Assembly: GCA_031275645.1 (NCBI GenBank)
Contig: JAISOL010000002.1
Coordinates: 1 to 43,115, forward strand
Source: Deltaproteobacteria bacterium
Lineage (GTDB): Bacteria > Desulfobacterota > Desulfovibrionia > Desulfovibrionales > Desulfovibrionaceae
Direction: 5' to 3'
Length of the DNA: 43,115 nt
The position numbers were made by a program, and so were the translations under genes. The first letter of the stretch is position 1. Every line of letters begins with the position of its first letter. The notes under the pieces were generated by a model, which saw nothing but the letters and a program-made list of their open reading frames with translations, did not search any database and had not been told where the DNA came from. Shown piece after piece: positions 1 through 43,115 of this stretch.

Positions 1-49
1 CCTCTGACCGACCATCTACTACATTTCAATAATTAAAGCAACTAGAGCC
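1..49 (-). mobile_element. IS1595-like insertion sequence, 5' end fragment
   Basis: The minus strand starting at 49 reads GGCTCTAGTTGC, the same 12 bases that form the inverted terminal repeat of the transposase-bearing IS fragment at the right edge of the window. Here it has the orientation of the transposase-upstream end, so the element would run leftwards off the window with its gene on the minus strand. No coding sequence is visible in the 37 remaining bases. The bases just outside (50 onward) are an A-run, consistent with the AT-rich targets favoured by IS1595-family elements. The family assignment rests on the right-hand copy. Confidence 0.55.
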
Positions 50-76
50 AAAAAAAATTAAAAAACGCTTGCATCT

Positions 77-162
77 TACACGCTATCGTGTATGCTGCTG
101 TCATATCGTGAAGATATGCGCGTAGTCAGTGGGGTTTTACTCAAACCTACACGATAACGTGA
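77..162. repeat. cluster of three short palindromes, possible operators
   Basis: Three dyads lie in a row. TACACG-CTAT-CGTGTA is at 77-92, CATATC-GTGAA-GATATG at 102-118, and CACG-ATAA-CGTG at 150-161. The first and third share the half site CACG/CGTG with a 4-nt AT-rich centre, which resembles a repeated operator for a dimeric repressor; the middle one carries CGTGAA in its loop. They lie in the long non-coding leader before the amidoligase operon. What binds them is unknown; the winged-helix protein encoded at 3673 is one candidate. Confidence 0.5.
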
Positions 163-605
163 AAGCTCTTTGACATACCCGCCGGCGGCGCCGCTCTCTT
201 CAAAAACAGCTCATGTACACGTCAAAAACGCAAAGTGTGCTGCTTCTCTGAGAGAGAAAACACAAGCGAAGTAAGAGCAGTGCGACTCTGCGACTGAAAC
301 GCTTACTCAAGTCTATATCTTCTCTTCAACAACATCTATCAGTATTACATAAATTTTCTATAGTATAGATGTCTGCTATATAGTGCAGCGCGAGTATTTT
401 ACGAAAGAAAAGAAAGCGATTTACTGCGACATAATAGAAACAAACAAACGTAATAGAAGGTTGTACTGATAAATGTTGTGATAAAGAGACATACAGATAT
501 AGCAAGTAGTTTGTGCGAGTGCTGGTAGGCTTTTACATAAACTACTTTCTTTTGTGATTATACACATACCGAAACGATATAATATAATATAAAAGGGGGA
601 ATATC
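163..605 (+). promoter_or_regulatory. AT-rich untranslated leader and likely promoter of the amidoligase operon
   Basis: No convincing gene is visible in this stretch. A 9-bp inverted repeat, AAGTAGTTT at 504-512 and AAACTACTT at 539-547, can form a hairpin. Overlapping TATAAT boxes sit at 578-583 and 583-588, but the nearest -35-like sequence (TTGTGA, 552-557) is 20 bp from the first, so the promoter is only plausible. A strong Shine-Dalgarno run, AAAAGGGGGA (591-600), precedes the ATG at 606. Confidence 0.4.
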
Positions 606-1748
606 ATGAGCCTTTGCAGAATTTGTACGCGTGTAATAAATGAACATGAAGAAGTAGCTTATATCAGAAACACGCGGGGTTTACCTACTGCTGTTTGTGT
701 TGATTGTTATAACAGACATGCAGCTGTATGCCTGCATTGCAATTCTGTTGTGTTTACTAGTATGCTGTTAAACACCCACGACGTTGCTCATTGTATTCTT
801 TGTGATGAATCTGTTCTTCTTGCTGAAGACGAAGCCGTCGAAGACGTCGAAGACGTCGAAGACGATTTAGTACTATCTTACTCTTTTAAGCCGCGCCCAC
901 AATTCCAGCATTGCAACGAACCCTCAAAACTATATTTTGGGGTCGAAACTGAAATAAATTTTGAAGACGAGTATACTAAAGATTGTGTGTTGAAAACAAT
1001 AAAGCGTGCTGAAAGATATTATTTGCGCGACGGGCTTTTCTATTTAAAGTACGACGGCTCATTGCACTACGGAATAGAATGTGTTTCGCATCCTGCAACG
1101 CTGGGGTTTTGGAAAAAACTTGAAGAAAAAGAACAGTTAGACATATACTTTTCTCTTTTGCGCCACTTCGGCGGGAAAGTGAAAGTTTGTAGTGAAGATA
1201 TATATTATAAAAAAGTTTATACAGCGGGCTTGCATGTTCATATATCTTCTAAATCAATGACAGATTTACACAAATATAGATTTCATTTGTTTATCAATAA
1301 TCTTCAGGACTATTCTGAAGTTATTGCGCGGCGCGAAGGTAATGATTACGCTGTGTATTACGGATATGAAACTTATAGAAAAAATTTAAAAGAATATGTT
1401 GAACAGCAAACTTCAAGAGATTCGTCGCGATATTCAGCTGTGAACTGGACTAACAGAGATACAGTTGAAGTACGTATATTCGCAGCCGCAATGAATGTAA
1501 CAGAGTATTTAACTGCAATAGAATATTGTCATGCTGTATATCAATACACAAAACATTGCGGCATCGGTTACTTACTGAACAATGAAAAACACATAGTGTG
1601 GGCGCATTTCTTGAAGTTCATCGAACATGATAAAAGATATAATAATCTTTGTGCGTTTGTCCGCGGGAGTCAAGAATTGACGGCGGATTATTTGCCGGGT
1701 CAAAAACATAATATCAAAAGAAAAAGGAGAGAAAAAACATGTGCATAA
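606..1748 (+). CDS. phage-type amidoligase (glutamine synthetase-like fold) with N-terminal zinc knuckles
   Basis: The protein has 380 residues. The N-terminus carries four CxxC knuckles (C4/C7, C31/C34, C42/C45, C63/C66), enough for two zinc ribbons. An acidic linker at about 74-87 follows. Residues 108-310 fit the putative amidoligase family (COOH-NH2 ligase, GS fold): FGVETE with E114/E116, DGS at 150-152, a Glu at 158, HVH at 210-212, and a late E288/R290 pair. Known members are thought to use ATP to join an amine to a carboxylate; the substrate here is unknown. The next gene, a class II glutamine amidotransferase, overlaps it by 10 nt and could supply ammonia. The start at 606 has an excellent ribosome binding site. 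Codon use is AT-rich, unlike the backbone, which suggests transfer. Confidence 0.75.
   Translation: MSLCRICTRVINEHEEVAYIRNTRGLPTAVCVDCYNRHAAVCLHCNSVVFTSMLLNTHDVAHCILCDESVLLAEDEAVEDVEDVEDDLVLSYSFKPRPQFQHCNEPSKLYFGVETEINFEDEYTKDCVLKTIKRAERYYLRDGLFYLKYDGSLHYGIECVSHPATLGFWKKLEEKEQLDIYFSLLRHFGGKVKVCSEDIYYKKVYTAGLHVHISSKSMTDLHKYRFHLFINNLQDYSEVIARREGNDYAVYYGYETYRKNLKEYVEQQTSRDSSRYSAVNWTNRDTVEVRIFAAAMNVTEYLTAIEYCHAVYQYTKHCGIGYLLNNEKHIVWAHFLKFIEHDKRYNNLCAFVRGSQELTADYLPGQKHNIKRKRREKTCA
837..863 (+). repeat. three tandem copies of GTCGAAGAC within the amidoligase gene
   Basis: A 9-bp unit, GTCGAAGAC, is repeated three times without a gap and encodes the acidic V-E-D linker between the zinc-knuckle region and the amidoligase domain. 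Copy number could vary by slippage without breaking the frame. Confidence 0.85.
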
Positions 1749-2503
1749 TTGTTGTAAAACCGCGCGGTGTACAAGCTCCGTCACACGACATACTAGATAA
1801 CTGCTTTAACAACAATCAGGATGGTGCTGGGTTCGCTGTTTATTACCCCCTGATGCAGAAAGCGCGAATACAAAAGGGTTTTATGAAAAAAGAAGCGTTT
1901 TCAAGCGCAATAGACAGCGCGGGGATAACAAAAGAAGATATTGTAATATATCATTTTAGAATTACTACAGCAGGAGGAACAGCACAAAAGAATTGTCATC
2001 CCTTCCCTATTTCTGATAATGTTTCAATGTTAGAAGCGCTCGACGTATACACTGACAACGTAATCGCGCACAACGGCATTCTCGGTAAAGGAAAAGAAAC
2101 TTTAAGTGATACAATGTTATACATCAAAGACACTTTGTCTCAATACAACGACATAATCAAACATTTCGATGAAATAAAGGAGGAAACGGAAGGTTCACGG
2201 CTCGCGTTTATACTAGCGGGAGAAATATATTTAACGGGGCGCTGGATTTATGAGGACGGTATATTCTATTCAAATGATACTTATAGCTACTCACATCAAA
2301 GTTGGCCTTACTACTCTAAAAATAAAAATTGGGAATATTATCTTAATGATGAAACGTACTATGGATATGACACAGACAAGAAGGATAAAATAATATGCGC
2401 TTGTTGTGAGGCTGAATTGGATTTTAAAGATGTATATACATACTTTTCTAAAGATGAAGAATACATGGTTTGTAAGACTTGTTTTAATGCCTTACTGCCT
2501 TAA
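1739..2503 (+). CDS. class II glutamine amidotransferase with C-terminal zinc ribbon
   Basis: The protein has 254 residues and begins Met-Cys, so C2 would be the N-terminal nucleophile after Met removal. Other Ntn-amidotransferase signatures follow in order: DGAGF (28-32), HFRITT (72-77), HPFP (87-90) and HNG (111-113). The C-terminus adds a zinc ribbon, C220/C223 and C245/C248. The likely role is glutamine hydrolysis, with ammonia delivered to the amidoligase encoded just upstream. The two genes overlap by 10 nt, and an AAAAGGAGAG ribosome binding site lies inside the upstream gene. Pairing of GS-fold amidoligases with class II amidotransferases is known in phage and mobile-element contexts. 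The C-terminal ribbon echoes the N-terminal knuckles of the partner, which hints that both dock on the same target. The product is unknown. Confidence 0.75.
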   Translation: MCIIVVKPRGVQAPSHDILDNCFNNNQDGAGFAVYYPLMQKARIQKGFMKKEAFSSAIDSAGITKEDIVIYHFRITTAGGTAQKNCHPFPISDNVSMLEALDVYTDNVIAHNGILGKGKETLSDTMLYIKDTLSQYNDIIKHFDEIKEETEGSRLAFILAGEIYLTGRWIYEDGIFYSNDTYSYSHQSWPYYSKNKNWEYYLNDETYYGYDTDKKDKIICACCEAELDFKDVYTYFSKDEEYMVCKTCFNALLP

Positions 2504-2546
2504 TGTCACCCAGAAAATAGAAGTAGCACTAAAAGGAGCAAGCAAT

Positions 2547-2906
2547 ATGACTTTGGACGATAACTATAAAAATTATTTAGGTAAGAAAGTTACTGCGTTA
2601 TTCCCGGAAGATACAACATTTATCGCGCAAACATGCGAAGAACTTGACGTTATTCCAAAGGTTCCACGCGAAGTGGTAATTGAGGCTGTTATATATGCGA
2701 CACCGGATGTGTTATCACGCTACAGCGGTGCCGTTCAACATCTTTCTGTATTTTCTGCTTCTAAGATAATTCATGTTGACCCAGACGATATCTTTGAAAC
2801 GGTTATGCTGGTAGTATCGACGGAAGCGGGTTTCGTAGCGCCTTTTATCATTGTTAGACTTTCGCCACATATGCTTACAATCGGGCATAATGTTATATTA
2901 AATTAA
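2547..2906 (+). CDS. small hypothetical protein of the amidoligase operon
   Basis: The ATG at 2547 is preceded by AAAAGGAG (2531-2538) and gives 119 residues. The longer in-frame reading from 2406 would lie inside the amidotransferase gene and has no such site. I recognise no family. The first half is mixed and acidic; the second half is hydrophobic and beta-rich in appearance, with no cysteine pairs, signal peptide or clear membrane segment. It follows the amidotransferase by 43 nt and is the last gene before a strong terminator, so it is probably co-transcribed and could be an accessory or target protein. Confidence 0.6.
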   Translation: MTLDDNYKNYLGKKVTALFPEDTTFIAQTCEELDVIPKVPREVVIEAVIYATPDVLSRYSGAVQHLSVFSASKIIHVDPDDIFETVMLVVSTEAGFVAPFIIVRLSPHMLTIGHNVILN

Positions 2907-2928
2907 CTAAACAAACATTATATTTCAT

Positions 2929-2969
2929 AAGGGGCATGGAGAAATAAAAAGTTTCCATGCCCCTTTTAT
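2929..2969 (+). terminator. rho-independent terminator of the amidoligase operon
   Basis: GGGGCATGGA (2931-2940) pairs perfectly with TCCATGCCCC (2954-2963), extended by AA/TT outside, and is followed by TTTTATTTA. It sits 22 nt after the stop of the 119-residue protein and separates this operon from the next gene. Confidence 0.9.
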
Positions 2970-3023
2970 TTACTTACCGGCACAGCAACAATAACAACAA
3001 TATAAATAAAAGGAGTTCTTATA

Positions 3024-3419
3024 ATGCAAGCTGTAAAACAAAATTATTTCGTATCTGATGGAGATTATGCGGCGATTCGAGCAGATATAGAGAAAGAAAT
3101 TGGCGGATATGATAATCTTTGTTTATCTGAGAACACAACAAAGATAAAGGATATATTCTTTAGTCTTTGGGGTTTCTTAGTTTCTTTAGAACATACAGAA
3201 AATATACATAAAGAATTGCGTGAGTATTTCACAAGAGAATATGGCTTGAATTTTAAAGATAAAGAGTTCTGGGAATCAGAAGAAGCGTCATATTGTCTAG
3301 ATGAATTGTTCGATGTTTTGGCGGAGCTTTCGCCCGTTGGCTATGAGTTCGGTTGCCATGAGTTCAACCCAACTGATGTCGGTTTCTGGGCGGCTGTGGA
3401 GGGAGGGGGAGAGTATTGA
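3024..3419 (+). CDS. small hypothetical protein, phage-like
   Basis: The protein has 131 residues, with an AAAAGGAG ribosome binding site at 3009-3016. It is acidic and mostly helical in appearance up to about residue 105. The C-terminus contains FGCHEFNPTDVGFW, which recalls small phage and plasmid proteins ending in a pattern like FG-x-H-x-GD-x-S-x-FGFW; this resemblance is from memory and was not searched. No catalytic motif, signal peptide or membrane segment is visible. It stands between the terminator at 2969 and the regulatory hairpin at 3562, so it may be a single-gene unit. No function is proposed. Confidence 0.6.
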   Translation: MQAVKQNYFVSDGDYAAIRADIEKEIGGYDNLCLSENTTKIKDIFFSLWGFLVSLEHTENIHKELREYFTREYGLNFKDKEFWESEEASYCLDELFDVLAELSPVGYEFGCHEFNPTDVGFWAAVEGGGEY

Positions 3420-3672
3420 TTAGATGAAAAAGGCAGTATAACTAAACAGTTATCCCTTAAAATTTTCGCTTGCTTTTCCCTTCGCCTTTGTTTATAATTA
3501 TCAACACAAATCTAAAATTCTCTGAACATATCGCATTCTTTCTTTTCAAAAGCACTCTTATTTGTGGACAGCAAGTATTATTGTTAGCTTGTATTTGAGT
3601 TACAATTTATTGATACTTGCTGTCCACAATCCCTAAATACATATATAATATAAATAAACAGGATAAAATATC
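3420..3672 (+). repeat. non-coding region with a 17-bp perfect inverted repeat
   Basis: TTGTGGACAGCAAGTAT (3562-3578) is matched exactly in inverse at 3613-3629, with a 34-nt centre. TATAAT follows at 3644-3649, and the regulator gene starts at 3673. The arm end TGTCCACAAT recurs at 3830-3839 inside the regulator gene, and GTCCACAAT again at 4489-4497 inside the integrase gene. The arms resemble a DnaA box (TTATCCACA) at 7 of 9 positions. The repeat could be an operator, a cruciform, or an origin or recombination site. There is no gene in 3420-3672. Confidence 0.75.
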
Positions 3673-4164
3673 ATGACTATACAAGACCTACATACATTCA
3701 TCGGCTTGATTAGAACACAATCGAATCACGCAACGGAAATGGATTTAACTTTGTTGGACATACTTATTCATGTCGCTTTATATCCTAGACATAACGCTGC
3801 ATTTTACGGAAAGCTTTTAAATATCCCTTTGTCCACAATGTCCAATCATTTAAGAGCGCTTAGAAGCGGTTCTTATAATATGCGTATACAGAAATATGGG
3901 CTTGGGTTGCTTGACGGTATCCCGGACGCTAAGGATTGGCGGCGCGTTAGTGTGACGGTATCTAGAAGAGGCTATTTGTTGATTCAACAATTATTAAATA
4001 TAGGAGCTTCACAAAATGACACAAGTGTTGGAAACCCTTTCATCACAGAGGCGCAACAAGCAGAACAAGCGGAATCAGAAGAGCAGCAAAGAATCTATAC
4101 AGAGTTTCAAAGGTATAAGGGAACTTCCGGACGGGCGTTGGAAAGTGGAGGTGATGTTGAATAA
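3673..4164 (+). CDS. MarR-like winged-helix DNA-binding protein
   Basis: The protein has 163 residues. Residues 22-110 look like a MarR/ArsR-type winged helix: a helix with LTLLDILIHVAL, a recognition helix at LSTMSNHLRALRS (about 53-65), then a wing containing RRVSVTVSRRG (about 96-106). The last 49 residues, polar and rich in Gln and Glu, are encoded in the stretch that also encodes the integrase N-terminus in another frame. Its place between a large inverted repeat and the integrase suggests a regulator of integration or excision. The ribosome binding site is weak (ACAGGATAAAATATC before the ATG). Confidence 0.65.
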   Translation: MTIQDLHTFIGLIRTQSNHATEMDLTLLDILIHVALYPRHNAAFYGKLLNIPLSTMSNHLRALRSGSYNMRIQKYGLGLLDGIPDAKDWRRVSVTVSRRGYLLIQQLLNIGASQNDTSVGNPFITEAQQAEQAESEEQQRIYTEFQRYKGTSGRALESGGDVE

Positions 4165-5170
4165 GCAGCGCCTTTCTGCTCGCGTAAGCTCTTTGGTGGA
4201 AGCCTTAACTAAACGTCAGGAATTATTAAATAAACTTCAAAATCCGGAATTATGTTGCACTAATAGAAGAGAAAAAGAAGAAAATGAAACAAGTCTTACC
4301 CTAAAACATGCTATTCTTCAAACAATTAAGCTATATTGGCGGAATAACAGGGAATATAAGAAGGGTATGAACGGAAGGCTGCGGCAAATGTGCGAATATT
4401 TTGGAGAAAATACCCCAATTCAGCGGATAACCACAGAAAAGATAGCCGCTTATACTCATTGGCTGGAAGCGAATACAAAAAACAGAGCGTCCACAATAAA
4501 CAAAAAAGTTATGACGTTAAGTAAAGTGCTTAGGACGGCTTATAATTTAGGGCAAACAAACAGAATGCCCAGGATGTATAAATTACCTTGTAAATCCCAA
4601 AGGATACGTTATTTGACGAAACAGGAAGAAGAGGTAACTTTAAAGCTCTTTAAATCAATGACTTCTGAGGCGCATGTTGACGCTTTCCAAGTTTTAATAG
4701 ATACTGGTTTCCGTCTCAGCGAACTCTGGGGCTTGACGTCGGAGCATGTTAATTTTGACGTTAACGCTATAAATCTATGGGAGGGTACAACGAAAAACGG
4801 CAAGGCGCGAACTGTGCCTATGACCGCCCGCGTTCGAGAAATTATGACGAGGCGCTGTAAAGAATATCCCGGCAAGCTTTGGCCTAAAGGTTCCAATTCT
4901 TGGTTTGAACATCAGTGGAATCGCGTACGTTTAATATTAAATAAACAGAAGGATAGAACTTGGGTTCCACATGTGCTCCGCCACACTTGCTGCTCTCGGC
5001 TTGTACAAGCGGGAGTGAATTTATTCTTGGTTCAGCAATGGATGGGGCACAAAAGTCTTGCAATCACACAGCTTTACGCGCATCATTCTCCGGAGCATTT
5101 GCGTATAGCGGGGGAATGCTTGGAAAATTTTACGGCGGGCATAAGTGAGAAAAGTAATACTACAAAATAG
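4016..5170 (+). CDS. int: tyrosine recombinase / site-specific integrase
   Basis: The protein has 384 residues. An N-terminal arm-type DNA-binding domain is seen around ELPDGRWKVEVML (36-48), a SAM-like core-binding domain at about 95-190, and a catalytic domain at about 195-370. Catalytic residues are R233 (GFRLSELWG), a Lys near 258 (TKNGKART), H319-x-x-R322 (HVLRH), H345 (WMGHK) and Y354 (QLYAH). All expected residues are present, so it should be active. The ATG at 4016 has AGGAG at 4002-4006, so the 149-nt overlap with the regulator gene is probably real. It is the last gene of the AT-rich island and marks its likely right boundary. Confidence 0.9.
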   Translation: MTQVLETLSSQRRNKQNKRNQKSSKESIQSFKGIRELPDGRWKVEVMLNKQRLSARVSSLVEALTKRQELLNKLQNPELCCTNRREKEENETSLTLKHAILQTIKLYWRNNREYKKGMNGRLRQMCEYFGENTPIQRITTEKIAAYTHWLEANTKNRASTINKKVMTLSKVLRTAYNLGQTNRMPRMYKLPCKSQRIRYLTKQEEEVTLKLFKSMTSEAHVDAFQVLIDTGFRLSELWGLTSEHVNFDVNAINLWEGTTKNGKARTVPMTARVREIMTRRCKEYPGKLWPKGSNSWFEHQWNRVRLILNKQKDRTWVPHVLRHTCCSRLVQAGVNLFLVQQWMGHKSLAITQLYAHHSPEHLRIAGECLENFTAGISEKSNTTK

Positions 5171-5232
5171 CTTAATTTTCGGTATGTGTGTAATCGCTCT
5201 TTTGTGCATTTTAAGTAAGACTGAAATGAGAG

Positions 5233-5263
5233 AATTACGCCGTGGCGTAATTTTGGCGTAATT
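5233..5263. repeat. AATTACGCC / GGCGTAATT repeat cluster beyond the integrase, possible att region
   Basis: AATTACGCC (5233-5241) and GGCGTAATT (5244-5252) form a perfect 9-bp inverted repeat with a 2-nt centre. GGCGTAATT is repeated directly at 5255-5263, and a truncated TTGGCG copy follows. It lies 63 nt after the integrase stop, at the shift from AT-rich to GC-richer DNA. It may be a recombinase or Xis binding array or an att core; no tRNA is nearby. A hairpin terminator lacking a clean T-run is an alternative. Confidence 0.5.
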
Positions 5264-5335
5264 TGGCGAAAAATTAGAGGGAAGCGAATAACTAACCCAT
5301 TGGAATAGTTAAGCCCAAAAGTATGTAGTCGCTCT

Positions 5336-5623
5336 ATGAGACAAACCTTGTACTGGTTCAATTTTGCTGTGAAACCGCTCAAGCCCATGTTGGAGAGGGT
5401 AAAAGGCGGAGATCCGGTTGTGTACGGCGGGATGCCCATTGCGAGTTTTGAAAAGCTGCTTGAGGAAGAAACGTTGCAACAGGTTGAAGTTGCGGAATAC
5501 GGCTGGCTTTGGCGCTATGCGGCGCAAACACCACTGCCGGAAAACGCTCCAGCGTTTGATGAATGGCGAATTGCGGTATTCTACTCGCCAAAAAATCAGA
5601 TATTGAGTCCGCTCGACTTGTAA
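5336..5623 (+). CDS. orphan hypothetical protein, possibly a gene remnant
   Basis: A 95-residue reading frame follows the integrase repeats. Its composition (YGWLWRYA, FDEWRIAVFYSP) looks like real protein, and base use lies between that of the island and the backbone. There is no convincing ribosome binding site before the ATG, and the family is not recognised. It could be an intact small gene, or the 3' part of a host gene cut by the island. A minus-strand frame across the same DNA looks less protein-like. Confidence 0.4.
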   Translation: MRQTLYWFNFAVKPLKPMLERVKGGDPVVYGGMPIASFEKLLEEETLQQVEVAEYGWLWRYAAQTPLPENAPAFDEWRIAVFYSPKNQILSPLDL

Positions 5624-5701
5624 CACCGCGCAATTCTTACATTGATGCAAGTAAGTCCGCCTGCCAGCCGTTGTCAATATAAGCGGATATGGATTTTCAC
5701 G

Positions 5702-7912
5702 TCAGGCCGCGCCTTCCTGGGGGACGGAGCGGATTACCTCGTACACGGCAGGCAAGGCGCGCAGCTTGGCCATAACCTGGTAAAGCTGCACCGTATCCCT
5801 GACCTCCACCAGCAGGTCTATTTCCGATCTTCCGTCCAGAGAGGAGCGGATATTGCCCGAACCTATATTGATGTCTTCCTTGAGCAGTATGCCGGAAACC
5901 TCGTGCAGGACGCCCTTGACGTTGCGCGAGCTTATATGGATGCGCGTGGGGAAGGGGTGCTCCGTTGAACCGTCCCAGTTCACGCTGATCAGGCGCTCCG
6001 GCTCGGCGGCCAGAATGGCCGGGCAGTCGGCCGTATGAATGGTGATGCCCCGCCCCCGGCTTATATAGCCTATAATGTGATCTCCGGGCACCGGATTGCA
6101 GCACTTGGCGAAACGGCGCAGAATACCGCTCCCTCCGGAGATCTTTATGCTTTCGGCCCTGCGTTCCTCCTCGCTTTTGGAAAAAGCGGCGCCCCCGGCC
6201 GCAGAGGGAGCCGCATCCTGAGAGACGGGGGGCGGAGGGGCGGAAAGGGCGCCCCCCTCATCCGAGGGCAGACCCAGTTGCTCTTTCATGGCGCGCAAAA
6301 CCGTCCGCGCCTGGGCCTGAGAATAGCCCACGGCCGCGTAGAGATCTTCCAGGGTCTTTACGCGGAATTCCGCGTAAAGCTGCGTCAGGTTGACCTCCTT
6401 AATCGCCTTCTGAAAATTCAGATTGTAGCGTCGGCCCTGTTTTTCCAGGATGTCGCGCCCCAGGCTGACGGCGCGGCCTCTCTCCTCCGTGCGGAGATAG
6501 TGCTGTATGCGCGACCTGGCTTTGGCGGTCTTTACGAATTTGAGCCAGTCCCTGTTGGGATGGCGGGCGGAATCAGTGATTATCTCCACGTAATCGCCGC
6601 TTTTGAGCCTGGTATTCAGAGGAACGAGGCGGCTGTTCACCTTGGCTCCGGAGCAGTTATCACCTACCTTGGAATGCACCTGATAGGCAAAATCCACCGG
6701 AGTCGCGCCTTCGGGCAGCTCTTTCACATCTCCTTGGGGAGTGAAAACATAAATTTCGTCCGTAAAAAGATCCACCCGCAAAGTGCGCAGGAATTCCAGG
6801 GAATCGTTTTCTTCCCTCTGCCAATCCAGCATTTCCCGCAGCCAGGAGAGTTGCTGCACATCCTTGGCCTTGATCTTGCCGCCTTCCTTATACAGCCAGT
6901 GGGCGGCCAGACCGTTTTCCGCCATGTAATCCATCTCTTCGGTGCGAATCTGCAATTCCATGCGCTCGCCGCGCGGTCCCGCCACCGTGGTATGCAGGCT
7001 CTGATACATATTGGCTTTGGGCACGGAAATATAATCCTTGAAACGCCCGGGAACGGGCTTCCAGGCCGAATGAGCCAGACCTAGAACATTATAGCAGTCT
7101 TTTATTTCCTGAACCACAATGCGGAAGGCGATGATGTCGTACATATCGTCCAGAGGGAGGTGCTTGGACTGCATCTTGCGGTAAATGCTGTAGTAATGCT
7201 TGATGCGCCCCTTGACCCGCGCCCGGATGGAAGCGGCGGCAATCATTTCCCGCAGGGAGGCGATCACCTCGGCGATATAGGCGGCGTCGGCGGCGCGGTG
7301 TTCTTCAATCCATTTGTCTATCTGGGCATAGACGTCAGGCCGTATATATCTGAAACTCAGGTCTTCCAGTTCCAGCTTGATGCGGTGAAGACCCAGGCGG
7401 TTGGCCAGAGGCGCGTATATATCCATGGTTTCCTGCGCGATGCTCTTCTGCTTTTCCGACTTCTGGAACTGCAGGGTGCGCATGTTGTGCAACCTGTCGG
7501 CCAGCTTTACCAGCAGCACCCTGATATCCTCGCTTGTAGCCAGAATCATCTTGCGTATGCTTTCGGCCTGCTGTTCCTCCTTGCTGTCAAAGGAAATCAG
7601 GCTGATCTTGGTGACCCCGTCCACCACGTCAGCCACTTCTTCGCCGAACTCCTCCCGCACATGTTCTATGGTGGTGCGGGTGTCCTCCACCGTATCATGC
7701 AGAAAACCGGCTATGATGCTGGTGTCGTCCAGATGCAGATCGGCCAGGGCGTCGGCCACGGCCAGAGGATGGGAAAGATAGGGCTCGCCGGAAAGGCGGG
7801 TCTGCCCGGCATGCATGGCCGCGGCAAAGACATAGGCCTTGCGTATGCCTTCCACATCCGCGTCCGGCCTGTAGGCGACGACCTTATCCAATATTTCCTG
7901 TATGCGGATCAT
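5702..7912 (-). CDS. rel: bifunctional (p)ppGpp synthetase/hydrolase, Rel/SpoT family
   Basis: The protein has 736 residues, the usual length of long RSH enzymes. It has an N-terminal HD hydrolase domain (H48, HDTVED at 72-77), a synthetase domain (RFKDYISVPK, YQSLHTTV, QIRTEEMD), a TGS domain (FTPQGDVKELPEGATPVDF), a zinc-finger/RIS region with FAKCCNPVPGD, and a C-terminal ACT domain. Both hydrolase and synthetase motifs look intact, so it should make and degrade (p)ppGpp in the cytosol. The ATG at 7912 overlaps the stop of the upstream peptide-binding protein gene as ATGA. The longer frame to 7960 lies inside that gene and adds no conserved residues. No second RSH gene is seen here. Confidence 0.95.
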   Translation of the reverse strand: MIRIQEILDKVVAYRPDADVEGIRKAYVFAAAMHAGQTRLSGEPYLSHPLAVADALADLHLDDTSIIAGFLHDTVEDTRTTIEHVREEFGEEVADVVDGVTKISLISFDSKEEQQAESIRKMILATSEDIRVLLVKLADRLHNMRTLQFQKSEKQKSIAQETMDIYAPLANRLGLHRIKLELEDLSFRYIRPDVYAQIDKWIEEHRAADAAYIAEVIASLREMIAAASIRARVKGRIKHYYSIYRKMQSKHLPLDDMYDIIAFRIVVQEIKDCYNVLGLAHSAWKPVPGRFKDYISVPKANMYQSLHTTVAGPRGERMELQIRTEEMDYMAENGLAAHWLYKEGGKIKAKDVQQLSWLREMLDWQREENDSLEFLRTLRVDLFTDEIYVFTPQGDVKELPEGATPVDFAYQVHSKVGDNCSGAKVNSRLVPLNTRLKSGDYVEIITDSARHPNRDWLKFVKTAKARSRIQHYLRTEERGRAVSLGRDILEKQGRRYNLNFQKAIKEVNLTQLYAEFRVKTLEDLYAAVGYSQAQARTVLRAMKEQLGLPSDEGGALSAPPPPVSQDAAPSAAGGAAFSKSEEERRAESIKISGGSGILRRFAKCCNPVPGDHIIGYISRGRGITIHTADCPAILAAEPERLISVNWDGSTEHPFPTRIHISSRNVKGVLHEVSGILLKEDINIGSGNIRSSLDGRSEIDLLVEVRDTVQLYQVMAKLRALPAVYEVIRSVPQEGAA

Positions 7913-9561
7913 GGCTTCAGAAGATTCCTGTAAAGTTGCCGCTCTTCCGGAACCCACCACTCGGGCAAATTGTGCTCCACGCCCAGCACCGGCACGGGAT
8001 CAAGACCCTGAAAGCGCCGGTGGACGGCGGAAAAGGCATACGGAGCATATAAAAACATATAAGGCTGCTCCTCGTGCAGAATCTCCTGAATGCGGCCATA
8101 GTATTTCTTTCGCGCTTCCTCATCAAAAGTGCTCCGCCCGGCCTCAATAAGCTCGTCCACCTCGACGTTGCTGAAGCCCACAAAGTTGAGCCCACCCTCA
8201 AAGCTGTTGGAAGAGTGCCATACACTGTGCAAATCCGGATCCAGGGTAGTGCTCCAGCCGAGAATCAGGGCGTCGAAATATCCCTTGTTCACAAAATCAT
8301 TCAGAAAGGCGGCCCACTCCACCGTACGGATATGGGCGACCACACCCAGCCTTTTGAGATGGCTCTGGATAATCACCGCTATTTTCGTGCGCTGTTCGTT
8401 CCCCTGATTCACCAGAATGGTAAACTCGAAAGGCCGTCCGTCTCTGGTCAGCAGACCGTCGGGGCCTTTGCGCCAGCCGCATTCGGCCAGCAGGGCGGAA
8501 GCGGCCTCGGGATCATGGGGATAGGGCCGGATGCCCTCGTTATAAACCCAGGACCCGGGCATATACGGGCCGATGACGGGCAGACCCTGCCCGAAAAGCA
8601 CGCCGTTTATGATGTCGTCCTTGTTCACGGCCATGGCGAAAGCCTGACGCACGCGTTTATCGCTGAACAGGGGACTGCGGAGGTTATAGCCCATAAAGAC
8701 ATAGCCCAGCCCCAGATAGCTGTAAATATTGTAGCGATCCCCGAAATCTCCCTCCCCGGTCTGGTAGACATACTGTTGCGGAGTAAGCCCGGCGGCGTCA
8801 AGCTTGCCTGCCCTGAGTTCCATGAACATGGTGGACAAATCCGGAATAAGCCGCACCACCAGACCGTCCAGGCGCGGGCGCCCCTTGAAATAGAGCTCGT
8901 TGGCCAGCAGGGTCAGGCGCGAACCCGGCTCCCAGCTTTTCAGCCTGAAGGGGCCGCTCCCCACCGGGGCACGCCTTAAGGGCGTAGTGCGCAAATCCGC
9001 GTGCTCAAGGGCATGCCTGGGCAGTATGCTCAACATCCAGCTGATCAGAGCCCGGGCGTAGGGTTTTTCATAAGTCACCTCAAAACTGCGCTCGTCCAGC
9101 CTGCGGAATTCTTTGACCCGCAGGTAGTCTCCGGCATAAGCCGTGGGCGTGGAGGGATCAATCATCAGCCTGAAAGTGAACTCCACATCGTCCACGCCCA
9201 GAGGCCGGCCATCCTCCCAAAAAAGATCCTTACGCAGGGTAAAACGCAGGCGCAGCCCATCATCAAGCACGGCGTAACTCTCGGCGGCCTCAGTTTCTAT
9301 CTCCAGATTCCTGTTATAGCGGAGCAGGCTTATATACATATGCCCGGTCACCTGAGAGGAAGCGGTATCGGAACTCAGAGGCGGAATAAGGTTGGAAGGC
9401 TCGCCCAGACTTCCCTCAATCCTGACATCGCCGTAAACCGGCGACGCCGGGGGCGCTTGCGTAGCATTCGCGGAAAAAACCCCGGCGCCGGACAGGATAA
9501 AAGCCCCCAGAACAAGGAAGCGGAGCGATCCCGACCGCGCGAAAATATTCCATCGACTCAT
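7909..9561 (-). CDS. ABC transporter substrate-binding protein, family 5 (peptide/oligopeptide type)
   Basis: The protein has 550 residues. It has a Sec-type signal peptide (Arg near the start, hydrophobic stretch at about 13-28, ANA at the end) and then a typical solute-binding family 5 (DppA/OppA-like) fold: the region around LRFTLRKDLFWEDGRPLGVDDVEF split by a linker, VGSGPFRLKSWEPG, and VRQAFAMAVNKDDI. There is no lipobox Cys, so it is a soluble periplasmic protein, probably binding peptides or a similar ligand. No permease or ATPase genes are next to it. It overlaps rel by 4 nt, so the two are translationally coupled. This pairing with rel is unusual functionally, but co-transcription looks certain. 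Confidence 0.85.
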   Translation of the reverse strand: MSRWNIFARSGSLRFLVLGAFILSGAGVFSANATQAPPASPVYGDVRIEGSLGEPSNLIPPLSSDTASSQVTGHMYISLLRYNRNLEIETEAAESYAVLDDGLRLRFTLRKDLFWEDGRPLGVDDVEFTFRLMIDPSTPTAYAGDYLRVKEFRRLDERSFEVTYEKPYARALISWMLSILPRHALEHADLRTTPLRRAPVGSGPFRLKSWEPGSRLTLLANELYFKGRPRLDGLVVRLIPDLSTMFMELRAGKLDAAGLTPQQYVYQTGEGDFGDRYNIYSYLGLGYVFMGYNLRSPLFSDKRVRQAFAMAVNKDDIINGVLFGQGLPVIGPYMPGSWVYNEGIRPYPHDPEAASALLAECGWRKGPDGLLTRDGRPFEFTILVNQGNEQRTKIAVIIQSHLKRLGVVAHIRTVEWAAFLNDFVNKGYFDALILGWSTTLDPDLHSVWHSSNSFEGGLNFVGFSNVEVDELIEAGRSTFDEEARKKYYGRIQEILHEEQPYMFLYAPYAFSAVHRRFQGLDPVPVLGVEHNLPEWWVPEERQLYRNLLKP

Positions 9562-9579
9562 AATTTAAGCTTATTTGGC

Positions 9580-9607
9580 TTGCCAATTTACAGTATTCTG
9601 CTATGTT
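9580..9607 (+). promoter_or_regulatory. putative promoter of the SNF2-family gene
   Basis: TTGCCA (9580-9585) and TATGTT (9602-9607) are separated by 16 bp in the short divergent gap between the peptide-binding protein gene and the helicase gene. Transcription would begin near 9614. Confidence 0.35.
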
Positions 9608-9627
9608 GTGCTAATATGTGATGTCCC

Positions 9628-12600
9628 GTGTTTTTACCAGCCAGAACCCAGCGCCGACTTGAACAAGTATTTGCAAAAAATACCAGAGAACCGTCCGCTT
9701 GTGAACTGACTGAATTTACGTTTCGCACTCTCTACAGGACCCGGTCAAGCACGCTTATGAACATGTCCTCCGGAAACGAACCTTCAGCCCGCGATCTTCT
9801 GTCTGACTTCGTCCAGGATGCCGTGCCCGAATATATCCTTGACGAAGCCAAAAGCATGTTCGGCGAAGGAAACGCTCTCCAGGCATCGCTCAAACGCGAC
9901 GGCGGCTATTACGAACTGTCCGGAAACATCCGGGACGAGGATTTCCAGAACTACAGCCCGAAAATTTTCATCTCCCTGGCCGAAGGCGTGGTTTCCCACA
10001 ACTGCAACTGCAACGCGGATACCTTTGCCGGCCCCTGTCTGCATGTGGCCGCCCTGGCCCTGCGCGCCGGCGAGCTGTTGAGCCTGGATGAAGAATCCGC
10101 CTCTCCGGCGACTGTGGCCCAGAACACGGAATGGCGCAACAGCTTCCGCAATCTGTTTACCGTGGAAATAGAACCGGAAGCGGGCAGACATTATCTGATC
10201 CTCCGTTTTTTTCCTGAACCGGGACGCCTGCAGGTGGAGTTTTTTCGCGCCCGCCATAATAAATCCGGACTTTCCAGCGTCCATACGGAAATAACCCTGG
10301 AACAAATTATCGCCAACCCCTCCTGGTGCGAACTTTCTCCGGAATTGCCGCATGTCGCCAAGCTCATAGGGCAGAGCATGGGTTATTTCGGGCACCGCAT
10401 CAATATACCGGACGGGCTGCTCAGCTGGTTTTTCTGGGCCGTGCGGCGCGAGCATTACCTCTTCTGGAGGGATACCAATACCTACTGCAATATATCCCCC
10501 TCCAACATAGAGCTTAAACTGCACCCCCTGCTGGATGAAAACAAATCCCTGAAGTTCAGCATATTTCTGCACTTCCACGACCTGTCCATTCAAATGCAGG
10601 AAGATAACAGCCTGCATGGGCAGATGCCCATGTGGGTGTGCTGGAAGCATTCCTTTTACCAGGCGCACACTACTATGGATACGCGTCTGATCCGCGAAAT
10701 TTCGCGACACCCCCCGGTTATACCGCAAAAGGATCTCTCGGAATTTCTGGATCGGGTCTGGACCAGGATTCCCTCTTCCGCCATCTACGGCGAAGAAGAA
10801 TTCCTCCAGAGCATAGAGCCGGTATTCATGCCCGCCGTTTACCGGCCCAAACTCTTCCTGGATGAAGAGGGCAGCCTCCTGACCATGCAGGTGCAGAATA
10901 TTTACGAAACCGCGCACGGCGAATTCGCAATTTCGGGGCCGAACCCGGATTTCCGCACCGGCAGCTACAATTTTGAGGGGAGCACCTACCTCCTGCACCG
11001 GAACTACGATGAGGAACTGACGCTCATCAATACCCTGGCCGACATGAAATTCCAGCCGCGCTCCCTGCGCCAGTGGTTTCTGGAGCAGGAAGACGCCATC
11101 AATTTCCTGCTGGACTCCTATCCCAAGCTGGTGACGCAATACCGGGTCTACGGCGAAAAGAAGCTTACCCGCTACAAAGTGCGCCTCACCCAGCCCACCA
11201 TAAACGCCGTGGTGAAAAGCAACGAAAAGGAAAAATGGTTCGATCTCAAGATCGACATCCAATACAACGGGCAAAGCGTACCCCTGGAGAAAATCTGGAA
11301 GGACTGGCTGGAAGGCAAACGCTACACCCAGCTCAAGGACGGCTCATATACCAGCCTTCCGGAAAGCTGGCTGAAAAAAATATCCCACCGCCTCCAGAGC
11401 CTGGGCCTGGACCCGGCCGATCCTCCCAAAACCTCCTTCAAGCAGTTTGAGGCTCCCGTGCTGGACAGCCTGCTGGAAGAAATACCCGGCGCCCTCACCG
11501 ATTCCTTCTGGAACTCCCTCCGGGACAAGATCCACAACTTCAAACAGATTGAACCGGTACAGGATCCCAAAGGACTTAAAGCGGAACTGCGCGCTTACCA
11601 GCGCCAGGGAGTGGCTTACCTCAACTTTCTCAACGAATACGGCTTCGGGGGCATTCTGGCGGATGAAATGGGCCTGGGCAAAACCGTGCAGACCCTGACC
11701 TTTTTGCAGTACCTGCTTGAAAAAGGCAGCAAAGGCCCCAACCTGATCATCGTGCCCACCTCGGTACTGCCCAACTGGGAGCGCGAGGCGGACAAGTTCG
11801 TGCCCGGCATGAAAAAACTGATCATCTACGGCAACAAACGCCAGGGCATGTTCAAAAAGATAGCCGCTTCCAACCTGGTGCTCACAACCTACGCGCTCCT
11901 CCGCCGGGATCTGGAGGAACTGCAGAAATTCGAATTCAATTGCATCATTCTGGATGAAGCGCAAAATATCAAAAACCCCAGCACCATTACCGCCGGTTCT
12001 GTCCGCAGCATCAACGCCCGCCTGCGTGTCTGCCTTTCGGGAACCCCCATTGAAAACAATATTTTTGAACTCTGGTCCCTCTTCGAATTTCTCATGCCCG
12101 GTTTTCTGGGCGCCCAGAGCGCCTTCCAGCGCGGAGTGGTCAAGCCCATAAAAGACGGCGACAACGACACCCTGGACTTTCTGCGCACGCGCGTAAAACC
12201 CTTTATCCTGCGCCGCACCAAGGCCGAAGTGGCCGGAGATCTGCCGCCGAAAATCGAAAACGTCACTTATTGCGGCCTGGAGGAAGAACAGGCCGAACTT
12301 TACGCTCTGCTGGCCAGAAGACTGAGGGAACAGGTGCTGACCTCGGTGGACCAGAAAGGAATGGCCAAAAGCCAGATCTCCATTCTGGACGCCCTGCTCA
12401 AACTGCGCCAAATATGCTGCCATCCGCGCCTGCTGAAAATATCCCTGCCCGGTGTGCACACCAACATTGCTTCAGGCAAATTTGACGCCTTTAAAGATAT
12501 GGTGACCGATATCGTGGAGGAGGGACACAAGGTGCTGGTCTTCTCCCAATTTGTGCACATGCTGCAAATTATACGCAGTTGGCTGCAGTTACAGGAAATT

Positions 12601-12978
12601 CCTTTCGCGTACCTGGATGGTTCCAGCAAGGATCGCTTTGAACAGGTGGATCGCTTCAACAATACGCCGTCCATCCCCATTTTTCTGATCTCCCTCAAAG
12701 CCGGTGGCACAGGGCTTAATCTGACCAGCGCCGATTACGTCATTCATTACGATCCCTGGTGGAATCCGGCGGTGGAAAACCAGGCTACCGATCGCACGCA
12801 CCGCATAGGCCAGACCAGGCAGGTTTTTTCCTACAAGCTTATTTGCCAGAATACCGTGGAGGAAAAAATACTCCAGTTGCAGGAAAAGAAAAAAGACGTC
12901 GCCGAAGCCATCATTCCCGGGCGGAGTTCTTTCAGCTCCCTCAGCCGCGATGACCTGGAAAAACTGTTCGAAGTCTGA
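9628..12978 (+). CDS. SNF2/Rad54-family DEAD-like helicase with SWIM zinc finger
   Basis: The protein has 1116 residues from a GTG at 9628; ATG codons at 9757 or 9763 are alternatives, and none has a good ribosome binding site. A SWIM zinc finger, C126-x-C128-x8-C137-x-H139, lies near the N-terminus, followed by a long middle region. The SNF2 ATPase core spans roughly 640-1110: motif I DEMGLGKT (about 679-686), motif II DEAQ, motif III LSGTPIEN, and motifs V/VI with AGGTGLNLTSADYV and QATDRTHRIGQ. Such proteins are ATP-driven DNA translocases; bacterial SWIM-SNF2 roles are poorly known (RapA-like or repair functions are guesses). It stands alone, transcribed divergently from the rel operon and convergent with gatA. 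Confidence 0.9.
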   Translation: MFLPARTQRRLEQVFAKNTREPSACELTEFTFRTLYRTRSSTLMNMSSGNEPSARDLLSDFVQDAVPEYILDEAKSMFGEGNALQASLKRDGGYYELSGNIRDEDFQNYSPKIFISLAEGVVSHNCNCNADTFAGPCLHVAALALRAGELLSLDEESASPATVAQNTEWRNSFRNLFTVEIEPEAGRHYLILRFFPEPGRLQVEFFRARHNKSGLSSVHTEITLEQIIANPSWCELSPELPHVAKLIGQSMGYFGHRINIPDGLLSWFFWAVRREHYLFWRDTNTYCNISPSNIELKLHPLLDENKSLKFSIFLHFHDLSIQMQEDNSLHGQMPMWVCWKHSFYQAHTTMDTRLIREISRHPPVIPQKDLSEFLDRVWTRIPSSAIYGEEEFLQSIEPVFMPAVYRPKLFLDEEGSLLTMQVQNIYETAHGEFAISGPNPDFRTGSYNFEGSTYLLHRNYDEELTLINTLADMKFQPRSLRQWFLEQEDAINFLLDSYPKLVTQYRVYGEKKLTRYKVRLTQPTINAVVKSNEKEKWFDLKIDIQYNGQSVPLEKIWKDWLEGKRYTQLKDGSYTSLPESWLKKISHRLQSLGLDPADPPKTSFKQFEAPVLDSLLEEIPGALTDSFWNSLRDKIHNFKQIEPVQDPKGLKAELRAYQRQGVAYLNFLNEYGFGGILADEMGLGKTVQTLTFLQYLLEKGSKGPNLIIVPTSVLPNWEREADKFVPGMKKLIIYGNKRQGMFKKIAASNLVLTTYALLRRDLEELQKFEFNCIILDEAQNIKNPSTITAGSVRSINARLRVCLSGTPIENNIFELWSLFEFLMPGFLGAQSAFQRGVVKPIKDGDNDTLDFLRTRVKPFILRRTKAEVAGDLPPKIENVTYCGLEEEQAELYALLARRLREQVLTSVDQKGMAKSQISILDALLKLRQICCHPRLLKISLPGVHTNIASGKFDAFKDMVTDIVEEGHKVLVFSQFVHMLQIIRSWLQLQEIPFAYLDGSSKDRFEQVDRFNNTPSIPIFLISLKAGGTGLNLTSADYVIHYDPWWNPAVENQATDRTHRIGQTRQVFSYKLICQNTVEEKILQLQEKKKDVAEAIIPGRSSFSSLSRDDLEKLFEV

Positions 12979-13004
12979 TCCTTTCAGAGCGCCGGCAGCC
13001 CGCG

Positions 13005-14510
13005 TCACACGCCTCCGGGCTTCCCCAGCGGCGGCAGCAGGCGCTCCACGGCGGCGGCTGTCCTGAAGAGGGCGGCTTCGTCAAAGGGCCGGCCCATAAG
13101 CTGCACGCCCACAGGCAGGCGGCTTTCATCTCCAAGCCCCGCCGGCAGGGCCAGACCGGGCAGTCCGACCAGGTTGAGGGTGACCGTAAGCAGATCCATC
13201 TTGTAAGCCAGAAGAGGGTCGTTCTCGGTAAAGCCGAAGTTCCAGGCCGTGCGGGTGCAGGTGGGAGCCAGAATCAGACGGCAGTTCTCCAGGGCGCGGT
13301 CAAAATCCCCGCGCAGCAGGCGGCGTATTTGCGCGGCCTTGCGGTAATAGGCGTCATAGTAGCCGGAGGAAAGCACAAAAGTTCCCAGCATGATGCGGCG
13401 CTGCGCCTCCGGGCCGAAGCCGGCCGAACGCGAGGCGACGTAAAGCTCGTCCAGTTCTCCGGCCTGTTCCGCCCTGCGCCCGTAACGCACGCCGTCAAAG
13501 CGGGCCAGATTGGTGCTGGCTTCGGCCGAGGACATGATATAGTAGGAAGCCACCGCGTATTTCTGGTGCGGCAGGCTCACAGGTTCCAGAACGGCCCCGG
13601 CGTCGGCCAGCTTGTCCAGCAGGCCGCGGCAGACCCGTTCCACCTCCGGGGTAAGTCCGGAATCCCAGAATTCCCGCGCCAGGCCAATTTTAAGCCCCTT
13701 CAGCGTATCTTGCGGCTCCCTTTCCCCTCCTTCCAGAGCGGCCCGCACAAAATCCTGCTCCGGAAGCCCTCCGGGGTGGAGATCCAGACGGGCGCTGGTG
13801 GCGTCCCTGGGATCCGGCCCGGCAATGACTTCGAACAGGCGGGCGCAGTCTTCAACGCTGCGGGCCAGAGGGCCGACCTGATCGAAAGAGCTGCCGAAGG
13901 CCACCACGCCGAAACGGGAAACCCGCCCGTAGGTCGGCTTCAAGCCGACACAGCCGCAGAATCCGGCAGGCAGGCGTATGGAGCCTCCGGTATCCGTACC
14001 CAGAGCGCCGAAAGCCTGAGCAGCGGCGACAGCGGCGGCGGAACCGCCGCTGGAGCCTCCGGGCACCCGCGCAAGATCCCAGGGATTGCGGGTGGGGCCA
14101 AAAGCGGAGTTTTCCGTGCCCGAACCCATAGCGAACTCGTCCAGATTATTTTTGGCAACAATCACGGCCCCGGCCTCCTTCAGACGAGAAGCCACGCCGG
14201 CGTCGTAAAAGGGAATAAAATTCTCCACGAACCTGGAAGCGCAGGTACAAGGATGCCCCTTGAGACAAATTATATCCTTGAGCATTACCGGCACTCCCCA
14301 AAGAGGCTTGTCCTCTCGCGGCCCGATCTCGTCCAGGGCCGCGGCCCTTTCCAGAGCGGATTCCTCCAGCACGCTGATACAGGCGTTCAGGTAAGGCTCG
14401 GTGGCTCTGATCCGCTCAAGGCAGGAACGGGTGAGGTCCAGCGCGCCGTATTCCCGGCGGCGCAAGCCCAGAAGAGCCCGGCTCAGGCTCATGGAACAGA
14501 GATCAGACAT
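13005..14510 (-). CDS. gatA: Asp-tRNA(Asn)/Glu-tRNA(Gln) amidotransferase subunit A
   Basis: The protein has 501 residues of the amidase-signature family. The Ser-cisSer-Lys centre is visible: the Lys in VMLKDIICLKG (about 77) and the GSSGGSAAA and GTDTGGSIRLP motifs. It hydrolyses glutamine and passes ammonia to GatB to turn Glu-tRNA(Gln) and/or Asp-tRNA(Asn) into the correct aminoacyl-tRNA. It is the last gene of a gatB-gatC-gatA operon and overlaps gatC by 8 nt. Length and motifs match a functional enzyme. Confidence 0.97.
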   Translation of the reverse strand: MSDLCSMSLSRALLGLRRREYGALDLTRSCLERIRATEPYLNACISVLEESALERAAALDEIGPREDKPLWGVPVMLKDIICLKGHPCTCASRFVENFIPFYDAGVASRLKEAGAVIVAKNNLDEFAMGSGTENSAFGPTRNPWDLARVPGGSSGGSAAAVAAAQAFGALGTDTGGSIRLPAGFCGCVGLKPTYGRVSRFGVVAFGSSFDQVGPLARSVEDCARLFEVIAGPDPRDATSARLDLHPGGLPEQDFVRAALEGGEREPQDTLKGLKIGLAREFWDSGLTPEVERVCRGLLDKLADAGAVLEPVSLPHQKYAVASYYIMSSAEASTNLARFDGVRYGRRAEQAGELDELYVASRSAGFGPEAQRRIMLGTFVLSSGYYDAYYRKAAQIRRLLRGDFDRALENCRLILAPTCTRTAWNFGFTENDPLLAYKMDLLTVTLNLVGLPGLALPAGLGDESRLPVGVQLMGRPFDEAALFRTAAAVERLLPPLGKPGGV

Positions 14511-14820
14511 GAAGCACCCTCGGCACGACGAACATTCCCTTTTCCTGTTCCGGAGCGTTGGCCAGGATCTGCTCCCGGCTGAACCCGGCTTCCAGCGGAA
14601 TATCCTGACGCGGCGCGGCGGTCAGGCTCACGGGCGAAAACAGGGGAGCAACCCCGCTCGTATCCGCCTGATTCAGGATATCCATATATTCCACAATTTG
14701 CGCCATCTGAACGGCGAAACTCCCGATTTTATCCTCGGCTTCGGCCCCGGAGAGACCGGCGGCCAGGTCCAGCCGGGCCAGGCGGCTGACATGCAGAACC
14801 GTTTCCTTACTTATCGCCAC
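14503..14820 (-). CDS. gatC: Asp-tRNA(Asn)/Glu-tRNA(Gln) amidotransferase subunit C
   Basis: The small GatC stabiliser protein has the typical start MAISKETVLHVSRLARLDL, helical segments and a conserved C-terminal region (REQILANAPE...FVVPRVL). I chose the GTG at 14820 (105 residues): its GAGG ribosome binding site is 9 nt away, whereas the ATG at 14835 has the same GAGG almost touching it. GatC wraps around GatA and links it to GatB. It lies between gatB and gatA in one operon. Confidence 0.9.
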   Translation of the reverse strand: MAISKETVLHVSRLARLDLAAGLSGAEAEDKIGSFAVQMAQIVEYMDILNQADTSGVAPLFSPVSLTAAPRQDIPLEAGFSREQILANAPEQEKGMFVVPRVLHV

Positions 14821-14824
14821 TTTT

Positions 14825-16288
14825 TCATTCCTCAAGGTATTGCCGCAACAGCTTGTTGATAAGGCCGGGGTTGCCCGCGCCTCTGGTGGCCTTCATCACC
14901 TGGCCCACAAAAAAGGCCAGCAGCCTGGTCTTGCCCCCTCGGTAGGCCGCCGCCTCCGCCGGGTTACCTTCAACGGCCGCGCGCACGGCTTCTTCCAGGA
15001 CGGAAGAATCCGAAAGCTGCAGGAGGCCTTTTTGCTCAGCCAGGATGTCCACCGGCAGATCGCTGTCCAGAAGTTCCGCAAAAATCTCGCGCACCACCCG
15101 CAGACTTACTTTGCCGGCGTCAAGCATGCGCACGGTATGGGCAAGACGCTCCGGAGAGAAATTGACCGCGGACCAGGAAAGGCCGCGCCGGGCGCATTCC
15201 GGCAGCAATTCCGCCAGAATCAGGGTGGCCGTCCGCTTGCCCCCTCCCCCCGCCTTGAGGGCGGCTTCAAAGTAATCGGCCAGAGCGGCGCTGGAAGTCA
15301 AAATTCCGGACTCCTCGGCATTCAGGCCGAAATCCGCCTCAAAACGCAAGCGGCGCTGTTCCGGGAACTCCGGCAGACCGGAGCGTATCTTCTCCACCTC
15401 CTGCTCCTCCAGAAATACGGGGGGCAGATCGGGACAGGGAAAATAACGGTAGTCCGGAGCGTTTTCCTTGGAGCGCATACCCCGGGTAATACGGGCTTCG
15501 GGATCATAATGGCGGGTTTCCTGCTCAACCTTGCCCCCGGCTTCAAGAATTTCACGCTGGCGTTCCTGCTCATGGCGGGCAGCGTCAAGGATGCTGTTGA
15601 AAGAATTGAGATTTTTCAGTTCCGCCCTGGTGCCGTAGGGTTCATCGCCCTCCCCTTCCTTTACTCGCGGGCGCAGGGAGATGTTCACATCGCAGCGCAT
15701 GCTGCCTTCTTCCATATTGCCGTCGGTAACATCCAGGTAAACCAGCAGGCGGCGCAGGTGGCGCATGAAATCCACGGCCTCGTCCGGGCTGCGCAGATCC
15801 GGCTCGCTGACTATTTCCACCAGCGGAGTGCCGGCCCGGTTCAAATCCACCAGGCTGGCATCAAGCCCTTCGTGCAGGCATTTCCCGGCGTCGTTTTCCA
15901 GGTGGATGCGCGTGATGCCCACGCTTACGGGGCGTCCGCCGGAGATAAATTCCACGCGTCCGCCTTCGCAGATGGGAGGCTCCCACTGAGAAGTCTGAAA
16001 ACCGTTGGGCAAATCCGGATAGAAATAACTCTTGCGCGAGAAGAGCGAAGTCCTGTTAATCCTGCACCCCAGAGCCAATCCGGCCCGCACGGCCAGACGC
16101 ACGGCCTGGGCGTTGATCACGGGCAGGGCTCCGGGCATGCCGGCGCAGACAGGGCAGACCCTGGTATTGGGCTCGCCGCCGAAGAGATTGGGACAGGAAC
16201 AAAACAGCTTGGCTCGCGTCAGGAGCTGAGTATGCACCTCCAGACCGATCACGGTTTCCCAGCGGGATTCCAGGGGGCCGCTGCCCAT
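14825..16288 (-). CDS. gatB: Asp-tRNA(Asn)/Glu-tRNA(Gln) amidotransferase subunit B
   Basis: The protein has 487 residues. The N-terminus WETVIGLEVHTQLLT, the zinc-site cysteines in FCSCPN and VCPVCAGMPGALP, and RADLNSFNS-like motif (RAELKNLNSF) are typical of GatB kinase/transamidase subunits, and a C-terminal YqeY/tail domain with LINKLLRQYLEE ends the protein. It activates the tRNA-bound carboxylate with ATP. It is the first gene of the operon, transcribed divergently from glmS, and a GAGAGGA site precedes the ATG. Presence of gatCAB suggests indirect Gln-tRNA and/or Asn-tRNA synthesis. Confidence 0.96.
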   Translation of the reverse strand: MGSGPLESRWETVIGLEVHTQLLTRAKLFCSCPNLFGGEPNTRVCPVCAGMPGALPVINAQAVRLAVRAGLALGCRINRTSLFSRKSYFYPDLPNGFQTSQWEPPICEGGRVEFISGGRPVSVGITRIHLENDAGKCLHEGLDASLVDLNRAGTPLVEIVSEPDLRSPDEAVDFMRHLRRLLVYLDVTDGNMEEGSMRCDVNISLRPRVKEGEGDEPYGTRAELKNLNSFNSILDAARHEQERQREILEAGGKVEQETRHYDPEARITRGMRSKENAPDYRYFPCPDLPPVFLEEQEVEKIRSGLPEFPEQRRLRFEADFGLNAEESGILTSSAALADYFEAALKAGGGGKRTATLILAELLPECARRGLSWSAVNFSPERLAHTVRMLDAGKVSLRVVREIFAELLDSDLPVDILAEQKGLLQLSDSSVLEEAVRAAVEGNPAEAAAYRGGKTRLLAFFVGQVMKATRGAGNPGLINKLLRQYLEE

Positions 16289-16418
16289 AAAGATTCCTCT
16301 CGCTTATTTTTCCTTTAAAGGGCCTGCCGCAGAGACGGCTTTTAATTCCGGAGAAAGGATGGTAAAGAAATTGCATCCAAAGGTCACGAAAAAAATGTCA
16401 GGATCAAGGATATAGACG

Positions 16419-18251
16419 ATGTGCGGAATCATAGCCTACGCCGGGCACCGGCCGGCCGTTCCTCTGCTGATTGACGGGCTGCGCCGCCTGGAATACCGCG
16501 GGTATGACTCCGCCGGCGTGGCCTTCATTCAGCAGCGGAAAATACATTGCCTGAAGGCCTCCGGCAGGTTGTCCGCGCTGGAGCGCACCGTCTCCTCCTT
16601 CAGGATGCCGCTGCTGGCCAGCAGCGGCATCGGGCATACCCGCTGGGCCACCCACGGGGAACCCAACGAGGCCAACGCCCACCCGCATCTGTCCAATGAC
16701 GGCGGATTCGCTCTGGCCCACAACGGCATAATCGAAAATTACCGCGAGATCAAAAGCCGGCTGGCCGGCTTGGGCTATGTTTTTTATTCCGATACCGATA
16801 CCGAGCCCCTGGTGAACCTGATTGCCGAGGAGCGCAAAAAAACTCCGGACAATCTCTCCGCCTTCCGCAACGCCCTGCTCCGGGTGGACGGCGCCTTTGC
16901 CCTGAGCCTGATCTGCCTGGACGAGCCGGAAGCCGTTTACGCCGCGCGCAAAGACGCGCCGCTCGTCGTCGGGGCGGGGACGGAAGAAAATTTCATCGCT
17001 TCGGATGTTACGGCTTTTCTGCCTTATACCCGCAATGTAATTTTCCTGGAAGAAGGCGAAATAGCGCGCGTGACTCCTTCGGCCCGCGCCGTCTTTGATC
17101 TGCGGACCCTAGAGCCCGTCTCCCGCCATGTCCGGAAGATAGACTGGGATATATCCTCAGCTCAGAAGGGCGGTTACAAACACTTCATGCTCAAGGAAAT
17201 CTTCGAGCAGCCCGCTGTCCTGCGCAACGTGCTGGCCGGCAGAATAAATCCGGGCGGAGGAAAAGTGGAACTGCCGGAATTGGAGAAGCTGCCCCGTCCG
17301 GCCCGCATCCGTATCGTGGCCTGCGGCACTTCCTACAATGCCGGCTTGTGGGCGGCCCCGCTTCTGGAGCAATGGGGAGGCATTCCCTGCGCGGTGGAAA
17401 TAGCCTCGGAATTCAGATATCGCAAGCCCATCCTGGGTAAAGACGAGCTGGTGATTCTGATCAGCCAGTCCGGAGAGACGGCCGATACCCTGGCCGCCCT
17501 GAAAATCGCCGGCGCGAGCAAAGCCGCCACCCTCGGCCTGTGCAACGTTATCGGCTCCTCCATAGCCCGCGGAGCCGACAGGGTCGTCTATACCCAGGCC
17601 GGCCCTGAAATAAGCGTGGCCTCCACCAAAGCCCTGTGCAGCCAGATGGCTCTGCTGGCCGTTCTGGCCCTGCACTTCGGCCTGCGGGCCAAAACCTTTC
17701 CCGTGGAAAAGGCGAAGGAGGAACTGGCCCGCTTCTCACAACTGGCGGATCTGCTGGAAGGGCATCTGCCGTTGCTGCGCCGGGAGGTCGAACCCATAGC
17801 CCTGCGGGCCGCCAACGCCAAAAATATCTTCTTTCTGGGGAGAGGCCAGAACTACGCCCTGGCCCAGGAAGGAGCCCTGAAATTCAAGGAACTCTCTTAC
17901 GTCCACGCCGAAGCCTATGCCGCCGGAGAAATGAAACACGGCCCCATAGCCCTCGTTGACCGGGATTTTCTGACTATTGCCCTGGCTCCCCGCGACGAGC
18001 ACCTGCCCAAGATGATCTCCAATATCCAGGAAGTGGCGGCGCGGGGAGGCCCCATCATCATGCTGGGCCAGCCGGGAGGGGAAACTACGCCCGAATCCGC
18101 GCAATTCTGGTCCATACCGGAATGCCCGCCGCCTTTTGCCGGCTTTGTCATCCTGCCCATGCTCCAGCTTCTGAGCTACGAGGCGGCGCGCTACCTGGGC
18201 AAGGACGTGGATCAGCCCCGTAATCTGGCCAAAAGCGTTACCGTGGAATGA
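16419..18251 (+). CDS. glmS: glutamine--fructose-6-phosphate aminotransferase (isomerizing)
   Basis: The protein has 610 residues, the standard length. An N-terminal class II glutaminase domain (Cys2 in [23 protein letters not shown]) is followed by two SIS domains ([41 protein letters not shown]) and the C-terminal KSVTVE. It makes glucosamine-6-phosphate, the first step toward UDP-GlcNAc for cell wall and lipopolysaccharide. guaA follows after 10 nt, so the two genes share a transcript. I see no glmS ribozyme in the 130-nt upstream gap. Confidence 0.97.
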
Positions 18252-18261
18252 GGAACTTCTT

Positions 18262-19800
18262 ATGCGAACCGCGCTTGTGATTGATTACGGCTCTCAGGTC
18301 ACCCAGCTCATTGCCCGGCGCATCCGCGAAGCGGGCGTGTACTCGGAAATCATTCCCTGTACCGGAAACCTGGAGGAAATAGCGCAACTGCGCCCGGGCG
18401 CGCTCATTCTCTCCGGCGGGCCAGCCAGCGTCGGCGAAAAAAACGCCCCTACCCTAGATCCGCGCCTGCTGGAAATGGGCGTGCCCATCCTGGGCATCTG
18501 TTACGGCATGCAGCTTCTGGCCCATCATCTGCGGGGAGAACTGGCCCAATCGGTGAACCGGGAATATGGACCGTCGCGGCTTGAAATTACGCAGGATTCT
18601 CCTCTGTGGCACGGCTTTGATCCGGAACAGGAGCTGAACGTCTGGATGTCGCACGGCGACAAAGTCAAAACCCCTCCCCCGGGCTTCGCGGTAATCGGGC
18701 GCACCTCCAGCCTGGAGGTAGCGGCCATGGCCGATGAGAGGCGCCGCATCTACGCCGTGCAGTTCCACCCGGAGGTGTACCACACCGAGAAAGGGGAGCA
18801 GGTGCTCAAGAATTTCCTCTTTCAAATCTGCCGCCTCAATTCCGATTGGAACATGACCGCCTTTGTCAGGCGCAGCCTGGAGGAACTCAAGGGGAAAATA
18901 GGCGGTAAAAAGGTGATCTGCGCCCTTTCCGGGGGAGTGGACTCCACCGTGACGGCGGCGCTCCTGCACAGAGCCATAGGCGGCAACCTGCACTGCATCT
19001 TTGTGGATAACGGCCTGCTCCGCGAAAATGAAAGCGCGGAAGTGGCCGGGCTCCTGCAGCGGCATTTCGACCTGAACCTGCGGAGCGTTGACGCCGGCGA
19101 ACTCTTTCTGGGACGCCTTAAAGGAGTGCTTGACCCGGAAAAGAAGCGCAAAATTATCGGGCGCAGCTTCATCGAGGTCTTCGAGCAGGCCGCCGGAGAA
19201 CTCGGGCAGGCGGATTTTCTGGCTCAAGGCACCCTCTATCCGGATGTCATCGAATCCGTATCCGCCACCGGCATGGGTACGGTAATCAAAAGCCATCACA
19301 ATGTGGGAGGGCTTCCGGAGCGCATGCGCCTTACCCTCATCGAACCTCTGCGCGAGCTGTTCAAGGACGAAGTGCGGGTGGTAGCGCGGGAATTGGGCCT
19401 GCCCGAAGAATTCATAAGCCGCCATCCTTTTCCCGGCCCGGGACTGGCCGTGCGCGTCGTGGGCGAAATCACCGGGGAACGCCTGAAAATTCTGCGCCGG
19501 GCCGACAGCATAGTGCTGGAGGAATTCCGCAAAGCCGGCTGGTACGATAAGGTCTGGCAGGCCTTTGCCGTGCTTCTCCCCCTGAAGACCGTGGGCGTGA
19601 TGGGCGACGGGCGCAGCTACGAGCACATCATAGCCCTGCGCGCGGTGGAAAGCGTGGACGCCATGACTGCGGACTGGGCCGATCTCCCCCATGATCTCCT
19701 GCGCTCCGTCTCCAGCCGCATCACCAATGAAGTGAAGGGGGTGAACCGGGTGGTTTACGACATTTCCTCCAAACCTCCCGCGACCATCGAATGGGAATGA
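18262..19800 (+). CDS. guaA: GMP synthase (glutamine-hydrolysing)
   Basis: The protein has 512 residues. The class I glutaminase domain has C80 (GICYGMQ), H169 and E171 (FHPEVYH). The ATP pyrophosphatase domain has the P-loop SGGVDSTV (about 225-232), and the C-terminal dimerisation domain ends [16 protein letters not shown]. It converts XMP to GMP with glutamine and ATP. It is located between glmS and the VUT transporter gene, with short gaps on both sides. Confidence 0.98.
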
Positions 19801-19807
19801 TCATCAA

Positions 19808-20302
19808 ATGAAATACGCCCTGCTCTATATAGCCACCATTGTACTGGTGAACGCGGCTTTTGACCATGTGCCGCTGCTCTCTCTCCCCGGCGGGGAACTC
19901 TGGTCTCCGGTATCCCTGGGAGTGGGCCTTGTTTTTGTCATCCGCGACTATGTCCAGAGGAATATAGGGCATCTGGTGCTGCCGGCCATGCTCGCCGGCG
20001 GAGCGATCAGCTGGTTTTTATCCACGCCGGCCATAGCTTTTGCCAGCGTCTGCGCGTTTTTCGCCGGCGAGGCGCTGGACTGGGGCGTGTATACTTTCAG
20101 CGGAAGGCCCTTTTCCCAGCGCATCCTGATTTCCAGTACTCTGGGCACTCCGGTGGACAGTATAGTCTTCCTGGCCCTGCTGGGAATTTTTTCCGTGCCT
20201 TCGGCGCTGATTATGACCCTGGGCAAAATGTGCGGAGCCGTGGTCGTCTATCTGTTCGCGCGCAGACGCGAACCGGCTGCCCGGAGAAGCTGCCGTGCCT
20301 GA
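19808..20302 (+). CDS. VUT-family membrane transporter (queuosine-precursor type)
   Basis: The protein has 164 residues and about five hydrophobic membrane segments. It shows the pattern of the VUT/YhhQ family, including the FVIRDYVQRN region and the GEALDWGVYTF and LGTPVDSIVF motifs. Family members import 7-deazaguanine precursors such as preQ0. It is shorter than E. coli YhhQ, as many bacterial VUT proteins are. It starts 7 nt after guaA and overlaps queF by 8 nt, which strongly supports preQ0 uptake feeding QueF. The exact substrate (preQ0, preQ1 or queuine) is an inference from context. Confidence 0.8.
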   Translation: MKYALLYIATIVLVNAAFDHVPLLSLPGGELWSPVSLGVGLVFVIRDYVQRNIGHLVLPAMLAGGAISWFLSTPAIAFASVCAFFAGEALDWGVYTFSGRPFSQRILISSTLGTPVDSIVFLALLGIFSVPSALIMTLGKMCGAVVVYLFARRREPAARRSCRA

Positions 20303-20777
20303 GCGCCCTCACCGGAAAAAAGGAGAAAGCGGGGCTTTTTCCGGGTTGAGCAAACTCGGCTCTCCCACGGTTTACAAGTACTCCGAACCTGAGAGAGCCA
20401 CTCTGGAGGCCTTTCCCAACCGTTATCCGGAGCGCGACTACGCCGTCACCTTTGAGCACCCGGAATTCACCAGCCTGTGCCCCCTGACCGGGCAGCCGGA
20501 CTTCGGGCTCATTCGTGTGCGCTATGTGCCGGGCGAGCGCTGCCTGGAATCAAAATCCTTCAAACTCTACCTGACGGCTTTCCGCGACCACGGCTCCTTT
20601 ATGGAAAGCCTGACCAACAAAATCGCGGAAGATCTGCAGACTCTGCTCTCTCCCCGCCGCCTTACAGTGGAAGGAATTTTCAACGCCCGTGGAGGCACAC
20701 GCATTTCCGTGCGCGTGGATTATCTGGATGCGGCCCTTGCTCCGGAACGCCTGGAGGCGCTCCGCGGGCTCTGGTAA
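20295..20777 (+). CDS. queF: NADPH-dependent 7-cyano-7-deazaguanine reductase
   Basis: The protein has 160 residues, a short unimodular QueF. The catalytic C62 in TSLCPLTGQPDFG and D69, and the substrate-binding E in CLESKSFKLY, are present. It reduces preQ0 to preQ1, which is then inserted into tRNA by Tgt. The GTG start at 20295 overlaps the transporter gene, so the two are coupled. With no other queuosine synthesis gene in the window, this fits salvage of imported preQ0, though de novo genes may lie elsewhere. Confidence 0.92.
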   Translation: MPERPHRKKGESGAFSGLSKLGSPTVYKYSEPERATLEAFPNRYPERDYAVTFEHPEFTSLCPLTGQPDFGLIRVRYVPGERCLESKSFKLYLTAFRDHGSFMESLTNKIAEDLQTLLSPRRLTVEGIFNARGGTRISVRVDYLDAALAPERLEALRGLW

Positions 20778-20856
20778 AAGAGGTCTCAGATCCAGCAAGA
20801 CGGCGTTGCGGCCGTCCGCTGCGCCGGACCCGCCCTTTCCGGCCGTGTTCCGTTTC

Positions 20857-20930
<74 letters not shown>

Positions 20931-20948
20931 GTTTCAAAGATAAAAAAC

Positions 20949-21023
<75 letters not shown>

Positions 21024-21037
21024 TCAACGGAAATCTG

Positions 21038-21066
21038 GATGTAAGGCAAAAGCGGACGACTGTCAA
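21038..21066 (-). promoter_or_regulatory. promoter of the tRNA-Gly/tRNA-Cys operon
   Basis: On the minus strand a perfect TTGACA (21066-21061), a 17-bp spacer and TACATC (21043-21038) precede the tRNA-Gly 5' end by about 14 nt, as expected for a stable-RNA promoter. Confidence 0.65.
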
Positions 21067-21119
21067 GTGCGCCTTCCCCAAATCCGTAAAATGCGCCCCG
21101 CAAGTTCCGCGAAGATTGC

Positions 21120-21148
21120 TTGACGGGTTTTCCGGATTAATATATCAA
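21120..21148 (+). promoter_or_regulatory. promoter of the metE riboswitch transcript
   Basis: TTGACG (21120-21125), a 17-bp spacer and TATCAA (21143-21148) place the start of transcription near 21155, right at the beginning of the cobalamin riboswitch. Confidence 0.65.
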
Positions 21149-21154
21149 TCTATA

Positions 21155-21315
21155 AAGATATTGTGATAAGAAACGGAAGGCGGTGTAAATCCGCCACGGG
21201 CGCGCCACTGTTACCGGCCAGACCAGCCTGTGCCACTGTCCGCGGGAAAGCGGACGGGAAGGCCAGGCGGCTTTTCCAATTCCACAGGGCCGGAAGTCAG
21301 GAGACGACTTGTCAC
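21155..21315 (+). promoter_or_regulatory. cobalamin (B12) riboswitch
   Basis: The element contains GGTGTAAATCCGCCACGGGC and GCCACTGT (21204-21211), the conserved core of the cobalamin class, and the B12 box AAGTCAGGAGACGACTT (21294-21310). A second GCCACTGT (21232-21239) starts the variable arm. It lies between a good promoter and metE. Adenosylcobalamin is expected to shut off the B12-independent methionine synthase when B12 is plentiful. The expression platform is somewhere in 21316-21458; I cannot assign it firmly. Confidence 0.9.
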
Positions 21316-21458
21316 GATAGCCGCGATTGGCGCGGCGCGGCAGTACTGTCTCGCGTACAGGCATATGCCGGCGCCACCCGGATTCTTTCATCGTCTCCCG
21401 GTTCCGGGCGCTCGTGAAATAGACTGCCCTTTCAACATTTTTGATGAAAGGAGCAATC

Positions 21459-23723
21459 ATGCTGACCCACATTCTGGGTTTCCCCGGCATCGGGAAACAG
21501 CGGGAGCTGAAACAGGCTCTCGAATCCTTCTGGAGCGGGCGGCTTTCCGCCCAGGCCCTTTCCGAAACATGCGCGGCTTTGAAAAAACGGCACTGGGAAA
21601 TACAGAGGAATGCCGGTCTGGACTATGTGACCACCGGCGATTTTTCCCTGTATGACCGCATGTTGGACACCACTCTGATGCTCGGCGCGATCCCGCCGCG
21701 CTTTGCGCCCTGCCTTGCCGGCTCCCCTCTCGAACTGTATTTCAGTCTGGCCCGGGGCGATGCCGGACGCGACATAAACGCCCTGGAAATGACCAAATGG
21801 TTTGACACCAACTATCACTATCTTGTTCCGGAAATAGACGCCAAAGGCCTGTGGACGGGGAGCACTCCTCCGGTCGTCGAGGATACGCGGCAGGCGCGGG
21901 AACTCGGCTTTTCTCCTAAACCGGCGCTGATCGGGCCTTTTACCTGGCTGGCTCTGGCAAAAAGCCAGGGCGGCGCCCTGAAATGGGCGCGCCTCGACGA
22001 GATTGCCGCCGCTTACGCGCGTCTTATGGTCAAGCTCTCCGCCCATTGCGACTGCATTCAGATTGAGGAACCGGTGCTGTGCACGGAATTGTTGCCGCGA
22101 GAAGCGGTCAAGCGCTTTGAGGGAATATACGCCGTCCTGAATTCCGCTTGCGGCGACGCGAAGCTCATGCTGACGACTTATTTCGGCCCGCTGGCGCGAA
22201 ATGCGGATTTAGCGTCAGCTTCCGGCTGCGCCGTTCTGCATGTGGATCTCGCGCGCGGCGGAGGACAGCTTGAGTCGGTGCTCTCTTCGCTTCCCGGCGA
22301 TGTGGCGCTTTCGCTCGGCCTGGTGGACGGGCGCAATATCTGGAAAACGGAATATGCCCAGGCCGTGCCGCTGATCAGGAAGGCCGTTTCCGCCTTGGGT
22401 CAGGAGCGCGTCCTGCTGGCCTCAAGCTGCTCTCTGCTGCATTGCCCGGTGGATCTGGACGGAGAAAGCTCCTTGCCGGAACACATCAAAAAGCGCCTGG
22501 CCTTTGCCGTGCAAAAATGCGCCGAACTACGGGACTTGCGCGGGATAGTCGAGGACGGAGACGCAAAGGCGCTAGCGGAGAATGCCGCTGCTTTGAAAGA
22601 GGCCGCGACGCACCCTGATATGCGTATAGCCTCCGTGCGGCGGCGTGTTTCTTCCGTCACGCCTGCCATGCTCGCGCGCCGTTCGGACTACCCGGCGCGG
22701 CGCATCGCCCAGGCCTGGCTCAGGCTCCCCCCGCTGCCGACCACCACCATCGGCTCTTTCCCGCAGACAGATTCCATCCGCAAAACGCGCCTGGCCTACA
22801 AGAGCGGCGAAATGTCGGAAGCGGAGTATACGGCCGCCATCCGGAACGAAATCAAAGACTGCATCGAAAAACAGGAAGAGCTCGGCCTGGATGTTCTGGT
22901 ACACGGCGAAGCCGAGCGCAACGATATGGTGGAATACTTCGGCCAGCAACTCGGCGGATTCTGCTTCACCCGGAACGGCTGGGTACAAAGCTACGGCAGC
23001 AGATGCGTCAAACCGCCGGTCATTTACGGAGACGTTTACCGCAAGGCCACCATGACCGTGGACTGGATACGTTATGCCCAGTCCCTCACCTCAAAGCCGG
23101 TCAAAGGCATGTTGACCGGCCCGGTGACGATTCTGTGCTGGAGCTTTGTGCGGGACGATCTGGAGCGGAGCGAGGTCTGCAAACAAATCGCTCTTGCCAT
23201 CCGGGACGAGACGCTTGACCTGGAAAAAGCGGGCGTGCGCGTCATCCAGATCGACGAGGCCGCGTTGCGCGAAGGCATGCCGCTGACCGCCGCGGAAGCC
23301 GAAATCTATCTGCGCTGGGCCGTCGAAGCCTTTCGCCTCGCTTCTTCCGGCGTGGAAGACGGCACACAGATACATACGCATATGTGCTACAGCGAGTTTA
23401 ATGCCATTCTTCCCTGGATAGCCAGGATGGACGCCGATGTTCTCAGTATCGAATCCAGCCGGAGCGGCATGGAGCTTTTAGACGCTTTTGCCGAGTTTCG
23501 TTACCCCAGGGGTGTGGGGCCGGGCGTGTACGATATCCACAGCCCGCGCATTCCCGCAACGGAAGAAATGGAGCGGCTTCTCCGCAGGGCTTTGCTCCAT
23601 ATTCCCAGAGAACAACTGTGGGTAAACCCGGATTGCGGGCTGAAAACGCGCCGCTGGGAAGAAGCCTGGCCCGCTCTGCGGAACATGGTCGCCGCCGCCG
23701 AACGGGTACGCGGCCTGGCCTGA
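21459..23723 (+). CDS. metE: cobalamin-independent methionine synthase
   Basis: The protein has 754 residues from the ATG at 21459, chosen because AAAGGAG (21447-21453) precedes it; an earlier ATG at 21441 lacks a site. Zinc ligands fall at H641, C643, E665 and C726, the same numbers as in E. coli MetE. The N-terminal half carries the PGIGKQRELKQALESFW motif. It transfers a methyl group from methyltetrahydropteroyl-triglutamate to homocysteine in the cytosol. The upstream cobalamin riboswitch implies that the cell also has, or imports, B12 and probably a MetH. No other methionine gene is adjacent. Confidence 0.97.
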   Translation: MLTHILGFPGIGKQRELKQALESFWSGRLSAQALSETCAALKKRHWEIQRNAGLDYVTTGDFSLYDRMLDTTLMLGAIPPRFAPCLAGSPLELYFSLARGDAGRDINALEMTKWFDTNYHYLVPEIDAKGLWTGSTPPVVEDTRQARELGFSPKPALIGPFTWLALAKSQGGALKWARLDEIAAAYARLMVKLSAHCDCIQIEEPVLCTELLPREAVKRFEGIYAVLNSACGDAKLMLTTYFGPLARNADLASASGCAVLHVDLARGGGQLESVLSSLPGDVALSLGLVDGRNIWKTEYAQAVPLIRKAVSALGQERVLLASSCSLLHCPVDLDGESSLPEHIKKRLAFAVQKCAELRDLRGIVEDGDAKALAENAAALKEAATHPDMRIASVRRRVSSVTPAMLARRSDYPARRIAQAWLRLPPLPTTTIGSFPQTDSIRKTRLAYKSGEMSEAEYTAAIRNEIKDCIEKQEELGLDVLVHGEAERNDMVEYFGQQLGGFCFTRNGWVQSYGSRCVKPPVIYGDVYRKATMTVDWIRYAQSLTSKPVKGMLTGPVTILCWSFVRDDLERSEVCKQIALAIRDETLDLEKAGVRVIQIDEAALREGMPLTAAEAEIYLRWAVEAFRLASSGVEDGTQIHTHMCYSEFNAILPWIARMDADVLSIESSRSGMELLDAFAEFRYPRGVGPGVYDIHSPRIPATEEMERLLRRALLHIPREQLWVNPDCGLKTRRWEEAWPALRNMVAAAERVRGLA

Positions 23724-23764
23724 TTGCTTCTCAGGCGGGAAGCGGCCGGGAGGGGTTAAGCGAA

Positions 23765-24904
23765 TCAGGAAAAGCGCATCCCTCCGGCCGCCGCGGCCGC
23801 GGCATAGGCCTCCAGGGTGCCTTCCAGAAAGTTCCGCGGCCGCAAGCCCTCCAGAGCCCTGCGTCCGGCCAGGCGTAAAGCTTCCAGCTTTTCCCGGTCC
23901 AGGCGCAGAACCTCCAGCATCCCGGCCAGAGCGTCTATGTCCGCCAGAGGGACAAGCAATTCGGAGGGCAGTATGTCCGGCATGACCCCTATGTCGCTGC
24001 TTAACAGGGGAACATCGCAGGCCAGCATCTCCAGAGCCGCCCTGGCAATGGCCTCGGAAGCCACTGAGGCAAGCACCCCCAGATCCAGGGCGTTAATGCA
24101 GGCGCGCACATTTTCCACCCTGCCGGTGATGCGCGTGCGTTCCGCGATGCCCTCCTCCAGGCAGAGGAGTTCAATATCCCGGCAATCCATCCCGGCAGGG
24201 GCGCCTATGCACAAAAGTCTGATCCCCAGAAGCTCGGGATGTCTCCTCCTGAGCCTCCCCAGAGCCCGTATAAGAATCTCATGCCCTTTCACCGGATCAA
24301 GGCGGCCGAGAATGCCGACCACAAAATCCTCATCCCTGTAGCCGAAGGCGGAACGCGCGGCCCTTCCCTCCTCCCTGTCCGGATAAAAGAGATGCGTATC
24401 GACCCCTCCCGGGACAGTGAAGACTTTGGAGGAAGGCACGGCGAAACGATCCAGGAAAATGTCGGCGATGCCGGAATTGGTGGCGATAAGCGCATCCGCG
24501 ACCTCGGCGTAAAGCAGGCGGTTGAGCAGGTTGTCGCGGGGCGGGCGCTGATCTCCTCTGGTGCGCACCAGGGCGAAATTCCGTTCCAGTTTTTTGAGCA
24601 GCCCCCATAAAAAAAAGTATTCACCCCTGTGGCAGTCCACTACGTCCGGCCTGTATCCCCGCAGCAGGGAGCGCAGGGAGCGGGCAAGACCAGGCAGGGC
24701 AAGAGGCCCGGCGCTGTTCAGAGGCAGGGCCAGGGGCGCGAGCCCCCACTCTTCGGCCTTACGGAAGCTGTCCGTACCCTCCAGACCGAGCACCAGGGCC
24801 TCGTGCCCGTTTTCCCTGAGCAGACGGGACAGGAACAGGGCATACCAGGCCGTGGCGTTGAACCAGCGGACATTGACCACCTGTATGGTGCGTAATTTGC
24901 GCAT
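23765..24904 (-). CDS. glycosyltransferase family 4 (GT-B)
   Basis: The protein has 379 residues. An N-terminal GT4-type domain (VVNVRWFNATAWYALFLSRLLRENGH) precedes a C-terminal nucleotide-sugar domain with VVGILGRLDPVKGHE (about 192-206) and an EX7E motif in SEAIARAALEMLA (about 284-296). This is typical of GT4 enzymes that build lipopolysaccharide or other glycans. The acceptor and sugar are unknown. It starts 50 nt after tonB in the same direction and could be read from that operon, or have its own promoter in that gap. Confidence 0.85.
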   Translation of the reverse strand: MRKLRTIQVVNVRWFNATAWYALFLSRLLRENGHEALVLGLEGTDSFRKAEEWGLAPLALPLNSAGPLALPGLARSLRSLLRGYRPDVVDCHRGEYFFLWGLLKKLERNFALVRTRGDQRPPRDNLLNRLLYAEVADALIATNSGIADIFLDRFAVPSSKVFTVPGGVDTHLFYPDREEGRAARSAFGYRDEDFVVGILGRLDPVKGHEILIRALGRLRRRHPELLGIRLLCIGAPAGMDCRDIELLCLEEGIAERTRITGRVENVRACINALDLGVLASVASEAIARAALEMLACDVPLLSSDIGVMPDILPSELLVPLADIDALAGMLEVLRLDREKLEALRLAGRRALEGLRPRNFLEGTLEAYAAAAAAGGMRFS

Positions 24905-24954
24905 GCGCCTTTTTATCCCAAAACACGCGGAAAAGCAAAGCTCCCGCGACGCCG

Positions 24955-25650
24955 TCAGCGCAATCTGAAGGCAAAAGGCAGCCGGACCAGGGTGTTTACC
25001 GGTACGCCGTTGATTTTGCCGGGAATGAAACGCATTTTCCGGGCCGCGCTCAGGGCCGCCTCCTCAAAGTAGCCGGGAGGGGAGGCCGAGTGTATGACGC
25101 ATTCCCTGGGGAGGCCGGAAGTATCCACAATCAGCTCCACAACGGCTTCCCCCTCCATATTCATGCGCCGCGCCCGGCCGGGGTATTCCGGAGTGACTCC
25201 GCGCACGACGGAGGGGCGCTGATCCACCTGCTCCTGAGCATAGGCGGAGAGCCCGCCGAACCGGCGCGCGGGGGCGGAAGGAGCGTAACCCGGCTGCGGG
25301 GCGCTTTCCGGCGCGGCCTCCGCCGGCGGGGGCCTTGCCGCTTCAGGTTCGGGGGTTGGGCGCCGGGGCAGGGGCGGCTTTCTGGCGCTGATGACCTGAG
25401 GCTTTTCCGGAGGAGGAGGCGGAGGCGGCGGAGATGGCGCGGCCGGGGGATCCGGCGGGGGAGCGGGGGCGGGATCCGGCTCCGGGGGAAAGGCCGGCGA
25501 CGCCAGATCGGCCAGGGACACGCGGTAAACCTTCTCCGCCTGTTCCTGCTGCACCGAGGAAAACAGAAAAATCATTCCCGCGATGCCGCCATGCAGGCAA
25601 AGGGAGAAAAGAAGAAGCAGGGCGCGTTCTTTCATGGCCGCCGGCGCCAT
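24955..25650 (-). CDS. tonB: TonB energy-transducing protein
   Basis: The protein has 231 residues. There is an N-terminal membrane anchor (LLLLFSLCLHGGIAGMIFLF, about 11-30) and a long proline-rich periplasmic spacer (about 52-125). The C-terminal TonB domain contains VTPEYPGRARRMNMEGEAVV and a final hydrophobic-charged tail. It would carry energy from ExbB-ExbD to outer-membrane receptors. It overlaps exbD by one base (TAATG); an internal ATG at 25635 is a possible start. It is the third gene of exbB-exbD-tonB. Confidence 0.93.
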   Translation of the reverse strand: MAPAAMKERALLLLFSLCLHGGIAGMIFLFSSVQQEQAEKVYRVSLADLASPAFPPEPDPAPAPPPDPPAAPSPPPPPPPPEKPQVISARKPPLPRRPTPEPEAARPPPAEAAPESAPQPGYAPSAPARRFGGLSAYAQEQVDQRPSVVRGVTPEYPGRARRMNMEGEAVVELIVDTSGLPRECVIHSASPPGYFEEAALSAARKMRFIPGKINGVPVNTLVRLPFAFRLR

Positions 25651-26096
25651 TACCGTCCGTCCGTTCCCGGCGGGCTTCCCTCCCGTGCGCCCGCCGGGCC
25701 GGGAAGCGTCACCAGGCCTATGTCCATAATGCCGGCTCCGCGTATTCTGCCCATAACCTCCATAAACGTGCCGTAAGACACGTTCCTGTCCGCGCGGACA
25801 AACAGGCTGCGGCCCGCGGCCCGCGCGTTCGTCCGCAGGACAGAGGCTATGTCGCCCAGGGTCGTCTCATATTCGTCTACAAAGAGAGCGCCGTTATCCT
25901 TGATCGTAAGAATCAGGCGATCATTTTCCGCAGGCAGGGTTTCCGACTCTTCCACTTCCGGCAATTCCACATCAAGCCCTTCGGTCATCATGGGAGCCGT
26001 GATCATGAAAATGATCAGCAGAACAAGCATGACGTCCACAAAAGGAGTGACGTTGATTTCTGAAACGAAGTCGTCGTTGGACAAAGAGGTGGCCAT
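25650..26096 (-). CDS. exbD: ExbD/TolR biopolymer transport protein
   Basis: The protein has 148 residues, with the family start (INVTPFVDVMLVLLIIFMIT at about 14-33, including the conserved Asp at 21) as a single membrane helix, then a periplasmic domain with LPEVEES and VRADRNVSYGTFMEVM. It is the proton-channel partner of ExbB. It begins 2 nt after exbB and overlaps tonB by one base, so the three genes form a tight operon. Confidence 0.94.
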   Translation of the reverse strand: MATSLSNDDFVSEINVTPFVDVMLVLLIIFMITAPMMTEGLDVELPEVEESETLPAENDRLILTIKDNGALFVDEYETTLGDIASVLRTNARAAGRSLFVRADRNVSYGTFMEVMGRIRGAGIMDIGLVTLPGPAGAREGSPPGTDGR

Positions 26097-26098
26097 GA

Positions 26099-26788
26099 CT
26101 ATTCCTCTCCCGCAAAAGCAAGGCCGTTCCTGTGCTCTCCGGCCTCATGCTGGAGGCGGTTCAGCAACTGCCCGGCGAAGATGATGCAGATGCCTTCGAT
26201 GGAAGCTATTCTGGCCCGGAAGATATTGTAGCCGCAGGTGGCGGGTATGGCCACAAACAGCCCGACAGCCGTGGCGATCAGCGCTTCGGCTATGCCGGGC
26301 GCGACCGTGGCTATGGAAACGCTTTTCATATGGGCGATGGAGTGGAAAGAATACATAATCCCCCAAACCGTGCCGAAAAGACCGATGAAAGGCGCGGTAT
26401 TGGCGGTGGTGGCCAGCAGGGAGAGGGAGGATTTGAGCCGGGCCATCTCCTCGTCAACGCCGAAGCGCAGGGCGCGGCGCACATTGTCGTTCAACAGCCG
26501 CTCGGCATCGCCGGTGCGGCTGATGCGGTTGAATTCGCGCACGGCGCGGCGGGTGATGCCGTGCAGGGGCGAGCGCGGATTCTTCTCCATGTCGGGCAAG
26601 GAAGCGCCCAGCCCCCCGGCCTCGTCAAAGCAGGCAAGGCCGGAGGCCGCGAGCCGCTGCGCCCTGCGCAGGCCTACAAACTTGCCCGCCATGAAAGCCC
26701 AACTGGCGAACGACATGAGCAGAAGCAAAAACAGGACGCATTTGGAAACAAAAGTGGCCTGTATAACGGCGTGTACGAGAGATTCCAT
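26099..26788 (-). CDS. exbB: ExbB/TolQ proton channel protein
   Basis: The protein has 229 residues. Three hydrophobic segments are seen (about 14-32, 122-142 and 160-190), and the conserved core TTANTAPFIGLFGTVWGIMY and GIAEALIATAVGLFVAIPA is present. It couples proton flow to TonB (or TolA-type) energisation in the inner membrane. It is the first gene of the operon, with GGGAGG 5' to its ATG. TolQ is the alternative, but the proline-rich TonB downstream favours ExbB. Confidence 0.93.
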   Translation of the reverse strand: MESLVHAVIQATFVSKCVLFLLLLMSFASWAFMAGKFVGLRRAQRLAASGLACFDEAGGLGASLPDMEKNPRSPLHGITRRAVREFNRISRTGDAERLLNDNVRRALRFGVDEEMARLKSSLSLLATTANTAPFIGLFGTVWGIMYSFHSIAHMKSVSIATVAPGIAEALIATAVGLFVAIPATCGYNIFRARIASIEGICIIFAGQLLNRLQHEAGEHRNGLAFAGEE

Positions 26789-27053
26789 ATTTCCTCCCTG
26801 TCATCCCAACTCTCCGGCGCATTCGGCGCCTGAAAGGCTATAGTCCGGAACAAACCCGGGATCAAACTTTGCGGCCCAGCGCATTTTCTCCGGAAATGAA
26901 AAAATTATTATAATAATATTATAGTATTATACACAAGAATATTTTCTTAAGCTATAATCGGTGTTTCCTTTTTTGAGCAAAAATAATCCGACTCTGAGCA
27001 CAATTTGAATTTGATATTCATTATTAAATCTAAAAAAATCATCAGGAGTCAAT
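26789..27053. promoter_or_regulatory. AT-rich divergent gap with Fur-box-like site
   Basis: Between exbB (leftward) and the signal-peptide frame (rightward), 26895-26960 is a dense run of A/T with several TATAAT-like boxes. GAATTTGATATTCATTATT (27007-27025) matches the 19-bp Fur consensus GATAATGATAATCATTATC at 14 of 19 positions. TTGAAT (27005-27010) and TCTAAA (27029-27034) could be a promoter with an 18-bp spacer that this box would block. Iron control of both divergent units is an inference. Confidence 0.5.
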
Positions 27054-27155
27054 ATGTCGCGCAAACTTTTTTTCGTCCTTGCCGGGATCACCGGCCTCGC
27101 GCTGGCCGCGGGCGGAACGGCCGCCGCGGCGGAAGCTCCCGCGCAATCGCTCTGA
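27054..27155 (+). pseudogene. signal-peptide-only remnant, possibly of a TonB-dependent receptor
   Basis: The frame from the ATG at 27054 (AGGAG at 27044-27048) encodes 33 residues: a short basic start MSRKL, a hydrophobic core FFVLAGITGLALA, a small-residue region AAGGTAAAAEA with a good AxA cleavage site, and then a stop at 27153. Nothing in the three frames downstream continues as a protein. With a good ribosome binding site, a Fur-like box and Ton genes alongside, I infer the 5' end of an exported iron-uptake protein whose body was deleted. An intact small exported peptide is the alternative. Confidence 0.5.
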
Positions 27156-27490
27156 CGCAACTTTCTGCAGGAGAGCCCCTGCGCACTTCAAGCCAACTTA
27201 GAGCATTTCCACTTTGATGTTGCACATCCATGTTCTTTCAGCTCCACGCCCGCTCCGGCGCTCACCGGCGCAAATGAATTGCGCCTGCGCCTTCGCGGCG
27301 GGCGTCCGCTCGCGCGGCCGCCTGAGCAATTTCATTCTGTAATTGCTAATGCAGGTCATGGCAGACGATCTTAAAGCAGATCACGCTTGAATAGTCGGCC
27401 CATATTCGGATTTCTGGTCGGAATTTACAATGATTTTTGCTTGTTTAATCAGATATTACAAACTATTATCTATTTTTCAGGGCCGAATAC
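27156..27490. other. non-coding stretch, no gene seen
   Basis: No supported gene is seen. The first part is mixed; 27240-27320 is GC-rich; 27410-27480 is AT-rich. A small hairpin, AGCAATT/AATTGCT (27325-27331 and 27341-27347), is the only structure I can point to. It separates the signal-peptide remnant from the end of the second ABC transporter gene and may be the scar of a deletion. Confidence 0.5.
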
Positions 27491-29227
27491 TCATTCCAAG
27501 GTCCAGCCGCCGGCATTTTGCTGCGCGCTCCAGAGTTCGGCGTACAAGCCCCCGGCAGCCAGAAGCTCGGCGTGCGTTCCCTGACCGACTATTCTCCCTT
27601 TGTTCAGGACTATGATGCGGCCGGCTCCCACGACGGTCTGCAACCTGTGGGCAATCATGACAACGGTTCTGCCCCGGATCAGGGCGCCTATGGCCCGCTG
27701 CACCTCCGCTTCGTTTTCCGGGTCCAGGGAAGCGGTGGCCTCATCCAGCAAAATGACCGGCGCGTCTTTTAATATCGCCCGCGCTATGGAAACGCGCTGC
27801 TTTTCGCCGCCGGAGAGGGTGGAGCCGCCTTCGCCGACCAGGGTGTCGTAGCCGCGGGGGAGAGCCGTGATGAATTCATGGCAGCGGGCGGCTTTGGCGG
27901 CTTCCTCTATTTCCTCCTGAGTGGCCTCCTGCCTGCCGTAGCGGATGTTGTTGCCTATGCTGTCCTGGAAAAGATAAACCTCCTGAAAGACCACGGAAAT
28001 ACGCTTCAGGAGTTTTTCCGGATCGATTTCCCGCGCGTCCGTGCCGCCGAATTTTACGCTTCCGGCCTGGGGATCGTAAAAACGCGCAATCAGCCGGAGT
28101 ATGGTGCTTTTTCCGCTGCCGGAGGGGCCGACCAGGGCGGTGAGGGAGCCGGACCGCAGGGACAGGGAAACATTTTCCAGAACAGGCTTTTCTCCATAGC
28201 GGAAAGATACGTTTTCAAACACTATGTCGTGGGCCGCCGGCGCATCCTTTTCTCCGCCCGGTAGGGGCTGGTGCATAAGATTCAAGATTCGCTCCCCAGA
28301 CAGGGAGATATATTTGAACTCCGCCAGACGCATCAGAGCCGCCGCCAAAGGATCGAACACCCTTGTCCCCACCAGCAGGAACAAGGCGAAAACCGGCGCC
28401 GGCAAGGAGCCGCCCAGACTCAGGTACACGCCGGCGATGCTCATCCAGGCGAGTCCGCTCCTGATTCCGGCGACAGCCACCAGATAAAAGGAGCCGAAGA
28501 GGCCTTCGACGGCAATGCTGTTTTTCATGTAGGCATGAATCGCGCGTTCCAGCCTCCGGAAGTTCGCGCCTTGCAGGTGGTGGGCCTTGATGACTTTCAT
28601 CCCGTCTATATATTCGCCGAAACTGTTTGCCATGACGGTTTTCGATTGCAGATACGCCTTTCCCCTGCGCCTCTCCAGGCCGGAAACCAGCCACAGGAGA
28701 AGGAACGAAAAAGGCAGGGCCGCGAACATGGCAAGAGCCATGCGCCAATCGACAAATAAAAAAAAGACCAAAGTAATCAGGGGGGTGATAACGCCGCCGA
28801 CCAGTTGGCCGAGTATATGCGAAATGGCGTTTTCCAACTGCGAGAAGTCGTTCATCATGATATTTCCGAGTTCACCGGGGTCTTTGCCCACGAGAAAACC
28901 CAAGGGGAGTTTGCACAGATGCTCCGCGAGGGCGGCGCGGCCGGCCGCGGAATTTTCGTAAGCTCTCCGGTACATTGAGCGGAAGGCGAATATTTCCCCG
29001 CCGAACTGGACGACGAGGAAAAAAAGCATCAGGCAACAGAGGAAGCGCAGGTTTCCCCAGTCAAGTTCCCGGCCGGGCGCGGCGTAATGCCCGTAAAGGA
29101 GGCCGAACATGAAGGCCACGAAACCGTAGGGCAGAATATTGCAGATATCGGCGACGACCGCCCCGGCAATGGGCCTGAGCAGGCGCCTGGGGTCGCCAAA
29201 ACTTATATAATACAGTTTTTTAAGCAT
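27491..29227 (-). CDS. ABC transporter, fused permease-ATPase (YbtQ/IrtB-like half)
   Basis: The protein has 578 residues. Membrane domain (six predicted helices, about 20-300) is followed by the nucleotide-binding domain with Walker A GPSGSGKST (about 366-374), signature LSGGEKQR, Walker B VILLDEATASLD and a switch His in IAHR. It overlaps the upstream ABC gene by 8 nt, so the pair probably forms a heterodimer. An AraC/PchR-type regulator heads the operon, a Fur-like site lies at its promoter, and Ton genes are close by. These point to ferric-siderophore import like YbtPQ or IrtAB, rather than drug export, but this is an inference. Confidence 0.85.
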   Translation of the reverse strand: MLKKLYYISFGDPRRLLRPIAGAVVADICNILPYGFVAFMFGLLYGHYAAPGRELDWGNLRFLCCLMLFFLVVQFGGEIFAFRSMYRRAYENSAAGRAALAEHLCKLPLGFLVGKDPGELGNIMMNDFSQLENAISHILGQLVGGVITPLITLVFFLFVDWRMALAMFAALPFSFLLLWLVSGLERRRGKAYLQSKTVMANSFGEYIDGMKVIKAHHLQGANFRRLERAIHAYMKNSIAVEGLFGSFYLVAVAGIRSGLAWMSIAGVYLSLGGSLPAPVFALFLLVGTRVFDPLAAALMRLAEFKYISLSGERILNLMHQPLPGGEKDAPAAHDIVFENVSFRYGEKPVLENVSLSLRSGSLTALVGPSGSGKSTILRLIARFYDPQAGSVKFGGTDAREIDPEKLLKRISVVFQEVYLFQDSIGNNIRYGRQEATQEEIEEAAKAARCHEFITALPRGYDTLVGEGGSTLSGGEKQRVSIARAILKDAPVILLDEATASLDPENEAEVQRAIGALIRGRTVVMIAHRLQTVVGAGRIIVLNKGRIVGQGTHAELLAAGGLYAELWSAQQNAGGWTLE

Positions 29228-31031
29228 GGCTGTTCTCCCGTCCGATCTTCCAGTTCAGAGCCTGTCGATGGGCGTTCCACATTTTTGCGTATATCCCGTC
29301 GGCTTCAAGCAGAGCCTCGTGTGTGCCCGCTTCCGCCACAGACCCGTTTCGCAGCACGAAGATCGCATCGGCCTTTCTGATGGTGGAAAGCCGGTGGGCG
29401 ATGATGATGACGGTTTTCCCGCGCATCAGCCGCGAGAGGGCCTGCTGCATCAGGTGTTCATTGGTCGGGTCGGCGTAGGCCGTGGCCTCGTCTAGGACAA
29501 GGATGGGCGCGTTTTTCAGAATGGCCCGCGCCACGCACACCCGCTGCTCTTCTCCGCCGGAAAGATGTACCCCCCCTTCGCCGATGAGCGTGTCGAAGCC
29601 CTGAGGCAAAGCTTCGATGAATTCGCGGCATTGAGCCGCCTCGGCGGCGGCGCGGACTTCTTCCGGGCTCGCGGAGGGCCTGCCGATGAGAATATTGTTG
29701 TGGAGACTGTCCGAAAACAAAAAGGCGTCCTGAAAAACAAAAGAAACCATGTCCATGAGCGCCTTTGCGGGAATATCCCGGATATCCACGCCGCCTATGG
29801 AAACGGAGCCGCTCCGGACATCCCAGAAGCGGGGTATCAGTTGGGCGAGGGTGGTTTTTCCCGAGCCGGAAGGTCCTACAAGCGCCGTCAGGGCGTTTTG
29901 TCCGGCCGTAAAGCTGACTTCATGCAAAACTTCGGGAGCGCCGCCTTCGGCGTCGTAGGAAAAAGACACCCGCTCAAAGCGGACGTCAAAGCTTTCCGGA
30001 ACTCTGCCCTCAACCGCGTCGGGCAGGGGAGCCTGCGCCAGCATGGAATCAATGCGCCTCACGCCTTCGGCAATCATGGAAAAATTGCCCGCCAGCGAGA
30101 CGAACTTGAGCATGGGCACGGACACTCCGGGCGCGAACACGAGGAAAAGCGTCAACACCGCCGCGAAGGCGACGTTTTCCGGCTCCCTGCTCAAAAGAAA
30201 AAGCCCCACGGGCAGAATAAAGGAAGGGAGCGAGACCAGCAGCACCTTGAAGAGGGCATAACCGTTCTGCAGCTTATCCCCGAAGCGGATGCAGAAATCC
30301 CGGTAACGGAGCATGTCCGCGTGGAAACGCCGAAAGGAAAAAACCGTCTGCCCGAACACCTTGACGGAAGGCATTCCCCGGACGTACTGCACGGAAGAGG
30401 CGCTGATTTCTTCCAGAGCATCGTAAAAATCGCTTATGGCCTTTTGGCATTCCTTTCCCAGCATCAGGCTGTACTGCGCGGCGAAACCTATGATAATGGG
30501 GATTACGGCCGCCAGCGCCAGCCACGGGTTGAGAAAAAACATGCCCGCGAGCATGGCGGCCAGCAGAAGCGCGGCGTTTACCAGATCCGGCAACTGGTGG
30601 GCGATGAACAATTCTATTTTCTCAACGTCCATCTCGGCCACTTTTTTGATTTTTCCGGAAGCATTCCGGTCAAAGAAGCCCAGCGGCAGCCTGCCTATGT
30701 GATCCGAAAGCCGCACCCTTATGCCGTAAAGTATTCTGAAGGCGGCCACGTGAGAACACATCGCGCCGGCGTACATGAAGGCATAGCCGCCCAGGAGGCC
30801 CGCAAGGCCGAGCACGGCCCAACGGATCATCTCCTCCCCGTTCATAAGAGACGGGTCCGGCGCGTGGCGTAAAAGCTCAAGCAGGACGATATAGACGGAG
30901 TAATAGGGAAGCAGCATCAGGGCGACGCTTATCGTCGACAGGATAAACGACCAGAGCAGCAGAGTCTTTTTCTCTCCGGACAGTTCAATCAGTCTGGCGA
31001 GAGCGTTTTTTTCCCCGGCGGTATGCGACAT
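29220..31031 (-). CDS. ABC transporter, fused permease-ATPase (YbtP/IrtA-like half)
   Basis: The protein has 603 residues from the ATG at 31031 (AAGGATTCAGGAC upstream). The longer frame to 31256 lies within the regulator gene and is not used. It has a six-helix membrane domain and a nucleotide-binding domain with Walker A GPSGSGKTT, signature LSGGEEQR, and Walker B LVLDEATAYADPTNE. The EATA-YADP variant is the pattern I associate with siderophore-type ABC pairs. It starts 11 nt after the regulator gene and overlaps the second ABC gene by 8 nt. It probably pairs with that protein in the inner membrane. Confidence 0.85.
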   Translation of the reverse strand: MSHTAGEKNALARLIELSGEKKTLLLWSFILSTISVALMLLPYYSVYIVLLELLRHAPDPSLMNGEEMIRWAVLGLAGLLGGYAFMYAGAMCSHVAAFRILYGIRVRLSDHIGRLPLGFFDRNASGKIKKVAEMDVEKIELFIAHQLPDLVNAALLLAAMLAGMFFLNPWLALAAVIPIIIGFAAQYSLMLGKECQKAISDFYDALEEISASSVQYVRGMPSVKVFGQTVFSFRRFHADMLRYRDFCIRFGDKLQNGYALFKVLLVSLPSFILPVGLFLLSREPENVAFAAVLTLFLVFAPGVSVPMLKFVSLAGNFSMIAEGVRRIDSMLAQAPLPDAVEGRVPESFDVRFERVSFSYDAEGGAPEVLHEVSFTAGQNALTALVGPSGSGKTTLAQLIPRFWDVRSGSVSIGGVDIRDIPAKALMDMVSFVFQDAFLFSDSLHNNILIGRPSASPEEVRAAAEAAQCREFIEALPQGFDTLIGEGGVHLSGGEEQRVCVARAILKNAPILVLDEATAYADPTNEHLMQQALSRLMRGKTVIIIAHRLSTIRKADAIFVLRNGSVAEAGTHEALLEADGIYAKMWNAHRQALNWKIGRENSHA

Positions 31032-31042
31032 GTCCTGAATCC

Positions 31043-31612
31043 TTACGGCAAATTTCTTCGCGCTTTTTTCAATATCTGCCCCGGAGTTATTCCGAATTCC
31101 CTGCGGAAGGCAGCGATAAAATGCCCCGTATTGCTGTATCCGACGGCGTTGGATACTGATACTATATTTACAGAAGTATCCGTATTCCGTAATAAATCGT
31201 TGGCGTAGTACATGCGTTCCTTTCGTAGTATGCCGCGAATCGAATCCCCGAAGCAAATCTGAAATCCGCGCTTCAGTTTATACTCATTCGAGCCGCACAA
31301 GGTGGACAGGTTTTGTATGGTGGGGGGATCAAACAGGTTATTTACAAGAATTTTTCTGGCCGCATGGATTTTTTCCATATCTGATTTTGTCAGCATGCGG
31401 TTTTTTTCCTTATCCGCACTCATGGCGTCAAGATATAACGACACCAGTTCAAGGCATTTCCCTTCCAGATAAATCGACTGATACGCATCCGTGCTCACGG
31501 CCGTCCTCTTGCGGGATATAGCCGACGGCTCCGGCATATTCGGGCTGAGATCATGGGTTTTCATGCGGAGAGCCTGTAAATGCCGGCTATACTCCGGGAA
31601 AGGGCGGAACAT
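31043..31612 (-). CDS. AraC-family regulator, short PchR-like
   Basis: The protein has at most 189 residues. Residues 80-185 hold the two AraC helix-turn-helix motifs (TIQNLSTLCGSNEYKLKRGF, then VSVSNAVGYSNTGHFIAAFRR and FGITPGQ). The linker IYLEGKCLELVSLYL is typical of PchR-type siderophore regulators. The N-terminal sensor domain of about 150 residues found in PchR is missing, and the promoter at 31672-31700 lies too close to leave room for it. The start is uncertain: the ATG at 31612 and one at 31564 both lack good ribosome binding sites. It heads the operon of the two ABC genes and may control it. Confidence 0.8.
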   Translation of the reverse strand: MFRPFPEYSRHLQALRMKTHDLSPNMPEPSAISRKRTAVSTDAYQSIYLEGKCLELVSLYLDAMSADKEKNRMLTKSDMEKIHAARKILVNNLFDPPTIQNLSTLCGSNEYKLKRGFQICFGDSIRGILRKERMYYANDLLRNTDTSVNIVSVSNAVGYSNTGHFIAAFRREFGITPGQILKKARRNLP

Positions 31613-31671
31613 GGACTGAGAGAGCCGGTACCGCGGGTTTGGATTTCTGAGGCTGGCCTGAGCATGTCTTT

Positions 31672-31700
31672 TTTATATAGAAAATGAAATTCAATATCAA
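31672..31700 (-). promoter_or_regulatory. Fur-box-overlapped promoter of the regulator-ABC operon
   Basis: On the minus strand TTGATA (31700-31695), a 17-bp spacer and TATAAA (31677-31672) make a strong promoter. GAAAATGAAATTCAATATC (31680-31698, read on the plus strand) matches the 19-bp Fur consensus at 15 of 19 positions and covers the spacer and most of the -35. Iron-loaded Fur should therefore repress the operon. Confidence 0.7.
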
Positions 31701-31790
31701 GCGTTTTCGGCAATTTACCCCTTCTCCCCGCCCGGCGGGCCGGCTGCCGCCACGCTCCGCGCCCTCAAACCCAGGCGAAAAAACAAAGGA

Positions 31791-31819
31791 TTGCCAAAAA
31801 AAAGCAAATGGCATATAAA
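31791..31819 (+). promoter_or_regulatory. promoter of the DUF1538 - P-II - nhaB operon
   Basis: TTGCCA (31791-31796), a 17-bp spacer and TATAAA (31814-31819) sit 29 nt before the ATG at 31848. This argues against the in-frame TTG at 31791, which falls in the -35 box, as the start codon. Confidence 0.65.
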
Positions 31820-31847
31820 GGCGACCGCGGAGTCCACTTCAAAAAAT

Positions 31848-33335
31848 ATGTTCTTCCCTGAAATACTGAAAAAAACCAGTCTGGCCGCGCTGCCTTTCAC
31901 AGCCCTGCTGTTCCTCCTGCATCTCTTTCTCCTGCCGGAGAAAAGCGGCGTCTGGTCTCTGGCGGCGGGCTGGCTTCTCCTGAGTTCCGGCATGGCCGTC
32001 TTTATCTCGGGCGTGGATATAGGCATACTTCCCATGGGCCAGAAAGCGGGATCGGAACTGGCCAACCGGCGCAGCCTCCCCCTGCTCTGCGCCTTTTGTT
32101 TCGTCGCGGGATTCTTCATCACCGCTTCCGAACCTCATCTGGGCATACTCGCGGTCTGGACGAAACGTCTGGCCCCCGGAGCCGGACGCCTTTCGAGCGC
32201 GGCGGCCATAAGCGCCGGCGTCGGGCTCTTCGCGGCCCTGGCCGCCGGAAGGATAGTTCTGCAGATTTCCCTGAAAAAAATCCTGACCTTTTTCTATATC
32301 CTGATCCTCGGCGGCGCCTGTCTGGCGGAAACTCCCTTTACCGGACTGCTTCTCGGCGCCGGAGGAGTGGCGGCGGGGCCTATGGCCGTGCCTTTCATTC
32401 TGGCCCTGGGCATGGGCATAGCCGCGGTGCGCGGCGGGAGCGAAGCCGGCAGCGACAGTTTCGGATTGCTGGGGCTGACCGGTCTGGGCCCCATCCTGGC
32501 CCTGCTGCTTCTGGGGGCGATTTTCCCTGGAGAATGGAGCGGAGGAGTATATGAGCGAAAAGAGGCGGCCGGTACGCTTTTATCTTTTCTGCTCCTTATA
32601 CCGGCCAGCCTGAAGGAAATGGGCATAGCCGCCCTGCCCCTGCTGGTCCTGCTCATTCTTTTCGGCACTACCCTGTTTAATCTCTCCCGCCTGCAGGTAA
32701 TCCGCTTCACCAAGGGGCTGCTCTACGCCTTTGCCGGGCTGTGCATCTTCTTTACCGGGCTCCGGGGAGGATTCATGGCGGAAGGGAATCTGCTCGGCAA
32801 CGCTCTGGCCCTTACGGATAACAAAGCAATAACAACGCTCGCGGGCATGCTCCTGGGAGCCATGACGGTCTGGGTCGAGCCCACCGTCTGGGTGCTCAAC
32901 GCCAGAGCCGAGGCGGCTCCGGGGGGGAACATCAGCCACAACCACATCATGGCCGCGCTCTCCCTGAGCGCGGCCTGCGCCACGGGTCTGGCCCTGCTCC
33001 AGGCCATGAACGGCCTGAACCCGCTCTGCCTCATACTGCCCGGCTACGCCCTGGCCCTGCTCCTGAGCATATTCTGTCCCCGGCTGTTCACGGCTCTGGC
33101 CTTTGATTCCGGAGTCGTGATGATCGGCCCCGTGACCTGCATCTTCATGCTCTCCCTCGTCACCTCCGCCGCCGCCCTGCCGGAAAGGGCCACCGGCTTT
33201 TTCGGGCTGATAGCCCTGTTTGCCATGACGCCGCTGCTTTTCATCCAAATTCTGGGCATACTTCTTCAACGCAAACAGCGCCTGAACGAACGCCGGCGGG
33301 CCGGAAAAGAGGCCGCCCCGGCGGGCCGGCAGTGA
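31848..33335 (+). CDS. DUF1538-family membrane protein, two repeats
   Basis: The protein has 495 residues from the ATG at 31848, chosen on promoter position. About twelve hydrophobic segments are arranged as two similar halves. SEPHLGILA and VEPTVWVLN are equivalent points, and GAGGVAAGPMAVPFILALG in the first half matches DSGVVMIGPVTCIFMLSL in the second. This is the internal duplication typical of DUF1538 proteins, predicted transporters of unknown substrate. The gene is followed by a P-II-like gene, a neighbourhood I recall for this family, and then nhaB. A role in ion or solute transport under P-II control is inferred. Confidence 0.8.
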   Translation: MFFPEILKKTSLAALPFTALLFLLHLFLLPEKSGVWSLAAGWLLLSSGMAVFISGVDIGILPMGQKAGSELANRRSLPLLCAFCFVAGFFITASEPHLGILAVWTKRLAPGAGRLSSAAAISAGVGLFAALAAGRIVLQISLKKILTFFYILILGGACLAETPFTGLLLGAGGVAAGPMAVPFILALGMGIAAVRGGSEAGSDSFGLLGLTGLGPILALLLLGAIFPGEWSGGVYERKEAAGTLLSFLLLIPASLKEMGIAALPLLVLLILFGTTLFNLSRLQVIRFTKGLLYAFAGLCIFFTGLRGGFMAEGNLLGNALALTDNKAITTLAGMLLGAMTVWVEPTVWVLNARAEAAPGGNISHNHIMAALSLSAACATGLALLQAMNGLNPLCLILPGYALALLLSIFCPRLFTALAFDSGVVMIGPVTCIFMLSLVTSAAALPERATGFFGLIALFAMTPLLFIQILGILLQRKQRLNERRRAGKEAAPAGRQ

Positions 33336-33422
33336 CGGAAGCTCCCGGAAGCGGAACAAGCCGTATTCCGGGACGGCGAGGCGGGAGCGGGAGAAGGGCT
33401 TTCAGCGCATGAGGAAATTTTG

Positions 33423-34166
33423 ATGAACGAAATCCTGACCGTATCCAGTTATCTTCCCGGAGATCTTGTGATTTCCATCGTTCCCCGCGGGCAGGGGGAA
33501 AAAATCATGCGGGCGGTCAGAAGGGCCGGAGCCAGAGGCGGCACCATCTTGGAAGGACGGGGATCGGTGAACAACAAGCTGGCCCGCATCCTGGGCCTGG
33601 ACTCCAGAGCGGTGGAGCTGGTCTTTACCCTGGTGGATTCGGGAATCCTGGAGGCCGTGTTTGAGGCCCTGGCCACGGATGAAGACATACTCAAGCTCCC
33701 CGAAGGCGCCGCCATGCACCTGAACGCGCGGGGCATACTGCGCCGGGAGATACTCCCCCCCGGCGCCCGGGCGGAGACGCCGGAAACGGATATTTTTTCA
33801 GTCAATCCTCAAGCCGGGAGATCAGCCATGAGCCAGGCGAAATATGAACTTATCACGGTGATCGCCAATACGGGCTTTTCCGAAGAGATAATGGAAGCCG
33901 CCCGCGGCGCCGGAGCTCCGGGCGGCACGATCATGAACGCCAAGGGCACGGGCCGGGCGGAAGACGTCAAATTCTTCGGCATAACCATAGTGCCGGAAAA
34001 GGAATTCATTATCCTGGTGGTTCCCAAAAACAAGACCAAGGCCGTTCTGAAGGCCATCCAAGATCTTCCCTCCATGAGCCAGGCCGGGGTGGGCATAATC
34101 TACTGCCTGGATGTGACGCGCTTTGTGCAGTTGGGCAAAAAAATGCAGCGGGAATTCGTAAGATAG
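33423..34166 (+). CDS. tandem P-II-like regulatory protein
   Basis: The protein has 247 residues from the ATG at 33423, with GAGGA 7 nt before it. It contains two P-II-like ferredoxin-fold domains: about 8-110 (LVISIVPRGQGEKIMRAVRRAGARGGTILEG split across the domain start) and about 138-240 (LITVIANTGFSEEIMEAARGAGAPGG). Each has the GA-x-GGTI glycine loop. The long T-loop with the uridylylated Tyr of GlnB is not seen. P-II proteins sense ATP/ADP and 2-oxoglutarate, or other signals, and control partner membrane proteins. Lying between DUF1538 and nhaB (3 nt from nhaB), it most likely regulates one of them. The fusion of two domains in one chain would give a half-symmetric trimer or pseudo-dimer; this is a guess. 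Confidence 0.8.
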   Translation: MNEILTVSSYLPGDLVISIVPRGQGEKIMRAVRRAGARGGTILEGRGSVNNKLARILGLDSRAVELVFTLVDSGILEAVFEALATDEDILKLPEGAAMHLNARGILRREILPPGARAETPETDIFSVNPQAGRSAMSQAKYELITVIANTGFSEEIMEAARGAGAPGGTIMNAKGTGRAEDVKFFGITIVPEKEFIILVVPKNKTKAVLKAIQDLPSMSQAGVGIIYCLDVTRFVQLGKKMQREFVR

Positions 34167-34169
34167 ATT

Positions 34170-35642
34170 ATGCTCGCAACCTACAGAAAAGCCTTTGTCT
34201 TCAACTTTCTCGGGAGCTCCGCCACCTGGTACAAGCTGACCATTATGGCCTTTCTGCTCCTGAACCCTCTGCTCCTCTTTGTTTGCGGCCCCTTTATCAC
34301 CGGCTGGACCCTGATCCTGGAATTCATCTTTACCCTGGCCATGATCCTGCAGTGCCACCCCCTGGCTTCGGGCGGCCTGCTGGCTCTGGAGGCCCTGGCT
34401 CTGGGCATGACCTCTCCCGCCGCGGTGCTGCACGAAGTGGAAAGCAACCTGGAAGTGCTGCTCATGCTCATGTTCATGGTGGCGGGCATCCATTTCATGA
34501 AGGAGGGCCTGCGCCTCGCCTTCACCACCCTGTTGCTGCGCGTCCGCTCCAAGATGCTCCTTTCCCTGATCTTCTGCGTCATTGCCTCGCTTTTGTCCGC
34601 CTTTCTGGACGCCCTGACCATGATTGCGGTGATCATCACCGTGGCTTCCAGCTTCTACATGGTCTATTTCGACTATATTCAGAGCCTCCCCCTCTCGGAG
34701 CGGGCGGATAAAGTTCCGGAAGGCGACGCCTTCAAGGCTTTTCTGCGCAACATCATGATGCACGGGGCCGTGGGCACCGTCTTCGGGGGCACGCTCACCC
34801 TGGTGGGCGAGCCGCAGAACATCTTCATCGCCCAGCTCATGGGCTGGAACTTCATGGAGTATCTGCGCATATACGCCGTCATCTCCGTTCCAGCCCTCCT
34901 GGCCTGCTATCTCACCTGTTTCTTTGTGGAATGGACTAAAATCCTGGGTTTCGGCAAACCCCTGCCGGAAAGTGTGCGCGCCCTGCTCAAAGCCAGGGCG
35001 GACAAACAGATGGAAGGCATGGATATACGGGCCTGGGCGCGAATGATCGTGCAAAGCCTGGTGGGCGTATATCTCATCTCGGCCCTGGCTCTGCATATCG
35101 CGCCGGTGGGCTTTATCGGCCTCTCCGTGATGGTGCTGCTCACCGCCTTTCTGGGAGTCACCGAGGAGCACAAATTTGGCGAAGCCTTTACCGAAGCCAT
35201 GCCCTTCGCCTCCCTCCTGGTGGTCTTTTTTTCCATCGTGGCGGTCATTCACGAACAGCAGCTCTTCACCCCCCTGATAGCCTCGGTGCTGAAGCTCGAG
35301 GGCGAAGTCCAGCTCCTGGCCTTTTTCGCCGCCAACGGCATCCTCTCCACCATGAGCGACAGCGTGTTCGTGGCCACGGTCTTCATCAGCGAAGTGGAAA
35401 AAGCCTTCAACGCGGGAGCCTTCGACCGGGAGTGGTACGAAAAGCTGGCCGTGGTGGTAAACACGGCCACCAACATCCCGGCCGTGGCCACCCCCAACGG
35501 GCAGCCCGCCTTTCTCTTTCTGCTTACCTCCTCCCTGGCCTCGGTGATCAGGCTCTCCTACCTGGAAATGGTAAAAATGGCCCTGCCTTTCCTGGTCAGC
35601 ACATCCACGGTAGCGGTCATTTCCATCATGTATTTCCTGTAA
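34170..35642 (+). CDS. nhaB: Na+/H+ antiporter NhaB
   Basis: The protein has 490 residues with about eleven hydrophobic segments. It matches NhaB throughout, including FLGSSATWYKLTI near the start, GGTLTLVGEPQNIFIAQ, and the late NTATNIPAVATPNGQPAFLFLLTS motif. NhaB exchanges Na+ for H+ at the inner membrane, for sodium and pH balance. It starts 3 nt after the P-II-like gene, so its expression, and perhaps its activity, is tied to that protein. Length is normal for the family. Confidence 0.93.
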   Translation: MLATYRKAFVFNFLGSSATWYKLTIMAFLLLNPLLLFVCGPFITGWTLILEFIFTLAMILQCHPLASGGLLALEALALGMTSPAAVLHEVESNLEVLLMLMFMVAGIHFMKEGLRLAFTTLLLRVRSKMLLSLIFCVIASLLSAFLDALTMIAVIITVASSFYMVYFDYIQSLPLSERADKVPEGDAFKAFLRNIMMHGAVGTVFGGTLTLVGEPQNIFIAQLMGWNFMEYLRIYAVISVPALLACYLTCFFVEWTKILGFGKPLPESVRALLKARADKQMEGMDIRAWARMIVQSLVGVYLISALALHIAPVGFIGLSVMVLLTAFLGVTEEHKFGEAFTEAMPFASLLVVFFSIVAVIHEQQLFTPLIASVLKLEGEVQLLAFFAANGILSTMSDSVFVATVFISEVEKAFNAGAFDREWYEKLAVVVNTATNIPAVATPNGQPAFLFLLTSSLASVIRLSYLEMVKMALPFLVSTSTVAVISIMYFL

Positions 35643-35663
35643 TTCCGCGTCCGGAGCGCGGCC

Positions 35664-36086
35664 TCACGGGCCGCCCTGCTCCAGCACCTGAAAGTCGAAA
35701 TCGCCGTCGGCCTTTCGGCTTACCTCGTAACGCAATTCTTCCGTCACTCTGTTTTCCGCGTCAAATATCAGTATTCTGGGGCGCAGATCGCAGAGATCCT
35801 CAGGCCGGGGCACATATTCCACGGCGCCGATAATCACTTCGTCCCCTTCCCGGCATCTGCGCGCGGCCGCCCCGTTCAACTGACAGATACGCGAACCGGC
35901 TTCGCCGTAGATGACATAGGTACTGAGGCGCTCCCCGTTGTTTTTGTTCCAGATATACACGAATTCCAGAGGGTGAATGCCGGCCCGGCGGCAGATCAGC
36001 GGATCCAGAGTGACGGAGCCGTGGTAATCCAGTTCCGCTCCGGTAATCCGGATACCGTGCAGCTTTGCTCTGATGGCCTTGATCAT
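35664..36086 (-). CDS. panD: aspartate 1-decarboxylase
   Basis: The protein has 140 residues. The self-cleavage site G23-S24 (YHGSVTLD) gives the pyruvoyl cofactor, and the Lys at 8 and the conserved NGAAAR motif (about 72-77) are present. It makes beta-alanine for pantothenate and coenzyme A. It starts 7 nt after the siroheme decarboxylase gene and is the last gene of the heme operon, convergent with nhaB. Other pan genes are not in the window. Confidence 0.92.
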
Positions 36087-36093
36087 GGTAGGC

Positions 36094-36627
36094 TCACTCT
36101 TCCAGGTTGAAATCCACGTTTATTTTATAAAGCCGGGCCGCGGGCAGATTCAGCACGGGGGTCCCGGTCTCCTCTTCCAAAGCCGCGATTTCCGCCAGCG
36201 CCGCCTCCCGCGAAGGGGAGATCAGGGTAAACCAGACATTGTAGGCATGCCGGCGCAGATAATTGTGCGTCACGCCCGGGCGTCTGTTGACCGCGGCAAT
36301 AAAGGTTGCGAGTTTCTCCTCGCCCACCCTGGCCGCGCACAGGGTGCTGCTGAAGCCGATCCCGGCGGAGTGAAAATTGGCCCCCAGGCGGCGGATAATT
36401 TTCCTGGCCCGCAAAGCGCGCACCCTGGCCAGGGTTTCCGCCTCGGTCAGGCCCAGTTCCCTTCCCAGAACGGCGTAGGGCCGGCTTTCCAGCGGAAAAG
36501 CTGACTGTATCCGGTTGAGGAGTTTTTTATCCAGATCGTCCGGAAAGTCCGCGCTTTCCACGGCGGAGTCAATGCTCCCGCCGTCAAGCTCTTCCGGCGC
36601 GCCCGCCGGTTTTGTCCGCCCGCTCAC
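36094..36627 (-). CDS. ahbB: siroheme decarboxylase subunit (AhbA/AhbB, Lrp-like)
   Basis: The protein has 177 residues from a GTG at 36627 that overlaps ahbD as GTGA. After an acidic N-terminal extension of about 30 residues, a winged-helix (AsnC/Lrp-like) domain ([20 protein letters not shown]) and a ferredoxin-like domain ([19 protein letters not shown]) follow, as in AhbA/AhbB and NirDLGH. It removes the C12 and C18 acetate carboxyls of siroheme to give 12,18-didecarboxysiroheme. AhbA and AhbB are homologues and normally act together. Only one is here, so the other must be elsewhere or absent. The choice of B over A rests on synteny memory. Confidence 0.8.
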
Positions 36628-37793
36628 AGGTATTGCTCCTCCCGGTCATCCGGGGCGGCCCGGCGGACAGCCTTCCGCCCGAATCCGGGGGCTTGCCGCG
36701 CTGAGGGAGAAGCCCGCAGCGGCTGGTAACTGCACAAGGGCTCCTCCGCCAGATGGTCGCCGCTCAGGCTGTATGCCCTGGCCCGGCAGCCGCCGCAGAC
36801 TTTATGATATTCACAGACACCGCATTTTCCCCGGTAAGCTTTCTGATCGCGGAACTGCAAAAAATACTTGGAGTTACGCCAGATCTCCGGAAAGGGAATT
36901 TCCCGCACCTGCCCGCAATCCAGTTCCAGATAACCGCAAGGCTGTACCTGTCCCGTATGACTGACGAAGCAGAAACCCGTGCCTCCCAGGCAGCCTCTGG
37001 TCAGGGCGTCCATGCCGAAAACGGCCGGAGTGACAGGCGTCCCTTCGGCCCCGGCCCTCTGGCGCAGTATGCGGTAATAATGCGGGGCGCAGGTGGCCTT
37101 GAGGTGCATGGAAGTGCTTTTGCGGAAATCATAAAACCAGTTCAAAGTTTCTTCGTATTCGGCGGTACTGATGACCTGATCCGGTATTTCCGCCCCCCGG
37201 CCCATGGGCACCAGCAGGAATATGTGCCAGGCTTCCGCCCCCAGGCTGTCCGCCAGCCGGAAAATCCGCCTGAAGCTGCGCAGGTTGTCCCGGGTGACAG
37301 TGGTATTGATCTGAAAACTCAGGCCCGCCTCCCTGAGAAAGCGGATGCCGCGCAGGGCGGCCTCAAAAGCGCCCGGAACGCCCCGGAAGAGATCGTGCCC
37401 GGCGGCGTCCGGCCCGTCTATGGAGATGGAGCACCTCCTGATGCCCGAGCTTTTCATCCTGGCCGCGTTTTCCGGAGTGATCAGGGTGCCGTTGGGGGCC
37501 ATGACGCAGTGCAGCCCCCGGCCGGAGGCATAGGCGACCAGTTCAAAGATATCCGGACGCAGCAGGGGTTCTCCGCCGGTAAAAATTATGATGGGGCTGC
37601 CGCTTTCTCTGAAGCCGTCGATGAGCGTCTTCGCCTCGACGCTGGAAAGTTCGCCCGGATAGCTCTCCGGATGCGCCTCGGCCCGGCAGTGTTTGCAGGC
37701 CAGATTGCAGGAGCGGGTGACTTCCCAGGCGATCAGGCGCGGCTCGGGGAGAGAGCCCGCCGCCTTCTCCGCCGCGCCGGGCGGATGGAACAT
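36624..37793 (-). CDS. ahbD: heme synthase AhbD (radical SAM, Fe-coproporphyrin III oxidative decarboxylase)
   Basis: The protein has 389 residues. The radical SAM cluster motif is C29-x3-C33-x2-C36 (SCNLACKHC) with GGEPLLR after it, and a C-terminal SPASM-type region holds many cysteines (CGVCEYHKVCGGC, plus GCLGGTGFCF). It converts the two propionates of Fe-coproporphyrin III to vinyls, the last step of siroheme-dependent heme synthesis. It sits between hemB (1-nt overlap) and ahbB (4-nt overlap). The residues CAPHYYRILRQR and the cysteine-rich end are typical of AhbD rather than AhbC. Confidence 0.92.
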   Translation of the reverse strand: MFHPPGAAEKAAGSLPEPRLIAWEVTRSCNLACKHCRAEAHPESYPGELSSVEAKTLIDGFRESGSPIIIFTGGEPLLRPDIFELVAYASGRGLHCVMAPNGTLITPENAARMKSSGIRRCSISIDGPDAAGHDLFRGVPGAFEAALRGIRFLREAGLSFQINTTVTRDNLRSFRRIFRLADSLGAEAWHIFLLVPMGRGAEIPDQVISTAEYEETLNWFYDFRKSTSMHLKATCAPHYYRILRQRAGAEGTPVTPAVFGMDALTRGCLGGTGFCFVSHTGQVQPCGYLELDCGQVREIPFPEIWRNSKYFLQFRDQKAYRGKCGVCEYHKVCGGCRARAYSLSGDHLAEEPLCSYQPLRASPSARQAPGFGRKAVRRAAPDDREEQYL

Positions 37794-38776
37794 CAGAGCA
37801 GCCCCCGGCCGAGCAGTTCTTCGGCGAAATAGGTGACGATCATATCCGCGCCCGCTCTCTTGACGCCCAAAAGGGCTTCCAGAGCGGCGGCGGTCTCGTC
37901 CAGCCAGCCGTTGGCCCCGGCGGCCTTGATCATGGCATACTCGCCGCTTACCTGGTAGGCGGCCACCGGCTTGTCGAAAGAGTCGCGCAGTTCCCGGACT
38001 ATGTCCAGATAAGGCCCGGCCGGTTTGACCATGAGTATGTCCGCATCCTCCAGCGCGTCCGCTCCCGCTTCACGCAGGGCTTCCCGCCGGTTGGCCGGAT
38101 CCATCTGGTAACTTCTGCGATTGCCTTTTTTGGGCGCGGATTCCGCGGCTTCGCGGAAGGGGCCGTAAAAGGCCGAGGCATATTTCACGGCGTAGGACAT
38201 GAGAGGCAGGTTGACAAAGCCGCTCTCGTCCAGAGCCGCGCGTACAGCCCCCACCCTTCCGTCCATCATATCCGAAGGCGCCACCATGTCCGCCCCGGAC
38301 TCGGCGTGGGACACGGCGATCCTGGCGAGCAACTCCAGAGTCTGGTCATTGTGGGGCTCGCCTTCCCGGTCGAGAAGGCCGCAGTGGCCGTGCGAAGTGT
38401 ACTCGCACAGACATATATCCGTTATCACCAGGAGATTGCTCCGGTGCCTTTCCTTCAGGAGCCGCGTCGCCGTCTGCACTATGCCGCGCTCCGCGTAGGC
38501 TTCCGAGCCCAGGGGATCCTTCCTGGCCGGTATGCCGAAAAGAAGCACGGCCTTGAGCCCCTTGTCCACGGCCCGGGCCACCCTCCTGTCCAACTCATCC
38601 GGAGAAAGCTGCGCCTGCCCCGGCATGGAGCTTATGGGCCGGCATACGTTTTTTTCCGCTGTTTCCAGCACAAAATAGGGCATGATCAAATCCTGCGGGC
38701 GCAGTTCGGTTTCCCGCACCAGATCGCGCAGCAGAGGTTTCATGCGCAGGCGTCTGCCCCTGAAAAAATCGCTCAT
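37793..38776 (-). CDS. hemB: delta-aminolevulinic acid dehydratase (porphobilinogen synthase)
   Basis: The protein has 327 residues. The catalytic Lys in DILMVKPAGPYLDIV and the second Lys in YAVKYASAFYGPF are seen. The cysteine-rich metal site DICLCEYTSHGHCG indicates a zinc-dependent type. It joins two aminolevulinate molecules to porphobilinogen, the shared precursor of siroheme, heme and B12. It begins 64 nt after ahbC and overlaps ahbD by one base (TGATG on the minus strand). A gene order of ahbC, hemB, ahbD, ahbB is typical of sulfate reducers as I recall. Confidence 0.97.
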   Translation of the reverse strand: MSDFFRGRRLRMKPLLRDLVRETELRPQDLIMPYFVLETAEKNVCRPISSMPGQAQLSPDELDRRVARAVDKGLKAVLLFGIPARKDPLGSEAYAERGIVQTATRLLKERHRSNLLVITDICLCEYTSHGHCGLLDREGEPHNDQTLELLARIAVSHAESGADMVAPSDMMDGRVGAVRAALDESGFVNLPLMSYAVKYASAFYGPFREAAESAPKKGNRRSYQMDPANRREALREAGADALEDADILMVKPAGPYLDIVRELRDSFDKPVAAYQVSGEYAMIKAAGANGWLDETAAALEALLGVKRAGADMIVTYFAEELLGRGLL

Positions 38777-38840
38777 TTCGTCACTCCCGGCGTTTGTGGC
38801 ATTTTACGCTTGAGCTGAATCCGGATGGAGCCTTTTCCGT

Positions 38841-40025
38841 TCATTGAACTTTTATCTCTTCGTCCGTCAAATAACAAGCCGGATCTGGAGCCCAGATGTC
38901 GCCGTGGACGGATTCCGCCCGGGCGCGGAAGTTTCCGCCGCAGATGTTCAGAAAGCGGCAGGAGGCGCAGCGCCCGGTGACGTGCTTGTGCTTTTCCTTG
39001 AGCTTGGACAGAAGAGGGATGGAGGAATCCGTCCAAATCTCGGAAAAGGGACGCTCCAGCACGTTGCCGAAAGTATGGTTGCGCCAGAACTGATCGGCAT
39101 GCACCTTCCCGTCCCAGGAGACGCAGGAGAAACCGCGCCCGGAACTGTTGCCTTCATTGAACTGAAGAAGCTCGAACACCTCGGCGGCGCGCCGCGGATC
39201 TTCCCTTTTCAGGCGCAGCCAGAGGTATGGCCCGTCGGCGTGATTGTCCACGGTGAGCACTTCCCTGCTCAACCCCCTCTCGAACAGGGAGCGGGTTTTA
39301 TCCATAATCAGATCCACTGCCCGGCGGGTTTCCCGGTGATCCAGATCTTCCCGCACCAAGGCTGAACCGCGTCCGGAATAGACCAGATGGTAGAAGCAGA
39401 TGCGGGGGATCTCCAATTCTTCCATCAGGCGGAAAAGTTCCGGCACTTCGCCCACGTTGCGCCGGTTCATGGTAAAGCGCAGGCCTACCTTCAGCCCCTC
39501 GGCCTGGCAGTTTTCAATCCCCTTGAGGGCCAGATCGAAGGAGCCGCGCACCGCGCGGAACCTGTCATGCACCTCCCGGCCGCCGTCCAGGGATATGCCC
39601 ACGTAGGAGAGATCCGCCTCCTTGAGTTCCCTGGCCTTTTGTCTGCTGATCAAAGTGCCGTTGGTGGAAATGACGGCCCGCATTCCCAGGCTGGTGGCGT
39701 AAGCGGCCAGTTCCGCCAGATCTTCGCGCACCAGGGGCTCTCCCCCGGAAAAAAGCATTACCGGAGCTCCGAAGGCTGCCAGATCCATGATCATTTTTTT
39801 GGCCTGTTCCGTGGAAATGTCGTCCTCTCCCTCGGAATCGACGGCCCCGGCGTAACAATGCACGCATTTGAGATTGCAGCGCCTGGTCATGTTCCAGACC
39901 ACCACAGGTTTCTTATCCCGCGAAAACTGCAGGAGATGGGAAGGGAGCCGCCCGGAGTCGCGGCCGTAGCGCAAGGCGTCGGAAGGCTCCACCTGTCCGC
40001 AGTATAACTTGGAAATGCCGATCAT
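38841..40025 (-). CDS. ahbC: 12,18-didecarboxysiroheme deacetylase AhbC (radical SAM)
   Basis: The protein has 394 residues. The N-terminal MIGISKLYCG and LLQFSRDKKPVVVWN patch is characteristic. The radical SAM motif is C50-x3-C54-x2-C57 (RCNLKCVHC), followed by FSGGEPLVR. The SPASM-like tail has GRCASCRFLNICGG. It removes the two acetate side chains of didecarboxysiroheme to give Fe-coproporphyrin III. It is the first gene of the heme operon, 59 nt after murJ, and its leader carries a duplicated Shine-Dalgarno sequence. Confidence 0.93.
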   Translation of the reverse strand: MIGISKLYCGQVEPSDALRYGRDSGRLPSHLLQFSRDKKPVVVWNMTRRCNLKCVHCYAGAVDSEGEDDISTEQAKKMIMDLAAFGAPVMLFSGGEPLVREDLAELAAYATSLGMRAVISTNGTLISRQKARELKEADLSYVGISLDGGREVHDRFRAVRGSFDLALKGIENCQAEGLKVGLRFTMNRRNVGEVPELFRLMEELEIPRICFYHLVYSGRGSALVREDLDHRETRRAVDLIMDKTRSLFERGLSREVLTVDNHADGPYLWLRLKREDPRRAAEVFELLQFNEGNSSGRGFSCVSWDGKVHADQFWRNHTFGNVLERPFSEIWTDSSIPLLSKLKEKHKHVTGRCASCRFLNICGGNFRARAESVHGDIWAPDPACYLTDEEIKVQ

Positions 40026-40028
40026 AAA

Positions 40029-40057
40029 CTTATTCTCCTCAGAAGCTTATTCTCCTC
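40029..40057 (-). repeat. tandemly duplicated ribosome binding site before ahbC
   Basis: On the minus strand GAGGAGAATAAG occurs twice, at 40057-40046 and 40040-40029, 17 nt apart. The second copy is the Shine-Dalgarno for the ATG at 40025, though the spacing is slightly long. Confidence 0.8.
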
Positions 40058-40084
40058 GGATATAACCCGGCCTGACGCCGGACG

Positions 40085-41662
40085 TCATGCCTTCTTCTTC
40101 ACCATTTTTCGCAGAGAGTCCAGCGTCTCTTTCCACAGGAAAGGGGCCGTCAGGCGGCAGAGTATGGAAAAGCTCAGGCTGAAGACGGCGAAAGAGACGC
40201 AAAGACTCAAAAAAGCCGCCAGCAGAGGTACGGAAGGAAGAAGAGCGTCCGTGAAATCGCTGCTGAAGCGGGAAAGCAGGGCGCAGGGAAGGGATAAGCC
40301 CAGAAGCAGCGCCAGGCGTTTACCCAGGCCCAGGACGGCTTCGCCCCCGAAGTGGCTGTTCCAGCGCCGGAGCATAAGGAAAGTGTAAAGCGCCATGCCT
40401 GAGACCCCGGAAACGGCGACTCCCAACACTCCGTAGCGCACGGATAAAAACCAGTACAGAGGGATGGCGAGCAGAGTGGAAACCGTGCCGGCCAGTACCG
40501 GGGTCAGGGTGTTCCGCCGGGCGTAAAAGCCGCGTCCGAGCGTCTGCTGTATGTTCCACAGGGGAGCGCTCCAGAGCATGATTACCAGAATTACGGACAT
40601 GCTTTCCGTATTTTCGGCGGAAAACATGCCCTGCTGGAAGATCAGGCGTATGGTCGGCCCGGCCGCCGACATCATCCAGAAGGACAAAGGGATGATCACG
40701 GCCAGAGAAGCCAGCATGACTCTGTTTACGGTGCGGTTGAAGCCGCTTATGTCTCCGGAAGCCGCCAGGGAAGCCAGAAAGGGATAGGCGGCCACTCCTA
40801 TGGACTGAGTGACGACGCCCACCGGCACCATCATGATCCGCCTGGAATAGCTGAGGTAGCTTATGGAACCTTCCTGGCCGAAAGAGCCGAAGACACGGGC
40901 CATCTGCTCATCCAGCATGACTATGGACTGCCCCAGCATCAGAGGAAAGGCCAGCAGGAGGAAAGGCTTGAGCCCAGGATGGAAGAGAACGGCTTTAAAG
41001 CGCAGACCGCCGGCTCTGACGGCCAGAGCCGGCAGGACGAGAAAGCCCAAGACCGCGCCCGCGAACACCCCCCAGGAGAATCCTTCCATGCCGCGTTCCG
41101 GAAAAAAATGCACGCAGATTATCCCCCCCGTGATTGTGCAGCCGTTATAGACCAGAGGGGTCAGCGCCGGAAGAGCGAACTGGCGGCGCAGCATCAGGAC
41201 GGCGTTGAAGCAGGAGCCGGAGAGTATGCAGACCTGGGCGGGCAGGGCGATCTTTAAAAAAACTGTCAGGCGGTCGATGACCAGAGGGTCGGAAAGCCCT
41301 GGAACAATGAGCGCGCCTAGAGCCGGGGCAAAAATCCAGGCCAGGGAGGCGAAGGCCAGCGCCGCCAGGGAGATCCACCACAAGGTCGCGGAAAAAAAGG
41401 CCCAGCCTTTTTCTTCGTCTTCTTTGAAAAATTGCGTCAGCAAGGGGATGAGGGTGATGGAAAAGTAGCCGCCGGCCAGCAGAGAGTGAATTAAATCCGG
41501 GATGGCGAAAGAGGCGTTATAGAGATCGGTTTCAACTCCGGCTCCGAAATAATAGGAAATCACCTTGTCGCGAATCAGGCCCATGAAGCGCGACAAAAAT
41601 ACGCTTGCGGCCATAAGCAGAGCCGCCGGGCCCAGTCGCTGCGATCTGGTGAACACGCTCAT
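40085..41662 (-). CDS. murJ: lipid II flippase MurJ
   Basis: The protein has 525 residues from the ATG at 41662, which overlaps the mtaD stop as ATGA; the frame extends further upstream but only inside mtaD. It has the MurJ/MVF pattern: SRFMGLIRDKVISYYFGAG near the start, about 14 membrane segments, and VAYPFLASLAASGD in the middle. It flips lipid II across the inner membrane for peptidoglycan building, and is normally essential. Its coupling to mtaD and the nearby IS make its promoter uncertain. Confidence 0.93.
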   Translation of the reverse strand: MSVFTRSQRLGPAALLMAASVFLSRFMGLIRDKVISYYFGAGVETDLYNASFAIPDLIHSLLAGGYFSITLIPLLTQFFKEDEEKGWAFFSATLWWISLAALAFASLAWIFAPALGALIVPGLSDPLVIDRLTVFLKIALPAQVCILSGSCFNAVLMLRRQFALPALTPLVYNGCTITGGIICVHFFPERGMEGFSWGVFAGAVLGFLVLPALAVRAGGLRFKAVLFHPGLKPFLLLAFPLMLGQSIVMLDEQMARVFGSFGQEGSISYLSYSRRIMMVPVGVVTQSIGVAAYPFLASLAASGDISGFNRTVNRVMLASLAVIIPLSFWMMSAAGPTIRLIFQQGMFSAENTESMSVILVIMLWSAPLWNIQQTLGRGFYARRNTLTPVLAGTVSTLLAIPLYWFLSVRYGVLGVAVSGVSGMALYTFLMLRRWNSHFGGEAVLGLGKRLALLLGLSLPCALLSRFSSDFTDALLPSVPLLAAFLSLCVSFAVFSLSFSILCRLTAPFLWKETLDSLRKMVKKKA

Positions 41663-42975
41663 GCGGCGTTTCCGGCGCAGAGCAGGGCGAGCTGCCGCGC
41701 TTCCAGGAGCAGCTCCCGGTAATCCAGGCTGCTGAAGCGCCCCTGTTCGTACAGGATGCGGCCTTCCACCATGGTCAGACATACTTCATGCCCCCCGGCG
41801 GCATAGACCAGTTGCGACACCGGGTTATAGAGGGGGGTTAGTCCGGGGCTGGCCAGATCCAGAGCGGCGAGATCGGCCGGCCCGCCGGGAGCGAGGCGGC
41901 CCAGTTCCGGCCAGGAAAGGGCGCGCGCGCCGTGGAGCGTGGCCATATCCAGCGCCGTCTGCGCGGGCAGAACGGTGGGATCTCCTGAAAAAACCTTGTG
42001 CAGCAGGGCGCAGGCGGACATCTCCTGAAAAAGATTCAGGCGGTTGTTCCCGGCGGCCCCGTCCGTGCCCAGGCAGACATTGCAGCCGAGGGCCAGCAGG
42101 GCCGGCACGGGCGCGATTCCCGAAGCCAGCTTCATGTTGCTGCGCGGATTATGCGCGATGCTGACGCCGTTTTGCGCCAGCAGTTCCATTTCCTCCTCCA
42201 GCAAGTCCACGCCGTGCGCCGCCAAAGTCCGCGGCCCCAGAATCCCGGCCCGGCGGCAGACCTCCACCGGACGGCAGCCGTACATTTCCAGGCTCATCCT
42301 GGTTTCTTCCCCGCTTTCAGCCAGATGTATATGCAGGGGAAGATCGAGCTCCGCGGCCAGAGCGGCGCTTTTCTCCAAAATCTCCGGGCCGGTGGTATAT
42401 ATGGAATGCGGGCAGACGGCGTAACGCAGGCGGGAGTGGCCCGCCAGCTCTCCGGCCTGTTCCCGCGCCAGATCGAAGGCGACGGCGGGATCGGCGTAAC
42501 CGATGGAAGGAAAGGAGAAAAGGCCTTCCCCCACCAGAGCGCGCATTCCTATTTTATCCACCGTGCGGTATATTTGCCTTTCATTCAGATACATATCGGC
42601 AAAAGCGGTGATCCCGCAGCTCAGCATTTCGGCGCAGGCCAGGGCTGTGCCCACTTCCAGCATGCGCGGGGTCAATCCGGATTCACAGGGAAAAATGTGC
42701 TTGTTCAGCCACTCCATAAGGGGCAGATCGTCGGCGAGCCCGCGCAACAAGGTCATGGGCGCGTGGGTGTGCGCGTTGATCAGGCCGGGCAGGATTACAG
42801 CCCTGCCCAGAGATCGACGCCAGGCCGGAGCCCAGTCGCGCTCGGCTTCCACCCGCGAAACGATGGCGGCGACGCGCGCTCCCCGCACGGCAACGGCTCC
42901 GTCCCGCACGATTTCACGCCGCTCATTCTGGGTCACGATAAAATCGGCGCTGATTATTCCGTCACAGACCTGCAT
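41659..42975 (-). CDS. mtaD: 5-methylthioadenosine/S-adenosylhomocysteine deaminase
   Basis: The protein has 438 residues from the ATG at 42975 (GAGAG 7 nt upstream); the TTG at 42990 is a weaker alternative. It is a metal-dependent amidohydrolase of the MtaD/SsnA type: HTHAPMT (metal His pair), HIHLAES, AHGVDL, and the catalytic Asp in GTDGAAGNN. It deaminates SAH or MTA to the inosine compounds, or related substrates; the exact specificity is not certain. It overlaps murJ by 4 nt. The IS ends 28 bp upstream of this ATG. The paralogue TrzA/AtzB group is the alternative. Confidence 0.88.
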   Translation of the reverse strand: MQVCDGIISADFIVTQNERREIVRDGAVAVRGARVAAIVSRVEAERDWAPAWRRSLGRAVILPGLINAHTHAPMTLLRGLADDLPLMEWLNKHIFPCESGLTPRMLEVGTALACAEMLSCGITAFADMYLNERQIYRTVDKIGMRALVGEGLFSFPSIGYADPAVAFDLAREQAGELAGHSRLRYAVCPHSIYTTGPEILEKSAALAAELDLPLHIHLAESGEETRMSLEMYGCRPVEVCRRAGILGPRTLAAHGVDLLEEEMELLAQNGVSIAHNPRSNMKLASGIAPVPALLALGCNVCLGTDGAAGNNRLNLFQEMSACALLHKVFSGDPTVLPAQTALDMATLHGARALSWPELGRLAPGGPADLAALDLASPGLTPLYNPVSQLVYAAGGHEVCLTMVEGRILYEQGRFSSLDYRELLLEARQLALLCAGNAA

Positions 42976-43003
42976 TCCTGGCTCTCGCAAAATTTAAATT
43001 TTT

Positions 43004-43115
43004 GGCTCTAGTTGCGTTTAGTGTGTATTTTCCCTTTTATGATTGCCTGAAGCCAGTCTTGAGGTGAAATAAGGGGACATTCATGTAAGCGCCGCCAAGT
43101 GAGGTAGTTGGGCAG
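43004..43115 (-). mobile_element. IS1595-like insertion sequence, 3' end fragment
   Basis: The end repeat GGCTCTAGTTGC (43004-43015) is the inverse partner of the copy at 38-49, and the transposase stop codon lies inside it. The element continues beyond the right edge with its gene on the minus strand. The adjoining host bases (AAATTTAAATTTTT) are AT-rich, as IS1595-type targets are. The other end is off the window, so target duplication cannot be checked. Confidence 0.65.
43008..43115 (-). CDS. transposase C-terminus, ISXO2-like (partial)
   Basis: Reading in from the window edge on the minus strand, 35 codons end at a TAG (43010-43008). The start LPNYLTWRRL followed by SPQDWLQAI resembles the tail of IS1595/ISXO2-family transposases, where a LxNYLxWxRxL block and a later P-x-x-WL are common. 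The catalytic DD(N/E)K part is outside the window, so activity cannot be judged. Confidence 0.6.
   Translation of the reverse strand: MPNYLTWRRLHECPLISPQDWLQAIIKGKIHTKRN

Follow-up and report, generated by a model that had tools for sequence, protein, structure and literature searches.

The window analyzed here, a stretch of 43,115 nucleotides from the deltaproteobacterial contig JAISOL010000002.1, carries near its left end two adjoining genes whose products we interpret, with a probability of roughly two in three, as a two-subunit ATP- and glutamine-dependent amidating enzyme borne on a prophage or related integrated element. The first gene encodes a predicted amidoligase of the GS superfamily and the second a predicted class II amidotransferase. 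In the mechanism that we propose, the glutaminase would cleave glutamine at Cys2 and hand the ammonia to the ligase, which would activate a carboxylate with ATP (as an acyl phosphate, as in glutamine synthetase) and then form the amide; LIM-like cysteine modules on both proteins would serve chiefly to keep the complex assembled or to position it. The substrate would most likely be a host cytosolic peptide, a cell-wall precursor or a protein, and our guess is that its alteration would benefit the element, for example against competing phages.

The amidoligase ORF (380 aa) occupies positions 606–1748 and the amidotransferase ORF (254 aa, starting Met-Cys) positions 1739–2503, both on the forward strand, and together they form a compact pair of 1.9 kb. 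The two ORFs overlap by 10 nt, such that the start of the amidotransferase (ATGTGCATAA) contains the stop codon of the amidoligase gene; a preliminary description of this DNA had given both the ORF coordinates and the overlap exactly. Methylophilales phage MEP401 shows the same 10-nt overlap, as do several viral contigs, for example L212, L235 and L240.

Evidence on the amidoligase comes from family searches, a predicted structure and residue conservation. The window's protein scores 14.9 bits against PF12224 (Amidoligase_2), for which the curated cut-off is 22, and 69 of 71 aligned relatives match the same family (E up to 0.01); matches to the phage families phrog_16683 (E 6e-21) and phrog_22302 (E 4e-17) were also recovered. 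The best Foldseek matches of its AlphaFold2 model (pLDDT 82.5) all belong to the GS superfamily and comprise glutamine synthetases (E 1.5e-4 for glutamine synthetase), YbdK, Dop and PafA. VIA-align gave Z values of 13.3 against a YbdK-like structure (1tt4), 13.1 against plant glutamate-cysteine ligase and 13.0 against YbdK, and of about 11–12 against many glutamine synthetases. Residues E114, E116, D150-G151-S152, H210, H212, E288 and R290 are invariant in eight aligned phage proteins. Across 71–78 amidoligase relatives the invariant set consists of G112, E114, E116, D150, S152, G156, E158, P163, G208, H210, H212, R243, T286, E288 and R290, and G151 of the DGS motif is at least 90% conserved. 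In glutamine synthetases, metal and ATP are bound at elements of the pattern E-x-E, G-x-H-x3-S and E-x-R, in which the acidic, histidine and arginine residues of the family are invariant. The amidoligase looks catalytically intact.

The amidotransferase matches GATase_4 (E 1.2e-4), as do 35 of 53 relatives, and its sequence profile matches GlmS (E 6e-9) and PurF. Its model (pLDDT 87.8) has a predicted Ntn fold, with Foldseek matches to GFAT/GlmS, PurF and EgtC. Cys2, H72-x-R74, H111-N112-G113 and D124 are invariant in the 53 relatives; we take Cys2, R74, N112-G113 and D124 to be equivalent to the nucleophile and glutamine-binding positions of GlmS, and this enzyme likewise looks catalytically intact. 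The enzyme assignments of the preliminary description were therefore well founded: the class II (Ntn) amidotransferase is recovered by both profile and structure, the amidoligase residues that it had named are all present and invariant apart from G151, and the GS fold, for which it had regarded the lack of an amidoligase fold in structure prediction as decisive counterevidence, is what Foldseek and VIA-align find in the predicted structure.

Class II Ntn enzymes are also capable of hydrolyzing gamma-glutamyl groups, an activity that would place such a pair in a different pathway. Under this alternative the GS-fold enzyme would couple an amine to glutamate or to a different acid, the gamma-glutamyl group would be taken off later by the Ntn enzyme, and no ammonia would be transferred. 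We judge this scenario to be distinctly unlikely, although the structural comparisons lend it some substance: YbdK and plant glutamate-cysteine ligase, the best VIA-align matches of the ligase, exceed glutamine synthetase by only about 1–2 Z, and EgtC is one of the structural matches of the partner. EgtA, the GS-superfamily ligase of ergothioneine synthesis, and EgtC resemble the window's pair in that a GS-superfamily ligase is accompanied by an Ntn class II-like partner. Unlike the enzyme proposed here, EgtC removes a gamma-glutamyl group rather than supplying ammonia, and it is not matched by sequence; the best sequence matches of the amidotransferase are instead GlmS and PurF, which produce ammonia. 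Genes for gamma-glutamyl cyclotransferase are found near amidoligases in prophages of C. clostridioforme (PMC11318856). The operon in the window contains no middle enzyme, however, and its overlapping genes, together with the co-evolution of the two proteins described below, are more readily explained by a channelling complex than by a two-step pathway.

Beyond their catalytic domains, both proteins carry cysteine modules, and we infer that these bind zinc. The amidoligase has an N-terminal Cys8 region (residues 1–70) with the CxxC pairs C4/C7, C31/C34, C42/C45 and C63/C66, all four conserved to at least 90% in the alignments, and the amidotransferase has a C-terminal Cys4 module (residues 220–248) with the pairs C220-C223 and C245-C248. 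A profile of the amidoligase family matches LIM-domain structures (best E 1.2e-4), and a viral database entry in the amidoligase fold search bears the name "LIM domain containing protein"; PF00412 (LIM) itself is matched by 13 of 71 relatives and not by the window protein. The preliminary description had seen added zinc-knuckle cysteines on both enzymes; modules are indeed present on both, whereas the zinc-knuckle label gives way to a LIM-like one, given the profile match of the relatives. Modules of the LIM-like type serve in protein interactions.

Relatives generally carry cysteine modules on one enzyme or on both. A survey of 142 non-redundant pairs, the counts of which lean on how loci were sampled, found modules on both partners in 49, on the amidoligase only in 61, on the amidotransferase only in five and on neither in 27. 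Modules on both partners are commonest among the pairs that the amidoligase scan recovered in IMG/VR contigs (36 of 40), many of which lie near WhiB-type genes, and the pair of mycobacteriophage Marvin has them at the same places as the window, at the N-terminus of the amidoligase and the C-terminus of the amidotransferase. The C-terminal module is absent from the amidotransferase in all 40 pairs from genomes, which are mostly of the Ruminococcus type; a module on both partners is therefore not required.

One possibility, suggested in the preliminary description and in our assessment rather improbable, is that both modules dock on one macromolecular target, a protein or nucleic acid, which the pair then amidates or ligates. 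The presence of LIM-like modules on enzymes, their occurrence on both partners in about a third of the surveyed pairs, and the protein-acting GS-fold enzymes PafA and Dop among the fold matches of the amidoligase all speak for such docking. The modules could serve equally well for contact between the enzymes, however, as in MurT/GatD; many amidotransferases of the pair have no module, no conserved target gene lies nearby, and the likeness between the two modules when aligned to each other with hhalign (probability 68–88%) is weak and carried by the cysteines. Modules that hold the two enzymes together are, in our analysis, at least as likely as modules that dock on a common target. The structure solved for MurT/GatD, an amidating complex, has a cysteine-rich, zinc-ribbon-like insertion that contributes to the interface between ligase and glutaminase, and a cysteine mutant associates more weakly with GatD and is unstable (PMC6085368). 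MurT/GatD resembles the window in being a gene pair for an ATP ligase and a glutaminase with a Cys4 element at the interface; it differs in combining a Mur-ligase fold with a class I glutaminase, as against a GS fold with a class II Ntn enzyme, and the two systems may be said to work alike while being unrelated. A broader version of the docking idea, in which the modules on both enzymes mark a widespread class of two-subunit, protein-modifying amidating enzymes, found alike in phages and in mobilizable elements, which recruit one and the same host protein as target and reprogram the host against competing elements, appears to us to be quite improbable.

The preferred reading of a two-subunit amidating enzyme draws on the conservation of the two genes as a pair. 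Amidoligase relatives were collected in scans made without reference to the partner, and the best 80 of 278 relatives in reference genomes (GTDB) and the best 80 of 431 in viral contigs were kept. For 80 of the 89 non-redundant amidoligases among these best 80 per scan (40 of 47 from genomes and 40 of 42 from viral contigs), an amidotransferase gene follows downstream in the same orientation at a distance of up to 3.5 kb, and some of those with no partner downstream stand at contig ends. Across all 142 pairs, a median of 12 nt separates the two genes. The pairwise distances for one protein correlate with those for the other, with r = 0.77 overall, 0.83 for viral pairs and 0.80 for genome pairs, compared with 0.06, 0.10 and 0.31, respectively, for the best of 500 shuffles. 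The expectation that the pair would be conserved together in other genomes is thus borne out by both the downstream partners and the correlated distances. No fusion of the two enzymes was found among 7,735 ORFs of related loci. In phylogenetic trees, the window's amidoligase falls beside a clade that holds Marvin (support 0.84–0.91), and the amidotransferase of the window groups with a few proteins from the phage contigs L191, L193, L196 and L212 (support 0.92); these differing placements, estimated from distances near saturation, hint at a possible old exchange of partners.

The carriers of the pair are diverse. Relatives occur in phages of Mycobacterium, Methylophilales, Acinetobacter and Christensenellales, and also in Ruminococcus flavefaciens and other Clostridia, where they lie beside genes for a relaxase, a NikA-like protein, a serine resolvase and DUF960; the clostridial pairs apparently sit on mobilizable elements. 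Strains of R. flavefaciens (loci L029–L108, from GTDB genomes) have several pairs each, for example six loci in strain XPD3002, and many of these pairs have genes for a relaxase, a NikA-like mobilization protein and a serine resolvase beside them; the pair is apparently a common cargo of integrative mobilizable elements. These R. flavefaciens pairs resemble the window in that a mobile element carries an amidoligase with a LIM-like region and, next to it, a class II amidotransferase, and differ in that their amidotransferase is of another subfamily (~320 aa) and has no C-terminal module. In most of 56 loci among the viral contigs (L109–L188), the pair is followed two or three genes downstream by a gene of the WhiB family, a sign of actinobacterial phages. 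Two amidoligase genes were seen at L049, L041, L211, L221, L250 and L253; at some of these loci one gene is paired and the other is an additional copy, which suggests that the gene was duplicated or that the targets differ. Viral contig L220 encodes four amidotransferase paralogues with no amidoligase detected in the stretch examined. The neighbors of the pair differ wholly between phages, actinophages and mobilizable elements and thus give no hint of the substrate, and no DNA-modification genes stood out among the neighbors scanned.

In the window, the pair shares its transcription unit with an orphan ORF of 119 aa (positions 2547–2906, forward strand), which starts 43 nt downstream and shares the same terminator. 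This intrinsic terminator, at about 2929–2965 on the forward strand, consists of a hairpin (−23.1 kcal/mol, z −5.0; no shuffle was equally stable) followed by a U-rich run, and the strong terminator noted in the preliminary description is therefore real; a simple scanner missed it because the 9-nt loop exceeds the length that the scanner allows. The position of the third gene and the common terminator count in favor of a toxin-like system in which its product is either the substrate or an immunity protein; the preliminary description had suggested the target or an immunity factor. Such a role is unsupported, and we regard it as highly improbable: a search of 50,697 phage records returned no match to the 119-aa protein, the 7,735 ORFs from related loci include no relative, and hence none beside any other pair there, and profile searches gave no family over the cut-off. 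As a conserved part of the system the gene is ruled out, being private to this locus. On the 5′ side of the operon, positions 52–605 (~550 bp) contain no clear gene and show short repeats around "cacgctatcgtgt" and "cacgataacgtg"; this stretch could be a regulatory region. A search of positions 1–6000 against Rfam returned no RNA family.

The surroundings of the operon bear the marks of a mobile island. Downstream of the terminator, on the forward strand, lie a gene for a phage-type protein of 131 aa (3024–3419; phrog_29605, E 4.6e-5, over the C-terminal part), a helix-turn-helix phage-type transcriptional regulator (3673–4164; phrog_9665, E 7.5e-7) and the tyrosine integrase of the island (4016–5170; PF00589, E 1.6e-24; phrog_1, E 4.7e-51). 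Short C-terminal matches to the 131-aa protein are found in Pseudomonas phages KPP25 and phiR18. When read from its first start codon, the integrase frame overlaps the regulator gene by 149 nt; the integrase may in fact begin at a later start codon, or its translation may be linked to that of the regulator. The G+C content is about 0.34–0.44 over positions 1–5250, compared with 0.55–0.62 in the host sequence beyond 5500. The earlier placement of the operon in a mobile island is upheld by the integrase and by this contrast; the integrase is present as described, although it does not lie beside the operon, as two small genes stand in between.

The amidoligase is absent from all six other genomes of the genus, and among 199 genomes drawn from the family it occurs only in the window's own. 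This absence from the genus, the low G+C content and the phage-type neighbors lead us to view the locus as part of an integrated phage-like element, either as its cargo or as what remains of it; the pair is probably carried by a prophage or related integrated element. Since related genomes of the genus match the window only from ~5726–5760 onward, the right border of the island falls between 5170 and about 5750. At the other side, positions 1–51 are the outer end of a multicopy insertion sequence (no strand assigned), a 52-bp match to which recurs at ten or more other contig ends of the same genome, with differing flanks in the copies inspected. Many assembly breaks in this genome are attributable to this insertion sequence, and the left part of the island is missing because the assembly breaks there. 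An attachment-site repeat of the island was looked for and not found, as the left end is lost at the insertion sequence.

The gene pair itself has a history in the literature, and the window adds another example of a pair that was previously predicted and annotated. A role in the cell wall and in superinfection was reportedly proposed for such pairs by Iyer et al. in 2009, and annotations and roles are also said to trace to Mageeney et al. in 2012. The pairs of mycobacteriophage Marvin (gp105/gp106) and Methylophilales phage MEP401 (gp05/gp06) comprise the same two families in the same order and on the same strand as the window, although identity is only ~25–29% and the host, the element and the third gene differ. 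Both genes are listed in the LUZ24-like phage UFV-P2 (PMC3890496), OM43 phages carry them as well (PMC10580990), and amidoligases are listed in C. clostridioforme prophages (PMC11318856). The novelty implied by the preliminary description does not hold, as the pair had been annotated in Marvin, OM43 and LUZ24-like phages and discussed, and the modules are widespread among relatives. The amidotransferase matched only PDC-S57 (E 0.02) among PADLOC models, and a role of the pair as an anti-phage defence system is weakened, with no credible PADLOC match and no paper linking amidoligase, defense system and mobile genetic elements.

Amidation of a peptidoglycan precursor or receptor that blocks superinfection would be a narrower form of the amidating-enzyme explanation. 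The OM43-phage and C. clostridioforme papers attribute such a role, involving cell-wall modification and superinfection, to phiEco32 and cite Iyer et al. 2009 for it (PMC10580990; PMC11318856); for the genes of Marvin, the former paper names metabolites and host interaction (PMC10580990). MurT/GatD, also a ligase with a glutaminase, performs amidation on the cell wall, and the pair occurs in unrelated mobile elements. Even so, the literature searched yielded no experimental test of this role and no substrate of the pair, and a structural relative is listed in a giant virus, Catovirus CTV1. As such viruses infect eukaryotes, which have no peptidoglycan, the fold family is not specific to the cell wall, and we consider this narrower form rather unlikely.

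The broader interest of these results lies in the question of substrate for the family as a whole. The pair occurs in phages that infect widely differing bacteria and in the mobilizable elements of gut Firmicutes, and, as modules on both enzymes recur widely, a function settled for any one pair could settle that of hundreds.
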